A DNA stretch of 64,000 nucleotides, taken from positions 62,001-126,000 of the forward strand of contig NZ_AAWL01000005.1 in the NCBI RefSeq assembly GCF_000169155.1, in the 5' to 3' direction. Each line of letters starts with the position of its first letter. The first letter of the stretch is position 1. The position numbers and the translations under genes were made by a program. Shown one piece after another: positions 1-64,000 of the stretch. The DNA is from Thermosinus carboxydivorans Nor1 (GTDB lineage Bacteria > Bacillota > Negativicutes > Sporomusales > Thermosinaceae). The notes under the pieces are model-generated. The model saw only the letters and a program-made list of their open reading frames with translations, did not search any database and was not told the DNA's origin.

Positions 1-17
1 ATGAAAATCATGGAAAA

Positions 18-35
18 TTGTGATATACATCACGG
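18..35 (+). promoter_or_regulatory. Crp/Fnr-like operator upstream of hcp
   Basis: The sequence TGTGA-N6-TCAC sits about 70 nt before the hcp start. It matches the general Crp/Fnr half-site arrangement at nine of ten positions. Crp/Fnr-family regulators (HcpR, Dnr, NnrR types) are known to control hcp genes under nitrosative stress, so a redox or NO-responsive regulator is the likely ligand. The regulator gene is not in the window. Confidence 0.5.
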
Positions 36-101
36 CGGGCAATAGCCGGGCGCTTTACAATAGAGACTGTAAAAGCAATATTGCGAAGGAGGAATTATAG
101 C

Positions 102-1400
102 GTGGGTATGTTCTGTTATCAGTGTGAGCAAACGGCCGGCGGTGTTGGTTGCACCAAAGTAGGCGTTTGCGGAAAGAATGAGGATCTTGCCGGTCTCCAG
201 GACACTCTCATCTTCGGACTTAAAGGTATTGCCGCTTATGCCCATCACGCCCGTGAACTCGGTGTGCGCGACGAACAAATTGATGCATTTATGCACGATG
301 CACTATTCTTTACCCTTACTAATGTAAATTTCAATCTTGAACGACACATTGAAATGGTTCTAAAGTGCGGCGAAATGAACTTGCGGGTAATGGAACTCTT
401 AGATAAAGCCCATGTTGCCCGTTACGGTTCGCCTGAACCAACCAAAGTATTTACTGGTCTGAAAAAAGGTCATGCCATCCTGATTACCGGTCATGATCTG
501 CTTGATCTGGAAGAATTGCTCAAGCAAACCGAAGGAACTGGTATTAATGTATACACGCATGGCGAAATGCTGCCTGCCCATGCTTATCCTGAACTGAAAA
601 AATATCCGCACCTGGTAGGCAATTACGGTACGGCATGGCAGAACCAGCGCAAAGAATTCGAAGAATTTCCGGGCGCAATTGTGGTAACGACCAACTGCGT
701 CATGCCGCTCACCGACAAGAATACTTACGGCGACCGCATTTTCACCCGGACTATTACCGGACTGGAAGGTGCTACCCACCTGCCTACCCGTGACTTCTCC
801 GCCGTTATCGCCAAAGCCAAGTCACTGCGGCCAGCCGAAGAAAAAGAAGGCGAGTACACACTGACTACCGGTTTCCATCACAATGCTGTACTTGGCCTGG
901 CTGACAAGATTGTAGAAGCTGTAAAGGCTGGCAAAATCAGACGGTTCTTCCTTGTCGGCGGCTGTGATGGCGCAAAACCAGGCCGCAACTACTACACTGA
1001 ACTTGTCCAAAAAATACCTAAAGACTGTGTCATTCTTACCGTGGCCTGCGGCAAGTACCGTTTCAACCATCTTGATCTGGGCGATATTGATGGCATTCCC
1101 CGTCTGCTTGACCTTGGTCAGTGTAATAATGCTTACTCGGGTATCCAAATCGCCCTGGCATTGGCGAAAGCTTTTAACTGCGGCGTAAACGACCTGCCGC
1201 TGTCGCTTATCCTGTCCTGGTATGAGCAAAAGGCAGTCGCCATCTTGCTGACTCTGCTCTACCTGGGTGTTAAGAACATCCGCATTGGCCCCAGTGCGCC
1301 TGCTTTCCTCACGCCGAATGTCCTCAAACTGCTCAACGAGAAATATGGTCTAAGCCTTATTACAACTCCTGATGAGGATCTAAAGGCTATTTTGGGCTAA
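102..1400 (+). CDS. hcp: hydroxylamine reductase / hybrid-cluster protein
   Basis: Hybrid-cluster (prismane) protein, a cytoplasmic Fe-S enzyme linked to NO and hydroxylamine detoxification. The N-terminus carries the four-cysteine pattern of the conventional cluster (CYQC, then Cys after eight residues and Cys after five). Further cysteines in GGCDGAK, VACGKY and GQCNNAYSG, and the WYEQK motif, fit the ligands of the hybrid 4Fe-2S-2O cluster. At about 430 residues it is roughly 100 shorter than the E. coli or Desulfovibrio type. That matches the short (class III) form, which lacks one helical bundle, rather than a truncation. The GTG start at 102 is chosen because AGGAGG at 87-92 is correctly spaced; ATG at 108 is the alternative. 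It is a single-gene unit ended by a strong terminator. Confidence 0.95.
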   Translation: MGMFCYQCEQTAGGVGCTKVGVCGKNEDLAGLQDTLIFGLKGIAAYAHHARELGVRDEQIDAFMHDALFFTLTNVNFNLERHIEMVLKCGEMNLRVMELLDKAHVARYGSPEPTKVFTGLKKGHAILITGHDLLDLEELLKQTEGTGINVYTHGEMLPAHAYPELKKYPHLVGNYGTAWQNQRKEFEEFPGAIVVTTNCVMPLTDKNTYGDRIFTRTITGLEGATHLPTRDFSAVIAKAKSLRPAEEKEGEYTLTTGFHHNAVLGLADKIVEAVKAGKIRRFFLVGGCDGAKPGRNYYTELVQKIPKDCVILTVACGKYRFNHLDLGDIDGIPRLLDLGQCNNAYSGIQIALALAKAFNCGVNDLPLSLILSWYEQKAVAILLTLLYLGVKNIRIGPSAPAFLTPNVLKLLNEKYGLSLITTPDEDLKAILG

Positions 1401-1410
1401 TAATGAAAAA

Positions 1411-1446
1411 ATTCCCGGCAAAAAGCTTTTTGCCGGGAATTTTTTT
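1411..1446. terminator. bidirectional terminator
   Basis: A perfect GC-rich hairpin (ATTCCCGGCAAAAAG paired with its complement) is followed by T7 on the plus strand and preceded by A-rich sequence that gives a T-run on the minus strand. It can end both hcp and the convergent MoaD-like gene. Confidence 0.9.
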
Positions 1447-1724
1447 CATGTCGACCGTATTCCTAGCAGGATACGGTAAGGACCAGGCGTGCCAGGAGGA
1501 ATAAGAGCAACACGGTCGCCGGGGTTGATTACTGCGTCCAAAGGCTGAGCGCGGCCATTGATAAACAGGGCCTCTACCTGGTCTTTATTAATAGCCAATT
1601 GTTCCAGTAGTTCGTAGCCTGATAAGGGAGCGGAGAGGGGATAGTAATAGGGGAAAGGCCAGCCGCGCTCTTGAAACAGATTCATTAGCCGGGCAAAACC
1701 CCGCAATTCAATCGTGGTTTCCAT
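1446..1724 (-). CDS. MoaD/ThiS-like small beta-grasp protein
   Basis: A 92-residue protein resembling the ubiquitin-like MoaD/ThiS family: N-terminal strand (METTIELRG), a VEALFINGRAQPLD segment and a C-terminal PGDRVALIPPGTPGPYR region typical of the fold. It lacks the C-terminal Gly-Gly needed for adenylation and thiocarboxylate formation and ends in GIRST, so sulfur carriage is doubtful. Start at 1724 is supported by GGGAGG just upstream. It follows the OYE-type reductase gene after 16 nt, so the two are probably one transcript and may act together. Function is unknown. Confidence 0.7.
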   Translation of the reverse strand: METTIELRGFARLMNLFQERGWPFPYYYPLSAPLSGYELLEQLAINKDQVEALFINGRAQPLDAVINPGDRVALIPPGTPGPYRILLGIRST

Positions 1725-1740
1725 AACGCTCGCCTCCCTG

Positions 1741-2829
1741 TTATTTTTCATACCGGCATGCCAAGCCGGCTGGATTAAAACAAGCGTTGCAGGATATGCA
1801 TTTTGCTTTTGCCTGGCCGGCGCAAAGCCGGTGGATGAGATCAGGTTCTTTGATGAAAGGTCGGCTGAGAGCAACCATGTCGGCGTAGCCGTTTTGCAGC
1901 AAGCCTTCCATCGTAGCTGTTGAACGCAAACCGCCTACTAAAATCACCGGAATACGGACAGCTTCTTTTATTGCTCGGGCATCGGCGGCGAAGTATGCCT
2001 CATCCTCTTCGCTACGGATATTCGGGCGCGACATGACGCCTTTGGCCTCACGGATCCCGCCGCTGACCTCGATTGCCGCCGCTCCGAGCCGCTCGAGCAA
2101 GCGGGCCGTGTAGACAACGTCTTCGCGCGTTAAGTAGCCTGGGCCGGAAAGACCGTCGGTACAATTAAGTTTGGCAAGTATGGGGAAATCGCTGCCTACT
2201 GCTGCGCGGCAGCGAGCCATGATTTCTCGGATAATACGGGTGCGGTTTTCGATTGAACCACCCCATTCGTCTTGACGCCGATTGGTATAAGGTGACAAAA
2301 ATTGCGAAAGGCAGTAACCATGAGCGATATGGAGCTGCACGCCGTCACAGCCGGCTTTTTTTGCCCGTTCGGCCGCAGCGACGAATGCGTTAATCAACGC
2401 CCAGATTTCGTCACCGGTTATTTCTCGGGGGGTAATGCCAGTACTCCCGTCAGTGACAGCAGATGGCGCTACCGGTGTTTCACCTTCCGTTAAATCGGGT
2501 GAAGTTTGCCGACCGGCGTGAGAGATTTGCACAATCAGTTTGGCGCCATGGCGGTGCGCCGCTTGAGCCAGCAAACGATAGCCGTCAATAAACCGGTCGT
2601 CATAGATACCGTTTTGGCGAATGCTTGCCCGGCCAAGCGGATGTTGTACATAGGCATGGGCGGTGATAATCATGCCGACGTCGCCGCGGGCTAGGTTTTC
2701 ATAAAGTTCTACTTGGGCTTCAGAAATTCGTCCGTCTTCATGACCCAGCCAGTCCTGAGTGGCCGAGCGGACAAAGCGGTTTTTTACCGTCAGGCTTCCG
2801 ATAGTAAAGGGAGTAAACAAAATGCTCAT
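1741..2829 (-). CDS. NADH:flavin oxidoreductase (Old Yellow Enzyme family)
   Basis: A 362-residue FMN-dependent TIM-barrel reductase of the OYE/2,4-dienoyl-CoA reductase group. It shows the family N-terminus (LFTPFTIGSLTVKNRFV), the QISHAGRQ loop, the substrate-binding HIAHGY with the following SPYTNRRQDEWGGSIENR block, and the phosphate-binding VGGLRS region. The C-terminus keeps a CxxCNxC cysteine cluster like that holding the 4Fe-4S in longer dienoyl-CoA reductases, but the FAD/NADH domain of those enzymes is absent. The start at 2829 has AGGAGGT correctly placed. The substrate cannot be told from sequence; activated alkenes are the usual class. It heads the minus-strand pair with the MoaD-like gene. 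Confidence 0.88.
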   Translation of the reverse strand: MSILFTPFTIGSLTVKNRFVRSATQDWLGHEDGRISEAQVELYENLARGDVGMIITAHAYVQHPLGRASIRQNGIYDDRFIDGYRLLAQAAHRHGAKLIVQISHAGRQTSPDLTEGETPVAPSAVTDGSTGITPREITGDEIWALINAFVAAAERAKKAGCDGVQLHIAHGYCLSQFLSPYTNRRQDEWGGSIENRTRIIREIMARCRAAVGSDFPILAKLNCTDGLSGPGYLTREDVVYTARLLERLGAAAIEVSGGIREAKGVMSRPNIRSEEDEAYFAADARAIKEAVRIPVILVGGLRSTATMEGLLQNGYADMVALSRPFIKEPDLIHRLCAGQAKAKCISCNACFNPAGLACRYEK

Positions 2830-2948
2830 AATGACCTCCTTGATATCTTTATTTTTGTGAGTGAAAAAAAGACTTGCCGGCATGTAGCCGAGAGAGGAAG
2901 TAAGGAGCAAGAAAACGAAATTAGTGAGAAAAGAAAGAGGGGTGTGAC

Positions 2949-3210
2949 ATGAGTACGATCACCAGTGCCCGTGAACGGGCCGGACAGAATTTCAAGGAAG
3001 GGTATAACTGTGCTGAAGCGATTTTGCGGGCCTTCCGGGACATGCTGGATCTCGAGCTCAGTGATGCAGCCATCCGTATTGCATCCGGATCCTCACCCCT
3101 TTGACACCCGGGAGCACTTGCGTAACTGCCTGAAGATTACGGGCGTAACGGCAAGCTTATTAGAAGAATTCTTGCGGGAAAAAGAACTTATGCCGGGCGT
3201 AACAAACTAA
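2949..3210 (+). pseudogene. C_GCAxxG_C_C family protein, internally deleted remnant
   Basis: The ATG at 2949 opens a reading frame whose first 45 residues (AGQNFKEGYNCAEAILRAF and the LSDAAIRIASG helix) match the start of the C_GCAxxG_C_C redox-protein family, but it stops after 51 codons. The tail of the family (DTREHLRNCLKITG and a C-terminal helix) continues in another frame to 3210. The central glycine/cysteine core is missing, so an internal deletion with a frame change has destroyed the gene. AGAGGGG precedes the start. It is divergent from the OYE operon. Confidence 0.75.
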
Positions 3211-3920
3211 AAAATTCTTGTCAAAAGGTGACCGTTGCGGCGCAGCCAGCTTTGTTCCGTCTGGTAGTCGGGGAGGTGCTTGGTAACGATTTGCCAAAAT
3301 CGCTCGGAATGATTTGGGACTAAAAGGTGACAAAGTTCATGGACTACCAAATAATCAATAACCTTGGGCGGGGCCATAATCATGCGCCAATTGTACGATA
3401 TCGTTCCCCGTGATGAACAACTTCCCCAGCGGGTTTTCTGATCACGGAGGGTAATGCGCGTAGGCTGGACGCCGATCCGTTTTGCCCAATGAGCAGTACG
3501 CTCGGTAAGTATGATTCGTGCTCGCTCAAGATACCATTGCTTTAAAATTTCCTGACAACTAGCCGCCTGTTCGGAGCATCCGTGAATGATAATGCGGTCG
3601 TGTTCCAAGGTTACTTTTGCAGGGGTGCCATCAGACAATGAATAAATTGGATAACTTTGGCCCAGATAGAGAATTGGTACTCCTGCTTCTACCGTACGAT
3701 TGACCGGACATTCGGCGATATTCGCGAGCCGGGCCGATTGCTGCACGATCCACCTGGCCTTGGTACACAGTATTTTTTCCAGATAAGCTTGCGAACAGCA
3801 GGTCGGAGCGGTTATTTCAACAACATACGGAGAAACCATCTTTAACTGCACCGTTTTACGGCGTTTGCTATATGTTACCGTGTAAGTTATCGTTTGTCCG
3901 GTAAGAGTAATCTGCGGCAT
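3207..3920 (-). CDS. YgjP-like (DUF45) metallopeptidase-domain protein
   Basis: A 237-residue protein of the YgjP/DUF45 family. It has an N-terminal beta-rich segment with SKRRKTVQLK and the conserved TRWGSCSSRGTISYNWRM block. The zinc-binding helix VVHELCHLLVPNHSERFW supplies HExxH and a third ligand. Family members resemble SprT/WSS1-type proteases but no substrate is established. The ATG at 3920 is preceded by a weak AAGGTG. An upstream ATG at 3971, with GGAAGG, would add 17 residues and cannot be excluded. It converges with the C_GCAxxG_C_C remnant, overlapping its end by 4 nt. Confidence 0.85.
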   Translation of the reverse strand: MPQITLTGQTITYTVTYSKRRKTVQLKMVSPYVVEITAPTCCSQAYLEKILCTKARWIVQQSARLANIAECPVNRTVEAGVPILYLGQSYPIYSLSDGTPAKVTLEHDRIIIHGCSEQAASCQEILKQWYLERARIILTERTAHWAKRIGVQPTRITLRDQKTRWGSCSSRGTISYNWRMIMAPPKVIDYLVVHELCHLLVPNHSERFWQIVTKHLPDYQTEQSWLRRNGHLLTRIF

Positions 3921-4014
3921 GCTTTCACCTTTTTTGAGGGAATATATATTGGAATTAGTCATTTTATGCATTGTTTCCTTCCAAACTAACCGGCTCAATT
4001 TTATCACTAATCTC

Positions 4015-4043
4015 TTGACAATAGGGCGTAACCGTGCTATTAT
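4015..4043 (+). promoter_or_regulatory. sigma-70-type promoter of tRNA-Leu(CAA)
   Basis: A perfect TTGACA -35 at 4015-4020 and TATTAT -10 at 4038-4043 are separated by 17 nt. They lie about 30 nt before the tRNA. Confidence 0.85.
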
Positions 4044-4073
4044 ACATAATGTCCATTGCACAACTGAATTCAT

Positions 4074-4159
4074 GCCGGAGTGGCGGAACGGCAGACGCAG
4101 CTGACTCAAAATCAGCCGGGGATTTCCCCGTGGGGGTTCAAGTCCCTTCTCCGGCACCA
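4074..4159 (+). tRNA. tRNA-Leu (CAA)
   Basis: An 86-nt class II tRNA with a 7-bp acceptor stem (GCCGGAG/CTCCGGC), a long variable arm, a T-arm with GGTTCAAGTC and an encoded CCA. The anticodon loop CTCAAAA gives anticodon CAA, which reads UUG. Confidence 0.95.
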
Positions 4160-4169
4160 CTTATTCATA

Positions 4170-4203
4170 AAACTCCGAGGCTTGTACCTTGGAGTTTTTT
4201 TAT
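4170..4203 (+). terminator. terminator after tRNA-Leu
   Basis: The hairpin AAACTCCGAGG/CCTTGGAGTTT is followed by a run of T. Confidence 0.85.
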
Positions 4204-4283
4204 TTGGGCCATGCGCAGCCACGAGGACAAGGCAGTGACGGTAAGGTATAATGATGATATAAAAACGTAAACCGGGGAGGACG

Positions 4284-5519
4284 ATGATGCAACGCATTTC
4301 TTGGTTATCTGTATTATTGGCGATATTTGTTCTTCTAGATATGGGAAGTTATTCCAGCGCTGCGGCGGCAGCAGCCAAAGTAAGGCTTGGGGTGGAAAAC
4401 ATTGAGCACTACATGTATTTGTTTCAAGGAAAAAGGGTAGGGCTGATAACCAACCATACGGGTATTGATAGCAACTTTCGGAGTACGGTGGATATCCTAA
4501 ACGAAAAAACCAATTTGGTCGCACTCTTTGCCCCTGAGCACGGCATTCGCGGCAACGTTCCGGCTGGAGCTGCCGTTGGTTTCTATACGGACGAGCGAAC
4601 GGGGGTAACGGTGTATAGCCTTTATGGCGCCACCAAGAAACCAACACCGGAAATGCTGGCGAATGTGGACGTTCTGGTCTTTGACATTCAGGACGTAGGC
4701 GCCCGGTTCTATACATATATTTACACCATGGCCTATGCCATGCAGGCTTGCAGCGAGTTGGGCAAGACTTTCGTGGTTTTGGATCGCCCTAATCCGGTAG
4801 GAGGAGTGCAAGTGGAGGGAAAGGTGTTGGAACCTGAATTTCAGTCTTTTATCGGCTTATATCCCATACCGATACGCCACGGTATGACGGTAGGGGAATT
4901 GGCGCAGCTGTTTAACAGTGAGTTTGGCATCAATTGCGATTTGCATGTCGTTAAGATGACGGGATGGCGGCGCGACATGCTTTATGATGAAACCGGCCTT
5001 CCCTGGGTTATGACTTCTCCGAACATGCCAACGGTCGACACTGCCCTTGTCTACAGTGGTATTGGCATATTTGGCGGAACGAATATCTCGGAAGGGGTAG
5101 GAACCACCCGGCCTTTCGAGTTGGTAGGCGCACCTTGGTTGGATGCCCAAGAGCTGGCCGACCGAATGAACGCCCAGCACTTGCCGGGGGTTATTTTCCG
5201 GCCGGCTTATTTCACCCCCGCTTTTTCCAAGTATAAGGGACAAGTATGCGGCGGCGTACAAATCCATGTCGTGGACCGGAAAGCCTACAAGGCCGTCCGA
5301 ACCGGGCTTGCGCTTTTATATACTATTATAGAGCTAAGCGGCGATAAATTTAGCTTTAACGCCCCGTACCGCGAAGGCAGCAAGCCTAATATTGATTTGG
5401 CCACTGGGGACGACTCGTTGCGCTTGGGACGCTACACGCTCGATGAAATAATAGCCGCTTGGGATGCGGAAGCAGAGCAGTTTCGCCAATTGGCTAAACC
5501 ATATTTGCTTTATGAATAA
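4284..5519 (+). CDS. namZ: exo-beta-N-acetylmuramidase NamZ-like (DUF1343)
   Basis: A 411-residue secreted protein of the DUF1343 family, whose characterised Bacillus member NamZ (YbbC) removes MurNAc from the non-reducing end of peptidoglycan fragments (GH171). An N-terminal signal peptide of about 27 residues is visible, followed by the family core: KRVGLITNHTGID, FAPEHGIRG, VFDIQDVGARFYTYIYTM, VLDRPNPVGG, PIRHGMTVGELA, TSPNMPT and GTNISEGVGTTRPFE. GGGGAGG precedes the ATG; a second ATG follows immediately. It probably acts in cell-wall recycling in the periplasm. No obvious operon partner. Confidence 0.9.
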   Translation: MMQRISWLSVLLAIFVLLDMGSYSSAAAAAAKVRLGVENIEHYMYLFQGKRVGLITNHTGIDSNFRSTVDILNEKTNLVALFAPEHGIRGNVPAGAAVGFYTDERTGVTVYSLYGATKKPTPEMLANVDVLVFDIQDVGARFYTYIYTMAYAMQACSELGKTFVVLDRPNPVGGVQVEGKVLEPEFQSFIGLYPIPIRHGMTVGELAQLFNSEFGINCDLHVVKMTGWRRDMLYDETGLPWVMTSPNMPTVDTALVYSGIGIFGGTNISEGVGTTRPFELVGAPWLDAQELADRMNAQHLPGVIFRPAYFTPAFSKYKGQVCGGVQIHVVDRKAYKAVRTGLALLYTIIELSGDKFSFNAPYREGSKPNIDLATGDDSLRLGRYTLDEIIAAWDAEAEQFRQLAKPYLLYE

Positions 5520-5861
5520 GCAAAAATGGTTTTTAATATTGTTAGGGAAAAAGGGGCGTCCCTGGCTTAGCGTATGATTTTTTCGATCCCGTAGTATTAG
5601 GCTACCAGTGAAATGACAGTTACAGGAATGGCAGCATAGAGCAGTGATGCTCATGCCGCGCAGGCTACAGCCAGCCAGTTCGGCGGTGAACGCAGCAGCC
5701 GAAACTCACGCATTCCCACTTTTCCAATCGTATAGTTGCCAGCCCCAATTAACATCCAGAGAGTGTTTCGATTAAACGTTTATTGTTCGGGAAATTGACA
5801 AGGTATAAGCAGCCGTTTCCAGGGAATAATTCTAGGAAAAAGAAGGAATGGAGGGTTTTTT
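5520..5861. other. intergenic region of about 340 bp
   Basis: No recognised RNA or promoter pair stands out. The only coding-like signal is a degenerate minus-strand frame described separately. Confidence 0.5.
5597..5755 (-). pseudogene. possible remnant of a short membrane protein
   Basis: From ATG 5755 the minus strand reads 34 codons, with IGAGNYTIGKVGMREF and RSPPNWLAVAC, to a TGA at 5651-5653. The same frame then continues for 17 hydrophobic codons (SLLYAAIPVTVISLVA) to TAA. The pattern suggests a small membrane protein interrupted by one stop. No ribosome site precedes the ATG, so it is more likely a decayed fragment than a gene. No family recognised. Confidence 0.25.
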
Positions 5862-6224
5862 GTGACAACTAAAATGACGCGTATACCCGTCAAGCGCATC
5901 CTGTTTGACAGTCGCACTCCTGACGGCAACAATACGTTTGAGTTCACCATCGACTGCGGCGCTGTTTATTTTGGCGCAGTATACGACGGTGACGGCAGCT
6001 TGCTGACTATTGACCAATACTTTTATACGGACAACTTTTCGCGTGACGATTTAAATGCGGTGGTGGCTGAAGATCAATTGTTAGCAGTGGACGACAGCGA
6101 TTTTCCTACCAAAACTTATCTGTTAACAAAGGGTATTGCCGGCAATGAATGGCTGCGCTTTCATGCCGTTGTCCCCCGCGAAATTGATCCTGACTATTTT
6201 TACCAAAAATATGTGGGCGAGTAG
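5862..6224 (+). CDS. hypothetical protein
   Basis: 120 residues from a GTG start with GGAGGG six nt upstream. It is acidic and soluble-looking with no signal peptide or membrane segment, and appears alpha/beta with a repeated aromatic/Asp pattern (VYFGAVYDGDGSLLTIDQYF). A terminator-like hairpin follows at once, so it is probably monocistronic. I do not recognise the family. Confidence 0.65.
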   Translation: MTTKMTRIPVKRILFDSRTPDGNNTFEFTIDCGAVYFGAVYDGDGSLLTIDQYFYTDNFSRDDLNAVVAEDQLLAVDDSDFPTKTYLLTKGIAGNEWLRFHAVVPREIDPDYFYQKYVGE

Positions 6225-6230
6225 CTTCGA

Positions 6231-6251
6231 CCGGTGCACACCGGCTTTTAT
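6231..6251 (+). terminator. probable terminator
   Basis: A short CCGGTGCACACCGG hairpin is followed by a T-rich stretch just after the hypothetical gene. Confidence 0.55.
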
Positions 6252-6311
6252 TTTGGGAAAAGCGCAATATTTAGCAATAATATGGAATTTTTTGATAAAT
6301 ATGGAAATTGA

Positions 6312-6451
6312 TACAATATTTTAAAAAGTATTAAAGGGAGAACCCAGTAGTAAGCGTAGTTTTTTGTCGAAAAAGAGAGAACCCATAGATTAAGCAAAAT
6401 ACGAATTTAGTATTTGAATGGTATGCAATTTCGACAGCATACCATTTTTTT
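6312..6451 (+). ncRNA. possible short RNA or attenuated leader before the PAS kinase
   Basis: A TACAAT -10-like box at 6312-6317 is followed by two related blocks, AAAGGGAGAACCCAGTAG (6333-) and AAAGAGAGAACCCATAG (6372-). A 10-bp hairpin, AATGGTATGC/GCATACCATT, with a T-run comes next at 6417-6451. This resembles a short transcript ending in an intrinsic terminator, or an attenuator for the kinase gene that starts 123 nt later. No known RNA family recognised. Confidence 0.35.
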
Positions 6452-6574
6452 GCAAGTAAAATGTCGTATTTTTACGAAAACTATTTGGTTTATCATGGCA
6501 GGAAATACATTTATTTACAAGAATTCTAATCATCACCTTAATAGCATTGGATATTTTAAAGGGGATGACGACTT

Positions 6575-7711
6575 GTGTATTCTGCTGAAGCTCCTCAAAA
6601 TAAAATCGTATACTTAAATAAAGAGGATGAATATAGTGACTACTTTGAAAACGTGAAAACAGGAATTTTATTTTTGGACGACCAACTGCGAATAAAAAAC
6701 CTCAATCGCGAGGCGGAGAAACTCTGTGGCGTTGATCGCACGGCGGTATTGGGAAAGCGGTCTGACCATGTTTTCCGCCATTATGGTGAAAAGTTTCTGC
6801 GCATTTTTTCTTTGTCTGAGTATGATGATCTTTATACCACTAGCCTGAAATTGAAGATTAAGGATCAAATAACTTATCTCCACATTGATGCTTTAAAATT
6901 GCGGGATTCGGCTGGCGGCATAAGCGGGATGATTGTTATCATGCAAGATGTCTCGGCGGTTCGCGCGGCTATCAAGCAAATTCAAACAACGCAGATGCTC
7001 ATGTCCTTAGGCGAACTAGCTGCCGGGGTGGCTCACCATGTTCGAACGCCTCTAACAACTATCAGCGGCTATCTCCAGGTTATGCTGAACCGCCTAGATA
7101 ATGATCAGTATACCGTTCGGCGCGAAATCCTTGAAATGCTGCTTGACGAAGTTAGCTATATAAATAAAGTTGTCAAAGAGTTGGTTTTATTTGCCAAACC
7201 GCAAATCCAAAAACAGCCGTGGGTTAATCTCAATCGGCTGTTGGAAGAGGCGCTGCGTCTGACTTTTAAGCAGCTCGGCGGCGAAAATATCGTTATCGAT
7301 AAGCAACTGGCGGAAAACTTGCCGCAGATTTGTGCCGATGGCAATATGCTTAAGCAAGCTTTTATCAACATTATGCAAAACGCAATTGAAGCGATGCCGG
7401 AAGAAGGAGTATTAAGTTTGAAGTCGTGGCTCCACGCTGATCTTAATATGCTTGTCGTGGCCATTGCCGACACCGGCCCGGGAATTCCGCCGGAAATTCT
7501 GTCACGGGTTTTTGAACCATTTTATACTACCAAACTGGACCGGATGGGACTGGGGCTGCCGATAGCCCATCGCATTATCGCCGAACATGGCGGGTTTATC
7601 AATATCAATTCTGAAAATCAAGGCACCCGCGTTCATGTATACCTGCCTATAACTGATGACCGTGTACGTCATCTAACGGTAGTGCATCAGCAAATTTTAA
7701 ACTTACAATAA
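6575..7711 (+). CDS. PAS-domain sensor histidine kinase
   Basis: A 378-residue soluble kinase: a PAS domain (about residues 22-130), a HisKA dimerisation domain with H154 in GVAHHVRTPL, and a HATPase domain with N-box QNAIEAM, G1 DTGPGIP, F-box FEPFYTTK and G2 GLGLPIA. It has no membrane segments, so it senses an internal signal, as Spo0A-phosphorelay kinases of sporulating Firmicutes do. The residue after the phospho-acceptor histidine is His instead of the usual Glu/Asp. The GTG start has AAGGGG upstream. No response regulator is adjacent, so it is an orphan kinase. Confidence 0.9.
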   Translation: MYSAEAPQNKIVYLNKEDEYSDYFENVKTGILFLDDQLRIKNLNREAEKLCGVDRTAVLGKRSDHVFRHYGEKFLRIFSLSEYDDLYTTSLKLKIKDQITYLHIDALKLRDSAGGISGMIVIMQDVSAVRAAIKQIQTTQMLMSLGELAAGVAHHVRTPLTTISGYLQVMLNRLDNDQYTVRREILEMLLDEVSYINKVVKELVLFAKPQIQKQPWVNLNRLLEEALRLTFKQLGGENIVIDKQLAENLPQICADGNMLKQAFINIMQNAIEAMPEEGVLSLKSWLHADLNMLVVAIADTGPGIPPEILSRVFEPFYTTKLDRMGLGLPIAHRIIAEHGGFININSENQGTRVHVYLPITDDRVRHLTVVHQQILNLQ

Positions 7712-7717
7712 CTGTCA

Positions 7718-7747
7718 GGGGACCGGAAATTTTTCGGCCCTTTTTTT
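7718..7747 (+). terminator. terminator of the PAS kinase gene
   Basis: The imperfect hairpin GGGaCCG/CGGCCC with a 9-nt loop is followed by T7. Confidence 0.75.
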
Positions 7748-7824
7748 GCGTTGTCTCTTTGTCATAGGCCAAAGGTCTCTCTCATATATGATACTGTTAT
7801 AAAACAGTAAAGAAGGGATGCCTG

Positions 7825-9051
7825 GTGGCTGTTGGCAGAGGGGCAGCGATCGCTGTCCTATTGCTGTTTCTTGCAATCTTGCCAGCCTATGCCCAGATCG
7901 ACCCTGATATCGCATCACCCAATATTGTAATTAACCTGCCTAGTCGTACTCTCGAATTTTATTCCGGGAGTACACTTGTCAAGGTATACCCAGTAGCGAT
8001 CGGCAAACCTTCCACGCCTACTCCAACGGGGAATTTTAGTATTATTAGCAAGGAGGTGAATCCCTGGTGGTTCCCGCCGCGCGGCGGGGCGGCAGTTCCT
8101 CCCGGTCCTGACAATCCTCTAGGCTATCGCTGGATGGGTTTTTTGCCCATGTACGGCATTCATGGTACTAATACGCCCTGGGCAATAGGTACGGCCGTTT
8201 CTAATGGGTGTGTGCGAATGCATGAGGCGGATGTGGAGGAACTGTATGAGGTAGTGCCGTACGGTACACCGGTAAAGGTCACCTATGACCGTGTCAAGGT
8301 CAGAGTGGATGCTCACGGTAACGCGTCGGTCGGAATTTATCCCGATATCTATGGTTATAGTGACGTCACGCTGAGCGAGATAAAGCGCAAGCTTGCTGCG
8401 TATGGCTTGGCCGGTCTGGTAAGCGATGACTTTTTACTAAGGCTCATCCGCGAGGAACCAGATCGGCAGGTGGTAATTGCCCAATTCCATCAAATCCGCG
8501 TGAACGGCAAAACACTTGTTGAGCGGGCTGTTTATCAAGAGAACACGCTGTTCGTACCCGTCTGGGCCATTGCCGGTGCACTTAAGCGCAATATTCAATG
8601 GGATGAACAGACTCAGACCGTCCGCGCTGGCAATTTCAGCGCCCCTGGCATTGTCAAGGGCGACATCCTGTATATTACGTTCGACAACGTCCAGGTTTTG
8701 TTTGGTGGTCAGCAGCGTTGGCAACAAGAAGAAAGGCGCCTGGATATTAATGGGCACACCGCTGCATTAAATGGAAAAACTTTTACTAGTGATGTGCGGG
8801 TGCTTGACGGCATCCTCGCCATTCCGCTACTTGCTCTGGCTGAGACAATCGGCCAGAAAGTGGTGTGGGATGCGGCGAAAAAAGCGGCGACCATAAACGG
8901 CAAATCGCTGCCGCTTGGTCTTATTGCCGGTCAACCTTATATTCAAATAACGAAAATCTACGATTATTTTCAAGCCTATGTATATTGGAACGAGTCGGCC
9001 CGCAGCATTGAACTGACTTACCCCTTTAACGTCAAGGGTGGGAACGATTAA
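7825..9051 (+). CDS. L,D-transpeptidase (YkuD) with copper-amine-oxidase-like stalk domain
   Basis: A 408-residue exported protein. A signal peptide (to about residue 23, ending AYA) is followed by a YkuD L,D-transpeptidase domain with the catalytic block HGTNTPWAIGTAVSNGCVRM (His113, Cys129). The C-terminal part (about residues 235-400) resembles the copper-amine-oxidase N-terminal-like domain common in exported clostridial proteins (LFVPVWAIAGAL, LAIPLLALAETIG). It cross-links or anchors peptidoglycan by 3-3 bonds. The GTG start lies seven nt after AGAAGGG. Confidence 0.9.
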   Translation: MAVGRGAAIAVLLLFLAILPAYAQIDPDIASPNIVINLPSRTLEFYSGSTLVKVYPVAIGKPSTPTPTGNFSIISKEVNPWWFPPRGGAAVPPGPDNPLGYRWMGFLPMYGIHGTNTPWAIGTAVSNGCVRMHEADVEELYEVVPYGTPVKVTYDRVKVRVDAHGNASVGIYPDIYGYSDVTLSEIKRKLAAYGLAGLVSDDFLLRLIREEPDRQVVIAQFHQIRVNGKTLVERAVYQENTLFVPVWAIAGALKRNIQWDEQTQTVRAGNFSAPGIVKGDILYITFDNVQVLFGGQQRWQQEERRLDINGHTAALNGKTFTSDVRVLDGILAIPLLALAETIGQKVVWDAAKKAATINGKSLPLGLIAGQPYIQITKIYDYFQAYVYWNESARSIELTYPFNVKGGND

Positions 9052-9224
9052 TGTTTCCGCCCTGTTTTGTTGTTCGTTTGGCCGGGGAGGATTGACTTTT
9101 CGTTTCGGTACATAACCTAGAGCATGATTTTCAAAACTAAAAAGGGATTTCCCGATAGACGGCCAAATATATATAGATTATGTTTTTGGTACAAGCTTAT
9201 TAATTGTTAATGGGTGATAGGCAT

Positions 9225-11849
9225 ATGCCACAGAAAATGGTAATTATCGACGGGAGCAGCTTGATGCACCGGGCCTTTTATGCTTTGCCGCCGCTGACCA
9301 CGGCGGCGGGGCTATATACCAATGCTGTATATGGGTTTACAACTATGCTTGTAAAGCTGCTTAGCGACAACAAACCTGATCTTATTGCGGTTGCTTTCGA
9401 TAAAGGGAGAGAGACATTCCGCAGTCAGGTTTATGCCGAGTATAAGTCTCACCGTCAGGCCACGCCGGGGGAATTGTCGGAGCAGTTCGCCCTGGTTCAC
9501 GAGGTGCTGGCGGCATTCGGTATTCCCGTACTGGAAAAACCGGGTTATGAAGCCGATGATATTATCGGCACATTGGCTGCTCAAGCCAGTAGGCAAGACT
9601 ATGATGTTTTTATCGTGACCGGCGACCGGGATGCATTGCAACTGATTGGTCCTCGCACTAAAGTTATGCTTACCCGCAAGGGCATATCGGAAACCGAGCT
9701 GGTCGATATCAATGTATTACAGGAAAAATACGGGCTATTGCCCGAACAAATTACCGACCTTAAAGGCCTAATGGGCGATGCGTCGGACAATATTCCCGGC
9801 GTTCCGGGAATTGGCGAGAAGACTGCGGGCAAGCTTCTGCGCGAATTCGGCTCCGTAGAGAACTTACTGGCTAATATTGATAAGGTTTCGGGCAAAAAAC
9901 TGCAAGAAAGCCTACGGGCTAACGCGGAACTGGCTTTGTTGTCAAAAAAGCTGGCCACCATTGTCTGCGACGTACCGCTCGATTGTTCCCTGGAAGCGCT
10001 CAAAGCAGCGCCTGACGTAGACCGCGTACGGGAAGTTTTTCAAAGACTGGAGTTTAAAAGTTTGCTGGCTAAACTGCCTGAACTCTTTGACAGCAAGGCC
10101 TTACCGCAGAACGAAACGACCCTGGAACTGTCTCCTGCTAAGGCGGTTACCTCATTCACCGAACTTAGGGAGATCGTGGCCCGGGTAAAACGGTTAGGCA
10201 GCATGGTATTTTTTCCCCTGACCAGCGGAAAAATCCCTGCAGTTACGTTAATCGGCTTAGCTATATGGGCAGGCGATGAGGCAGTTTACATCCCGCATAA
10301 TGTTAACGGTTGGGAACTGGTGTGGGACCTGTTGGCTGACGAAACTATCCCCAAAGTTACCTATAATGCCAAAGACGTTTGTAATGCCTGTAAGGCTAAG
10401 GGAACGGAGCTGCGAGGGCTATGTTTTGATATCCAGCTCGCGGCTTATCTTTTGGAGCCAACAGCGGCAAAATACCCGCTGACGGAGCTTGCTTGCCAAC
10501 ATTTAGGTCTCGCTGTCGGCGACATGGATAAAGAGCACCTGGGCACGCCTGATTATGCCGGTTGGGCGGCTGAAGTAGTGCAGCGTTTATACCCGGTGCT
10601 CAAGGAAAAGCTTGTGGCGGCCGGGTTGGCTGAACTGTATGAAGAAATCGAGCTTCCGCTTGTTCCGGTGCTGTCCGAAATGGAAATTGCCGGTATCCGG
10701 GTCGACTTGACGCAGCTCGATGCCTTGGCGCAGGAAATTACGGATAGAATCGAGACTCTGTTGACAGAGATATATCAGTTAGCGGGGCAGGAGTTTAATG
10801 TTAACTCTACCCGTCAGTTAGGTCATATTTTGTTTGAGGTTCTCAAATTACCAGTAATAAAAAAGACAAAGACCGGCTATTCCACCGATGCCGAAGTTTT
10901 GGAAAAACTGGCGGGACAGCATCCGCTCATTGATTGTTTGCTTGAATACCGGCTGCTGACCAAACTGAAATCCACCTATTTAGACGGTCTGCGCGACCTT
11001 ATCCGGGCCGATACGGGGCGGATTCATACCCATTTTAACCAGACAGTGACGGCTACCGGACGGCTTAGTAGTTCGGAACCAAACTTGCAGAACATCCCCA
11101 TCCGCACCGAAATCGGACGCCGTATCCGAGAATTATTTGTGCCCGGGCCGGGTTATGACTGGATAATGTCGGCCGACTACTCGCAAATCGAGCTCAGGGT
11201 TTTGGCCCATATGTCGGGAGACGATAATCTGATAGACGCATTTCGGCACAATCAGGACATACATACCCATACAGCGGCCGAGGTGTTCGGCGTGCCGATG
11301 GCGGAGGTCACAGCCCAGATGCGGGCGCGGGCCAAGGCTGTTAACTTCGGTATTGTCTACGGCATCAGCGATTTTGGCCTGTCACGCGACATTGGCGTCA
11401 GCCGGAAAGAAGCGGGTCAGTATATCGACAGTTATTTTGCCAAGTACCGGGGTGTTAAAAATTATATTGACAATGTTATTAATCTGGCCAGACAGCAAGG
11501 TTATGTAACTACCTTGTTTGGGCGGCGACGTTTTTTGCCTGACATTAATAGCGGCAATTTCAACCAGCGGGCCTTTGCTGAGCGAACGGCCATGAATACG
11601 CCCATCCAGGGAACTGCTGCTGATATTATTAAAAAAGCCATGATCACGGTTTACCGGCAGCTAAGGGACAGGCGCCTGAAAAGCCGCCTGCTGCTTCAGG
11701 TTCATGACGAACTGGTACTGGAAGTAGCTGAAGCGGAACGGGTGCTGGTGGCTCAGCTTGTCAAACAAGCTATGGAGGACGCCGTCACTTTGGCGGTGCC
11801 GCTGGTTGCTGACGTTAAGACCGGCGCAAATTGGGCTCAGGCTAAATGA
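9225..11849 (+). CDS. polA: DNA polymerase I
   Basis: Replication/repair polymerase of about 874 residues. The 5'-3' exonuclease domain (residues 1-290) includes VIIDGSSLMHRAF, GYEADDIIGT, GDRDALQL and DNIPGVPGIGEKTA. The polymerase domain has motif A DYSQIELRVLAH, motif B RAKAVNFGIVYGISDFGL and motif C LLQVHDELVLE. The middle domain lacks the DxE metal ligands of a proofreading exonuclease (VFFPLTSGK stands there), as in Bacillus-type enzymes. The ATG at 9225 is preferred because GGGTGAT lies six nt before it; ATG 9210 and TTG 9204 are in frame. It is followed directly by mutM and coaE, an arrangement common in Firmicutes. Confidence 0.95.
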   Translation: MPQKMVIIDGSSLMHRAFYALPPLTTAAGLYTNAVYGFTTMLVKLLSDNKPDLIAVAFDKGRETFRSQVYAEYKSHRQATPGELSEQFALVHEVLAAFGIPVLEKPGYEADDIIGTLAAQASRQDYDVFIVTGDRDALQLIGPRTKVMLTRKGISETELVDINVLQEKYGLLPEQITDLKGLMGDASDNIPGVPGIGEKTAGKLLREFGSVENLLANIDKVSGKKLQESLRANAELALLSKKLATIVCDVPLDCSLEALKAAPDVDRVREVFQRLEFKSLLAKLPELFDSKALPQNETTLELSPAKAVTSFTELREIVARVKRLGSMVFFPLTSGKIPAVTLIGLAIWAGDEAVYIPHNVNGWELVWDLLADETIPKVTYNAKDVCNACKAKGTELRGLCFDIQLAAYLLEPTAAKYPLTELACQHLGLAVGDMDKEHLGTPDYAGWAAEVVQRLYPVLKEKLVAAGLAELYEEIELPLVPVLSEMEIAGIRVDLTQLDALAQEITDRIETLLTEIYQLAGQEFNVNSTRQLGHILFEVLKLPVIKKTKTGYSTDAEVLEKLAGQHPLIDCLLEYRLLTKLKSTYLDGLRDLIRADTGRIHTHFNQTVTATGRLSSSEPNLQNIPIRTEIGRRIRELFVPGPGYDWIMSADYSQIELRVLAHMSGDDNLIDAFRHNQDIHTHTAAEVFGVPMAEVTAQMRARAKAVNFGIVYGISDFGLSRDIGVSRKEAGQYIDSYFAKYRGVKNYIDNVINLARQQGYVTTLFGRRRFLPDINSGNFNQRAFAERTAMNTPIQGTAADIIKKAMITVYRQLRDRRLKSRLLLQVHDELVLEVAEAERVLVAQLVKQAMEDAVTLAVPLVADVKTGANWAQAK

Positions 11850-11866
11850 ACGGAGTGATAAGCAAA

Positions 11867-12691
11867 ATGCCGGAAATGCCGGAAGTAGAGACCATCCGCC
11901 GTACGCTCGCTGACAAGGTCGTAGGCCGACGTATCGAAGCGGTAAAAATTGATTTGCCCCGTCTGGTTAAATGGCCTTCGGTTTCTGAATTTAAGGAAGC
12001 AGTAACAGGCAGAAAAATCGAGCGCCTTGACCGACGCGGCAAATATCTGCTGTTTCGCCTTGAACACGACCTGGTCATGGTGGTACACTTGCGCATGACT
12101 GGCCGGCTGTATTATGTACCGGCCGGTTATCAGCACGATAAATTTACGCATATTGTTTTCGATCTCGATAATAATGATGCTCTGATTTATGCCGACTCGC
12201 GCACGCTAGGCACCCTTTATGCCATACACCTTGCTGACCTGGGACGAATTGCCGGGTTAGCCACTATGGGCCCTGAGCCGCTTTCACCGGAATTCACTTT
12301 CGATTATTTCCGGATGATGTTGAAAAAGCGGCAGTCGTCGATTAAGGCTGTCCTGCTTAATCAGCAGCTTATCGGTGGTTTGGGCAACATCTATGTAGAC
12401 GAAAGTTTAGCTGTGGCTGGCATTGCGCCGACGCGCCCCGCCGCCAGTCTTAGCGAGGACGAAACGCAGAAACTTTATCGCGCTATAAATCAGGTCATCG
12501 AAGAAGGTATTGCCCATGGAGGGACAAGTTTTCGCGATTACCGCGACGGAGTCGGACAAACCGGCAGTCACCAGCATTATCTGCGGGTATATGGCCGTAA
12601 GGGACAGCCCTGCCAGCGGTGCGGCATGCCAATTGTCCGCACGGAAGTAGCCGGCCGGGGTACTCACTTTTGTCCAATATGTCAACGATAG
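11867..12691 (+). CDS. mutM: formamidopyrimidine-DNA glycosylase
   Basis: A base-excision repair enzyme removing 8-oxoguanine and related lesions, with AP-lyase activity. The start must be ATG 11867, because the catalytic proline follows the initiator (PEMPEVETIRRTL); GGAGTGAT is well spaced. Other motifs are the lysine in RRGKYLLFRL, the VVHLRMTGRL strand, the H2TH region GLGNIYVDE and a C-terminal CxxC...CxxC zinc finger with GRGTHFC. It lies 17 nt after polA, and coaE follows after 14 nt. Confidence 0.95.
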   Translation: MPEMPEVETIRRTLADKVVGRRIEAVKIDLPRLVKWPSVSEFKEAVTGRKIERLDRRGKYLLFRLEHDLVMVVHLRMTGRLYYVPAGYQHDKFTHIVFDLDNNDALIYADSRTLGTLYAIHLADLGRIAGLATMGPEPLSPEFTFDYFRMMLKKRQSSIKAVLLNQQLIGGLGNIYVDESLAVAGIAPTRPAASLSEDETQKLYRAINQVIEEGIAHGGTSFRDYRDGVGQTGSHQHYLRVYGRKGQPCQRCGMPIVRTEVAGRGTHFCPICQR

Positions 12692-12705
12692 ACGAGGTAG
12701 GTCTA

Positions 12706-13305
12706 ATGTATGTGATTGGGTTGACAGGTGGTATTGGCAGTGGTAAAAGTACCGTTAGCGCTATGCTGCAAGAGTTGGGAGCCGTTATTATCGATGCCGA
12801 TGAAATTGCCAGGGAGGTTGTAGCGACCGGGAAGCCAGCCTGGCGGGAAATAAAAGACGAGTTTGGTCTCGGCGTCTTGAATGGTAACGGTAGTATTAAC
12901 CGCAAAGCTCTTGGGGAGATTGTTTTTAGCGATGCCAAGCAGCGGGCCAAGCTGGAAGCAATTACCCATCCTCGCATCCAAGCGGCGGTTGAAACCGCTC
13001 TTAAAGCAGCTCGCAAAGCGGGAGTAAGGGTAGTGGTGCTGGACGTACCGCTGCTAATAGAGAAAGGTTGGGACCATCTTGCCGACGCCGTTTGGGTAGT
13101 CTATGTAGATGAGCGGACGCAGCTTGAACGGCTTATGGCGCGGGACAGACTGACCGAAGATGAAGCTAGGGCGAGGATAAGCGCGCAAATGTCTCTGCGG
13201 GAAAAAGCAGAGCGTGCCCACGTCGTAATTGATAACAGCGGTAGCATCGATGCCACGCGCCGGCAGGTGCTAATCGCCTGGCAGAAAATCCCCGCTGAAC
13301 AATAG
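12706..13305 (+). CDS. coaE: dephospho-CoA kinase
   Basis: 199 residues; catalyses the last step of CoA synthesis, phosphorylating dephospho-CoA. The Walker A motif GLTGGIGSGKST is at the N-terminus, followed by DADEIAREV, ITHPRI, VVVLDVPLLIE and the lid arginines in RDRLTEDEARARI. Start at 12706 fits the GAGGTAGG ribosome site. Third gene of the polA-mutM-coaE cluster. Confidence 0.95.
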   Translation: MYVIGLTGGIGSGKSTVSAMLQELGAVIIDADEIAREVVATGKPAWREIKDEFGLGVLNGNGSINRKALGEIVFSDAKQRAKLEAITHPRIQAAVETALKAARKAGVRVVVLDVPLLIEKGWDHLADAVWVVYVDERTQLERLMARDRLTEDEARARISAQMSLREKAERAHVVIDNSGSIDATRRQVLIAWQKIPAEQ

Positions 13306-13365
13306 CGAATGTTTGCATTAGTCAATACATACTTTGTAGCGAGTAATATGACGGAGTGATTAATT

Positions 13366-13935
13366 TTGCGCGTTTTGTCCTGGCTGAAGGCATTGGTTGT
13401 AGGGCTTTTTGTATTGGCCGCCGGGAGTTATGCCGTTTATAACAGTGAATGGTTTCAAAAAAAATACCTGTATCCATTTCCGTATCAGAATTTAGTTTAT
13501 CAATACTCCCTGGAGCATAATCTTGACCCTTTTTTGGTAGCTGGCCTTATTCGCACGGAAAGCAAGTTTGTCCCTCAGGCCGTCTCCCCGAAAGGGGCGC
13601 TGGGATTGATGCAAATAATGCCGGAAACTGGTCAATGGCTGGCGGGACAAATTGGGAGGCGGGATTTTCAGGTACAGGATTTGACAGACCCGGAGACTAA
13701 TATTGCTTTTGGAACTTGGTACCTTGCGTCACTAAAGCGCGAATTTCAGGATAACGAAGTTCTGGCTCTTGCCGCCTATAACGGCGGAAGGGGCAATGTG
13801 CGCCAGTGGATGCGCCAGTATGGCTGGGATATGTCTTTCCAAGACATCAGGCAAATTCCTTTCCGTGAGACGCGCGAATATGTCACAAAGGTGCTGCGTA
13901 ATAAAAGGCGTTATCAGGAGTTGTATGGAAAATAG
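13366..13935 (+). CDS. lytic transglycosylase (SLT domain)
   Basis: 189 residues with one N-terminal membrane segment (about 8-26) and a Slt70-type catalytic domain. The catalytic Glu65 lies in GLIRTESKF, followed by SPKGALGLMQIMPETG and LAAYNGG. It cleaves the glycan strand of peptidoglycan to 1,6-anhydro products. The TTG start is preceded by CGGAGTGAT. The stop overlaps the ribosome site of the next gene, so the two are co-transcribed. Confidence 0.92.
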   Translation: MRVLSWLKALVVGLFVLAAGSYAVYNSEWFQKKYLYPFPYQNLVYQYSLEHNLDPFLVAGLIRTESKFVPQAVSPKGALGLMQIMPETGQWLAGQIGRRDFQVQDLTDPETNIAFGTWYLASLKREFQDNEVLALAAYNGGRGNVRQWMRQYGWDMSFQDIRQIPFRETREYVTKVLRNKRRYQELYGK

Positions 13936-13946
13936 GAGGTGCTGTC

Positions 13947-15584
13947 TTGCGTTTAGGCAAGATATGGCTCGCCGCCGCTCTGTCGCTAATATTAGTGCTT
14001 GCCGTCGGTTGCGGCGGAACAAAACTTAATTCCGAGGGACAGGAGACACGAGAGCTGCAGCAAGGCGGTCAGCTTGTTTATGGCAGTTTGCAAGAGCCAA
14101 ACACGCTTAATCCGCTGCTATCTGACCTTTTGGCGACAGCCGAAGTAGGCAGTCTTATTTTCAGCGGTTTAATTACCGTTAATGACAAAGGGGAATGGGT
14201 ACCTGATCTAGCGGTTGAAGTGCCTACCGTCCAAAACGGTGGCGTCAGTCCTGACGGCTTAACCGTAATATACAAACTCCGGCAGGGGGTTACCTGGCAC
14301 GATGGTCAGCCGTTTACCGCCGCTGACATCAAGTTTACCTGGCAATATATCTTGAACCGTAAAGTAAACGTTATTTCCCGCGATGGTTACGACCGGATCA
14401 AGGCGATAGAGACTCCCGACCCTTATACCGCCGTCATTCGTTTTGAGCAGCCTTATGCGCCCTATCTCACCCTATTTCGCACTATCCTGCCCAAACATAT
14501 TCTGGAAGGTGTCGAAGATTATAACAAGGCTGGCTTTAATCGCCGGCCAATAGGAACAGGACCCTTCAAATTCAAGGAATGGCGACTAGCCGAAGCGATT
14601 ATCTTGGAGGCCAACCCCGCTTACTATCGCGGGAAACCCCATTTGGATAGCATCATGTATAAAGTAATCCCCGATCCTAATATTTTATTGACCCAGTTGA
14701 AAGCCGGCGAAATCGATATTGCGAGCAGTATCGGCTTTACCCAACTTGAGCAGGTAAAAGCGATTGACGGAGTTCAGACATTGGTTACGCCGAACATGAT
14801 TTGGGAACATCTGGACTTTAATTTAGACAATCCATTGTTCCAGGATGTCCGCGTACGTCAGGCTATTGCTCTGGCTATCGACCGGCAGAGTATCGTCAAC
14901 ACGGTGCTAAAGAATGTAGCTATTCCCGCGGTAGCTGACCAGTCGCCGTTTTCTTGGGCTTATAATCCCGCGCTCAAACCACCGGCAAGGGATGTGAATA
15001 GGGCGCGTGAACTCCTGGTCCAGGCCGGTTGGAAACAGGGGCCGGACGGAGTGTTTGCCAAGGACGGGCAACGGTTGGCTTTCTCGATCGTTACAACCGG
15101 GGACAATAAAATCCGGGAAACGGTCGGGCAGGCGATTATTCAACAACTAAAAGAGGTAGGCATACAAGGGGAGCTGCGCTTGGTCGATGTTCCGCTCTTC
15201 TTTGGCGATGTGCTGAAAAACCGCCGGTTTGAGACGGCGATGTACGCATGGGTAGCCGGGCTGGACCCCGATAACCAAAGTTTATGGCATTCTAAAAAAA
15301 TACCCAGCCGGGCCAACGGCTATGAGGGACAGAATTATCCTGGCTGGCGCAATCCGGAAGTGGATGCTCTGACCGAACAGGGGGCGCGTACGCTTGACCT
15401 GGGGAGCCGTAAGCAAATTTATTTTCGCCTTCAAGATCTCATTGTCCAGGAGGTTCCTGTCATTCCCCTCTATTTCCGGGCTAACATTGATGCGGTCAAG
15501 ACCCGGGTGGTCAATTACCGGCCTAATCCGACTCCTGCCGGCAACCTATGGAATGCGTGGGAATGGGCATTGTTGGCTAAATAA
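13947..15584 (+). CDS. oligopeptide ABC transporter substrate-binding lipoprotein
   Basis: A 545-residue family 5 (OppA/DppA) solute-binding protein. The lipobox LAVGC at residues 18-22 predicts lipid anchoring. Family signatures are YGSLQEPNTLNPLLSD, YKLRQGVTWHDGQPFTAADIKFT, GTGPFKF and the VRQAIALAIDR helix. A TTG start with AGGAGGT six nt upstream overlaps the preceding stop. No permease or ATPase genes are adjacent, so it must share a transporter encoded elsewhere. A link with the adjacent transglycosylase (muropeptide uptake) is only an inference from position. Confidence 0.92.
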   Translation: MRLGKIWLAAALSLILVLAVGCGGTKLNSEGQETRELQQGGQLVYGSLQEPNTLNPLLSDLLATAEVGSLIFSGLITVNDKGEWVPDLAVEVPTVQNGGVSPDGLTVIYKLRQGVTWHDGQPFTAADIKFTWQYILNRKVNVISRDGYDRIKAIETPDPYTAVIRFEQPYAPYLTLFRTILPKHILEGVEDYNKAGFNRRPIGTGPFKFKEWRLAEAIILEANPAYYRGKPHLDSIMYKVIPDPNILLTQLKAGEIDIASSIGFTQLEQVKAIDGVQTLVTPNMIWEHLDFNLDNPLFQDVRVRQAIALAIDRQSIVNTVLKNVAIPAVADQSPFSWAYNPALKPPARDVNRARELLVQAGWKQGPDGVFAKDGQRLAFSIVTTGDNKIRETVGQAIIQQLKEVGIQGELRLVDVPLFFGDVLKNRRFETAMYAWVAGLDPDNQSLWHSKKIPSRANGYEGQNYPGWRNPEVDALTEQGARTLDLGSRKQIYFRLQDLIVQEVPVIPLYFRANIDAVKTRVVNYRPNPTPAGNLWNAWEWALLAK

Positions 15585-15600
15585 TTTTTAGGAAAAATGC

Positions 15601-15630
15601 TTGACGATAGCGAAAATGTTATGGTAATAT
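15601..15630 (+). promoter_or_regulatory. promoter of the tRNA-Leu pair
   Basis: TTGACG at 15601-15606 and TAATAT at 15625-15630 are separated by 18 nt, about 38 nt before the first tRNA. Confidence 0.75.
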
Positions 15631-15667
15631 AATTGTGTCGCTGAAAGCGACGGCTAACCCAAAAGAT

Positions 15668-15754
15668 GCGGTCGTGGCGGAACTGGCAGACGCGCTAGAC
15701 TCAGGATCTAGTGGGGGCAACTCCATGGAGGTTCAAGTCCTCTCGACCGCACCA
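15668..15754 (+). tRNA. tRNA-Leu (CAG)
   Basis: An 87-nt class II tRNA with acceptor GCGGTCG/CGACCGC, anticodon stem CTAGA/TCTAG with loop CTCAGGA, long variable arm and encoded CCA. Confidence 0.95.
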
Positions 15755-15777
15755 CACTTTTATACCTCCCCTAATAT

Positions 15778-15863
15778 GCGGTTGTGGCGGAACTGGCAGA
15801 CGCACCATCTTGAGGGGGTGGCGCCCAAAAGGCGTGTGAGTTCAAATCTCACCAACCGCACCA
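15778..15863 (+). tRNA. tRNA-Leu (GAG)
   Basis: A class II tRNA with acceptor GCGGTTG/CAACCGC, anticodon stem CCATC/GGTGG with loop TTGAGGG, and encoded CCA. Its first 25 nt are almost identical to the preceding tRNA-Leu, suggesting tandem duplication followed by anticodon divergence. Confidence 0.93.
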
Positions 15864-15869
15864 ATTATT

Positions 15870-15903
15870 AAAACCTACGAACATTTTGTTCGTAGGTTTT
15901 TTG
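15870..15903 (+). terminator. terminator of the tRNA-Leu pair
   Basis: The perfect hairpin AAACCTACGAACA/TGTTCGTAGGTTT has a 3-nt loop and T6. Confidence 0.92.
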
Positions 15904-16089
15904 CATTTTTGCGCCTTTGTGGGTAAATCGATCATGTTAACTTCGATGTAATTTTATTCCGGTTGCGCAGGAAAATACGCAGGGATTTCGAATTTTATTT
16001 TGTTAACTTTAAAAAAAATTGCGAAAGGGGTGGGAGGGGAGATTAGTTTACCAGTCAACGGGATTTTTTGAAAAAAGGGAGGTGCATTT

Positions 16090-17343
16090 ATGGTTTGGGT
16101 TGGAGGCTTAATTGTTCTGTTAACTTTTTATGCGATCATCAAAAGGTATGAGACGCGGTTAGTCCTGTTTATTTCCGGTCTATTAATGGCGCTTTTGTCC
16201 GGCAAACCCCTCGCCGCCATTGATGCCTTCAGTGCGGCAATGATCAACAGTGGACTTGTCCCGGTTATCGCCACGGTTATGGGTTTTGCCTTTGTGATGA
16301 AGCTGACAAAATGCGATATGCATTTAGTACATCTTCTGGCTGGTTTCTTAACCAAGTTTCGCCCCATTCTAATTCCGGGTACGGTATTGGTTACCTTTGG
16401 TATCAACATTGCTTTGCCGAGTGCGGCAGGCTGCGCGGCAGCAGTCGGCGCTATTTTGATCCCTGCCTTAATAAGCGCCGGTATTCATCCGGCTATTGCC
16501 GCCAGTGCCGTGTTGGCTGGTACTTGGGGCAGCGTTTTTAGTCCGGGTTCGGCACACAATCCTTTTATTGCGAAGTTGGCGAATGTAGACGTAATGACCG
16601 TCATTGCCGGTCATACTAAGGCCGCTATTGTTGGCGCCGTTGTCGCCGCTATCGCTTTGACGGCGGTAGCCTTCTTTCGCAAAGAAGATCGCGGGTATCA
16701 GGGCGCCGCTAACCTGCTAGATGATAAGCAAGAATTTAAGGTTAATTATCTTAAAGCGCTTGTTCCCCTTGTTCCGCTTGCGCTTTTGGTACTGGGCAGC
16801 AAACAGGTACACCTCATCCCCGAAGTTACAGTGCCGCAGGCCATGATTTTTGGCGTTATACTAGGCTTTGTCGCCACTTTCACTAATCCCCAGGAAATTT
16901 CGAAGCAGTTTTTTGCCGGTATGGGCGAAGCCTATGCAAATGTTATTGGCATTATTGTTGCCGCCGCCGTCTTTACCAAGGGAATGGAACTCATCGGTCT
17001 TACCGGTGCGCTCATCGCTGCTATGAAGCAGTCGGCACATATCGCCAAGGTTGCCGCTACCTTTGGACCGTTCATCATTGCTGTACTGTCCGGCTCTGGC
17101 GATGCGGCTACACTAGCCTTCAACGGAGCCATTACGCCTTACGCGCAACAATTTGGCTTTGGCATTACGCAAATGGGCTCCCAAGCTTTCCTTAGCGGTG
17201 CCCTTGGCCGTTCAATGTCGCCTGTGGCCGGTGCTGCTATCGTGTGCGCTCAACTGGCCGGGGTTAATACCATTGAACTGACTAAGCGCAATGCCTTAGG
17301 TATGATTTTGGCCGCTTTAGTCACGATGTTATTACTTCTGTAA
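16090..17343 (+). CDS. DcuC-type C4-dicarboxylate carrier
   Basis: A 417-residue polytopic inner-membrane protein with about 12 hydrophobic segments, resembling the DcuC family of anaerobic C4-dicarboxylate exchangers or effluxers. Conserved-looking stretches are SAAGCAAAVGAILIPALI, GTWGSVFSPGSAHNP and LSGSGDAATLAFNGAITPYA. GGGAGGTG precedes the ATG. It is followed after 36 nt by an M20 amidohydrolase, so the natural substrate may be an amino-acid amide or dipeptide-like acid rather than succinate. This is inferred from context only. Confidence 0.82.
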   Translation: MVWVGGLIVLLTFYAIIKRYETRLVLFISGLLMALLSGKPLAAIDAFSAAMINSGLVPVIATVMGFAFVMKLTKCDMHLVHLLAGFLTKFRPILIPGTVLVTFGINIALPSAAGCAAAVGAILIPALISAGIHPAIAASAVLAGTWGSVFSPGSAHNPFIAKLANVDVMTVIAGHTKAAIVGAVVAAIALTAVAFFRKEDRGYQGAANLLDDKQEFKVNYLKALVPLVPLALLVLGSKQVHLIPEVTVPQAMIFGVILGFVATFTNPQEISKQFFAGMGEAYANVIGIIVAAAVFTKGMELIGLTGALIAAMKQSAHIAKVAATFGPFIIAVLSGSGDAATLAFNGAITPYAQQFGFGITQMGSQAFLSGALGRSMSPVAGAAIVCAQLAGVNTIELTKRNALGMILAALVTMLLLL

Positions 17344-17379
17344 TCTTACATTTACTACATTGGAAATGGGGGAGTGGGC

Positions 17380-18687
17380 ATGGACGCAAGGATTGTGGAA
17401 TTGGCTAAAATGTTAGAGGCGAAAACAATTGCCAGGCGCCGCGATTTTCACCGCTATGCCGAGACGGCCTGGACTGAATTTCGCACCGCATCGGTAGTCG
17501 CCGACGTCTTGACCGAATTGGGTTATGAGGTACTAGTTGGCGAAGATGTTGTTGCGGCCGAGGCGATGATGGGCGTGCCACCGGCGGAGGAACTGGAACG
17601 CCATCGGGAACGGGCCCTTGCGCAGGGGGCTAATCCGGTTTGGGTAGAAAAAATGCGTGGCGGCAAAACGGGTGTAGTGGGCGTGATGGATTTTGGCAAA
17701 CCGGGGCCGACCGTCGCCTTGCGGTTTGATATTGATGCCAATGATGCCGTTGAAGCGGAAGATGAAAGCCATCGTCCGTATCGTGAAAATTTCGCGTCTA
17801 TCAACAAGGGAGCCATGCACGCCTGTGCTCATGACGGTCATACTGCCGTTGGTTTGACCGTTGCTGAAATCCTGGCAGCTTTGCGCGAGGATTTGGCCGG
17901 GCGGGTGAAGCTTATTTTCCAGCCGGCGGAAGAAGGAGTACGTGGCGCAAAGGCGATGGTTGTCAAAGGCGTTGTAGATGACGTGGATTATTTGCTAGGC
18001 ATGCATTTCGGTGTCACCCTGCGCAAAACAGGACAGGTAGCTTGCCAGACGGAAGGCTTTTTGGCTACAACCAAATTGGATGCTATTTTCACCGGGGTTC
18101 CGGCCCATGCCGGCGCGGCGCCGGAAATGGGCCGGAATGCGTTGCTCGCTGCCGCCACCGCTTTGCTTAATTTGCATGCAATCTCGCGGCACAGTCAAGG
18201 CGCGTCGCGCATCAATGTCGGCGTCATGCAGGGTGGCACGGGACGAAATGTCATTCCCGCAAATGCTGTTATCAAGCTGGAAACGCGGGGTACTACCAGT
18301 GCCATTAACGAGTATATGTATAGTGAGGCGGTGCGTATTATTGAAGCTGCTGCCCAAATGCATGGTTGTCAAGTTCAAATGCAAGAGATGGGCGGCGCTG
18401 CGGGGTGCGGGAATGATGCCGAGTTAGTGGCTCGCATTCGGCAAACCGTCGAACGGATGGGCTTATTTAAAGAAGTCGTGGCAGCCGGCAATATTGGCGG
18501 CAGCGAAGACTGCACCTATTTTATGGAGCGGGTGCAGCAGCGCGGTGGCAAGGCTGCCTACGTAATGGTTGGCACCGAACTGGCGGCTGGGCATCATGAT
18601 TTCCGGTTTGATTTTAATGAAGAAGCCCTGGTCCTGGCGTCGGCCTTTATCAGCGGTGTTGCTGCCGACTTGCTTACCGGCAAATAG
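17380..18687 (+). CDS. M20-family amidohydrolase (AbgA-like)
   Basis: A 435-residue metal-dependent amidohydrolase resembling p-aminobenzoyl-glutamate hydrolase subunit A and related aminoacylases. It shows the dinuclear metal-site motifs: ALRFDIDAND, MHACAHDGHTAVGL, FQPAEEGVRGA and a late GHHDFRFDFNEEAL histidine, with a lid domain containing GRNVIPANA. Start ATG 17380 has GGGGGAG six nt upstream; an in-frame GTG at 17374 overlaps it. It probably cleaves an imported amide within the DcuC-type carrier operon. Confidence 0.87.
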   Translation: MDARIVELAKMLEAKTIARRRDFHRYAETAWTEFRTASVVADVLTELGYEVLVGEDVVAAEAMMGVPPAEELERHRERALAQGANPVWVEKMRGGKTGVVGVMDFGKPGPTVALRFDIDANDAVEAEDESHRPYRENFASINKGAMHACAHDGHTAVGLTVAEILAALREDLAGRVKLIFQPAEEGVRGAKAMVVKGVVDDVDYLLGMHFGVTLRKTGQVACQTEGFLATTKLDAIFTGVPAHAGAAPEMGRNALLAAATALLNLHAISRHSQGASRINVGVMQGGTGRNVIPANAVIKLETRGTTSAINEYMYSEAVRIIEAAAQMHGCQVQMQEMGGAAGCGNDAELVARIRQTVERMGLFKEVVAAGNIGGSEDCTYFMERVQQRGGKAAYVMVGTELAAGHHDFRFDFNEEALVLASAFISGVAADLLTGK

Positions 18688-18748
18688 TACTTTCGAGATA
18701 CTCACCAATTGAAGCATAAAAATACATAGACTATTTTAAAATAATTGT

Positions 18749-18787
18749 GCCTTCTTGTGCTGTTTGGATGCGCAAGAAGGCTTTTTT
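18749..18787 (+). terminator. terminator after the carrier/amidohydrolase operon
   Basis: The hairpin GCCTTCTTGTGC...GCGCAAGAAGGC is followed by T6. Its GCCTTCTTG arm recurs in the first-stage PyrR terminators at 23459 and 27470. Confidence 0.85.
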
Positions 18788-18795
18788 CTGCCGTA

Positions 18796-18824
18796 TTGAC
18801 ACTTGGGCTTAAGTTTGTTAGTAT
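18796..18824 (+). promoter_or_regulatory. promoter of carAB
   Basis: TTGACA at 18796-18801 and TAGTAT at 18819-18824 are spaced by 17 nt, giving a leader of nearly 200 nt before carA. Confidence 0.7.
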
Positions 18825-18918
18825 ATATATAAAGGAATAATGAATAATTATTCAAAAACACGATTGGTTTTATACGGCTGTAATAAACTGCTTTAGTCCT
18901 CCTGCTGTTGAAGCGGAG

Positions 18919-18948
18919 AATTCCTTGTCTTTATGACAGGGAGTTTTT
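18919..18948 (+). terminator. leader hairpin before carA (attenuator-like)
   Basis: The 11-bp hairpin AATTCCTTGTC/GACAGGGAGTT is followed by T-rich sequence and lies inside the carA leader. It closely resembles the second-stage terminators of the two PyrR leaders in this window. The PyrR-binding consensus (GTCCTGTGAGG) is not recognisable upstream, so the mode of control is uncertain. A short CTGCTT/AAGCGG stem at 18891-18915 could be the competing structure. Confidence 0.5.
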
Positions 18949-19026
18949 ATGTTAAAAAGGAGAGGATGGTCGGGCAAAGACTAGTAGTTTGCAGGCGGTA
19001 TACCATGCCTGCCGGGAGGTAGAACA

Positions 19027-20091
19027 ATGGAAGGGAAACTTGTTCTTGCTGACGGGTCAGTTTTTTCGGGAACAATGCTAGGGCCGCTCCATACTGTCGG
19101 TGAAGTGGTCTTTAATACAGGTATGACAGGCTATCAGGAAGTGTTGACAGATCCGTCGTATTGTGGACAAATCGTGACTATGACTTATCCGTTAATCGGA
19201 AATTACGGGGTGGCCGCTTCCTTTAACCAGTCACGGCAACCCTATGTCCGTGGTTTTGTCATCGGCGAACTATGTAGTACGCCTAGTAACTGGCGAGCAG
19301 AGAACTCGTTGGCAGAGTTTTTAAAGCGGCATCGTATTCCTTGTTTATATGGCGTCGATACCCGGGCGCTTACCCGACGGATTCGGGCCAGCGGCGTGAT
19401 GATGGGGGTACTGGCGCCTGCTCGCATGGGGCACGAAGAGGCTCTCGCTCTGCTGAGCAATGCGGACGTTGTTCATTTGGTTGAAAAAGTTACCACGCCA
19501 ATCGTCTACCGGCTGCCCCGGACAGGCCCGCGGGTAGTGGTAATGGACTTTGGTGTAAAGCGAAATATTTTAGAGTCCCTCGCCAGGCTTGGCTGTGATT
19601 TGACCGTCGTGCCGGCAGCAACAACAGCCGAGACGATATTGGCCATGGAGCCGGATGGTGTATTTTTATCCAATGGTCCCGGCGACCCCAAAGAGGTGTC
19701 CTATGCCATCGAAACAGTAAAAAAACTTGTGGGAAGAAAGCCCATTTTTGGTATTTGTCTCGGCCACCAAATTTTGGCGCTGGCTTTAGGTGGGGATACT
19801 TATAAATTAAAATTCGGACACCGCGGGGCCAACCATCCGGTTAAAGATCTTGCTACAGGGCGTGTTTTTATTACGTCGCAGAATCATGGGTATGCAGTGG
19901 CAGAAACATCGCTTCACGGTACTGACCTGGTTGTTACACACCGGGCTGTCAATGATGGGACGGTTGAAGGGCTGAGACACCGTACATTGCCCGTCTTTTC
20001 AGTACAATACCATCCTGAAGCAGCGCCGGGACCACATGACAATATGTATTTATTCCAGCAGTTTTATCAGTTGATGACTAAGGAGGTGTAG
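19027..20091 (+). CDS. carA: carbamoyl-phosphate synthase small (glutaminase) subunit
   Basis: 354 residues; hydrolyses glutamine and passes ammonia to CarB for carbamoyl phosphate, feeding pyrimidine and arginine synthesis. The N-terminal CPSase domain has [18 protein letters not shown]. The class I amidotransferase domain has nucleophile Cys244 in FGICLGHQ and the [12 protein letters not shown] histidine/glutamate. GGGAGG precedes the ATG. Its last codons contain the AGGAGGTG ribosome site of carB, which starts 2 nt after the stop. Confidence 0.96.
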
Positions 20092-20093
20092 CG

Positions 20094-23000
20094 GTGCCGA
20101 AGAAACTAGAGCTACAAAAAGTAATGGTAATCGGGTCAGGCCCGATTGTTATTGGTCAGGCGGCTGAATTCGATTATGCGGGCACGCAGGCCTGCCGCGC
20201 CTTAAAGGAAGAGGGGCTGGAGGTAGTTCTCGTCAACAGTAATCCGGCTACCATCATGACAGATGATAATATTGCTGACCGTGTATATATCGAGCCGTTG
20301 ACCCCCGATTTCATTGAGGAGATAATTGCCAAAGAACGGCCCGATGGGCTTCTGCCTACTTTAGGCGGCCAGGTCGGCCTCAACCTGGCGGTCACGGCGG
20401 CTGAGCGGGGTGTTCTTGAAAGGTACGGTGTAAAACTGCTTGGTACTCCCCTCGCAGCCATAAAAAAAGCCGAAGATCGCGAGTTGTTCAGAGCTACAAT
20501 GCAACAGATCGGCCAACCTGTGCCGGAAAGCACTATTGCCTCAACTTTGGCCCAAGCTTTGCGCTTTGCCAAAGACATTGGTTATCCCCTCATTGTCCGG
20601 CCTGCTTATACTCTGGGCGGGACTGGCGGTGGAATCGTACACAATGATGCGGAGCTAGGCGAAGTAGTGGCCCGTGGTCTAAAACACAGTTTAATTGGTC
20701 AGGTGTTGTTAGAACGAAGTTTGGCAGGGTGGAAGGAAATAGAATATGAGGTGATGCGAGATGGCGCCGATAACTGCATTGTTGTGTGCAATATGGAAAA
20801 CCTTGATCCTGTCGGTATCCATACCGGGGACAGCATTGTCGTTGCTCCTTCGCAGACGCTGTCAGATGAAGAATATCAGATGCTGCGGAGTGCAGCCCTT
20901 GCCATCATCCGGGCTTTGGGCATTGAAGGCGGCTGCAATGTGCAGTTTGCGTTAGATCCCCACAGCAGCCGCTATTACGTTATTGAAGTGAATCCTCGCG
21001 TCAGCCGTTCCAGTGCGCTGGCTTCCAAAGCGACGGGCTATCCCATTGCTAAGGTTGCCAGCAAGATTGCGATCGGTTATCGCCTTGACGAAATTCCTAA
21101 TGCTGTAACCGGGAAAACGATGGCCTGTTTTGAACCGGCGCTCGACTATGTTGTAGTGAAATTTCCTCGCTGGCCTTTCGATAAATTCGCTTACGCCGAC
21201 CGACTGTTGGGGACACAGATGAAAGCAACTGGCGAGGTCATGGCCATTGACCGATCTTTTGAGGCTGCCTTGTTGAAGGCTGTCCGGTCGCTCGAAATCG
21301 GTTTGCATGGTCTGACCGTTTCGAATATTGCGCGCCTTAGCACGGCAGAAATCCGCAACAAGCTCCATAGCGCCAGTGACGAGCGTCTATTCCTTGTGGC
21401 CGAGGCGCTCAGGCGTGGCGTTAGTATCGACGAACTTCATGCTATCACGGCCATTGACCGGTTTTTTCTGGCTAAAATTATGAATTTAGTCTTAATGGAA
21501 CAAAAGCTAAGCCAGGAAAAACTATCGCCGCGCTTGCTCGCGGCAGCCAAACAGATGGGATTTACCGATCAGACAATAGCCGCCATAACCGGGAAATCTC
21601 CTTCTGAAATTCGGAATTTGCGCCGAGAAGAAGGTATTATTCCATGTTATAAAATGGTTGATACCTGTGCCGCTGAATTCGAAGCCGTTACACCCTATTT
21701 TTATTCGACCTATGCCCAGGAGGACGAGGTGCCGCCCGGTCCCCGCCGCAAAGTGGCTGTCCTTGGTTCCGGCCCGATCCGCATTGGCCAGGGCATAGAG
21801 TTTGACTACTGCTCTGTCCACTCCGTCTGGGCGCTACGAGAGATGGGCGTCGAAACGGTCATTATCAACAATAATCCGGAAACGGTTAGTACTGACTTTG
21901 ATACTGCCGACCGGCTATATTTTGAACCATTGACGGTGGAAGACGTGCTTCACGTCGTGGAGAAGGAACAGCCGGATGGTGTCATTGTGCAGTTTGGTGG
22001 TCAGACAGCCATTAACCTAGCTGTTCCCTTAGCGCGAGCCGGGGTGCCCATCTTGGGAACCAGTGTGGAAAGCATTGATTGTGCCGAAGACAGGAAAAAA
22101 TTTGACGCTCTTGTCGAGCGTCTTGGTATTCCGCGTCCAGCCGGGGTAAGTGTGACAAACATGGCTGAGGCCAGGGAAAAAGCAGGTGTTATCGGCTATC
22201 CCGTTGTGGTTCGTCCCTCCTATGTTCTGGGTGGCCGGGCCATGCAGATTGTTTACAACGAAAACGAACTGGTTGAGTATTTAACCAAAGCGGTTCAAGC
22301 GTCTACGGACCGACCGGTGCTTATTGACCGGTACATTCAAGGTACGGAAGTGGAAGTAGACGCCATTGCCGACGGGCAGGACGTACTGATTCCGGGAATC
22401 ATGGAACATATCGAACGGGCTGGTGTTCATTCTGGCGACAGCATCGCTGTTTATCCTGCGCGCACGCTCGGACCGGACGAAATTACTCGAATTGTCGATT
22501 ATACAAAGCGGCTGGCACTGGCCCTTAATGTGCGGGGACTTATTAATATTCAGTTTGTTGTCGCTGACGGACAGGTCTATATTCTTGAAGCCAATCCTCG
22601 TTCCAGCCGGACGGTGCCGTTTCTCAGCAAAGTTACCGGTATACCGATGGTTCAGCTTGCCACCCGCATTGCCATGGGCGAAACGCTGGCTGGGATGGGG
22701 TGTGCAACAGGCTTGTTGCCGCCAAAACCGTTTTGGGCGGTAAAAGCCCCTGTATTTTCGTTTGCAAAAATGCAGCAGGTTGATATTGCGCTGGGACCGG
22801 AAATGAAGTCGACCGGCGAAGTGATGGGCATCGATTATCATTATGCCCGGGCGCTGTATAAAGCCATGACGGCTGCTGGTCTGGCTATATCGCCAAACGG
22901 CGTCGTACTGTTTAGCGTTGACGAGCAGGACCAAACAGCAGCTGTGCAAGTGGCAGCTGGCTTTCTGGCCCTTGGGTATCACCTGCTGGCAACACCAGGT

Positions 23001-23315
23001 ACGGCCAAGTTTTTTCAGGGGCAGGGGCTAGCCGTAGAGACGGTTGGCAATGGTTTAGACAGTCAGTCTCATATTTTGAAACTAATTCAGGATGGCACAA
23101 TTAGTTTAATTATCAATACCAAGGTTCAAGGTCAGCAAGCAGTGTGGGATGGTTTTAAAATTCGCCGGATAGCAGTGGAATACGGCATACCCTGCCTAAC
23201 ATCCATGGATACGGCCCGCGAATTTTTGTACGCTCTGACAAGTATGCGCGAACGGCGTTTGGTTTATGTCCTTGCCCTGCAGGATTATGTGGGGAAAGGT
23301 GATGATTATGTATAG
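20094..23315 (+). CDS. carB: carbamoyl-phosphate synthase large subunit
   Basis: 1073 residues, full length. Two homologous ATP-grasp halves are visible. The first begins with [21 protein letters not shown] and contains [12 protein letters not shown] and [20 protein letters not shown]. The second begins with [20 protein letters not shown] and contains [12 protein letters not shown] and [15 protein letters not shown]. The C-terminal MGS-like allosteric domain (from about residue 935) has LATPGTAKF. It forms carbamoyl phosphate from bicarbonate, ammonia and two ATP. GTG start, coupled to carA. Confidence 0.97.
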
Positions 23316-23358
23316 ATTATCTGACGATTGATTTTCCCCCTGCGGGGTTAATATTTGC

Positions 23359-23387
23359 TTGACAACAATTCTATAAATTGTTATCAT
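23359..23387 (+). promoter_or_regulatory. promoter of the pyrKDFE transcript
   Basis: TTGACA at 23359-23364 and TATCAT at 23382-23387 are separated by 17 nt, directly before the first PyrR-type element. Confidence 0.75.
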
Positions 23388-23404
23388 TAAATAAATAAAT
23401 TAGG

Positions 23405-23496
23405 CCTTTTAAACTGGTCCTGTGAGGCTGGTAAGGGGGAATCTGGATGGATTGTTAGGCCTTCTTGCGTGTTTTACAGGCAAGAAGGCTTTTTTA
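23405..23496 (+). promoter_or_regulatory. PyrR-type attenuator, stage 1
   Basis: TTTTAAACTGGTCCTGTGAG followed by GCTGGTAAGG (23407-23436) contains the known PyrR RNA-binding loop consensus. It is followed by a strong terminator hairpin, GCCTTCTTGC/GCAAGAAGGC, with T7 at 23459-23496. By analogy with Bacillus pyr leaders, UMP-loaded PyrR would stabilise the first hairpin and permit termination. Confidence 0.85.
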
Positions 23497-23545
23497 TTGA
23501 CGATGATAGATTTTTTAGCAAATACAAGCAAGAAATTAATAATTT

Positions 23546-23650
23546 CCTTTAAGTTGGTCCTGTGAGGCCGGCAAGGATTTTGGCTACTCAAAAAAATATA
23601 ACTTTGGTTGGCCATGTCAACTCCTTGCTCGTTCGGCAGGGAGTTTTATT
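23546..23650 (+). promoter_or_regulatory. PyrR-type attenuator, stage 2
   Basis: A second PyrR-binding hairpin (AAGTTGGTCCTGTGAGGCCG, ending GGCAAGGA) lies 50 nt after the first terminator. Its GCAAGGA tail is exactly complementary to TCCTTGC in the 5' arm of the terminator AACTCCTTGC/GCAGGGAGTT at 23619-23645. This gives the expected mutually exclusive antiterminator. Confidence 0.85.
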
Positions 23651-23759
23651 GTGTCACTCATTATAAAATTTGGATATATTGTAATTGTGTGTGCCAAAAT
23701 GATACTGTCTGGAGTTATGTTAGCTATTTAATAAGACTATGCAAGAGGGAGGGATCCTT

Positions 23760-24527
23760 GTGTCTAAGCAAATGGAACAAGCAGTTGTTGTCAGGCATCT
23801 TTGTTTGGCTAGCACCATTAAGATGCTCACGCTCCGGGCTCCCGCTATTGCTCAATGCGCCGAACCAGGACAGTTTATTCATATACGGGTTGCCGATAGT
23901 TATCATCCCCTGCTGAGGCGTCCTTTTAGCATCGCCGATGCAGATCCCCAGGCAGGGACAATCGGTATTATTTACCGAATTGTAGGGGCGGGTACGGAAT
24001 TACTGGCAAAAGTAAAAGAGGGTGACCAGATTAACTGTTTGGGACCGCTAGGCAGAGCGTTTGAACTAAGTTGTCACAGGCCGCTGCTGGTCGGAGGCGG
24101 CATGGGATTGGCGCCGCTGTTGTTTTTGGCGCGGCGCCTTTGTCCCCGTCCGGTACAGGTCATATCAGGCGGGCGAAATGCTGAGGAAATGGTTTGGCCA
24201 GCGTTATTTCAGCCGCTATGCGAAAATATTGCGATTACAACCGATGATGGTTCAATCGGTCTGCGTGGCGTTACGACCGACCTGCTGCCGCAAATTTTGA
24301 CAGACGGAAGGTTCGATAGAATTTACGCCTGCGGACCGCGGCCAATGCTGATTAGGGTAGCTGAAATAACTAAGAAATTCAAGGTTTCTTGTCAAATCTC
24401 ACTGGAAAAGCACATGGCCTGTGGTATAGGCGCTTGTTTGGCTTGTACTTGTTCCGGTACTGACGGATTGCGCCGGAAGGTCTGCAGTGACGGCCCGGTA
24501 TTTTGGGCTGAGGAGGTACTGCTATGA
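23760..24527 (+). CDS. pyrK: dihydroorotate dehydrogenase electron-transfer subunit
   Basis: 255 residues; FAD and 2Fe-2S subunit that lets PyrD class 1B pass electrons to NAD. FAD-binding RRPFSIAD, the NAD-domain [13 protein letters not shown] and CGPRPML are visible. The C-terminal iron-sulfur loop is [11 protein letters not shown] followed by a further Cys in KVCSDGP. The GTG start at 23760 is chosen for the GGGAGGGA site; an in-frame ATG at 23739 has none. The stop overlaps the pyrD start. Confidence 0.95.
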
Positions 24528-25444
24528 ATAGTTGTAATCAGCCATTGGCGGTCGACATTGCCGGTATTAAAATGAAGACTCCGGTAATGACGGCATCGGG
24601 CACTTTCGGTTTCGGCTTAGAATACGCCGACCTACTGGACTTAAATCAAATTGGCGCGATAGTTGTAAAAGGGATGACCCTTAAGCCGCGGGATGGCAAC
24701 ACAGGACGACGCATAGTTGAAACTCCTGCTGGCATGCTAAATGCGATAGGTCTGGAAAATCCTGGTATAGACCGGTTTTTGCAAGAAATTCTTCCCCAAC
24801 TGGCACAGTATCAGGTACCGGTAATAGTTAATATTTCCGGCGGTACCATTGAGGAATACGGTGAATTGGCCAGACGTCTTGCCAATTCCGGTATTGCCGG
24901 CCTGGAAGTAAATATTTCTTGTCCTAATGTGAAACAAGGCGGAATGATTTTTGGCACAGATCCTGATAGCGCTGCTGCCGTGGTCAGTGAGGTGAAAAAA
25001 TACGCTACGGTTCCGGTCATTGCCAAACTGTCACCGAATGTCACCGACATTGTTGCTATGGCCCAGGCGGTGGAAAGCGCCGGTGCGGATGCCATTTCTT
25101 TGATAAACACTTTATTGGGCATGGCTATAGATGTACACAGCTGGCGTCCTGTATTGGGAAACATTGTTGGCGGTCTGTCCGGGCCGGCCGTAAAACCAAT
25201 TGCGGTGCGCATGGTTTGGCAGGTAGCTAAAGCCGTTAAAGTGCCGGTTATTGGGATGGGAGGTATTATGACGGCTGAAGATGCAGTTGAATTTTTACTG
25301 GCAGGGGCCAGTGCAGTGGCGGTTGGTACGGCCAATTTTATAAATCCCCGTGTTGCCATTGCGATTACCGAAGGAATAGCCGACTACCTAAGACAGTGTG
25401 GATTGAGACATGTAAACCAGTTGGTAGGACAAGTCCGTATCTAA
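24524..25444 (+). CDS. pyrD: dihydroorotate dehydrogenase class 1B catalytic subunit
   Basis: 306 residues; FMN TIM barrel oxidising dihydroorotate to orotate. Motifs are [22 protein letters not shown] and [12 protein letters not shown], where the catalytic base is Cys as in class 1 enzymes. [24 protein letters not shown] and VIGMGGI follow. ATG overlaps pyrK by 4 nt, implying translational coupling of the two subunits. Confidence 0.96.
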
Positions 25445-25457
25445 AGGAGCGATTTAT

Positions 25458-26186
25458 ATGCAGGCTGATAAACGGTTAATTGTGGCTCTGGATGTTAACG
25501 ATATGAATAAGGTCTGTGAAATTGTAGAGGCGCTGGGGGAATGGGTTGCTTTTTATAAAGTGGGAATGGAGCTGTACTATAGCGTCGGTGTTACAGTAAT
25601 TAATTATTTAAAAAGTATGGGGAAAGAAGTATTCCTTGATTTAAAACTACATGATATACCCAATACAGTGGCGCATGCTGCAGGAATACTAACGGGTCTT
25701 GGCGTCTCCATGCTAACGCTGCATACTGGTGGAGGACCGGCCATGATGCGGGCTGCTGCTATGGCAGTGGCCGAAAAAGCGGCTGAATTAGGTATACCGA
25801 GGCCTAAATTAATCGGCGTGACGGTACTGACAAGCATAAATGAAAATGAGTGGACGGCTTTGGGGCATAAAACACCTGTAGCTGATCAAGTCGTTCATCT
25901 CGCCAAATTAGCACAAGGGGCAGGTATGGATGGAGTCGTGGCTTCGCCGCGGGAAGCGGCGCTTATCCGTCGTGCCTGTGGTGATAATTTGCTTGTTGTT
26001 ACGCCGGGTATTCGACCGGTTGGCGCTAATCAAGACGATCAAAACCGCATAGCTACACCGGCGGCAGCTTTGGCAGCGGGGGCTACTCATCTAGTAATCG
26101 GTCGTCCTATTACGGCGGCGCCGAACATTGCTGAAGCAGCACGAAAGGTCATACGGGAAATGGCTGAAAGCGGCTTGAAATTTTAA
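25458..26186 (+). CDS. pyrF: orotidine 5'-phosphate decarboxylase
   Basis: 242 residues; makes UMP from OMP. The catalytic Asp-Lys-Asp cluster is in FLDLKLHDIPNTV, with LIVALDVND at the start and the phosphate site VTPGIRP and HLVIGRPI at the end. AAAGGAGCG precedes the ATG. Third gene of the pyrKDFE transcript. Confidence 0.96.
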   Translation: MQADKRLIVALDVNDMNKVCEIVEALGEWVAFYKVGMELYYSVGVTVINYLKSMGKEVFLDLKLHDIPNTVAHAAGILTGLGVSMLTLHTGGGPAMMRAAAMAVAEKAAELGIPRPKLIGVTVLTSINENEWTALGHKTPVADQVVHLAKLAQGAGMDGVVASPREAALIRRACGDNLLVVTPGIRPVGANQDDQNRIATPAAALAAGATHLVIGRPITAAPNIAEAARKVIREMAESGLKF

Positions 26187-26207
26187 GAAAACAAGAGGAG
26201 GAATTAC

Positions 26208-26780
26208 ATGTTAACTGAAAGCGAAGTTTTGGCCATTCTTGAAGAGGTTGAAGCTTTCCGTAAGGGCCATTTTAAGTTCAGTTCCGGGCTTCACGGAGAT
26301 ACATACATTCAATGCGCCCTTCTTCTGAAAGAACCCCGCTTAGCGGAAAAAATTTGCGCTGTTATTGCCGAACGTTTTCGTTACACTAGACCTGACCTGG
26401 TGATCGGTCCAGCTTTGGGGGGCATTATTGTAGCTTACGAGGTGGCTCGACAATTGGGTGTTCCCGGAATTTTCGCAGAAAAAGAGGACGGTAAAACAGT
26501 TCTGCGGAGAATGTTCAGTATAAAGCCGGGACAAAAGGTGTTAGTAGTGGAAGACGTAATTACTACCGGCCTGTCATCACAGGAGGTTATAGACCTAGTG
26601 GAAAGCATGGGCGGTCAGGTAATCGGTGTGGGGGCAATTGTGGACAGAAGCAATGGTTTGGCCAAAATCAGTGTGCCTTACACGGCGCTGCTTACTCTTA
26701 GTATGAACAACTATGCCCCGCATGATTGTCCTTTGTGCAAGCAAGGATTGCCATTGATTAAACCGGGAAGCCGGAAATAA
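26208..26780 (+). CDS. pyrE: orotate phosphoribosyltransferase
   Basis: 190 residues; joins orotate to PRPP to form OMP. The PRPP-binding motif is VLVVEDVITTGLSS. GPALGGIIVAYEVAR and FAEKEDGKTVLRR form the flexible-loop and active-site regions. GGAGG precedes the ATG. Last gene of the pyr transcript; no clear terminator follows before the tRNA promoter. Confidence 0.95.
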   Translation: MLTESEVLAILEEVEAFRKGHFKFSSGLHGDTYIQCALLLKEPRLAEKICAVIAERFRYTRPDLVIGPALGGIIVAYEVARQLGVPGIFAEKEDGKTVLRRMFSIKPGQKVLVVEDVITTGLSSQEVIDLVESMGGQVIGVGAIVDRSNGLAKISVPYTALLTLSMNNYAPHDCPLCKQGLPLIKPGSRK

Positions 26781-26880
26781 GCTGGTTTGTTAAACTCGCG
26801 GCGATAGGTAAAATGTGAAGATATTGCGACAAAAAAAGCGATATAGTGATTTAATTTCGTATATTGATGCTAAATGTGGA

Positions 26881-26909
26881 TTGCTGCAAAAGTAAAGGTA
26901 TGTTATTAT
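26881..26909 (+). promoter_or_regulatory. promoter of the tRNA-Asp-Gly-Trp cluster
   Basis: TTGCTG at 26881 and TATTAT at 26904-26909 are 17 nt apart. A TCCCGGTAA/TTACCGGGA stem at 26914-26944 lies between promoter and the first tRNA, perhaps a processing structure. Confidence 0.6.
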
Positions 26910-26948
26910 AAAATCCCGGTAAGGGACTTCAAGATATTACCGGGAAAC

Positions 26949-27024
26949 GGCCCCGTGGTGTAGTGGTTAACATGCCGCCCTGTCACGGCGGAGATCGTGG
27001 GTTCAAGTCCCATCGGGGTCGCCA
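26949..27024 (+). tRNA. tRNA-Asp (GTC)
   Basis: 76 nt, acceptor GGCCCCG/CGGGGTC, anticodon stem CCGCC/GGCGG with loop CTGTCAC, encoded CCA. Confidence 0.96.
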
Positions 27025-27026
27025 AT

Positions 27027-27101
27027 GCGGAAGTAGCTCAGTGGTAGAGCATCGCCTTGCCAAGGCGAGGGTCGCGGGTTCGAATCCCGTTTTCCGCTCC
27101 A
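27027..27101 (+). tRNA. tRNA-Gly (GCC)
   Basis: 75 nt, acceptor GCGGAAG/TTTCCGC, anticodon stem TCGCC/GGCGA with loop TTGCCAA, encoded CCA. Confidence 0.96.
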
Positions 27102-27102
27102 T

Positions 27103-27178
27103 AGGGGCATAGCTCAATTGGTAGAGTAGCGGTCTCCAAAACCGTTGGTTGTGGGTTCGAGTCCTACTGCCCCTGCCA
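27103..27178 (+). tRNA. tRNA-Trp (CCA)
   Basis: 76 nt, acceptor AGGGGCA/TGCCCCT, anticodon stem GCGGT/ACCGT with loop CTCCAAA, encoded CCA. Confidence 0.96.
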
Positions 27179-27190
27179 GAAAAAATCAGG

Positions 27191-27222
27191 AATGACGCAG
27201 GTTTTTGCCTGCGTCATTTTTT
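27191..27222 (+). terminator. terminator of the tRNA cluster
   Basis: The perfect hairpin AATGACGCAGG/CCTGCGTCATT is followed by a T-run. Confidence 0.92.
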
Positions 27223-27358
27223 GTATTTGTTTGAAAATGGCCGCTAGGATGTGTTCGGGCATGTAAAAGATATAGAGGCAAGGACCTGAAACTAGCGAGA
27301 TGGGAAAAGGAGAGAGACAAAAAAGCGGTATATAAAGCAAGAAATGATTAATTATTAG

Positions 27359-27387
27359 TTGACAATACTATATGGCCTTGATAAACT
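27359..27387 (+). promoter_or_regulatory. promoter of the orphan PyrR leader
   Basis: TTGACA at 27359-27364 and TAAACT at 27382-27387 are 17 nt apart, immediately before the third PyrR-type hairpin. Confidence 0.65.
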
Positions 27388-27408
27388 ATAGCTAAAATAT
27401 ATGGGAGT

Positions 27409-27508
27409 CCTTTAAGCCGGTCCTGTGAGGCTGGTAAGGAGTATACTGAGTAATACCGGAGATAAGTATGTCTTCTTGTGCGCCTCACACGCCAAGAAGG
27501 CTTTTTTA
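27409..27508 (+). promoter_or_regulatory. orphan PyrR-type attenuator, stage 1
   Basis: AAGCCGGTCCTGTGAGGCTG followed by GTAAGGA matches the PyrR site of the pyrK leader. It is followed by the terminator GTCTTCTTG...CCAAGAAGGC with T6 (27470-27508). Same design as the pyrK stage 1, but no pyrimidine gene follows. Confidence 0.8.
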
Positions 27509-27565
27509 TTACTAAAGATACCTTGTTGCTCTTCTTAAGTTAAGAAAGTTATTAAATATTGGTGT

Positions 27566-27652
27566 CCCTTTAAGTTGGCCCTGCGAGGTCGGCAAGGGTA
27601 GTGCTGGCAAAGCCAGATTTTTGTTAACTCCTTGCCGATAGCGAGGAGTTTT
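27566..27652 (+). promoter_or_regulatory. orphan PyrR-type attenuator, stage 2
   Basis: AAGTTGGCCCTGCGAGGTCG followed by GCAAGGG is a second PyrR-like hairpin. Its GGCAAGG tail complements CCTTGCC in the terminator AACTCCTTGC/GCGAGGAGTT at 27626-27650. Beyond it only short stop-rich frames precede the convergent transposase, so the regulated gene appears to have been lost. Confidence 0.75.
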
Positions 27653-27834
27653 ATGTTAAGAGCAGCGGTACGATGTCAAGAGGCTAATTTAACATAAAAA
27701 ACTATGTATTGCTGCTACCTAAGGTGGTGAACCGAAAAAAGGCAAACCTTAACTAGACCCACCAATATCCACATCAAGATGGTAATATATGGTAACTGGT
27801 GGACAAAGAAAAATGGTCTTTTTAATCGGTTATG

Positions 27835-29073
27835 TCAGACTCCCCCTTCTGGTTTATAAATTCGGTTGGTACGCAGCAGAGAATCGACCAACCGTACCAG
27901 TTTACGGGCTGTAAGCGCAAGGGCACGTTTTGTGGCAAAGGTTTTAGGCTCGGCCAGCTTCTGAGCGTAATACCGGGCGAAAACAGGGTCGTGCACCCTG
28001 ACACTGTTTGCCGCTTCCATCAAATAATACCTCAGATAGCGGTTGCCGGAAAGAATAAGCCTTGATTGGGCTGCCGTAAAGTTGCCTGATTGATGCTCAG
28101 TCCAAGCAAGACCGGCAAATTTAGCTAATTGGCGATGATTTTTAAATTGGTTGATATCGCCAATTTCGGCCAAAATACCGGCGGCAAAGATTGGGCCAAT
28201 GCCCGGAACTGTATCAAGGGTCTGGGGAATAGTCGCCAGATGGTCTTCGATAGCCTTGTTAAGGGATTTGATTTGCTCCTGAAGAGTACGGATGACCCGA
28301 ATGAGCGAAGCCATAGCTAAATTAACGGAATCGGCCATAGATTGAGGAAGCCTGTACGAAGAACGAGCGGCTTTTTGCAAGGCCTTGGCAACTTGAGCAG
28401 GGTCATCAAAACGGTTTTTGCCGCGCTCTACCAGAAACTCTACAAGCTGATCCAGGGAGATATTGGCTATCTCCTCAGCAGAATCAAACTCTTCCATAAC
28501 GGCCAAGGAAGTAGCGGATAACTTGTTAGAAAAAGGTCCGACGGTGTAATCACTAAACTTTAAATACAGGTTGGTCATAAGAATATTGCTATTGCGCGTA
28601 AGTTCGCGAACTAGATGAAGGCGGGCCCTGGTTAAGCGCTGTAAAGCCAAGAGCGGCTCATTTAAAGTAAAAGGGTGAGGTAAATGGCCAGAGCGGAGCT
28701 TGGATGCAATGAACCAGGCATCCACACGGTCATTCTTGGGAGCGTCGAGGTAGTGTGATTTCTTAAAATCCCTAATCAGGCTTGGATTGAAAACATATAC
28801 CTTGGTTTCAGGGCAATCAAACGATAAATGATGTTGCAAATACATGGCGACATGAGTGGAATAACAACCTGTATGTTCCAAGCCAAAGAGGACTTGATCA
28901 AAACCGTGTTTATGGACAAGAGAGACAATGCGGTCCTGGAATTCTAAGATGCCAGGACGGTTGTTGGCAACGGAAAAACGACACAAAGGCCGTTTTTCTT
29001 CCTGAAGTGTTAAGCAACAAACAACATTGTCCTGACTGCTTACATCAATTCCGACAAACAAGGGAGATGGCAT
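27835..29073 (-). CDS. IS110-family transposase (DEDD recombinase)
   Basis: 412 residues. The N-terminal RuvC-like DEDD domain begins LFVGIDVSSQDNVVC, continues with FGLEHTGCYS and includes the later acidic pair in PKNDRVDAWFIAS. The C-terminal transposase_20 domain has DTVPGIGPIFAAGILAEIGD and FAGLAWTEHQSGNF with the serine-containing LILSGNRYLRYYL. Such enzymes recombine DNA guided by a bridge RNA encoded in a non-coding end of the element. ATG 29073 has AGGAGG eight nt upstream. The frame is intact, so the element may be active. Confidence 0.93.
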   Translation of the reverse strand: MPSPLFVGIDVSSQDNVVCCLTLQEEKRPLCRFSVANNRPGILEFQDRIVSLVHKHGFDQVLFGLEHTGCYSTHVAMYLQHHLSFDCPETKVYVFNPSLIRDFKKSHYLDAPKNDRVDAWFIASKLRSGHLPHPFTLNEPLLALQRLTRARLHLVRELTRNSNILMTNLYLKFSDYTVGPFSNKLSATSLAVMEEFDSAEEIANISLDQLVEFLVERGKNRFDDPAQVAKALQKAARSSYRLPQSMADSVNLAMASLIRVIRTLQEQIKSLNKAIEDHLATIPQTLDTVPGIGPIFAAGILAEIGDINQFKNHRQLAKFAGLAWTEHQSGNFTAAQSRLILSGNRYLRYYLMEAANSVRVHDPVFARYYAQKLAEPKTFATKRALALTARKLVRLVDSLLRTNRIYKPEGGV

Positions 29074-29108
29074 AGGAAACACCTCCTTTCAAACAGGATG
29101 AGGATGTC

Positions 29109-29377
29109 TACGGTCCTGGGATGTCCCTGGGAAACCCATGAACGACAGCCTTGCGTGCTATTGGAATACACCGGAGGCCACCGGTGCACAAGCCTTCCTC
29201 TGCTGGCGGAAGGGGCGGCCGAACGGGAAACATTCAGCGTGTAGGTCTATACCATGGGGCCAGGGGAACACTCTTACTGTGGAAGAACCCTTCAAGAGGG
29301 GCAACAGGGGGAAACGGAACATTCCCTTGGTAGACATCCACCTATGGCTATTTTCCCAAAGACATCCCAGGACCGTA
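29109..29377 (-). ncRNA. candidate bridge-RNA region of the IS110 element
   Basis: Non-coding, GC-rich 5' end of the element, upstream of the transposase gene. It is framed by a perfect 17-bp inverted repeat (TACGGTCCTGGGATGTC at 29109-29125 and its complement at 29361-29377). A CACCGG/CCGGTG stem and other hairpin-forming stretches lie inside. In IS110-group elements the bridge RNA is transcribed from this position. Loop assignment and RNA ends cannot be given here. Confidence 0.45.
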
Positions 29378-29482
29378 AAGAGATTTTGAGGATGTTTCAT
29401 TTTCAAAAATAAAGAAGAGCAGCTTTGGTTGATTATGTTAATCAACTGGTCGCTACTCTTAATATACAAGGGAGGAATTATA

Positions 29483-30478
29483 ATGAAAAAGCTTTATTAT
29501 GACCATGATGCCAATTGGGACATTATCAAAGATAAGCATGTGGCCATTATTGGTTACGGCAGCCAGGGGCATGCCCATGCCTTGAACCTGCATGACAGCG
29601 GCGTTAAGGTCACGGTCGGCTTGTACGAAGGAAGCAAGTCCTGGAACAAGGCGCTGGGCGACGGGTTGGCCGTTGCCACGGTAAAGGACGCAGTCGCCCA
29701 AGCCGATATTGTCATGATGCTGTTGCCTGATGAAAAACAAGCGGCCGTTTATACCGAGCAGGTAGCGCCTTACATCAGACCGGGAGCGGCGTTGGCTTTT
29801 GCCCATGGCTTCAATATTCACTATAACCAGATCGTTCCGGCGACCGACATTGACGTATTTATGGTCGCCCCGAAAGGTCCCGGCCATTTGGTGCGGCGCG
29901 TCTTTACCGAAGGCAAAGGGGTGCCATGCCTGATGGCGGTGTATCAGGACAGTACCGGGATGGCGCAAGACATCGCTTTGGCCTATGCCCGGGGCATAGG
30001 GGGAACACGGGCCGGGGTGCTGCTTACCACTTTTAAAGAAGAAACAGAAACTGACCTGTTCGGGGAGCAGGCCGTCCTGTGCGGGGGCCTGGCCGAACTT
30101 GTCTGCGCCGGATTTGAAACCCTGGTCGAAGCCGGTTACCAGCCCGAGTCGGCCTATTTTGAGTGTCTGCATGAACTGAAGCTCATCGTCGACCTGATGT
30201 ATGAAGGCGGGCTCGCGGCCATGCGCCACTCGATCAGTGATACCGCCGAGTACGGTGATTATATGACCGGTAAACGGATCATTACCGAAGCCACCCGGGC
30301 CGAGATGCGTAAAATTTTGGCGGAAATCCAGGATGGTACTTTCGCGAAAAACTGGATCCTCGAGAACAAGGCCAACCGGCCGGTCTTTACCGCCTTGCGC
30401 CGGCAAAAAGCGGCTCATCCGGTTGAACAAGTGGGGAAAGAGCTGAGGGCGATGATGCCGTGGCTGAAGAAGGAATAG
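29483..30478 (+). CDS. ilvC: ketol-acid reductoisomerase
   Basis: 331 residues, class I short form; converts acetolactate or acetohydroxybutyrate to the dihydroxy acid with NAD(P)H. The Rossmann motif is [17 protein letters not shown]. Metal and active-site residues lie in [26 protein letters not shown] and [14 protein letters not shown]. Start ATG 29483 has GGGAGG. The normal upstream gene ilvN is absent; an IS110 element lies 100 nt before it, so its original promoter or leader may be gone. A TTGATT/AATCAA hairpin lies at 29427-29446. Confidence 0.95.
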
Positions 30479-30497
30479 GTGACAGGGGACTGATTTT

Positions 30498-32168
30498 ATG
30501 AAGCTTTCGGGTAGCAGAATTATTGTCGAAAGTCTTTTGCGACAGGGCGTTGATACGGTATTTGGCTATCCCGGCGGTGCGATCATGCCTTTATATGACG
30601 CCCTGTACGATGCCCCGATACGCCACATCCTAACCGTGCACGAACAGGCGGCTGCCCACGCCGCCGACGGCTATGCCCGGTCGTCGGGGCGGGTGGGCGT
30701 ATGCATTGCCACCTCGGGCCCGGGCGCAACCAATCTGGTAACCGGTCTGGCTACCGCCTACATGGATTCGTCGCCGGTTGTCGCCATTACCGGGCAGGTT
30801 GCGACCAAACTCATTGGCCGGGACGCTTTTCAGGAGATCGACGTTATCGGTATTACCATGCCGATCACGAAACATAACTTTCTGGTCAAAAATGTGAGTC
30901 AATTGGCGGCAACGATTGACAAGGCTTTCGCGATCGCCACCAGTGGGCGGCCGGGGCCGGTGCTGATCGATGTGCCGCGGGACGTTTTGCTTGCCGAAGC
31001 GGACTACTGTCCTGACCGTCCCCTTGGGGCCGAGACGCGCAAGGCGCAGGACAGTGTGCCTGACCATTTGGTTAGCGCCGCGGTTAAGGCGCTTGCTACC
31101 GCTGAACGGCCGGTTCTGGTAATCGGCGGCGGGGTGAAAACCGGGGCAGCCGAGCGGGAAGTATTGGCTCTGGCCGAACAAACGGGTATGCCCGTTGTCA
31201 GTACGTTAATGGGGCTGGGGGCTTTCCCGGCCGACCACCGCCAGTTTCTCGGATTAACCGGGATGCATGGGCATAAGGCAGCCAACCTGACGGTGCATTA
31301 TGCCGATTTGGTTTTCGCCGTTGGTACCCGTTTTAACGACCGTGTTACCGGCGATCCGGCCAATTATTCATCAGGCAAAACCATTATTCATTTGGACGTT
31401 GACGCTGCCGAACCTGGCAAAAACATGGAACCGGAAATTGCCCTCATCGGCAATGTGCGCATTTCGCTAGCGCAAATACTGGCGGCGCTGGCACAGGCAG
31501 CGCGGGCGGACCTAGCATCCTGGTGGGAAATGATTGCCGAGTGGCGGCAAGCGGCAACTAGCCGCAGCATATGCCCGGGCCAGATTGATCCTGCCTGGTT
31601 GATGCGACATATGGCCAAGGCCACGGCCGGGCAACAGGTCGTTTGGGTAACCGACGTTGGCCAACACCAGATGTGGGCGGCGCAGCACTTGAAAATTAAC
31701 GGCTCACGCAACTGGATCACTTCCGGTGGGTTGGGGACGATGGGGTTCGGCCTGCCGGCGGCGCTTGGCGCGCAGCTTGCCTGTCCCGATAGCCGTGTCA
31801 TTCTCATTGCCGGTGACGGCGGCTTTAAGATGACCGGCATGGAGCTCTATACCGCCGTAAATGAAAAGCTGCCGCTGATTTGCGTAATTTTAAATAACCA
31901 GGCGCTGGGCATGGTGCGGCAGTGGCAGAAGTTGTTCTTTCAAGAGCGCTATGCTGCAACCAATTTAGTCCCTTTTGATTTTGTCGGGTTTGTCCGGAGC
32001 TTCGGCATTGAGGCCTATAAGGCAAGCACGCCGGACGAGTTTGCCGCCGCTTTTCAACAGGCGCTCGGCGGGGCGGGGCCGACGGTAATCATTGCCGATA
32101 TTGATCCGGACTGCCTGGTTACGCCTATGGTGCGGCCGGGCGAGCCTATCCATAAATTTTTGGAATAG
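30498..32168 (+). CDS. ilvB: acetolactate synthase large subunit
   Basis: 556 residues; ThDP enzyme condensing pyruvate to acetolactate. Motifs are VFGYPGGAIMPLYDAL, the catalytic glutamate in TVHEQAAAHAADGYAR, TSGPGATNLVTGLATAY and GDAFQEIDVIGITMP-like substrate residues. The ThDP motif starts GDGGFKMTGMEL and ends in NNQ. The GxVxxD pattern and WQ residues point to an anabolic AHAS rather than a catabolic ALS. No small regulatory subunit (ilvN/ilvH) is encoded beside it. Starts 19 nt after ilvC. Confidence 0.93.
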   Translation: MKLSGSRIIVESLLRQGVDTVFGYPGGAIMPLYDALYDAPIRHILTVHEQAAAHAADGYARSSGRVGVCIATSGPGATNLVTGLATAYMDSSPVVAITGQVATKLIGRDAFQEIDVIGITMPITKHNFLVKNVSQLAATIDKAFAIATSGRPGPVLIDVPRDVLLAEADYCPDRPLGAETRKAQDSVPDHLVSAAVKALATAERPVLVIGGGVKTGAAEREVLALAEQTGMPVVSTLMGLGAFPADHRQFLGLTGMHGHKAANLTVHYADLVFAVGTRFNDRVTGDPANYSSGKTIIHLDVDAAEPGKNMEPEIALIGNVRISLAQILAALAQAARADLASWWEMIAEWRQAATSRSICPGQIDPAWLMRHMAKATAGQQVVWVTDVGQHQMWAAQHLKINGSRNWITSGGLGTMGFGLPAALGAQLACPDSRVILIAGDGGFKMTGMELYTAVNEKLPLICVILNNQALGMVRQWQKLFFQERYAATNLVPFDFVGFVRSFGIEAYKASTPDEFAAAFQQALGGAGPTVIIADIDPDCLVTPMVRPGEPIHKFLE

Positions 32169-32197
32169 GGCTTTAATTTGAAACTGGAGGCCTGACA

Positions 32198-33436
32198 ATG
32201 GCGACTGTTTTTTCCGAGCTTGAACAACTGCTGGTTTACCGGAAGCTGCTGGCTGACGTGGTAATCAAAAAGCTGATGGCGTTTGCTAAGGATAGTTCCT
32301 GGCTGCAGGGCGAGCTGGCCAGCGATCTGATTACCAAAGCTGAGGAGCTGGGGTTATCCGGCAATCTGATCAATAGCTATCTGATTCATCTGATCAGTTT
32401 TGATAATAATGTTTTCAGCCGGACGGCGGAGAAGACTGGGGGCAAGGTCGGCGCCAGCCTGCTTGCGGCCGCGGCGCATGATATAGCGATTTTCCGGCAG
32501 GTGTTTGCTGCCAGCCAACAATGCGGGTTCGACGGCATTATTCTTAACTATACGCCGACATATAAGCGGCAGGACAATCACACCGCCGCGGTGCAGGAGT
32601 GGCTGCTCGCTGGTGCCGACCAGTATACGGCCGAGCAGGTGGCGGCGCTGCTTAGCGGCCATTATGCTCGCTATGGCTATGGCGAGATGGCCAGCTGCAA
32701 GGCGTTTCGGTGGGATAAGCAGAAAGGGTTGGTTGGGGTCAAGCACATCGATCCGATTCAGCTGGAAGATATTGTTGGCTATGAGCGCCAGAAAAAGACG
32801 CTGCTCCGCAATACCGAGGCGTTTTTGGCCGGCAAGCCGGCTCACAACGTGCTGCTGGTCGGTGCCAGGGGAACCGGCAAATCCTCGTCAGTGAAAGCGC
32901 TGGCCAATCGTTACTATGATGCTGGCCTGAGGCTTATCGAGGTAACGAAAAATGATCTGACGGATTTACCGGCGATTATGAACGCTGCCCGCCAGTGGGG
33001 CAAAAAGTTTATTGTGTTTATTGACGATTTGTCGTTCGAGGAGACGGAAGCAGGCTATAAACAGCTGAAATCGGTGATGGACGGCGGAGTAGAAACAAAG
33101 CCGGATAATGTACTGATTTATGCGACATCGAACCGACGGCGCTTAATTCGGGAAACCTGGCAGGACCGTGCCGGCGATGAAGTTCACCACCAAGATACGA
33201 TTCACGAAAAAATTTCGCTCGCGGACCGGTTTGGCATTACGCTGACCTATCCCTCGCCCAATCAGGACGAGTATCTGCGCATCGTCGAGGATATTGCCCG
33301 CAAAAACAATGTCGATCTGCCGACGGTTGAGCTTAGGGCACAGGCGCTGCGCTGGGAAATGGCCCATTCGGGCCGTTCCGGCCGGATTGCCAGACAATTT
33401 GTTGATGACCTGATAAGTAAAATATCCTGTGGTTGA
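32198..33436 (+). CDS. DUF815-family ATPase
   Basis: 412 residues. An alpha-helical N-terminal region (to about 190) is followed by an AAA+-like ATPase domain: Walker A LLVGARGTGKSSSVKAL, Walker B KFIVFIDDLSFE, sensor YATSNRRRLI and the SLADRFGITLTY block typical of DUF815. Family members are widespread in bacteria with no firmly assigned role. It follows ilvB after 29 nt and ends in a terminator, so it is probably the last gene of the ilvCB transcript. No functional link is evident. Confidence 0.85.
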   Translation: MATVFSELEQLLVYRKLLADVVIKKLMAFAKDSSWLQGELASDLITKAEELGLSGNLINSYLIHLISFDNNVFSRTAEKTGGKVGASLLAAAAHDIAIFRQVFAASQQCGFDGIILNYTPTYKRQDNHTAAVQEWLLAGADQYTAEQVAALLSGHYARYGYGEMASCKAFRWDKQKGLVGVKHIDPIQLEDIVGYERQKKTLLRNTEAFLAGKPAHNVLLVGARGTGKSSSVKALANRYYDAGLRLIEVTKNDLTDLPAIMNAARQWGKKFIVFIDDLSFEETEAGYKQLKSVMDGGVETKPDNVLIYATSNRRRLIRETWQDRAGDEVHHQDTIHEKISLADRFGITLTYPSPNQDEYLRIVEDIARKNNVDLPTVELRAQALRWEMAHSGRSGRIARQFVDDLISKISCG

Positions 33437-33458
33437 ACTTAACCACAGGATATTTTTT
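33419..33458 (+). terminator. terminator of the ilvC-ilvB-DUF815 unit
   Basis: The hairpin AATATCCTGTGGTT/AACCACAGGATATT is followed by T6. It overlaps the last codons of the DUF815 gene. Confidence 0.9.
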
Positions 33459-33471
33459 GTGAGTTACGTGG

Positions 33472-35286
33472 TTATAGCGATTGTTTAATTCCCAGGAAGA
33501 TCGCGCGCTCTTGGGCAGGATAGCCGGGTACTTCCTGGTAGTGTTTGTTAAAGAGGTTACTGATGGTTAAATATAAGCTTTGTCCCTTAGTCATAGTATA
33601 GTTAAAGGTAGTATTCCACACGAAATAACTTGAAACATCACTTGTTTTACTTACATATTTTCCATAAATTTCTTGGGAAAACTTGCCTTGCTGCAGTCTT
33701 ATACCCAAGTTAAAAGTATTGTACGGTACTTGCTGATTATTGTTTTCATCGCGCGAATCAAGGTAAGTGTAACCAATGTTAGCGGATACAGCCTGAGTTA
33801 ATTTAGTTGCAAACGACAAAGTCGCTCCTTTTGTGGTAAGGTGGTGCACGTTTTGTACTTTCCAATCATCAGGCCCAACCTGTTTCCAATCTATTGCATC
33901 GATCAAATCCCGCTTAAATAAAGAAAAAGTTACTTCACTATCAACAGCCAGGCGTTTTTTTACACCTACTTCCGATGTCCAACCCGTTTCCGGTTTAAGG
34001 TCAGGGTCGCCGCCCCAGTTATACAAGTCGTCAAACTTAGGCGCTTTAAATACCTTGCCCCAGTTGGCAAAATAATTGGTACTATTATCGGCTTTGTATG
34101 CTAGCGCGATCTTGGGTAACCATTTTGCCCCATATTGGCTGTTATCATCATAGCGCATACCCATAGTAGCGCTGGTACGCCCGTTTAATTTATATTGATC
34201 CTGTAAATAAATTGCCTTAATAATGCGGTCACGAACCGTGTCGGGTGCATAAACCGCTGTTGACACAACTTCCTTGCGCCATTCGCTTCCCCAGGTCAAA
34301 TAATTTTTATAGTCAATTTGTGCACTGTCCTGATATTCTATTGCTCGTACTTTATTCTTATAAAAATATTTATCCATGCCCGGAAGCGCATAATAGGTCC
34401 GTTCGTGTTCATTGTTATAAAAACGCACGACACGCTCGCCATCACCATGTTTATCACTATAACCAATACTCCAGTTATGTCGCAAATAGTCGTTAATTCC
34501 TTGCATAGATCCTAGATAATTTCCCGGGTTGCCACTGTGGCTACCATAATAATCATAAGTAAAAGACAGTCCTTCGGTTTCATTAAGTTCCCGATCCAAC
34601 CGCAGTGTCGCGTTCTTACCCCGATAATCACTGTTTGGTCGCTGACCTTCTGTAGCTTCTTTCAGGCCGGTTATATACCAATGCCATCCTTTTTCCGAAC
34701 CTTGGTTAGATAAATTGAAACGACTTGTCGCATCACTGCCAAAGCCGGAATTTACTATTGTTTTGACATTGCCAGTTCCACGTTTGGTTATTATATTGAC
34801 GACGCCCCCAACAGCGTCAGCCCCATATAATACTGAGCCTCCCCCACGGACAATCTCAATTTTTTCGATATTGTCGGATAATAATATGTTATTTAAATTA
34901 ATACCGCCTGCACCTGAGCCTATCCCTTGTGGTAGATTCATCCGTTTACCATCAATCAAGACTACGATCCTGTCAGTACCTAATATGTAAGGAATTGCCA
35001 GTTCTCCCGGGCCACCATTGCGCAAAACTACTACCCCCGGCACGCCTTCCAGGGCCTCGGCTAAATTTCTCGCTCCTTTTTGCTCAAGCTGCTCGCCGGT
35101 AATTACGGTCACATCCCCCGGTGCGGTTGCAACTGTTTGCGGCACTCTAGCCGCAGTAACGGTAATTTGGTCTAGTTGGAAAACAGGGTCCTCAGCTGCT
35201 TGGACCGGATTGACCAGCAGCAATGTGCCCATTGCCAAAGTAGAAGCAATTCTTTTCACTAAGCTTTTCGTCCTTTTGTTCATCAT
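33472..35286 (-). CDS. TonB-dependent receptor (BtuB-like)
   Basis: A 604-residue outer-membrane protein. A signal peptide (to about residue 30, NPVQAAE) and a TonB-box-like DQITVTAAR precede the plug domain (VTVITGEQLEQKGARNLAEALEGVPGV, VVLIDGKRMNLPQG, IEKIEIVRGGGSVLYGADAVGGVVNIIT). A 22-strand-type barrel follows, with alternating aromatic strands and a final LTISNLFNKHYQEVPGYP region. A cobalamin riboswitch lies upstream, so vitamin B12 or a corrinoid is the likely ligand. A TonB receptor in a genome with Firmicute-type regulation marks a diderm lineage. No TonB/ExbBD or BtuCDF genes are adjacent. Confidence 0.93.
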   Translation of the reverse strand: MMNKRTKSLVKRIASTLAMGTLLLVNPVQAAEDPVFQLDQITVTAARVPQTVATAPGDVTVITGEQLEQKGARNLAEALEGVPGVVVLRNGGPGELAIPYILGTDRIVVLIDGKRMNLPQGIGSGAGGINLNNILLSDNIEKIEIVRGGGSVLYGADAVGGVVNIITKRGTGNVKTIVNSGFGSDATSRFNLSNQGSEKGWHWYITGLKEATEGQRPNSDYRGKNATLRLDRELNETEGLSFTYDYYGSHSGNPGNYLGSMQGINDYLRHNWSIGYSDKHGDGERVVRFYNNEHERTYYALPGMDKYFYKNKVRAIEYQDSAQIDYKNYLTWGSEWRKEVVSTAVYAPDTVRDRIIKAIYLQDQYKLNGRTSATMGMRYDDNSQYGAKWLPKIALAYKADNSTNYFANWGKVFKAPKFDDLYNWGGDPDLKPETGWTSEVGVKKRLAVDSEVTFSLFKRDLIDAIDWKQVGPDDWKVQNVHHLTTKGATLSFATKLTQAVSANIGYTYLDSRDENNNQQVPYNTFNLGIRLQQGKFSQEIYGKYVSKTSDVSSYFVWNTTFNYTMTKGQSLYLTISNLFNKHYQEVPGYPAQERAIFLGIKQSL

Positions 35287-35362
35287 CTTACCTCTTTTCT
35301 AAAATGAGTGGAAAATTTAGATTGAATGCACACGTATTTGTAATTTCATGACTTCTCCCTAA

Positions 35363-35388
35363 TTAAAAATCCCGGCTAATAGCCGGGA
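35363..35388 (-). terminator. riboswitch-linked terminator before the TonB receptor
   Basis: On the minus strand TCCCGGCT/AGCCGGGA with a short loop is followed by T5. It is placed between the B12 aptamer and the receptor gene, as expected for transcriptional control. Confidence 0.85.
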
Positions 35389-35394
35389 AGGATA

Positions 35395-35612
35395 GACTGC
35401 ATGAATAATCCCCTCCCCATCGCTCGTGGGTGTAGCGGTGACTGTCAGATAGGCAGTTCTCCTGGCTCTGGATCATCGCTCGCCCAAACCTTCCCAGGAC
35501 TTTCATCCCAGTGGCATAACTTGGGTTTGCTCCTCATTACAGTGGCGGGACCGCGCCGGGCTTGCACCGGACTTCCCTATTAAGCCCCGTAGGGCACCTA
35601 TCCCGATTGTAT
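35395..35612 (-). promoter_or_regulatory. cobalamin riboswitch
   Basis: On the minus strand the conserved core is present in order: GGTGCCC near the 5' end, GGGAAGTCCGGTGCAAGCCC, GTCCCGCCACTGTAA and the B12-box region GCCACTGGGATGAAAGTCC-TGGGAAGG. It ends just before a terminator hairpin. It would switch off the downstream receptor when adenosylcobalamin is abundant. Confidence 0.93.
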
Positions 35613-35835
35613 GAAATTGTGATTCAAGTAGTAGTATTTTCTATTTCATCCTCCATACTACCATTTTTGGCAACGTAATGTCAATGCTGCCCCCTTAATC
35701 GGGGCATTTACTTCACATACCGGTTTTTTGCACGCGGCAATGCAAGACGGTGGTGCAGGCATGATTTACTAACGCCAAGAATTTTCCGAAAAGATGGCTA
35801 ATTTCCTGCAGGTGTATTTTGTCCAATAAAGTGAC

Positions 35836-35972
35836 ATCCTCCCCTCAATAAATTGAGGGGCATCCCAACGTGGGATGGCGATTGACCAATCGCAGGTTAG
35901 CCAGCAATTCCCCGGTCGACCCGGATCATCACCTTGGCCTTAAGGGGTGCCACACTCCCCTTTCTCCTAGGG
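35836..35972 (-). ncRNA. omega-RNA-like right end of the tnpB remnant
   Basis: Directly after the tnpB stop the minus strand can fold three consecutive perfect hairpins: GCGATT/AATCGC (35878-35893), CATCCC/GGGATG (35861-35877) and CCCCTCAAT/ATTGAGGGG (35841-35860). They end in AGGATGTCAC at the element boundary. This is where TnpB-associated guide RNAs are encoded, with the guide taken from the flanking DNA. Function is doubtful because the local tnpB is dead. Confidence 0.45.
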
Positions 35973-36157
35973 TCATGCCCCAAGAGCATTGGGCGCTTTG
36001 GCGGCAATGTTTAAGGCACCAACTCTGTCCGCATCGGATTGGTAGCCACATTTGATACATTTGAACCAACCCTGCGTTTTGCGGTTGTAGCGGGAAACAT
36101 TCCCGCACTTCGGACAAGTCTTGGAAGTCTCTTTGGGCAGTAGTGTTGCAATAAACT
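35973..36157 (-). pseudogene. tnpB C-terminal fragment (zinc ribbon)
   Basis: The minus-strand frame reads TLLPKETSKTCPKCGN, then an RYNRKTQGWFKCIKCGYQS segment and DADRVGALNIAAKA, ending in TGA at 35973. The CPxCG...CxxCG zinc ribbon and the DADxxGALNIA motif are diagnostic of TnpB/OrfB. The frame is intact but has no start, being cut by the IS4-family element at about 36157. Confidence 0.85.
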
Positions 36158-37662
36158 AGCCTTGAAAATATCAATGTTCAAATCGGTCAAAATGTCATTA
36201 AAATAAGCCAAAATCGCTATAAAGGGCAATATTATCCTAGCAAATCGTAAAAAAACTCCTTATAATAGAGGTGTAGCAGGTAACCCTGTCCACGCACTCT
36301 AAAATAAGGAGCCAAAATGCATGGACAAGGATACCACAAAAACCACATTTTTTAAAGTCTTTTTAAAGTCTTTGAAGCCTTTCCTCTAGAAAAATTTTTG
36401 CAAGTTGTCGCCAGTGCCGGTTGCGATCGTTATGTGAAAAAGCTCAAAACATTGAAACTATTATACTTGATGCTCATTGCCCAATTCTTAGGGCTTGATT
36501 CTTTGCGGGATATCGCTACCCGGCTTACTTGCGACAAGCAGCTGCAAAAATTGTTGCATCTTACCTCCATCAGTGCATCTACATTATCGAGACGTCTGCG
36601 AAATATTGATCACCGTGTTTGGGAACAATTATTTGCTGAAGTAAAGCGTCAAATCTGGCAACAAGCCAACAAGACCGGCGCTGTGCGGCAATACCAACTC
36701 AATGTTATCGACTCCAGCACGATTACTCTTTGCCTGCGAAAGTATCTATGGGCTGATTACCGTAAAACCAAAAGCGGCATTAAACTGCATCAGCGCATCA
36801 CTATTCATGGTGGCAATTCATATCCAGATAGCGCCGTTCTAACCTCTGCCCGCAAGGCTGATAAAACGGTCATGGATGAGCTGGTAGTCACCTCCCCCGA
36901 TGCCTTAAACGTATTTGACAGAGGCTATGTTGATTATGCTAAGTGGGATGATTACTGCAGAAAAGGCATTCGGTTCGTGTCGCGTCTAAAAAGCAATGCT
37001 ATCATTGATGTTTTGGAAGAAAAAAGCGTTGAAACAAACCAGGTTTTAGCAGAGAAAATTGTGCGCTTGGGCAACGCTTATACCACCCAAATGACACATC
37101 CGGTAAGACTAATTGAAACTCGTGATAACCAAGGCAACGCTGTAATTATCGTAACCAATGAACTAACACTGCCAGCTGCAGAAATCAGCGATATTTACTG
37201 CATGCGCTGGCAAATAGAACTGTTTTTCAAGTGGATCAAACAGCACCTTGTTGTCAAAGAGTTTTTCGGAACTAGTCAAAATGCCGTATACGGGCAAATC
37301 TGGCTAGCGCTGATTGGATATTGTTTGCTGCAAAACCTGCAACAAGAATTGCCAAAAAGTGTTTCCCTGCTTGAGGTATTGCGGGCGGCACAAATGTTTT
37401 TGTACCAGGCGTTCAATGAATTAATAGCTGCTTTAAGCCGACCGCCGACGAAAACAAATCATGGCAGACAGTCGCTTGATGCTGGTTATGACCAGTTGAT
37501 ACAGATAATCGACCAACTAGGCACAGACTGGCTTGATATTGTAGATGAAGGGATGTATCTGTAGTACGTTGAACAAGAAAGCTGGATAGGACTGGAAAAT
37601 GTGGCCGCAGGGTTGCCTTTATGCCGTCGTTGCTTTAAATAAGCAGAAGAAAAGTTAAGACT
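36158..37662 (+). mobile_element. IS4-family insertion sequence
   Basis: It carries one transposase gene on the plus strand. The likely ends are imperfect inverted repeats: AGCCTTGAA at 36158 and the complement of AGTCTTAAC ending at 37662. Both edges fall where tnpB homology stops. No target duplication is visible, consistent with later deletion around the insertion. Confidence 0.65.
36321..37564 (+). pseudogene. IS4-family transposase, frameshifted near the start
   Basis: A DDE transposase with NVIDSSTITLC, NVFDRGYVDYAKWDDY and the IS4 YREK signature in YCMRWQIELFFKWIK. The expected start is ATG 36321, following AAGGAG. The sequence TTTTTAAAGTC is present twice in tandem (36349-36359, 36360-36370). 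With one copy the frame runs MDKDTTKTTFFKVFEAFPLE directly into the rest; the extra 11 bp shifts it to an early TAG. Residues from 36398 on are otherwise intact, so inactivation looks recent. Restart at a TTG near 36398 would lose the first 27 residues and has no ribosome site. Confidence 0.85.
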
Positions 37663-38284
37663 GAATATTCGGGAAATATCCCAACTTGTGCAACTGCTTT
37701 TTTCTATATTCTTCCACTTGACATTTTTTATCATTTTTTATGCAACAGTACTGAAGAGATATAGAAACGTACCATTCGCCGCCTTTATCACGCCAGATTT
37801 CCATAGACCCCTGGCGGCAAGAACCTCTTGCCAAATCTATGAGTTTTCTGACATGATATAAAGAAGCGGCAATAGGTACGGCTATCTGGCTTCTGCCGGA
37901 AGAGACAGGAAATTTAATAACCCACGTCCCGGAAGGGAGCTGGTGGAGAGAGTAGCAGTCCTGCCGCACCATTACCGGAACCATTGTCTCAAACTTAGGC
38001 AGACTAGCCTTTTTACCCCTTTGCTTGCGGGAAAGGTAGGAGCGCCTGGCAGACAAGGCTTTAAGCATGGCGCACTGGAGCGTACCTCGATTTAGGTCGA
38101 ATAATCCCGAAGCCTGCTTATAAGTTTCACGGTTTAAAACTGCCCGGCTGACAGTATTGAGTGCTTCGGCCTGGGCCAGGAACCAGGAGCACGCCTGGTG
38201 GTAGATCTCCAGCATCCGGATCATTTTCTCCAGCTTACCTTTGTTGGGAGACAGGAGTTTCATTTTAAGAGTTATAGTTTGCAT
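37663..38284 (-). pseudogene. tnpB N-terminal half
   Basis: It starts at ATG 38284 after GGAGGAGAT. The translation (MQTITLKMKLLSPNKGKLEK, helical region, KKASLPKFE, GTWVIKFPVSSGRSQIAVPI, GGEWYVSISLQY) is the OrfB/TnpB N-terminal helical and wedge-like domain. The RuvC acidic residues that should follow are absent; the frame ends in unrelated codons at the IS4-family boundary. No nuclease activity is expected. Confidence 0.8.
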
Positions 38285-38444
38285 TTAATATCTCCTCCGG
38301 TTTGCTTAAATTATAGCATAACCAGGGGAATTTTCAAATCGCCATTCATCCCCCGATTAAAATCAGGGGTATTCTGGCGGAAATTTTGTAAAAAATTACC
38401 CACCGCTACGAAGTGGCGGTGTTGGGGGAGGAGATGGTTGAGTA

Positions 38445-39224
38445 ATGAAAGTTGCGCTGCTGCAAATGGATATCGTCCTGGGCGACGTTGAGGCCAACCG
38501 CCAAAAGGCGCTGGCCATGCTTGAGCAAGGCGCTAAGGCCGGCGCCAAATTGTTCGTACTGCCCGAACTGTGGACAACAGGCTATGTGCTTGACCAACTG
38601 CTGAAAATTGGCGAGCCTGACGGCGGGCCTACCGTCAAGATGCTGCAGCAGTTTGCCAAAGACAATGGCGTAGAAATTGTCGGCGGCTCAATCGCTGAAA
38701 TCCGCGACGGCAAGGTGTACAACACCATCTACGTTATTGACAGCGCCGGCGAAGTGGTTGGTAAATACAGTAAAATTCACCTTGTGCCGATGATGGATGA
38801 GGAAAAGTATTTGACGCCTGGCGACCGGCAGGGCCTATTTGATCTCAGCTTTGGCAAGGCCGGTGGCATTGTCTGCTATGACCTTCGGTTCACCGAACTG
38901 ACGCGCGCTCTGGCGCTGAAAGGGGCCGAGGTGCTATTCATACCGGCCGAATGGCCGGCGATCCGCGGCCGGCACTGGCTTATTCTGAGCCAAGCCCGGG
39001 CCATTGAAAATCAAATGTTTGTCGTTGCCGTCAACCGGGTAGGCCGCGATCACAACAACACGTTCTTCGGACATTCCTTGGTTGTGAGTCCCTGGGGTGA
39101 GGTGCTGGCCGAGGGGTCGGAAACTGAAGAACAGGTGATCATCGCCGATATTGATCTGGGGATGGTGCCGGAAATCCGCCGGAAAGTGCCGGTGTTTGCT
39201 GACCGGCGTCCACAGTATTATTGA
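38445..39224 (+). CDS. nitrilase-superfamily carbon-nitrogen hydrolase (omega-amidase-like)
   Basis: A 259-residue C-N hydrolase with the complete catalytic triad Glu41 (VLPELW), Lys110 (YSKIHLVP) and Cys144 (GIVCYDLRF). The length and the MMDEEKYLTPGD segment resemble the Nit2/YafV omega-amidase and related dicarboxylate monoamide hydrolases. The precise substrate is uncertain. The start overlaps the stop of a three-codon frame (ATG 38434), and GGGGGAGG lies upstream. A decayed second copy is at 46654-47056. Confidence 0.88.
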   Translation: MKVALLQMDIVLGDVEANRQKALAMLEQGAKAGAKLFVLPELWTTGYVLDQLLKIGEPDGGPTVKMLQQFAKDNGVEIVGGSIAEIRDGKVYNTIYVIDSAGEVVGKYSKIHLVPMMDEEKYLTPGDRQGLFDLSFGKAGGIVCYDLRFTELTRALALKGAEVLFIPAEWPAIRGRHWLILSQARAIENQMFVVAVNRVGRDHNNTFFGHSLVVSPWGEVLAEGSETEEQVIIADIDLGMVPEIRRKVPVFADRRPQYY

Positions 39225-39239
39225 TCAATTCTTAATACG

Positions 39240-39270
39240 AGAAGCTATTTGAAATAGCTTCTTTTGTTTT
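39240..39270 (+). terminator. terminator of the amidase gene
   Basis: The hairpin GAAGCTATTT/AAATAGCTTC is followed by TTTTGTTTT. Confidence 0.85.
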
Positions 39271-39351
39271 GGGCTTATTTCAGAGGTACAAACCTTTTCC
39301 CCCCACAATTATACATACGGTCTTAAAAAGATTATAGATAGTGAAATGGTA

Positions 39352-39386
39352 TAAAAAATAGCCTCGACCTTTCTGTGAGGCGAGGC
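39352..39386 (-). terminator. terminator of the small membrane-protein gene
   Basis: On the minus strand GCCTCG...CGAGGC is followed by TATTTTTT, 42 nt after the stop of the 43-codon gene. Confidence 0.7.
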
Positions 39387-39427
39387 AATAAGCATAGAAG
39401 ATTAGACTTCATTTATTTTTCGGCGGG

Positions 39428-39559
39428 TTACAAATAGTTTAAAAGCAAAAGACAACACATCGCCAAAATTATCGCGTTGCATTCAAACAAAGCTTTGGCC
39501 TGAGGCGACAAACGGCCATAAGTCATTGTTTTTTCGTTGGCGCGCCAAACGTCTTCCAT
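39428..39559 (-). CDS. small single-span membrane protein (43 aa)
   Basis: A complete short gene: GGAGGAGA seven nt before ATG 39559, 43 codons, stop at 39428 and its own terminator. The N-terminal half is charged (MEDVWRANEKTMTYGRLSPQ). The C-terminal half is one hydrophobic segment with cysteines (CNAIILAMCCLLLLNYL), which predicts a tail-anchored topology. No family recognised. It is transcribed away from the sensor kinase; the 405-bp divergent region between them holds a large palindrome. Confidence 0.65.
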   Translation of the reverse strand: MEDVWRANEKTMTYGRLSPQAKALFECNAIILAMCCLLLLNYL

Positions 39560-39751
39560 GGCAATCTCCTCCTATGTCAAGTGTGTTAAATCATTCAGAA
39601 GCGGGAAAAGGATATATGATATAATTAAGAAAAATTATTTAATTCAAAATATATATAAAAAATAGGCAATTTTTATGACTGATAAGTATTGATATAACAA
39701 GTCGATAATATACCAGAGAAACCTTTGATGTCAAGACAATTTTGTGTGTTT

Positions 39752-39795
39752 AACTTGTGAAAATGTCACCGTTTTAGGTGACATTTTCACAAGTT
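39752..39795. repeat. perfect 19-bp palindrome with 6-nt centre
   Basis: AACTTGTGAAAATGTCACC, GTTTTA, then the exact reverse complement. There is no T-run on either side, so it is not an ordinary terminator. It sits midway between the small membrane gene and the citrate sensor kinase. It contains GTGA/TCAC half-sites. It could be an operator or a mobile palindrome. Confidence 0.8.
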
Positions 39796-39964
39796 GATAT
39801 GCTGGAAGTTAAGGCTTGGCAAAGGCAGGGTTATTGATTTGGTTATGGAATATGTTTATTAACCGAAGATTAGTGTGTGTTGCTAAGACTAGTTGTAAGG
39901 CGAGTATAGCAGGCATGTGGTTGAGTAGTCTGTTTTTCGGCGTTATAAGCTGGAGGCGCTATTT

Positions 39965-41599
39965 ATGGTAAAACCGGTTTTAACTCTGCAGACGAAAATA
40001 ATACTTCTTGTCTGGACGGTCGTGGCGGTGGCGCTATTCATTACCAACATGCTGATTACGCGGCATATTACTTACACTATTGAGACCGGAATGGGTGAGA
40101 ACGCGATAAATATCGCCCGGCTTGTTGCTCGCTCGCCGACGATAGTTGGCGGTCTGACCGGCAGCATAGCCGAAAGCAACATCCAAAGTTTGGCCGAGGC
40201 AATGCGGCAGGCAGCTAATGTCGAGTTTATCGTCGTACTTGATATGAATGGCATTCGCAAATCGCATCCCAACCCACAACAAATTGGCCAGCATGTTGTC
40301 GGGGGCGATGAAAGCCGGGCGTTGCGAGGCGAGGAATACATATCGATAGCGGAAGGCACGCTAGGCCATTCGCTCCGGGCGTTTACCCCAGTCTTTGCGC
40401 CTGATGGTCGGCAGGTAGGAGCCGTAGTAGTGGGAATATTGCTGAATAGTGTCCAGCAGGCAGTCCAGCAGAGTAAAAACCTTGTTTATATTGCGACGGC
40501 TCTGGGCTTAGCAATTGGTGTTATCGGCGCCATGCTACTTGCCAGGAGCATTAAAAAAACGTTGTTTGGACTGGAACCGTCAGCCATTGCTAAGCTGCTC
40601 GAAGAGCGCAGCGCTATGCTGCAGTCGGTGCACGAGGGGATTATCGCTGTTGACACCAACGGTAACATAACTCTTGTTAATAATGAAGCGTTGCGTTTGC
40701 TTGCGCGCGCTGGCATCCACGGAAATCCATTGGGACAATCTGTCGAAGAATATATACCGAATACTAAACTAAAGGATGTCCTTCGGTCAGGCCAGGCGGA
40801 CCTCGGCCAGGAACAAAATATCAATGGAGTTATCATTTTGACCAATCGTGTCCCGGTAATTGTTAATGGCCAGATTGTCGGCGCAATCGCCACCTTCCGC
40901 GATAAGAGCGAAGTACATCGTTTGGCGGAAGAACTTACAGGTGTTCGCAATTATGTGGAGGCCCTCCGGTCGCAAGCGCATGAATTCATGAACAAGCTGC
41001 ATGTCATCTTAGGCATGGTCAGGCTGGGATGTTACGACCAGTTGGCTGCTTATATAAATCAGATTGCTCACCAGCAGCAGGCCGAAGTGAATTTTGTAGG
41101 CGCGCGTATCCGCGACCATGTTATGGCCGGATTTTTGTTAAGCAAGCTCAGCCGGGCCCGGGAACTTGGCGTCGAAATGACTATTACCGCAACCAGTTAT
41201 TTACCGGAGCCTGCCGATGATAATGTTATTCATGAATTGGTGACTATAACGGGCAACCTTATTGATAATGCTTTTGACGCTGTGGCTTTCGCCCAGCGAA
41301 AAAATGTCAGCATAAGCTTTGATTATGATGCTGGTGCGGAACTGTTAAGCATCACGGTAACCGATACTGGGAAGGGAATTGCGCCTGAATATCTGGATAA
41401 AATTTTTGCTAAAGGCTTTTCCACCAAATCAGAGGACAGAGGGCTAGGCCTTGCCCTTGTCCAGCGCAGCCTTGACAGGCTGGGGGGACGAGTTGACGTA
41501 GAGACCGAACCGGGAAAGGGGGCGCGGTTTATTGCGCGAATACCATATAAAAGGGCAGAGGGGGTAAACGATGATCAGAGTGCTTATCGTGGAGGATGA
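39965..41599 (+). CDS. CitA/DcuS-family sensor histidine kinase
   Basis: A 544-residue membrane sensor: transmembrane segments at about 11-31 and 172-193 enclose a periplasmic sensor domain (40-170, with SHPNPQQIG and HSLRAFTPVF typical of citrate/C4-dicarboxylate receptors). A cytoplasmic PAS domain (220-320) follows, then a kinase with phospho-acceptor His339 in SQAHEFMNKLHVI and ATP-site motifs NLIDNAFDA, DTGKGI and GLGLALV. GGAGGC precedes the ATG. It overlaps the response regulator by 29 nt and lies upstream of citrate transport and lyase genes, so citrate is the probable signal. Confidence 0.93.
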   Translation: MVKPVLTLQTKIILLVWTVVAVALFITNMLITRHITYTIETGMGENAINIARLVARSPTIVGGLTGSIAESNIQSLAEAMRQAANVEFIVVLDMNGIRKSHPNPQQIGQHVVGGDESRALRGEEYISIAEGTLGHSLRAFTPVFAPDGRQVGAVVVGILLNSVQQAVQQSKNLVYIATALGLAIGVIGAMLLARSIKKTLFGLEPSAIAKLLEERSAMLQSVHEGIIAVDTNGNITLVNNEALRLLARAGIHGNPLGQSVEEYIPNTKLKDVLRSGQADLGQEQNINGVIILTNRVPVIVNGQIVGAIATFRDKSEVHRLAEELTGVRNYVEALRSQAHEFMNKLHVILGMVRLGCYDQLAAYINQIAHQQQAEVNFVGARIRDHVMAGFLLSKLSRARELGVEMTITATSYLPEPADDNVIHELVTITGNLIDNAFDAVAFAQRKNVSISFDYDAGAELLSITVTDTGKGIAPEYLDKIFAKGFSTKSEDRGLGLALVQRSLDRLGGRVDVETEPGKGARFIARIPYKRAEGVNDDQSAYRGG

Positions 41600-42263
41600 C
41601 CCGATGGTTGCTGAGCTTAACCGGCGGTATTTGGCCCAGGTCGACGGTTTCGAACTGGCCGCTGTGGCCAGGACAGGTGATGAGGCATTGACGCTGCTAA
41701 AGGAACAAAAGGTCGATCTGGTGTTGTTGGATATTTTTATGCCGGGGATGAACGGACTTGAATTTCTTGCGAAAATTCGCGCTGCGAATGAAAGGGTAGA
41801 TGTTATTCTTGTCACGGCCGCCCGGGATTGTCGCAGCATCCAGACCGCTCTAAACCATGGGGCAGTTGATTATTTGATTAAACCGTTTGAATTTGAACGT
41901 CTGCAGCAGGCGCTGCAAGCCTACCGGCAGCGGGTTAAACTGATGCGTAGCGAAGCGGCTTTGAACCAGCAAGACCTAGACGAGCAAATATTTTACCGGG
42001 GCAAAGCGGTGCAGCCGGATTTGCCAAAAGGACTGGACCGCAATACTTTAGGGGTTGTATGGGAGGCCATTATGCAAACCGATGGTCCCTTCACTACCGA
42101 CGAAATGGCGAAAACAGTCGGCATCTCACGGGTGTCTATGCGTAAATACCTTGAATTTCTAAGAAGTCAGGCGGTGCTAAAAGTGGAATTGGACTATGGA
42201 TCTGTCGGACGCCCGACTAATAAGTACCGTTGTATAAACAGACAGGCGAAATTCAGCAAATAA
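41571..42263 (+). CDS. CitB/DcuR-family response regulator
   Basis: A 230-residue regulator. The receiver domain has the acidic pocket VEDD, phospho-acceptor Asp54 (VLLDIFMPG), Thr in VTAARD and Lys in LIKPFEF. The C-terminal winged-helix/HTH domain (TTDEMAKTVGISRVSMRKYLEFL) is typical of CitB/DcuR. It should activate the adjacent carrier and citDEF genes when citrate is sensed. Co-transcribed and probably translationally coupled with the kinase. Confidence 0.93.
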   Translation: MIRVLIVEDDPMVAELNRRYLAQVDGFELAAVARTGDEALTLLKEQKVDLVLLDIFMPGMNGLEFLAKIRAANERVDVILVTAARDCRSIQTALNHGAVDYLIKPFEFERLQQALQAYRQRVKLMRSEAALNQQDLDEQIFYRGKAVQPDLPKGLDRNTLGVVWEAIMQTDGPFTTDEMAKTVGISRVSMRKYLEFLRSQAVLKVELDYGSVGRPTNKYRCINRQAKFSK

Positions 42264-42290
42264 GTATGTTTTTGTACCATAGTATACTGC

Positions 42291-42330
42291 TAGCTTTCCG
42301 GACGGTAGGGCCGGGAAGCTATTTATTTTT
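42291..42330 (+). terminator. terminator after the two-component genes
   Basis: The hairpin AGCTTTCCGG/CCGGGAAGCT is followed by T-rich sequence. Confidence 0.8.
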
Positions 42331-42457
42331 AGTTAAAAAATAGCTATTTTAATTAACAAAATTACTTAGTAATTTTCGAAAAATTGGCAAAAGGTGCAGC
42401 GCTAGCTACAATTACAATCGGAATAAATGACAAATAACTGAAAAGCGAGGTGTATTT

Positions 42458-43774
42458 ATGAAATCCGAAGCAGTACCAACTGTTTCGAACGGTACAACCA
42501 ATCGCCTAATTAACATCAAAGTAGGTCCAATTCCCCTGCCGCTTTATCTCATCATGGCGGCCATCATTTATGTCGCATCGGTTTACGGGAAACTGCCGGC
42601 GGATATGATTGGCGGTATTGCGGTCATGATGGTCATGGGGATACTGCTTGGCGACATCGGCATGCGGGTACCCGTACTGAAGGACATTGGCGGCCCAGCA
42701 ATTTTATCTATTTTCATTCCTTCTATCATGGTCTTTTACAATTTGATTAATCCGGCGGCGCTGAAAGCCATCACCGCTTTCATGAAAGGTTCGAACTTCT
42801 TGTATTTGTATATTGCCTGCCTGGTGACGGGCAGTATCCTGGGCATGCAGCGGATAGTGCTTATTCAGGGCTTTTTGCGCATGTTTGTTCCGCTCTTAGT
42901 CGGTACTATCGCCAGTATAGCCGCCGGCACGCTGGTCGGTACCCTTACCGGGCTTGGCGCACACCGTTCATTCTTTTATGTCGTTATTCCAATTATTTCC
43001 GGAGGTGTCGGTGAAGGTATTTTGCCACTGTCAATGGCCTATTCCGAGATTTTGCAGCAATCCCATGAAAAATTCATTCCCCAGCTCATCCCGGCCGCGA
43101 TGCTTGGCAATATTGTGGCGATTATGGCGGCGGGATATCTTAAACGTTTAGGCGACAGAAAACCGCACTTGAGCGGCAACGGGCTACTAGTAAAAACCGG
43201 TCAGGACGAATTTTTGCGGGCTGCTCAGACGACAGAAAAACCGGTGGATTTCTCCCTGATGGGGGCCGGTCTGCTATTGGCTTGCACTTTCTATATATTT
43301 GGCATAGTCGCCAATAAATTTATTGGCATTCCGGCGCCAATCATCATGATTTTTTCAGCCGCTATTGTAAAGGCCATCGGCATTATGCCCGCCAAAATGG
43401 AACAAGGGGCATATCATACTTACCGCTTCATTGCTTCCAGTTTAACGTGGGCGTTGCTAGTAGGGGTAGGTGTGCTCTATACGCCGTGGAAAGACGTGAT
43501 TGCCGCTATTACGCCAGCCTATGTGGCGACCGTGGTTGCCACCGTTTTGGCGATGGTCGCGTCAGGCTTCTACGTAGGCAAATATATGAACATGTACCCG
43601 ATTGAAGCGGCAGTGGTTACGGGCTGTCATAGCGGGCTCGGCGGTACCGGCGATGTAGCTATCCTGTCCTCTGCCAACCGGATGGAACTGATGCCGTTTG
43701 CCCAGGTATCGACCCGTATTGGCGGAGCATGTATGGTTGTTACGGCCGCAATACTTTTGCGAATGTGGCATTAG
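42458..43774 (+). CDS. 2-hydroxycarboxylate transporter family protein (CitS-type)
   Basis: A 438-residue inner-membrane carrier with about 11-12 hydrophobic segments. The two re-entrant-loop motifs of the 2HCT family are present: ISGGVGEGILPLS and GLGGTGDVAILSS. Members (CitS, CimH, MleP, MaeN) take up citrate, malate or lactate with Na+ or H+ or by exchange. Citrate is favoured here because the next genes encode citrate lyase. AAGCGAGGTG precedes the ATG. Confidence 0.92.
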   Translation: MKSEAVPTVSNGTTNRLINIKVGPIPLPLYLIMAAIIYVASVYGKLPADMIGGIAVMMVMGILLGDIGMRVPVLKDIGGPAILSIFIPSIMVFYNLINPAALKAITAFMKGSNFLYLYIACLVTGSILGMQRIVLIQGFLRMFVPLLVGTIASIAAGTLVGTLTGLGAHRSFFYVVIPIISGGVGEGILPLSMAYSEILQQSHEKFIPQLIPAAMLGNIVAIMAAGYLKRLGDRKPHLSGNGLLVKTGQDEFLRAAQTTEKPVDFSLMGAGLLLACTFYIFGIVANKFIGIPAPIIMIFSAAIVKAIGIMPAKMEQGAYHTYRFIASSLTWALLVGVGVLYTPWKDVIAAITPAYVATVVATVLAMVASGFYVGKYMNMYPIEAAVVTGCHSGLGGTGDVAILSSANRMELMPFAQVSTRIGGACMVVTAAILLRMWH

Positions 43775-43872
43775 AAAATGCTTGCTTATTGGAGAACGAA
43801 GCGTAGTTGGCCTGTCGTCAGACAACCTGACCGCTAGGCCGGACTGAACTATGCTGCAGCAAGTTAAACGGT

Positions 43873-43900
43873 GTATGCTGCCCGTATAAGGGCAGCATAC
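43873..43900 (+). repeat. 11-bp hairpin between the carrier and citD
   Basis: GTATGCTGCCC/GGGCAGCATAC with a 6-nt loop ends 20 nt before citD. No T-run follows. It could be an mRNA processing or stabilising element within the operon, or an operator. Confidence 0.6.
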
Positions 43901-43920
43901 CTATATCAAGGAGGGAGAAT

Positions 43921-44214
43921 ATGGGACGAATTATGCGCTCGGCCCAGGCTGGTACCCTGGAATCCAATGATATCATGATTACGGTGACTCCCGGCGCGCC
44001 TGGCAGCGGGACGGTTATCGAACTGGAAAGCATTGTCCTGCTTCAGTACGGCGAGGCTATTCGTCAAACGCTTGCCGCTGTAGTAGCAGAAACGGGCATC
44101 GACGATATATACATCAAAGCCGTTGACCGGGGAGCTCTCGATTGTACCATCCGCGCCCGGATGCTTGCAGCCTTGGCGCGTGCCGGCGCGGTGCTGAAGG
44201 AGGATATGGCGTAA
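43921..44214 (+). CDS. citD: citrate lyase acyl carrier protein (gamma subunit)
   Basis: 97 residues with the family start SAQAGTLESNDIMITV. The serine in GTLESND is the site for the phosphoribosyl-dephospho-CoA prosthetic group. It carries the acetyl/citryl thioester between CitF and CitE. AAGGAGGG precedes the ATG, and the stop overlaps citE by one base (TAATG). Confidence 0.94.
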   Translation: MGRIMRSAQAGTLESNDIMITVTPGAPGSGTVIELESIVLLQYGEAIRQTLAAVVAETGIDDIYIKAVDRGALDCTIRARMLAALARAGAVLKEDMA

Positions 44215-45089
44215 TGGAACTGAGAAGAACCATGTTGTTCATTCCTGGCAATAACCCCGGCATGCTGCAAAATGGCGGGGTTTTTGGCGCTGACGCGGTC
44301 ATCCTGGACTTAGAGGATGCAGTGGCGCCCCAGGAAAAAGATGCAGCCCGGTTGCTGGTAGCCCAAGCCCTGCGGTTTGTGGATTATGGCGCTAGCGAGA
44401 CGGTGGTGCGCATTAATACCCTGGATACTTTCGGGCGGCAGGACATTAAAACAATCGTTCCTTGCCAGCCGGACGCCTTATTGGTGCCCAAGGTACAATG
44501 CGCCGAAGACATTCATGCCGTTGTCGCCGTGGTGGCGGCAGCCGAGCGCCCCGGGCAGAAGCCGGTCAAGCTGATAGCCTTAATCGAAACGCCCCGTGGA
44601 CTGGCTGAAGCGCAGGCGATAGCCGCGGCTGACGAGCGGGTAGCCGCTCTGGCGTTTGGTGCCGAGGATTATACTGCTGCTATTGGGGCGCAGCGCACCA
44701 AAGAAAGCCAGGAAATCCTCACGGCCCGCATGCTGCTAGTCAATGCCGCCGCAGCCGCCGGGGTGCAGGCCATTGATACACCTTACACTGATGTCAATGA
44801 CGAAAGCGGCTTAAGGCAAGATGCTGCGTTTGCCAAACAACTCGGGTTCAAGGGCAAGCTGGTTATCAATCCTCGCCAGATTGACGTTATTCATAGTGTA
44901 TTTAACCCCAGTGACCGGGAGATTGGCTGGGCGCAGCGCGTTATTAAGGCAATCCGTCAGGCGGAAGCTGAAGGTTCAGGAGTTGCTTCCCTGGATGGCA
45001 AAATGGTGGATGCTCCTATCGTCAGCCGGGCGGAGCGTATTCTCCACCTGGCGCGTCTACTGGGGCTTGATAAGGAGGTACAAGCATGA
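44214..45089 (+). CDS. citE: citrate lyase beta subunit (citryl-ACP lyase)
   Basis: 291 residues; splits citryl-ACP to acetyl-ACP and oxaloacetate. A HpcH/HpaI-type TIM barrel with RRTMLFIPGNNPGML, VILDLEDAVAPQEKD, VRINTLDT, LIALIETPRG, FGAEDYTAAIG and LVINPRQID. The start at 44214 overlaps the citD stop and has AAGGAGGA. Overlaps citF by 4 nt. Confidence 0.95.
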   Translation: MELRRTMLFIPGNNPGMLQNGGVFGADAVILDLEDAVAPQEKDAARLLVAQALRFVDYGASETVVRINTLDTFGRQDIKTIVPCQPDALLVPKVQCAEDIHAVVAVVAAAERPGQKPVKLIALIETPRGLAEAQAIAAADERVAALAFGAEDYTAAIGAQRTKESQEILTARMLLVNAAAAAGVQAIDTPYTDVNDESGLRQDAAFAKQLGFKGKLVINPRQIDVIHSVFNPSDREIGWAQRVIKAIRQAEAEGSGVASLDGKMVDAPIVSRAERILHLARLLGLDKEVQA

Positions 45090-46621
45090 TCAACGCAATC
45101 GGGCGCGAAATTCCCGATCTTGTTGAAGGATATGGCGCAGTGAAGCCGTTTGCCGGGGCATTTCATACTGTGCCGGACATGAAGCGCCATGCTCCACGGG
45201 TGAAGGCGGTGCGACCGGGAGAAAACAAGGTGCTAAGCAGTCTGGAGGAGGTCTTTCGGCGCATCGGCATCAAGGACGGCATGACCTTGTCATTTCACCA
45301 TCATTTCCGCAATGGCGACGGTGTTGTCAACATGGTGCTGGCTACAGCGGCCAAACTGGGCCTGAAAGATTTGAAGATAGCATTAAGCTCGGTATTTCCA
45401 GTACACGCGCCGCTCGTTGATCATATCAAACACGGGGTGGTTACCGGGTTGGACACCAATTATATATCGGGGCCGGTAGCCCAGGCCATATCAAGGGGGA
45501 TTTTGGCCCGGCCAGTTATTTTGCGCACCCATGGTGGGCGGGCGCGGGCCATTGAATGCGGTCAACTCAAAATCGACGTGGCTTTTATTGCCGCACCGGC
45601 TGCCGACGATTTCGGCAATATTAACGGTGTAGAAGGACCAGCGGCGTGCGGCTCGCTGGGTTACGCCTTCCCGGATGCCGAATACGCCGATTACGTTGTC
45701 GCCGTAACCGACCATCTGGTAGAATATCCTTTGTCGCCTGTATCCATTCCTCAGACACGGGTAGACTATGTAGTCAAGGTTGACTGTATTGGTGACCCCA
45801 AAGGAATTGTCTCCGGGACTACTCGTATTACCAAAGACCCGGTAGGACTAAAAATTGCCAATACTGCCGCAAGAGTCATTGAAGCGGCGGGGCTTATTAA
45901 AGAAGGGTTTTCATTTCAGACCGGAGCGGGAGGGGCGTCGTTAGCGACAGCTCACTTTGTCCGGCAGATGATGGAAAGGGCCGGCATTACCGGCAGTTTC
46001 GCTCTGGGCGGTATTACCGGCTATATGGTGGATATGCTGGAAAAGGGGTTATTTAAAAAGATTATCGACGTTCAGGGATTTGATCTCGAGGCCGTCCGGT
46101 CCATTGCGACCAACCCTAACCATCTGGAAGTTAGCGCCAGTTTCTATGCCAGTCCGTTCAACGCCGGCTGCGCCGTAAACAAGTTGGATGCGGTCATCCT
46201 GGGGGCCACGGAAATTGATACCGACTTTAATGTCAATGTCGTCACCGGCTCGGACGGCGTAATCATGGGCGGTTCAGGCGGTCACAGCGACGCTGCCGCC
46301 GGCGCTAAGGTGACTATTGTTGTCGCCAACTTGCTCCGGGGGCGCCTGCCTATTATTGTCGATAAGGTGCTGACGGCCACGACTCCTGGGGAGACTATCG
46401 ATGTACTGGTGACCGAGCGGGGCGTGGCGGTAAACCCGCGGCGCGGCGACTTGAGAGAACAGCTCGTTGCCGCAGGTTTGCCGGTCAAGGAGATTCACGA
46501 GTTAAAGGCGCTCGCGGAAAAAATTGCCGGGATCCCGGCGAAAGCGCCTGCCGGCGGACGAGTAATAGCTGTTGTGGAATACCGTGATGGCACGATTATT
46601 GACGTTGTACGCCAGCGTTAA
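45086..46621 (+). CDS. citF: citrate lyase alpha subunit (citrate:acetyl-ACP transferase)
   Basis: 511 residues; exchanges the acetyl group of acetyl-ACP for citrate. A CoA-transferase-like two-domain protein with TLSFHHHFRNGD, RTHGGRARAIECG, FIAAPAADDFGNINGVEG, SFQTGAGGASLA and VTGSDGVIMGGSGGHSD. It completes citDEF. The accessory genes citC, citX and citG needed to make and attach the prosthetic group are not in the window. Confidence 0.95.
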   Translation: MINAIGREIPDLVEGYGAVKPFAGAFHTVPDMKRHAPRVKAVRPGENKVLSSLEEVFRRIGIKDGMTLSFHHHFRNGDGVVNMVLATAAKLGLKDLKIALSSVFPVHAPLVDHIKHGVVTGLDTNYISGPVAQAISRGILARPVILRTHGGRARAIECGQLKIDVAFIAAPAADDFGNINGVEGPAACGSLGYAFPDAEYADYVVAVTDHLVEYPLSPVSIPQTRVDYVVKVDCIGDPKGIVSGTTRITKDPVGLKIANTAARVIEAAGLIKEGFSFQTGAGGASLATAHFVRQMMERAGITGSFALGGITGYMVDMLEKGLFKKIIDVQGFDLEAVRSIATNPNHLEVSASFYASPFNAGCAVNKLDAVILGATEIDTDFNVNVVTGSDGVIMGGSGGHSDAAAGAKVTIVVANLLRGRLPIIVDKVLTATTPGETIDVLVTERGVAVNPRRGDLREQLVAAGLPVKEIHELKALAEKIAGIPAKAPAGGRVIAVVEYRDGTIIDVVRQR

Positions 46622-46653
46622 GATAGATTAAATTTATAATAAAATACGGACTT

Positions 46654-47056
46654 TATTGACAGCGTCGGCGAAGTTGTCAGCAAATACAGTAAAATTGACC
46701 TTGTGCCGATGATGGATGAGGAAAAGTATTTGACGCCTGGCGACCGGCAGGGCTTATTTGATCTCAGCTTTGGCAAGGCCCCGGTGGCATTGTCTGTTAT
46801 GACCTCCGGTTCATCGAACTGACGCGCGCTCTGGCGCTGAAAGGAGTCGAGGTACTGTTCGTAACCGGGTGGGCAAAGACAACAATAATACCTTTTTCGG
46901 CCATTCCCTGGTCGTCAATCCATGGGGCGAAGTTCTGGCCGAGGGCTGTGAAAAACCGAAGAGCAGGTTGTTGTCGACGATATTGATCTTAGTATCGTGC
47001 CGGAAATTCGCCCCAAAGTAACGGTATTCGCGGACCGGCGTGCGCAGCACTATTAA
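46654..47056 (+). pseudogene. decayed second copy of the nitrilase-family amidase
   Basis: The DNA closely matches 38739-39224 of the intact amidase gene, for example the stretch encoding YSKI-LVPMMDEEKYLTPGDRQG and the final SIVPEIR...FADRR. It lacks the first ~98 codons and has a 2-nt insertion just before the catalytic cysteine. It also has a deletion of about 115 bp after EVLF and another frameshift near the end. No expression signals remain. Confidence 0.9.
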
Positions 47057-47116
47057 GCGGAGCATAGTACGGGTCGCTTGGCCTGCCAACAAGCCATTAA
47101 GTTAAGCTCTTTTCAG

Positions 47117-47184
47117 TTGCCCGGCTACACCGGGCAGCTTATCATTACAGCGAGCCAGACGCAAGGGTTCGCTGTAATGATAAG
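47117..47184 (+). repeat. two adjacent hairpins upstream of glcD
   Basis: An 8-bp stem TTGCCCGG/CCGGGCAG (47117-47137) is followed directly by a 16-bp perfect inverted repeat, CTTATCATTACAGCGA with its complement (47138-47153 and 47169-47184). Neither is followed by a T-run. Confidence 0.7.
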
Positions 47185-47264
47185 ACTGCCAAAAAATATT
47201 AGTAAATTATTTGGGCAGGGAAGAGGAGTATCGTCTAAATATGCCGAAAGCTATGAATAGAATG

Positions 47265-47313
47265 GCAACCGCAAGGTGACGGCCCCAGACCGCCAGACTC
47301 GGGGTTGCTTTTT
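47265..47313 (+). terminator. terminator-like leader hairpin before glcD
   Basis: GCAACC...GGTTGC enclosing a GC-rich 32-nt interior is followed by T5, ending 10 nt before the glcD ribosome site. It either ends upstream transcription or attenuates glcDF. The interior may hold extra structure; no known riboswitch recognised. Confidence 0.5.
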
Positions 47314-47336
47314 GCATTTCACACGGAGGTGCTGTA

Positions 47337-48725
47337 ATGATAACCAATGAAATTAAAGAAAAACTTCGCGCTATCGTCGGCGCTGAAAACGTACTCGATT
47401 CCAATATCGACCGTTTTGGCTATTCTTATGATTCGTCTTTTGTTCCGCTCGTGCCTGCCAACAATCCCGACGTTGTCGTTCGTCCCCTTACGACGGAGGA
47501 AGTGTCGAAAGTAATGGCTCTTGCCAACGAGCATGGCATTCCGGTAACGCCGCGGGGAGCGGCCAGCGGTCGCACCGGCGGCAGTATTCCCCTGGCCGGC
47601 GGTATCTCCTTATCCCTTGACCGGATGACCAAGATTTTGGAATTTGATGAGAAGAACATGATGGTCACTGTTGAGCCGGGGGTGCGGACGGTTGACCTGT
47701 ACAATTTCTGTGCGGACAAAGGCTTATTCTATCCGCCTGACCCGGCAAGCTGGAAGTTTTCCACCATCGGCGGCAATGTGGCCGAAAATGCCGGCGGCAT
47801 GCGGGCCGTTAAGTATGGTGTCACCAGCAATTATGTGATGGGCCTGGAAGTGGTGCTGGCCGATGGTACGGTTATTCAAACCGGCGGTAAGGCCATTAAG
47901 AACGTAACCGGCTATAATCTTACCCAACTGTTCACCGGCTCGGAAGGCACGCTTGGCATCATCACCAAGGTGCTGCTCCGCCTTATCCCCATGCCCAAGG
48001 TGCGCAACACGCTTCAGCTCATGTTTTATTCCCTTGATGACGCCTGCGCCACCATTCACAAAATGCTGCAGTCTGGCGTCGTGCCGGCAGCGGCGGAACT
48101 GATGGATAAAATGAGTATTCAGGCGGTGGCCCGTCATCGCAAGCTCGATATAGATCCGGCCATCGAGGCCTGCGTTATCATCGAAATCGACGGCGACAGC
48201 AAGGAAGACCTTGATAAACAAGCCAAGCAGATCGAGACGATTGCCCGCGGTTTTAATGTCGCGGAAGTACGCATCGCGCAATCGAAGCAGGAAGAGGAAG
48301 ACATCTGGGCGATTCGCCGCGGCCTAAGTTCGGCGGTAGGAGCAATGGCGCCCAACCGGCTGGGCGAGGACATTTCGGTGCCGCGCAACGAATTCCCCGA
48401 AATGGTCCGCCGCATCCGCAAAATCTCGGAAAAATACAATCTGCCCATCGCTGTTTACGGCCATGCCGGCGACGGTAACTTGCACCCGTCGGTCTTGTGC
48501 GACCTGTCCAATCCCGAGGAGGCCGAACGGGTTCACAAGGCGGTTGACGAAATTTTTGCCGAAGCCCTGGCTGTCGGCGGTACGCTGTCAGGCGAACATG
48601 GCATCGGCATTACCAAACGGCCTTATACCCTGAGTGCCCTGGGTGAAGGGGGCATCAGGACGCTCAAGGCGATTAAACAGGCCCTCGACCCGAAAGGTAT
48701 CTTAAATCCAGGAAAAATTTGGTAA
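47337..48725 (+). CDS. glcD: FAD-linked 2-hydroxyacid oxidase subunit GlcD
   Basis: A 462-residue flavoprotein of the VAO/PCMH family that oxidises glycolate or D-lactate. FAD-binding segments are VRPLTTEEVSKVMALA, TPRGAASGRTGGS, DPASWKFSTIGGNVAENAGG and TGSEGTLGIITK. The C-terminal cap has YGHAGDGNLHPSV and SGEHGIGITKR. ACGGAGGTG precedes the ATG. It pairs with glcF 26 nt downstream; glycolate and lactate cannot be distinguished from sequence. Confidence 0.93.
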   Translation: MITNEIKEKLRAIVGAENVLDSNIDRFGYSYDSSFVPLVPANNPDVVVRPLTTEEVSKVMALANEHGIPVTPRGAASGRTGGSIPLAGGISLSLDRMTKILEFDEKNMMVTVEPGVRTVDLYNFCADKGLFYPPDPASWKFSTIGGNVAENAGGMRAVKYGVTSNYVMGLEVVLADGTVIQTGGKAIKNVTGYNLTQLFTGSEGTLGIITKVLLRLIPMPKVRNTLQLMFYSLDDACATIHKMLQSGVVPAAAELMDKMSIQAVARHRKLDIDPAIEACVIIEIDGDSKEDLDKQAKQIETIARGFNVAEVRIAQSKQEEEDIWAIRRGLSSAVGAMAPNRLGEDISVPRNEFPEMVRRIRKISEKYNLPIAVYGHAGDGNLHPSVLCDLSNPEEAERVHKAVDEIFAEALAVGGTLSGEHGIGITKRPYTLSALGEGGIRTLKAIKQALDPKGILNPGKIW

Positions 48726-48751
48726 ATAATTCGGACTAAAAGGAGCTTACC

Positions 48752-49975
48752 ATGAGCAATATTGATAAACGCGACCTTTTGCAGCAAGTGAGCGGTATCG
48801 TCAGCCAGTGCGACCGCTGCGGCACTTGCCTTACAGTCTGTCCGCTGTTTGGTGTAAAAGATATTGAAGCGTCCAGCGCCCGCGGCAAAAACAATATCGC
48901 CCGCGCCCTTGTGCAGGGCGGTTTTGAGCCCACGCCTGACGTGCTGGAAGCCATGAATTTTTGTTTGCTCTGCCGCACCTGCGTCGAAAACTGCCCGAGC
49001 AAGGTGAAAACCGATGAGGCGATGATGGCTATTCGGCAATATTTTGCCGATAAGTCCGGCGCCAGCGTAAAGTATAAAGCCCTTGGTACTATGCTGAAAC
49101 ACCGGACGTTAGTCAAAATGTCGGCAGGCGCCATTGGCGTGATACGCAAAGTGGGGTTAAACCGCCTCGTTCCCTTCGGCATGGCGCCAAGTCAGTTTAC
49201 CCGCGAGCAGTATCTTGCCAACTTCGCCGGCCCGGCCGCCCTCGGCGGCCCGGCGCCCCAGTCGTCCGTAAGCCTCCCGGCGAATGCTAAGGTAGCCTAT
49301 TTTTACGGCTGCGGCATGCGCATGATGTTTCCCGAGGCGGCCAAGGAGACGGTGGCGATTTTGCGCACGTTGTCCGAACCGAAACTGGTGGACAATGTGT
49401 GCTGCGGCTTGCCACACCTGGCCCACGGCTTGCGCGGCGATTTTTTGGAACTGGCCAAAGAAAACATTCGCCTGTTTGAAGACGTCGATGTGGTGGTCAG
49501 TGACTGTGCCAGCTGTAGCGGCATGCTCAAACATATTGCTGCCTATTTTGCCGATGATCCGGAGTGGAAAGACCGGGCGGCCGCGTTCAGTCGCAAGATC
49601 ATGGGTCTCAGCGAATATTTGGTGAAAGTCGGTTATCAGCCCCGGCAACGCACTAATGTGAAAATTACCTTCCACGAACCGTGCCATCTCGGTCGCGGCC
49701 AGGGAATCAAAAAGCAGCCGCGCCAGCTGCTCACTGCGGCGGCGGATTACGTCGAAATGCCCGGTGCCGATACATGCTGCGGCGGCGCCGGATCCTTCCA
49801 CATTGATTATCCTGATATTGCGAACGCAATTCTCGACAAGAAAAGAGCCAATATCGAAAAAACGGGCGCCCAAATCGTCGTTACCGAATGTCCCGTCTGC
49901 CTAGTACAGATGACTAAGGCGGCTGAGAAAAGCGCGGGCAAGTTCCGGGCGATGCACATCAGCCAGGTGCTTTAA
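48752..49975 (+). CDS. glcF: iron-sulfur subunit GlcF
   Basis: 407 residues; passes electrons from GlcD to the quinone pool or another carrier. Two 4Fe-4S motifs are present (CDRCGTCLTVCP and CLLCRTCVENCP). Two CCG domains follow, with CCGLPHLAHG, DCASCSGM, HEPCHLGRG and CCGGAGSF. AAGGAGC precedes the ATG. Ends in a strong terminator. Confidence 0.93.
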   Translation: MSNIDKRDLLQQVSGIVSQCDRCGTCLTVCPLFGVKDIEASSARGKNNIARALVQGGFEPTPDVLEAMNFCLLCRTCVENCPSKVKTDEAMMAIRQYFADKSGASVKYKALGTMLKHRTLVKMSAGAIGVIRKVGLNRLVPFGMAPSQFTREQYLANFAGPAALGGPAPQSSVSLPANAKVAYFYGCGMRMMFPEAAKETVAILRTLSEPKLVDNVCCGLPHLAHGLRGDFLELAKENIRLFEDVDVVVSDCASCSGMLKHIAAYFADDPEWKDRAAAFSRKIMGLSEYLVKVGYQPRQRTNVKITFHEPCHLGRGQGIKKQPRQLLTAAADYVEMPGADTCCGGAGSFHIDYPDIANAILDKKRANIEKTGAQIVVTECPVCLVQMTKAAEKSAGKFRAMHISQVL

Positions 49976-49978
49976 CTA

Positions 49979-50018
49979 ACAGAGGCGGCAAGCTTTGTGG
50001 GCTTGCCGCCTCTGTTTC
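49979..50018 (+). terminator. terminator of glcDF
   Basis: The perfect 15-bp hairpin ACAGAGGCGGCAAGC with its complement is followed by TTT and T-rich sequence. Confidence 0.92.
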
Positions 50019-50108
50019 TCCCTGAAATTTTCCTGCCTTTACTATTGCACTTTTGGCTGTTTGTGATACAATCAGGAAGGCGAATAATCGAGAGGCAGGT
50101 GCAGACTA

Positions 50109-51266
50109 ATGCAAAAAATATTCAAATTGTCACAACCGGCCGTGGAAGCACTGGCCGCAAAATATGGCACCCCACTTTTGGTGTTGTCCCGCGACCAAAT
50201 CCGCTATAACTACAATTTTCTGGCAGAACACCTGCCTGGCGTGCATATCTATTATGCCATGAAGGCCAACCCGGATCCGCGCATTATTGACGAGCTCGCT
50301 GGTCTCGGCGCGTGTTTTGACGTGGCTTCGGACGGCGAAATCCTGGCCTTGGCCCAAATGGGCATCGCGCCCGAGCGCATCGTATACGCCAATCCGGTGA
50401 AAACCGCGTCCGGCTTGGCGGCGGCGCGGCAAACCGGTGTACGCAAATTTACTTTTGACAGCGAAAGCGAGATTTATAAGATGGCCAAGGCGGTCCCGGG
50501 CGGTACGGTGCTGCTTAGGGTGCGGGTCGATAATCCCCACGCCCTGGTCGACTTGAATAAAAAATTTGGCGCCCACCCCGACGAAGCTCTCCGTCTCTTG
50601 ACGATTGCCCGCGAGCAGGGGCTGGACGTGGCCGGTCTATGTTTTCACGTGGGCAGCCAGTCGACCGACGCCGGCGCCTATGTGGACGCCCTGGCGGCCT
50701 GCCGTCGAATTTTCGATGCCGCGGCAAAGGAGGGTTTTAACCTGCGCATTCTGGACATCGGTGGCGGTTTTCCCATCCCGGCGATTGGCATGAAGGTGGA
50801 TGCGGCGGCTATGATGGGCCAGATCCGCACGGCCTTGGCGCAGTACTTCCCCAATACCGAAATATGGGCCGAGCCAGGCCGGTTTATCTGCGGCACGGCC
50901 GTCAATCTTATTACCCGCGTCATCGGCGTGCAGCAGCGCAACGGCCAGCAGTGGTATTTCCTGGATGAAGGGCTATACGGCACTTTTTCCGGCATTATCT
51001 TCGACCACTGGGACTTTGAACTGGAGACCTTTAAGTCCGAGCCGAAAATCCCGGCGACTTTTGCCGGGCCGAGTTGTGACTCGCTGGATGTTCTGTTCCG
51101 TGATAAACTGACGCCGCCGCTGGCGATGGACGACCTTATCTTAGTGCCGTCCTGCGGCTCCTACACTTCAGCTTCGGCGACGGTTTTCAACGGGTTTGCC
51201 AAAGCGCCGATTATTGTGTGGGAAGAGGTTAAGAGCGAGATCGCCAATTTGGCCAATGCCTGTTAA
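50109..51266 (+). CDS. lysine/ornithine decarboxylase (PLP fold type III)
   Basis: A 385-residue alanine-racemase-fold decarboxylase. The PLP lysine is in YYAMKANPDP, phosphate-binding glycines in LDIGGGFP and EPGRFICGTA, HVGSQ stacks on the cofactor, and CDSLD supplies the catalytic cysteine. It resembles the Selenomonas lysine/ornithine decarboxylase and eukaryotic ODC more than the large inducible bacterial enzymes. In Selenomonas the product cadaverine is linked to peptidoglycan and holds the outer membrane; the same role here is inference. GAGGCAGG precedes the ATG. Confidence 0.85.
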   Translation: MQKIFKLSQPAVEALAAKYGTPLLVLSRDQIRYNYNFLAEHLPGVHIYYAMKANPDPRIIDELAGLGACFDVASDGEILALAQMGIAPERIVYANPVKTASGLAAARQTGVRKFTFDSESEIYKMAKAVPGGTVLLRVRVDNPHALVDLNKKFGAHPDEALRLLTIAREQGLDVAGLCFHVGSQSTDAGAYVDALAACRRIFDAAAKEGFNLRILDIGGGFPIPAIGMKVDAAAMMGQIRTALAQYFPNTEIWAEPGRFICGTAVNLITRVIGVQQRNGQQWYFLDEGLYGTFSGIIFDHWDFELETFKSEPKIPATFAGPSCDSLDVLFRDKLTPPLAMDDLILVPSCGSYTSASATVFNGFAKAPIIVWEEVKSEIANLANAC

Positions 51267-51288
51267 TTTAGGCTAGTGAAAAAATTAT

Positions 51289-51362
51289 AACCACGGAGGA
51301 CACGGAGCGTGCAATATACATTGCACTTGAGGGATAAATTTCTCTCCGCGTTCTCTGTGGTT
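51289..51362. repeat. palindromic repeat element, copy 1
   Basis: Outer arms AACCACGGAGGACACGGAG and CTCCGCGTTCTCTGTGGTT are imperfect inverted repeats. Inside lies a perfect GTGCAAT-atac-ATTGCAC hairpin. The same design, with changed but still pairing bases, recurs at 55461-55550. Confidence 0.8.
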
Positions 51363-51383
51363 TGCATTTTTTAAGAGCAAAAC

Positions 51384-51412
51384 AAAACGCCAACCGCGAA
51401 GGTTGGCGTTTT
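51384..51412 (-). terminator. terminator of the minus-strand tRNA cluster (bidirectional)
   Basis: The 12-bp stem AAAACGCCAACC/GGTTGGCGTTTT has T-runs on both strands. It ends the tRNA transcript. Confidence 0.85.
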
Positions 51413-51422
51413 ATATGTGGTT

Positions 51423-51499
51423 TGGTCGGGGTGACAGGATTTGAACCTACGACCTTTCGGTCCCGAACCGAACGCTCTACCAAACTGAGCTACACCCCG
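51423..51499 (-). tRNA. tRNA-Pro (CGG)
   Basis: Acceptor CGGGGTG/CACCCCG, anticodon stem TTCGG/CCGAA with loop TTCGGGA, encoded CCA. Confidence 0.95.
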
Positions 51500-51507
51500 A
51501 AAGTTTA

Positions 51508-51584
51508 TGGTCGGAGCGACTGGACTTGAACCAGCGGCCTCCACCACCCCAAGATGGCGCTCTACCAAACTGAGCTACGCCCCG
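51508..51584 (-). tRNA. tRNA-Pro (GGG)
   Basis: Acceptor CGGGGCG/CGCTCCG, anticodon stem CCATC/GGTGG with loop TTGGGGT, encoded CCA. Confidence 0.93.
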
Positions 51585-51588
51585 ACGC

Positions 51589-51665
51589 TGGTGGGGTTAA
51601 ACGGACTCGAACCGCTGACCTCTTCGATGTCAACGAAGCGCTCTAACCAACTGAGCTATAACCCC
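51589..51665 (-). tRNA. tRNA-Val (GAC)
   Basis: Acceptor GGGGTTA/TAACCCC, anticodon stem CTTCG/CGAAG with loop TTGACAT, encoded CCA. First gene of the minus-strand tRNA transcript. Confidence 0.95.
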
Positions 51666-51677
51666 AGACAGCTTTAA

Positions 51678-51707
51678 ATTATAGCAGACTTATTGCTGTT
51701 ACGTCAA
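51678..51707 (-). promoter_or_regulatory. promoter of the tRNA-Val-Pro-Pro cluster
   Basis: On the minus strand TTGACG (51702-51707) and a perfect TATAAT (51678-51683) are separated by 18 nt. Confidence 0.85.
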
Positions 51708-51714
51708 TGGGAAA

Positions 51715-52362
51715 TCATGTAAATTTAGCGCGCAGGGCCTGAACTTTTGCCTTGATATCCGGCGCGCCGACAATTTCTGTCACTAAGGCGACGGTACGGG
51801 CGCCATGACGGATGACTTCGGCGAGATTATGCTCTTTAATGCCGCCGATGGCCACAAAGGGCAGGGAAATGTTTTTGGCGACATAAGAAAGGTATTCTAG
51901 GCCTACCGGGGCGCAGACGTCTTTTTTGGTTTGGGTCGCATAGATGGGGCCGACTCCGATATAATCAACCACTCCCGAATTTTCGGCGGCCTGGGCCTCG
52001 GCCGGGGCGTGCGTTGACAGGCCGATAAGCATCTCTTTGCCTACCAGTTGACGCACCTTTTCCGGCGGCAGGTCGTCTTGACCGATATGCACGCCGTCAG
52101 CTTCGACCAACATGGCCAAATCAATGTGATCGTTAACAATGAATGTTACGCCGGCAGCGCGGGTGAGCTCACGGATTTTGCAGCACTCCTCATACATGCG
52201 GCGCGCCTTTTTTTCTTTTTCCCGGTACTGAATTACCTTAATGCCGGCCGCGATCATGAGCTGGGCAACCTCGACATTGCTTCGTCCCAGTGAGTGCTCT
52301 TCCGAAGTTATGCCATAGATGTCGGCGCGGCGTAAATTGGCTAAGGCCGTTTGTCTATCCAC
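51715..52362 (-). CDS. thiE: thiamine-phosphate synthase
   Basis: 215 residues; joins HMP-PP and thiazole phosphate. A TIM barrel with VIQYREKEK, FIVNDHIDLAMLVEADGVHIGQDDL, GLSTHAPAEAQ, DYIGVGPIYATQTK and the phosphate-binding VAIGGIKEHN. Last gene of the thi operon, overlapping thiF by 8 nt. Confidence 0.95.
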   Translation of the reverse strand: MDRQTALANLRRADIYGITSEEHSLGRSNVEVAQLMIAAGIKVIQYREKEKKARRMYEECCKIRELTRAAGVTFIVNDHIDLAMLVEADGVHIGQDDLPPEKVRQLVGKEMLIGLSTHAPAEAQAAENSGVVDYIGVGPIYATQTKKDVCAPVGLEYLSYVAKNISLPFVAIGGIKEHNLAEVIRHGARTVALVTEIVGAPDIKAKVQALRAKFT

Positions 52363-52990
52363 GGCTAGTTTCCCCCTTTTTTATTGGTCCTAAAACCCAG
52401 TTAAGAATTACGTCGGCTTGTTTGGCGGCGGCAATGTTTACACAGGGTGCTACCGGCGGGCAGGCGGGCCCGCTCGCGGTCGTCAGATCGCCTACCAAGT
52501 AAAAATTATCTTTAATTTTGTGGACGCGAATGCGGTCGCTATCGCCCCAACCGGCCAGCCCGGACGCGGCGACCAAGAGTTTCCCGGACGACAGATAATG
52601 CTCGACAATCATTTTCTTGTATTCCGCCCGGTCGACGGCCTCGACGACAACGTCGCAGTCTCCGAACAGTCCGTTAATATTATTTTCGTCTATTTTGGCC
52701 TGGACTATATCTATTTCGACATCAGGGTTAATCTGCCGCAAGTTCTCCCGCAGCATTTGCGCCTTCGGCTTGGCAACCTGGTGGAGAAAGTAAAACTGCC
52801 GGTTGAGGTTGCTGTAGTCAACACAGTCAAAATCGACAATTTTGAACTTCTTAAAACCAGACCGCACCAGCAGCTGGGCGCAATTTGACCCCAGGCCGCC
52901 GGCGCCGGCAATACCGATTTTAACAGACTGGATTTTGGCCAGCATGCCGGCCGTAAAATAACGCAGTAATCCTTGTTCAAAAGTATTCAT
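52355..52990 (-). CDS. thiF: ThiS adenylyltransferase ThiF (HesA/MoeB/ThiF family)
   Basis: A 211-residue E1-like enzyme that activates the ThiS C-terminus. The ATP site is GIAGAGGLGSNCAQLL, with VDFDCVDYSNLNRQ. An AVDRAEYK segment and a cysteine-bearing ACPPVAPCVN loop follow. The ATG 52990 start follows an AGGAGC site. It is short compared with MoeB, as usual for thi-operon forms. Between thiH and thiE. Confidence 0.92.
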   Translation of the reverse strand: MNTFEQGLLRYFTAGMLAKIQSVKIGIAGAGGLGSNCAQLLVRSGFKKFKIVDFDCVDYSNLNRQFYFLHQVAKPKAQMLRENLRQINPDVEIDIVQAKIDENNINGLFGDCDVVVEAVDRAEYKKMIVEHYLSSGKLLVAASGLAGWGDSDRIRVHKIKDNFYLVGDLTTASGPACPPVAPCVNIAAAKQADVILNWVLGPIKKGETSRG

Positions 52991-53022
52991 GCGGCTTGCT
53001 CCTATTCCCGGCAGACGCAGCG

Positions 53023-54141
<1,119 letters not shown>

Positions 54142-54148
54142 TCATAGG

Positions 54149-54919
54149 TTATTCGCGGAGGAAGCCGGTCAAAGGCGACGAGGCGCTGGCATACTGCTGG
54201 ACAGCGCCCGGACCGGCCAAATAGGCGGTGCGTCCGGCGGCGACAGCCAGGCCAAAAGCCTTCGCCATGGCTACCGGGTCGGCCGCGGTTGCAATAGCGG
54301 TATTCACCAAGACCGCCGCCGCGCCCAGCTCCATTGCCTCGGCTGCTTCCGACGGCCGGCCGATGCCGGCGTCGACAATGATCGGCAAAGGTATTTCTTC
54401 GATTAAAATCCGGATCAGCTCTTTTGTCTTTAACCCACGGTTGCTGCCGATCGGCGCCCCCAGCGGCATTACGGCCGCCGCCCCGGCTTCGGCTAGTCTT
54501 TTCGCCGCCATTAAGTCGGGGCTCATATAGGGCAGTACGACAAACCCTTCGGCCGCTAAAATTTCGGTAGCCTTAATTGTCTCATAGTTATCTGGCAGTA
54601 AATAACGGTTATCGGAGATTACTTCAATCTTGACCCAGTTGCCGCAGCCGGCGGCTCTGGCCAAGCGGGCGATCCGGACGGCTTCTTCGGCGTTCCTGGC
54701 GCCGGAAGTGTTGGGCATTAAAATACAGTTTTTCGGGATGTAGTTAAGAATGTTTTCGTCGCTGCTGTCCAGATCGACACGCCGCAGCGCCACGGTCACC
54801 ACTTGTGCCCCTGAAGCCGCGACGGCCTCGGGGATCAATTTGTTGGACGCGAATTTACCGGTGCCTAAAAAGAGACGGCTGGTAAGTTCTTTGTCGCCAA
54901 TTTTCAATACATCTGCCAT
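54149..54919 (-). CDS. thiG: thiazole synthase
   Basis: 256 residues; condenses DXP, dehydroglycine and ThiS-thiocarboxylate. Motifs are [65 protein letters not shown] and [27 protein letters not shown] (Lys in VKIEV forms the Schiff base). Four nt after thiS. Confidence 0.95.
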
Positions 54920-54923
54920 TGGT

Positions 54924-55124
54924 TTAGCCTCCCCCTACAAAAGTGACGATTTCTAAGCGGTCATTTTCTTTTAATGCTGTTTCGGGCCAGCGGTCTTTGG
55001 GGATAATGGCGAAATTAAGTTCGGTAATAATAGTTGCCGGATTTAATGCCTTGTGGGCCACCAGCTCGGCCAGCGTCATGCCTTCCGGCAAGTCGACCGG
55101 ATTGCCGTTTATCAGGACTTTCAA
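54924..55124 (-). CDS. thiS: sulfur carrier protein ThiS
   Basis: A 66-residue ubiquitin-like carrier ending in VGGG, whose terminal glycine becomes the thiocarboxylate. First gene after the TPP riboswitch; GGGGGGAA lies just before the ATG. Confidence 0.93.
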
Positions 55125-55148
55125 ACCGTTCCCCCCTTAATCTAAATA

Positions 55149-55181
55149 TAAAAAGCGCACCCGGTTAGGTTAGGTGCGCTT
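55149..55181 (-). terminator. TPP-riboswitch expression-platform terminator
   Basis: On the minus strand AAGCGCACC/GGTGCGCTT is followed by T5, between the TPP aptamer and thiS. Confidence 0.85.
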
Positions 55182-55186
55182 AAATA

Positions 55187-55280
55187 CCTCCCTACGCGGG
55201 CATTACCCCGATCAGGTCAAGAGGTCAGGTGCTTACTAGCCCACTCTCAGCCCATAACATGGGCTCCCTCGTTACACTAT
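55187..55280 (-). promoter_or_regulatory. TPP riboswitch
   Basis: The minus strand contains the THI-box core: GAGGGAGCCC, GGGCTGAGAGTGGGC, GACCTGATCGGGGTAATGCC and GCGTAGGGAGG. It controls thiSGHFE by transcription termination when TPP is bound. Confidence 0.95.
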
Positions 55281-55726
55281 TCATTTTATTGCAACAGCTG
55301 CCAATTAATTCCTATTACCATTTTATACCTAAAACGACGAATTGTCAAAACAAATTGAAAATCGGATGGTGAAAAGTGGAGGGGGAAAGGGGACAGGGGG
55401 GAGAACCGCAGAGATATTCATGCCAATAAATTGCACCACAAGCCAGGAAAACCGGGATTGAACCGCGGAGCGCACGGAGAGTGCGATATACATCGCACTT
55501 GGGGTTTTAATTAATTTTAATAAAATTTTATCTCCGTGTCCTCTGCGGTTCTCTATATTCCCCATTTTGAAGTTGCCGGTTTTCAGGGTATGTGCGCGAA
55601 GTACGTAAAGGGCTACGCTTGCGTGACTTTTGGAGCGCTTATATTATATTTATTTCCGCAAAAGGGAAATGCTAGGCCTTAAGCGAATTTGTGAGCCGTG
55701 GAGAATTTTGCGCTGGAGGGTCATTA
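55281..55726. other. region between the thi operon and gnd
   Basis: Holds the thi promoter region, a short CATGCCAATAAATTG motif at about 55419 that recurs at 62997, and palindromic element copy 2. No gene is seen. Confidence 0.6.
55461..55550. repeat. palindromic repeat element, copy 2
   Basis: Outer arms AACCGCGGAGCGCACGGAG and CTCCGTGTCCTCTGCGGTT. The inner hairpin GTGCGAT-atac-ATCGCAC differs from copy 1 by a compensatory A-T to G-C pair. An AT-rich spacer lies between hairpin and right arm. Confidence 0.8.
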
Positions 55727-57145
55727 ATGGAAAAACAATATGATATTGGCCTCATCGGCCTGGCGGTTATGGGGGAAAATCTGGTTCTTAATATGGCCGG
55801 CAAAGGCTTTGCCGTAGCCGTGTACAACCGGACGGTCAGCAAAGTGGACGACTTTGTGGTCGGCCGCGGCAAAGGCTTCGCCATCGGCGGCGCCCATTCG
55901 GTGGCTGAGCTGGCGGCCATGCTAAGCCGCCCGCGGAAAGTCATGCTCATGGTCAAAGCCGGCAAGCCGGTGGACGATATGATCGGCGAACTGCTGCCTT
56001 ATCTAGAGCCGGGCGATATTATCATTGACGGCGGCAACTCCTACTTTGAAGATACGCGGCGCCGTTGGCGCGAACTTGCCGCCAAAGGCATCCGCTTTAT
56101 CGGCATGGGGGTATCCGGCGGCGAAGAAGGGGCGCTGAAAGGGCCCAGCCTGATGCCGGGCGGCGACCGGGACGCTTATGAGGAAGTGGCCCCCATCTTT
56201 ACTCGCATTGCCGCTCAGGTGGCGGACGGGCCGTGTTGTGCGTATGTCGGCCCGGACGGCGCCGGGCACTATGTCAAAATGGTGCATAACGGCATCGAAT
56301 ATGGCGACATGCAGCTTATCAGCGAGGCCTATTATATCATGAAGAACGCCCTCGGCCTGTCGGCCGACGAGCTGCACCGCGTTTTTGCCAAGTGGAACGA
56401 GGGGGATCTGGATTCCTACCTGATTGAGATTACCCGCGATATTTTCACGAAATACGACGAGGCGACCGGCCTGCCGCTGGTGGAAGTCATTCTCGACAAG
56501 GCCGGGCAGAAGGGGACCGGTAAATGGACGTCGCAGAGCGCTCTTGATCTTGGCGTGCCCACCCCGACCATCACTGAAGCCGTTTTTGCTCGCTGCATGT
56601 CGGCCTACAAGGAAGAGCGAGTGGCGGCCGCCAAGGTTCTTACCGGGCCGGACGGCCGCTATACCGGTGGCCGGGACGAATTTATCCAGGCCATTCATGA
56701 CGCGCTGTACGCCTCCAAAATCTGCTCCTACGCCCAGGGCTTTGCCCTCCTTAAGGCGGCCAGCGCCGAATATCAGTGGGACTTGGATTTGGGGGAAGTG
56801 GCCCTGCTGTGGCGGGGCGGATGCATCATCCGGGCCCGGTTCCTGGATCGGATCAAGGAGGCATACCGGCGCGATCCCGAGCTTCCCAATCTGCTCATCG
56901 ATCCCTTTTTCCGGTCGGTTCTGGGCAATGCGCAGGCTAATTGGCGGCTGGTGGTCAAAACCTGCAAGGAGCTTGGCATCCCTACACCGGCTTTCAGCGC
57001 TTCGCTCGACTACTATGACAGTTATCGCCGCGCCGTGCTGCCGGCCAACCTCATCCAAGCCCAGCGCGACTATTTCGGCGCCCATACTTATGAACGCACC
57101 GACAAGCCCGGCATTTTCCACACGGAATGGCTTGAAAACAAATAG
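55727..57145 (+). CDS. gnd: 6-phosphogluconate dehydrogenase (decarboxylating)
   Basis: 472 residues, full length; oxidises 6-phosphogluconate to ribulose 5-phosphate in the pentose phosphate pathway. The N-terminal Rossmann domain has IGLIGLAVMGENLVLNMAGKGF and an NRT motif suggesting NADP. The catalytic region has GMGVSGGEEGALKGPSLMPGG and HYVKMVHNGIEYGDMQLI. The C-terminal all-helical domain has GKWTSQSALDLGVP and the tail with a conserved-type FHTEW. GGAGGG precedes ATG 55727. Monocistronic by position. Confidence 0.96.
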   Translation: MEKQYDIGLIGLAVMGENLVLNMAGKGFAVAVYNRTVSKVDDFVVGRGKGFAIGGAHSVAELAAMLSRPRKVMLMVKAGKPVDDMIGELLPYLEPGDIIIDGGNSYFEDTRRRWRELAAKGIRFIGMGVSGGEEGALKGPSLMPGGDRDAYEEVAPIFTRIAAQVADGPCCAYVGPDGAGHYVKMVHNGIEYGDMQLISEAYYIMKNALGLSADELHRVFAKWNEGDLDSYLIEITRDIFTKYDEATGLPLVEVILDKAGQKGTGKWTSQSALDLGVPTPTITEAVFARCMSAYKEERVAAAKVLTGPDGRYTGGRDEFIQAIHDALYASKICSYAQGFALLKAASAEYQWDLDLGEVALLWRGGCIIRARFLDRIKEAYRRDPELPNLLIDPFFRSVLGNAQANWRLVVKTCKELGIPTPAFSASLDYYDSYRRAVLPANLIQAQRDYFGAHTYERTDKPGIFHTEWLENK

Positions 57146-57264
57146 TTGGCTGCCCCGCGGGGCAAAATAGACATGCGACCATAAGTTTCATACTTTTTTG
57201 TTGATCACGACAGCGGCATCACGATTATTTAGCGGCCATATAATATTTATAGCTAAACATGACC

Positions 57265-57320
57265 AAACAGGACTGTCCGACAACCCCTAGCCAATGGGAT
57301 TTGTCAGCGGTCCTGTTTTT
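57265..57320 (+). terminator. long interrupted hairpin terminator after gnd
   Basis: AAACAGGAC pairs with GTCCTGTTT, and an inner CGACAA pairs with TTGTC, followed by T5. It lies 60 nt before corA, so it could be the gnd terminator or a corA leader attenuator. It does not show an M-box. Confidence 0.7.
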
Positions 57321-57380
57321 GCTAATATTCGGTAAGGACAGCGCACCATACATAGAATAATTGGATAAGGAGCGAAGCGT

Positions 57381-58451
57381 ATGCAAAAGAAACGCAAACG
57401 GGCTGCTGCCCGTATCGGACTACCGCCAGGGACGCTTTGCGGCGGCGATGACCGTTCGGCTCAGCCGCGGCTGTGGGTAACCGCTTATGACGAGGCCGGT
57501 GTAAATGAACAGGAGATTGGCGCCGTGGGCGATGTTTTTCCCCTGCGACCGGCGCCGGCCGTAACCTGGCTTGACGTGCGCGGCGCCAGCGCGGCGGTGG
57601 TGGAGGAGATCGGCCGCCGGTTTGCCATTCATCCGTTGGTGCTGGAGGATATCCTTAATATCGATCACCGCCCCAAACTCGAGGACTATGACCATTATCT
57701 ATTTATCGTGCTTAAAGCGCTGGCGCTGGACGGCGCCAGCGCTACGGCCGGCGGGGCCTTTGGCGTGGAGCAGATCAGCGTCATTCTTGGCAAGAACTAT
57801 GTAATTACTTTCCAGGAAAGCGACAATGACATCTTTCGTCCGGTGCGGGAACGCATTAAAAGCGGCAAAGGCCGCATTCGCAAGGTCGGTGCCGACTATC
57901 TCGCCTATGCCCTGATTGATACGGTAGTTGACCATTATTTTGTGCTGCTCGAAGAACTGGACGAGCGCATTGAGGCGCTAGAGGACGCGCTCGCCCATGA
58001 TCCAGGTCCTAAGGTGCTTGACGAGATCCATAAGCTGAAAAATAGGCTGCTGCACCTGCGCCGCAGCCTGTGGCCACTGCGGGAGGTAATTGGCGCCATC
58101 GATCGTGGCGATTCGGCGCTGTTTCAGGACAGTACCCTTGTCTATATGCGCGACGTGTACGACCATACGGTACAAGTACTGGAGACAATAGAAACTTATC
58201 GCGACATTCTGTCAGGCATGCTCGATATCTATCTTTCCAGTATAAATAACCGCCTGAGCGAAATTATGAAATTCCTGACCCTCATTTCTACCGTCTTTAT
58301 TCCGCTAACCTTTATCGCCGGCGTATACGGCATGAACTTTGAGTATATGCCCGAGCTTAAGTGGCGGTGGGGCTATCCGGCGGTGCTCGGCCTGATGGCG
58401 CTGGTTGGGGGCTGGCTCGTCGTGTATTTTCGCCGGAAAAAGTGGCTTTGA
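57381..58451 (+). CDS. corA: CorA-type magnesium/cobalt transporter
   Basis: A 356-residue pentameric channel subunit. The long cytoplasmic N-terminal domain (WLDVRGAS, HPLVLEDILNIDHRPKLEDYD, ITFQE) is followed by the long stalk helix. Two C-terminal membrane segments contain the YGMNFEYMPEL loop with the GMN selectivity motif. The C-terminus is basic (RRKKWL). AAGGAGCG precedes the ATG. Confidence 0.95.
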   Translation: MQKKRKRAAARIGLPPGTLCGGDDRSAQPRLWVTAYDEAGVNEQEIGAVGDVFPLRPAPAVTWLDVRGASAAVVEEIGRRFAIHPLVLEDILNIDHRPKLEDYDHYLFIVLKALALDGASATAGGAFGVEQISVILGKNYVITFQESDNDIFRPVRERIKSGKGRIRKVGADYLAYALIDTVVDHYFVLLEELDERIEALEDALAHDPGPKVLDEIHKLKNRLLHLRRSLWPLREVIGAIDRGDSALFQDSTLVYMRDVYDHTVQVLETIETYRDILSGMLDIYLSSINNRLSEIMKFLTLISTVFIPLTFIAGVYGMNFEYMPELKWRWGYPAVLGLMALVGGWLVVYFRRKKWL

Positions 58452-58620
58452 TCGGCCGGTGCTAGGCCCGTAGTCCTAAAAAATAGAGACCGGCGCTACT
58501 GGTAGTTTAAGGCGGTGGTCCGATGAGTGAACTGGGGCTTTCGGCTATAATAAAAATGAAAATGGCAAGAACGGTGGTTTTAAATGGAAAGCACAATGAA
58601 GGCAACAGGGAGGGGTAGGC

Positions 58621-59481
58621 ATGAAATTGTCCACGAAAGGAGTGCTGGCAATTGCCCTTGTGCTCAGTCTGGCAACAACCGGCCTTATCTATAAATACCT
58701 GCAGGAAGCGACGCAAAAGACGCCTCAGGAGGGTGTAGTCGTTGTTGTGGCTAAAGTGGACATTCCGCCTAAGACCAAAATCACGGCGGAAATGGTTGCT
58801 ACGGCTAAAGTGCCGGCCGAATATGTCCAACCCGGCGCGGTCCGCGAGCTCAAAACGGCCGTGGGCGCCATCGCCCGCGAGCATATTGTGGCCGGCGAAC
58901 AAATCGCCGAGCGGCGGCTGGTCATTCAAGGCAAGTCGGCAGGCTTTACCGGCATCATCCCTCCCGACAAACGGGCGGTGACCATTGCCGTAACCGAAGT
59001 GACCGGTGTGGCCGGTTTCGTCAAACCAGGCGACTATGTCGATGTTGTCGCCACCTTCGACCAGAATACGGTGGGCGACAATGTCAGCCAAATCATTCTG
59101 CAGAACGTCTTAGTGCTGGCGGCCAACCGCGATGCGGAAGCAGGGGCGGCGGACGGGGCCAAAGATAAAAAGGAGGCGATCAAGACGGCGACGGTGACGC
59201 TTGCCGTGACGCCCGACGAAGTGGCCCAGTTGGCATTGGCCGAAGACAAGGGTAAGGTGCGCCTGGCCCTGCGCCCCTACATGCCCTCTACTGGAATTAC
59301 CATTGTCAATGCGGTAACGCCGAAAGATATTGTCGGCGCCCATACCTCACCGGTACAGAACGGGCAGTCCGACGACAAGGCGCCGCCGGCACCGCCTGCC
59401 AGCCGGCAGCCGGATGACGGTCAGGGCAAGGGGATCCAGCTTATTCGCGGCACCAAGGTGGAAACAATACCCGTCCAGTAA
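58621..59481 (+). CDS. cpaB: Flp/Tad pilus assembly protein CpaB
   Basis: 286 residues with an N-terminal membrane anchor (8-26), a SAF-type domain (VVVAKVDIPPKTKITAEMV, AREHIVAGEQIAERRL) and the RcpC/CpaB domain (RAVTIAVTEVTGVAGFVKPGDYVDVV). A proline-rich low-complexity stretch lies near residue 260. CpaB sits in the periplasm and works with the CpaC secretin. First gene of the tad operon here; AGGGAGGGG precedes the ATG. Confidence 0.93.
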   Translation: MKLSTKGVLAIALVLSLATTGLIYKYLQEATQKTPQEGVVVVVAKVDIPPKTKITAEMVATAKVPAEYVQPGAVRELKTAVGAIAREHIVAGEQIAERRLVIQGKSAGFTGIIPPDKRAVTIAVTEVTGVAGFVKPGDYVDVVATFDQNTVGDNVSQIILQNVLVLAANRDAEAGAADGAKDKKEAIKTATVTLAVTPDEVAQLALAEDKGKVRLALRPYMPSTGITIVNAVTPKDIVGAHTSPVQNGQSDDKAPPAPPASRQPDDGQGKGIQLIRGTKVETIPVQ

Positions 59482-59508
59482 ACTGGCGTCTAAAGCGAGG
59501 TTACATAT

Positions 59509-60735
59509 ATGGGCAAGAGCAGGTTTTACGCAGCAATAGTAATAGGCATTTGCATAATGCTTATGGCGGCGACCGCCCTGGCTAATGACATCCTTACCGT
59601 AGCGGTCAATCAGTCACGGGTCCTTGGCTTTAGCGGCGTGCAGCGGGTGGCGGTGGCTAACCCGGAAATCGCCGACGTGCTAGTCGTGTCCGGGACGGAA
59701 GTGTTGGTGGTCGGCAAGGCACCCGGCCTTACGACAATGCATGTTTGGACGGAGGCTGGGCGTGCTACCTACGAGGTAGAAGTTGGCGTCGATGACGCGA
59801 AGGTGGCGGGAGAAATCAAGAGCATCCTCGGCTATGACGGTATCCGTGTCAGCAAAGTTAACCGGACTGTCATCCTCGAAGGGGCTGTCGATACTCAGCA
59901 GCAAAAGGCCCGGGCGGAAAAACTGGCCGCCGTTTACGGTGACAAAGTTGTGAGCCTCCTTGAAGTATTGCGGCCGGTACAGGTCAAAATCGAGGCGAAA
60001 GTTATTGAGATTAATCGGCAGAAAATCAAAGAGCTGGGCATCAAGTGGGGCAATAGCGCGGACACGCCCGGGACATTTATTTTTGGCCAGTCGGCGCTAA
60101 ATTCTAAGGTTGGGGATGTCTTCGGCGACCTTGGTGGGTATGCGGACATCAATGCCCAACTGTCGGCCCTGGTAAAAAGCGGGGCGGCCAAAGTCCTCTC
60201 CCAGCCGAACGTCGTTACGCTGAGCGGCGATAAGGCCAGTATCATGATCGGCGGGCAGATTCCCGTGCCGGTGGCTCAGGATAATAACAAAATCACCATT
60301 GAGTGGAAAGACTATGGCATCAAGCTGGATATCGCGCCCGAGGTCAATGGCGACGGCCTTATCCAGAGCCGGGTTAAAGCCGAAGTCAGCAGTTTGGATT
60401 ATAATTCAGCCAACAGCATAAAATTGGGGGCCGGGATGGAAATCCCGCCGGTACGGCTGCGCAAGGCCGAGACGGCCATCGCTCTGTCGTCCGGCCAGAC
60501 CATGGCTATTGGCGGTCTGATCGCTACCGAGACAAGCAAAGACGTTGTTAAAGTGCCAATGCTGGGCGACTTGCCGGTCCTAGGGCATCTGTTCCGTAGT
60601 ACATCGTTTAGACGGGGCGAAACCGAACTGCTGGTTCTCATCACGCCTTCTCTCGTCAATCCGGGCGAGTACCTGCCGGCGACTAGCCGGGAAATGAAGG
60701 AGTTTGCCCAAGAAAACCCGTGGGGAGGAAAGTGA
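59509..60735 (+). CDS. cpaC: Tad secretin CpaC/RcpA
   Basis: A 408-residue outer-membrane secretin. Signal peptide to about residue 25, the N-terminal pilus domain (VNQSRVLGFSGVQRVAVANPEIADVLVVS), a BON-like segment (GYDGIRVSKVNRTVILEGAVDTQQQ) and the C-terminal secretin domain (KVLSQPNVVTLSGDKASIMIGGQIPVP, VPMLGDLPVLGHLFRS, ELLVLITPSLV). It implies an outer membrane. Ends one nt before cpaE. Confidence 0.93.
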   Translation: MGKSRFYAAIVIGICIMLMAATALANDILTVAVNQSRVLGFSGVQRVAVANPEIADVLVVSGTEVLVVGKAPGLTTMHVWTEAGRATYEVEVGVDDAKVAGEIKSILGYDGIRVSKVNRTVILEGAVDTQQQKARAEKLAAVYGDKVVSLLEVLRPVQVKIEAKVIEINRQKIKELGIKWGNSADTPGTFIFGQSALNSKVGDVFGDLGGYADINAQLSALVKSGAAKVLSQPNVVTLSGDKASIMIGGQIPVPVAQDNNKITIEWKDYGIKLDIAPEVNGDGLIQSRVKAEVSSLDYNSANSIKLGAGMEIPPVRLRKAETAIALSSGQTMAIGGLIATETSKDVVKVPMLGDLPVLGHLFRSTSFRRGETELLVLITPSLVNPGEYLPATSREMKEFAQENPWGGK

Positions 60736-60736
60736 G

Positions 60737-61945
60737 ATGACCGAAAAAATTCGCGTCCTCATTGCCGATGATAGCGCGGCGACGCGCGAAAATATCCGCA
60801 AGCTGATGGAATTTCATTCCGAGATGATGGTGGCCGGTCTTGCCGCCGATGCCGCCGAAGCAATCGCCAAGGCCAAGGAACTACGGCCCGACATTATTCT
60901 CATGGATATCAACATGCCTGGTATGGACGGCATTGTCGCCACCGAGATAATCACCACCGAAGCGCCACAGACCAGCATCATTATTATGAGCGTTCAGGGC
61001 GAGCAGGAATACCTGCGGCGGGCGATGATCGCCGGCGCTAAAGACTATCTGATCAAGCCGTTTACCGGCGACGAGCTGGTGCAGGCCGTGAAGCAAGTCT
61101 ATAACAATGCCCAAAGACGGCATAATGTCCTCAAGTTTGAACCCAAAACGGTAGAACCAGGTAAAATCATCACCGTTTTCAGTACCAAAGGCGGTATTGG
61201 TAAAACGACCATTGCCACCAATCTCGCCGTTGCCTTGGCCGCCCGCACGGGGGCCAAAGTCGGCATCGTCGATGCCGATCTCCAGTTTGGCGATGTGGCG
61301 CTATTTCTCAACGTCCTGCCTCAGGCCACGATTGCCGACCTGGTGCGGGACGGGGATGAGCTGGACGAAAAGCTGCTCGACAGTTATCTTGCGTCCTACA
61401 GTGAGCAGGTCAAAGTACTGGCGGCGCCGCTTCGGCCTGAGCAGGCGGAAACGGTGACCGCCGGCCACCTTGCCGCTATCCTTCGGACCATGAAAAACAG
61501 CTTTAAATACATTATTGTCGATACGGCGCCGTCGTTCAGCGACACCATGCTGACGGTGCTTGACGCTTCCGACTTGGTGCTTGTCGTGTCGGCCATGGAT
61601 CTGCCCACCATCAAAAACGTCAAATTGTGCCTGGAGATTATGGAGTCGCTCGGCTATACGGACGATAAATTCAAGCTGGTGCTTAACCGCGCTAACGCCG
61701 AATGCGGCATGGACGTCCGGGAAGTGGAGGAAAGCCTGCGCTATGCCTTTGTGGCCACCCTGCCCAGCGACGGTAAAACCGTGGTTGCTTCCGTTAACCG
61801 CGGCGTGCCCTTTGTCGTCTCCCATCCTGATACGGCCGTATCTCAGAGTATTTTTCACTTAGCCCGCATCATTGCCAGCGGTGATTGGAAGGCCGAACCG
61901 GAGCCGCGCGGTGTTATCCACAAAATTAAGCGTCTCTTCGGTTGA
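60737..61945 (+). CDS. cpaE: CpaE-like pilus assembly ATPase with receiver domain
   Basis: 402 residues. An N-terminal response-regulator receiver domain (Asp57 in IILMDINMPG, Lys in LIKPFTG) is fused to a ParA/MinD-type ATPase with deviant Walker A FSTKGGIGKTTIATNLAVALAA, VDADLQFGDVAL and IIVDTAPSFSD. It positions the Tad machine. Unlike many CpaE proteins it keeps a complete phosphorylation pocket, so control by a kinase is possible. GGGGAGG precedes ATG 60737. Confidence 0.92.
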   Translation: MTEKIRVLIADDSAATRENIRKLMEFHSEMMVAGLAADAAEAIAKAKELRPDIILMDINMPGMDGIVATEIITTEAPQTSIIIMSVQGEQEYLRRAMIAGAKDYLIKPFTGDELVQAVKQVYNNAQRRHNVLKFEPKTVEPGKIITVFSTKGGIGKTTIATNLAVALAARTGAKVGIVDADLQFGDVALFLNVLPQATIADLVRDGDELDEKLLDSYLASYSEQVKVLAAPLRPEQAETVTAGHLAAILRTMKNSFKYIIVDTAPSFSDTMLTVLDASDLVLVVSAMDLPTIKNVKLCLEIMESLGYTDDKFKLVLNRANAECGMDVREVEESLRYAFVATLPSDGKTVVASVNRGVPFVVSHPDTAVSQSIFHLARIIASGDWKAEPEPRGVIHKIKRLFG

Positions 61946-61957
61946 CGGAGGAAAATT

Positions 61958-62932
61958 ATGCTAACGCTGATTGTCGCGGCTACCTTTATTACGGTGTTCG
62001 TCGTGGTCGTCGGGCTGTATTATTTCGGCACGGCCGCCCGCCGCGAAGTAAAAATGCGTATTAGCCGCTATGTGGCAAAACCACCGGCGCCGGCGGCGCC
62101 TCGGCCGGAACAAGCGGCGGCCCCCGCCATGGGGGCTTGGCGCAGCCTGGTGCGGCAGCTCAGCCGCTATTTTGAATCATTCCAATGGTCGCGGTGGTTG
62201 GAACACCGGCTCATGCAGGCCGGTTTGCCGCTTCGCGGTTCGGAGTTTTTGGTCATTTGCACCGGTTCGGCGCTTGTGGGGATGCTGACGCTGTTCATCC
62301 TGGCCCGCGGCCGGCCTATCTTTGCGGTTATTGGTGCCATCATCGGCTATCTCGTGCCGCTTCTCGTGCTGCGCGTTAAAGTAGAGCGGCGGACGAAAGC
62401 GTTTAATGACCAGTTGGGCGACGCCCTTATTCTCATCGCCAACTCGCTGCGCACCGGCTACAGTTTTCTTCAGTCGATTGAGATGGTGTCGCGGGAAATG
62501 CTACCGCCCATTGCCACCGAATTTGCCCGGGTGCTGCGGGAAATGAACCTGGGCGTCACGACCGAGGAGGCCCTGAACAACCTGGCCAAACGGGTCGACA
62601 GCGACGACCTCGACCTGGTGGTGACGGCAGTGCTGATCCAGCGGCAGGTGGGCGGCAACCTGGCGGAAGTTTTGGAAAATATCGCTGGTACCATTCGGAG
62701 CCGGATCAAGATCAAGGGGGAAATCAAAACCCTTACCGCGCAGGGGCGGATCTCCGGCGTCATTATCGGGCTGCTGCCCGTTGCGCTTGGCCTGGTCATT
62801 TACGCCCTTAATCCCGGCTACATGCAGATCTTGTTTACCCACCCGCTGGGCCGGGCCTTGGTGGCTGGCGCGATCGTAAGCCAGCTCATCGGCGTGCTGT
62901 TAATCCGCCGCATTGTCAATATTGATGTCTGA
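61958..62932 (+). CDS. tadB: Tad inner-membrane platform protein TadB
   Basis: 324 residues of the type II secretion GspF family. An N-terminal membrane segment, two central membrane helices (about 90-135), the GspF domain (FNDQLGDALILIANSLRTGYSFLQSIEMVS, VLIQRQVGGNLAEVLENIAGTI) and two C-terminal membrane segments. In known tad loci the order is cpaE-cpaF-tadB-tadC; here it follows cpaE after 12 nt with neither cpaF nor tadC. Confidence 0.9.
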   Translation: MLTLIVAATFITVFVVVVGLYYFGTAARREVKMRISRYVAKPPAPAAPRPEQAAAPAMGAWRSLVRQLSRYFESFQWSRWLEHRLMQAGLPLRGSEFLVICTGSALVGMLTLFILARGRPIFAVIGAIIGYLVPLLVLRVKVERRTKAFNDQLGDALILIANSLRTGYSFLQSIEMVSREMLPPIATEFARVLREMNLGVTTEEALNNLAKRVDSDDLDLVVTAVLIQRQVGGNLAEVLENIAGTIRSRIKIKGEIKTLTAQGRISGVIIGLLPVALGLVIYALNPGYMQILFTHPLGRALVAGAIVSQLIGVLLIRRIVNIDV

Positions 62933-62955
62933 AGGGGCCGGCCGGCTCCTTTTGT
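62933..62955 (+). terminator. terminator of the cpaB-tadB unit
   Basis: AGGGGCC/GGCTCCT with a GGCC loop is followed by TTTT. Confidence 0.6.
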
Positions 62956-62970
62956 ACTATATCAGGAAGT

Positions 62971-63235
62971 ATAAGTTTAAACCGCCAAGATAATCATGCC
63001 AATAAATTGGCACCACAAAGAATGAAAAGTAAGTTTTTGATCGAACTATCTCGCGCGACAACTGTCGCGCGCGTAGCCCTTTGCGTTCTTTGCGTCCTTA
63101 GCGGTTTAACGCTTTTCAGGGGAGTTCGCAAAGAGCGCGAAGGTGCGCAAAGGATTTTTCTTTTTTGGTGCGACATGCGTCGCGCCCGGTATACCCTTTG
63201 CGGCCTTAGCGTCCTTCGCGGTTTTGTTAAAAAGG
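62971..63235. repeat. cluster of imperfect inverted repeats
   Basis: AAACCGCCAAGA...TCCTTAGCGGTTT (about 62981-63110) and a second unit with GCAAAGAGCGCGAAGG/CCTTAGCGTCCTTCGCGG (about 63125-63225) form palindromic blocks. The first encloses a CGCGCGACA/TGTCGCGCG hairpin at 63052-63072. They share the CATGCCAATAAATTG motif with the region near 55419. No gene is seen in these 390 bp. Confidence 0.65.
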
Positions 63236-63320
63236 CGCGCTGGCGCTTTTGTTTTTTTGACAGCAGGGAAACGTCTACTGTCGCCGAATTGTCATGTAAA
63301 AATTGTCTAAAGGTGACGCT

Positions 63321-64000
63321 ATGCAGCAACAACTGGATGTCAAACTGCTGGATAAAATCGTAAAACAAACTATTGCCGCTGTGGAGAAAAGCAAGGCCCA
63401 GATTTTCGACATCTATGAGGCGGCTCGGGCCGAAATGGAACATGTGAAGAAAGACATTGAACGCGTCAAACAGGCTACCGCCGACATTATTTTTAAAGTT
63501 GATGAACTGGAGCGCCAAGAGCGGCGTGCTAGGTTGCGACTCGCGGAAGTGAGCCGCAATTTCACCGTGTATTCGGAAGCCGATATTAAGGCCGCCTATG
63601 ATGAAGCCAGCCGGCTGCAGGTCGAACTGGCCATTGCCCGGGAGCAGGAGGCAGTCTTGCGGCGACAGCGCGACGAACTGGAACTGCGCCTGCGCAATTT
63701 GAAAAATACGGTGGAACGGGCCGAAAACTTAGTGGCGCAGGTAGGGGCAGCGCTTGGTTTTCTCGGCAACCAGATGGAAAATGTGCTGACTCACCTGGGA
63801 ACGCTGCAGCAGCGTCAGGCATTCGGCATTAAGATTATCAAGGCCCAGGAAGAGGAACGCCGCCGCGTGGCGCGGGAAATTCACGATGGGCCGGCGCAGG
63901 CCATGGCCAACGTCGTTTTTCGCGCCGAGGTGTGTGAACGCCTCATCGATGCCGATATCGCGCGGGCCAAGGCCGAACTGCGCGAGCTGCGGGAACAGGT
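63321..64000 (+). CDS. degS: DegS-like sensor histidine kinase (partial, runs off the window)
   Basis: The first 226 codons of a cytoplasmic kinase. A long coiled coil (residues about 5-170, rich in Glu/Arg/Lys heptads) is followed by the HisKA_3 phospho-acceptor motif AQEEERRRVAREIHDGPAQAMAN, characteristic of DegS. The catalytic ATPase domain lies beyond the edge. AAGGTGAC precedes the ATG. DegS phosphorylates DegU in Bacillus; the partner is not visible here. Confidence 0.88.
   Translation, partial: MQQQLDVKLLDKIVKQTIAAVEKSKAQIFDIYEAARAEMEHVKKDIERVKQATADIIFKVDELERQERRARLRLAEVSRNFTVYSEADIKAAYDEASRLQVELAIAREQEAVLRRQRDELELRLRNLKNTVERAENLVAQVGAALGFLGNQMENVLTHLGTLQQRQAFGIKIIKAQEEERRRVAREIHDGPAQAMANVVFRAEVCERLIDADIARAKAELRELREQ

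Follow-up and report, generated by a model that had tools for sequence, protein, structure and literature searches.

A tandem PyrR attenuation leader of pyrB, most likely parted from its operon in a Thermosinus draft assembly by an IS110-family element

Positions 27359–27658 of the 64,000-nucleotide stretch of Thermosinus carboxydivorans Nor1 analysed here (the window; genome G000, contig C5) are a transcription-attenuation leader of pyrB-pyrC-carA-carB, in which one promoter is followed by two predicted PyrR-controlled terminators in series. As had been read from the window, no pyr gene stands behind the leader in its contig: it is followed by an IS110 transposase gene in convergent orientation (27835–29082, − strand), and then comes ilvC, at 29483 on the + strand. 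We hold with high confidence that this is the pyrB leader, that an insertion sequence (IS) entered behind it, and that the cross-joining of IS copies placed ilvC next to it. The element, a recent arrival, inserted downstream of the second terminator, where the Shine-Dalgarno sequence (SD) of pyrB has its upstream edge, and left both the leader and a translatable pyrB operon intact.

The leader comprises the following elements:

27359–27387, + strand: promoter, TG-extended, TTGACA-17-TAAACT (consensus scan, 10/12 matches)
27405–27440, + strand: unit 1 PyrR-binding hairpin (anti-antiterminator), hexaloop CUGUGA (predicted fold −13.1 kcal/mol)
27470–27507, + strand: unit 1 intrinsic terminator, GTCTTCTTG...CAAGAAGGC and a T run (fold z-score −4.0)
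27563–27604, + strand: unit 2 PyrR-binding hairpin, hexaloop CUGCGA (predicted fold −13.9 kcal/mol)
27626–27654, + strand: unit 2 intrinsic terminator, AACTCCTTGC...GAGGAGTT (terminator scan; fold z-score −5.1)

The sequence-only reading had placed a second promoter and two PyrR units within 27355–27834; promoter scan, RF00515 matches and folds agree with this as far as about 27658, the remainder to 27834 being the right end of the IS. TG precedes the second hexamer of the promoter, and G001, the second genome of this genus in the comparison, has TTGACA with TAAACT at the equivalent position. RF00515 matched unit 1 at 27405–27510 (48.9 bits, E 2.7e-4) and unit 2 at 27563–27658 (37.7 bits, E 0.033). 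Both scores lie below the gathering score of 54 bits, so the two units are missed by a default RF00515 scan, which reported one of the four PyrR units of the window. The G001 orthologues scored 54.2 bits (unit 1) and 39.1 bits (unit 2); with the first of these above the cut-off, the low score of unit 1 in the window points to divergence within a homologous element. The hallmark of a PyrR-binding hairpin is a hexaloop of CNGNGA type, and both folded hairpins carry one, each with its own terminator. Pattern scanning listed the unit 2 terminator and folding gave a terminator in both units, the two z-scores being computed on terminator-only sequence.

The genome encodes a single pyrR (NF003549 match at G000:C2:156393–156917, 262 bits). 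With this gene, and with a hexaloop hairpin followed by an intrinsic terminator ahead of pyrimidine biosynthetic or uracil-uptake genes, the locus resembles the PyrR-regulated leaders of RF00515; it differs from that family in its scores under the cut-off and in placing two full units one after the other behind a single promoter, an arrangement that is normal for this group (28 relatives). Known PyrR leaders serve as the model for the mechanism that we infer, a UMP-dependent termination in two stages: PyrR carrying UMP would bind each hairpin and keep the antiterminator from forming, so that the terminator of that unit can fold.

Comparison of the syntenic locus assigns pyrB to this leader as its proper gene. 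G001 also has this leader behind an Asp-Gly-Trp tRNA cluster, as in the window, but there it leads directly and without an IS into pyrB-pyrC-carA-carB, with the SD and start of pyrB directly 3′ of the second terminator; the full order there is carA-carB, tandem leader, pyrK-D-F-E, three tRNAs, tandem leader, pyrB-pyrC-carA-carB. The IS110 element is thus the reason for the missing pyr gene, as had been suspected. More distant relatives agree, pyrB-pyrC-carA lying downstream of the tandem PyrR leader in all 28 of 28 cases. Where relatives have single PyrR leaders, the gene behind them is uraA, pyrB, or one for an MFS transporter or an NCS1-like permease; only the case of L113 is not clear.

Among the single leaders, those at L106, L109, L111, L128, L131 and L134 precede NCS1/CodB-like permeases, as read from translations. 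At L001/L039 (G000:C1:57422), L102, L125 and L141 an MFS transporter gene stands behind a PyrR leader, and at L102 this transporter is followed by pyrF-pyrE-like genes; the MFS protein is a candidate pyrimidine or orotate transporter.

The window holds one further tandem leader:

23402–23652, + strand: tandem PyrR leader before pyrK-pyrD-pyrF-pyrE (RF00515 52.9 and 56.3 bits)

Its alignment with the pyrB leader upheld the earlier observation of the same unit order and terminator types, and the unit 1 terminator is the same in both. Shared terminators are probably constrained, at least in part, by antiterminator pairing, so that likeness alone is no evidence of duplication. Outside the genus, 18 of 19 relatives have pyrK about 7 kb downstream of their pyrB leader, apparently in one operon with one leader, and among the genomes compared two tandem leaders occur only in this genus, which has evidently split the pyr operon and carries a tandem leader on each half. 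These two observations favour the proposal that the whole cassette of promoter and double attenuator was duplicated when an ancestral single operon split, a proposal to which we give roughly even chances. The leaders are alignable, as that proposal expects, but at about 65% identity in G000 they are no closer to each other than to the pyrB leaders of relatives (66–70%); the best leader tree does not group them, though their grouping was not rejected (AU p = 0.42), and the tree therefore neither groups nor separates the two. Duplication concerns the origin of the pair and is compatible with the explanation by a pyrB leader and an IS. A second carA-carB pair (19027–23315), with no RF00515 match in front, lies upstream of the pyrK leader, and both pairs are also present in G001. 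CarA1 and CarA2 are 70% identical, CarA2 being mostly closer to the CarA of relatives' pyr operons; the duplicated carAB was considered as a possible trace of operon duplication.

The element behind the pyrB leader has these parts:

27658–29472 (outer limits of shared sequence), − strand: IS110-family insertion sequence, about 1.81 kb (copy ends in G000, empty sites in G001)
27835–29082, − strand: DEDD transposase gene (PF01548 78.8 bits and PF02371 91 bits, both above cut-off)
29091–29379, − strand: predicted bridge RNA, left end of the IS (fold z-score −5.2; consensus structure)
29306–29315, − strand: GTTTCCCCCT, predicted guide for the left target; resembles an anti-SD and lies in an internal loop without pairing (sequence variable here, with invariant segments on either side)
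29468–29485, + strand: ilvC SD (AAGGGAGG) and start codon at the other IS junction, belonging to the ilv operon and not to the pyrB leader

Both domains expected of the IS110 family, DEDD and Transposase_20, are present. Compared with the empty sites in G001, the junctions share only CT/CTT, a short core with no long target duplication. The consensus for the predicted bridge RNA, built over 9 elements, has 82 pairs, 15 of them with changes on both sides; the guide block is unpaired in this fold, has a YCCYCCT-like core and sits where a left target guide would be expected. The outer stem of the predicted RNA, about 28 pairs (29107–29131 with 29352–29378), is a strong inverted repeat.

The operon missing from the window lies on contig C23, whose first bases belong to an IS copy identical to that of the window, right before pyrB. 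Bases 1–551 of C23 match the right part of the window IS, pyrB starts at C23:554, and pyrB, pyrC, carA and carB are all intact.

In G000 the IS is represented by five left and five right ends, of which almost all are identical. When the flanks were placed on G001 coordinates, three copies proved collinear within 5–12 bases: the pyr-leader pair (C5-left ends at 9125, C23-right starts at 9130), the ilv pair (C31-left ends at 11949, ilvC-right starts at 11961) and the C16/C3 pair (C16-left 8957, C3-right 8962; hemB and hemL by sequence reading). The fourth, C3-left (9913, at a T-box-like terminator) with C37-right (10020), has a larger gap of about 107 bases, and for the fifth, C44/C27, the match is in gene content alone (a hydrogenase large subunit with a cytochrome b, from a reading of translated ends). 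ilvC follows the acetolactate synthase small-subunit gene in G001, and that left flank is found in G000 on contig C31. The two IS copies that were assembled through, C5 (in the window) and C3, each combine flanks that are not neighbours in G001, and six contig ends (C31, C44, C16, C37, C27 and C23) break inside the element; because of this pattern, the simplest account of the leader-IS-ilvC junction, and the most likely one, is that the assembly was misjoined at a 1.8 kb repeat with no mismatches. The copy in front of pyrB and the identical copy in front of ilvC would have been cross-joined, and hence the contig would continue into ilvC. The true order would then be leader-IS-pyrB, and leader transcripts would have to cross the IS, antisense to the transposase gene, to reach pyrB. 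Scanning the + strand of the IS for terminators gave no terminator-like site, so readthrough from the leader into pyrB is possible.

It is also conceivable, if rather unlikely, that the junction is genuine and that two identical IS copies recombined, by inversion or another exchange, disconnecting the leader from pyrB, so that pyrBC-carAB would come under whatever precedes the reciprocal copy. This would replace only the misjoin step of our reading. The reciprocal halves, C31-left and C23-right, exist exactly as an exchange predicts and C3 provides a second swapped pair, but swapping of both of the only two assembled-through copies, with six contig ends in the same repeat, is a draft-assembler pattern, and two independent viable exchanges would be required. 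Recombination between copies predicts the same junctions as a misjoin, and the few interior SNPs between copies are located where the partner contigs carry no information on the choice.

We rejected two explanations put forward in the sequence-only reading. That the IS insertion removed a pyr gene or a uracil permease, as the absence of a pyr gene after the leader in the contig had suggested, is extremely improbable given the intact operon on C23, with relatives' downstream gene, pyrB, immediately behind the IS copy, and a uraA on contig C13 with a separate PyrR leader. We give just as little credence to a stand-alone UMP-responsive RNA: the leader is intact (RF00515 matches and folds) and the pyrB leaders of G000 and G001 are 90.9% identical (pyrK leaders, 88.3%), but the IS copies are near identical, so that the insertion must be recent and leader conservation since then says little; moreover, downstream genes were found for all tandem leaders, and none of those in relatives was conserved with no gene behind it. 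A single mobile element and a draft assembly can thus produce an apparently orphaned riboregulator, and where an orphan leader adjoins an IS copy the missing gene should be sought on another contig before loss or a new RNA is inferred.

More interesting than the orphan leader is the targeting of SD sequences by this IS110 clade. Insertions in G000 lie at the upstream SD edge of pyrB, ilvC, a hemL-like gene, a cytochrome b gene and one more gene. A contig scan of genomes other than the window's own found relatives of the transposase (about 41–80% identical) in other Bacillota and Negativicutes; there, too, the left end abuts an SD and the start codon lies 13–15 nt from the junction, an SD at the junction being absent in L156 and L160 among the 17 relatives examined. 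An open reading frame of at least 40 codons starts 13–15 nt from the junction at 18 of 23 sites, compared with 31% of SD-like motifs and 13% of random positions, both drawn from the same locus sequences as the 23 sites. The insertion does not part the SD from its start codon, both of which lie beyond the left end.

The bridge-RNA guide predicted for this clade resembles an anti-SD and matches its own targets: guides matched a mean of 6.5 nt in the targets of their own element and 5.4 nt in those of other elements (permutation p 5e-5). We consider it likely that this clade, widespread in Bacillota and Negativicutes, has bridge-RNA left guides that mimic the anti-SD of 16S rRNA (YCCTCCT-like) and that its elements are thereby aimed at ribosome-binding sites (RBSs) genome-wide, separating genes from their leaders or promoters with SD and coding sequence unharmed. 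If true, an RNA-guided transposon with an anti-SD-like guide would offer a general means to rewire how any gene is transcribed and yet spare its translation start.

IS900 inserts between the SD and the start codon. The elements described here share with it membership of the IS110 family and insertion at translation initiation signals; they differ in that their left end abuts the upstream SD edge, with no insertion between SD and start. Targeting of translation initiation signals by IS900 of Mycobacterium avium subsp. paratuberculosis is named in the title of Doran et al. (1997), as cited in PMC8141618. With IS621 and other IS110 bridge-RNA (seekRNA) elements (PMC11208160, PMC11187229), our elements share a recombinase with DEDD and Transposase_20 domains, a CT core, a non-coding left end that folds like a bridge RNA and a guide matching the left target, the last two being predictions here. 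They differ in their targets, which are SD sequences here and REP elements there; the main texts of PMC11208160 and PMC11187229 make no mention of SD or RBS targets.

Copies of the clade are found on G000 contigs C3, C16, C23, C27, C31, C37 and C44 as well as in the window, and at L067–L080, L157, L172 and L174. A 179-base IS-end fragment, 96% identical, also lies at an SD and start codon (L064, G000:C16:28868–29046), and reads as an older, decayed insertion. Elsewhere in the window, cobalamin and TPP riboswitches are present on the − strand at 35435–35616 and 55172–55280, the cobalamin riboswitch lying upstream of a TonB-type receptor-like open reading frame (33472–35286).
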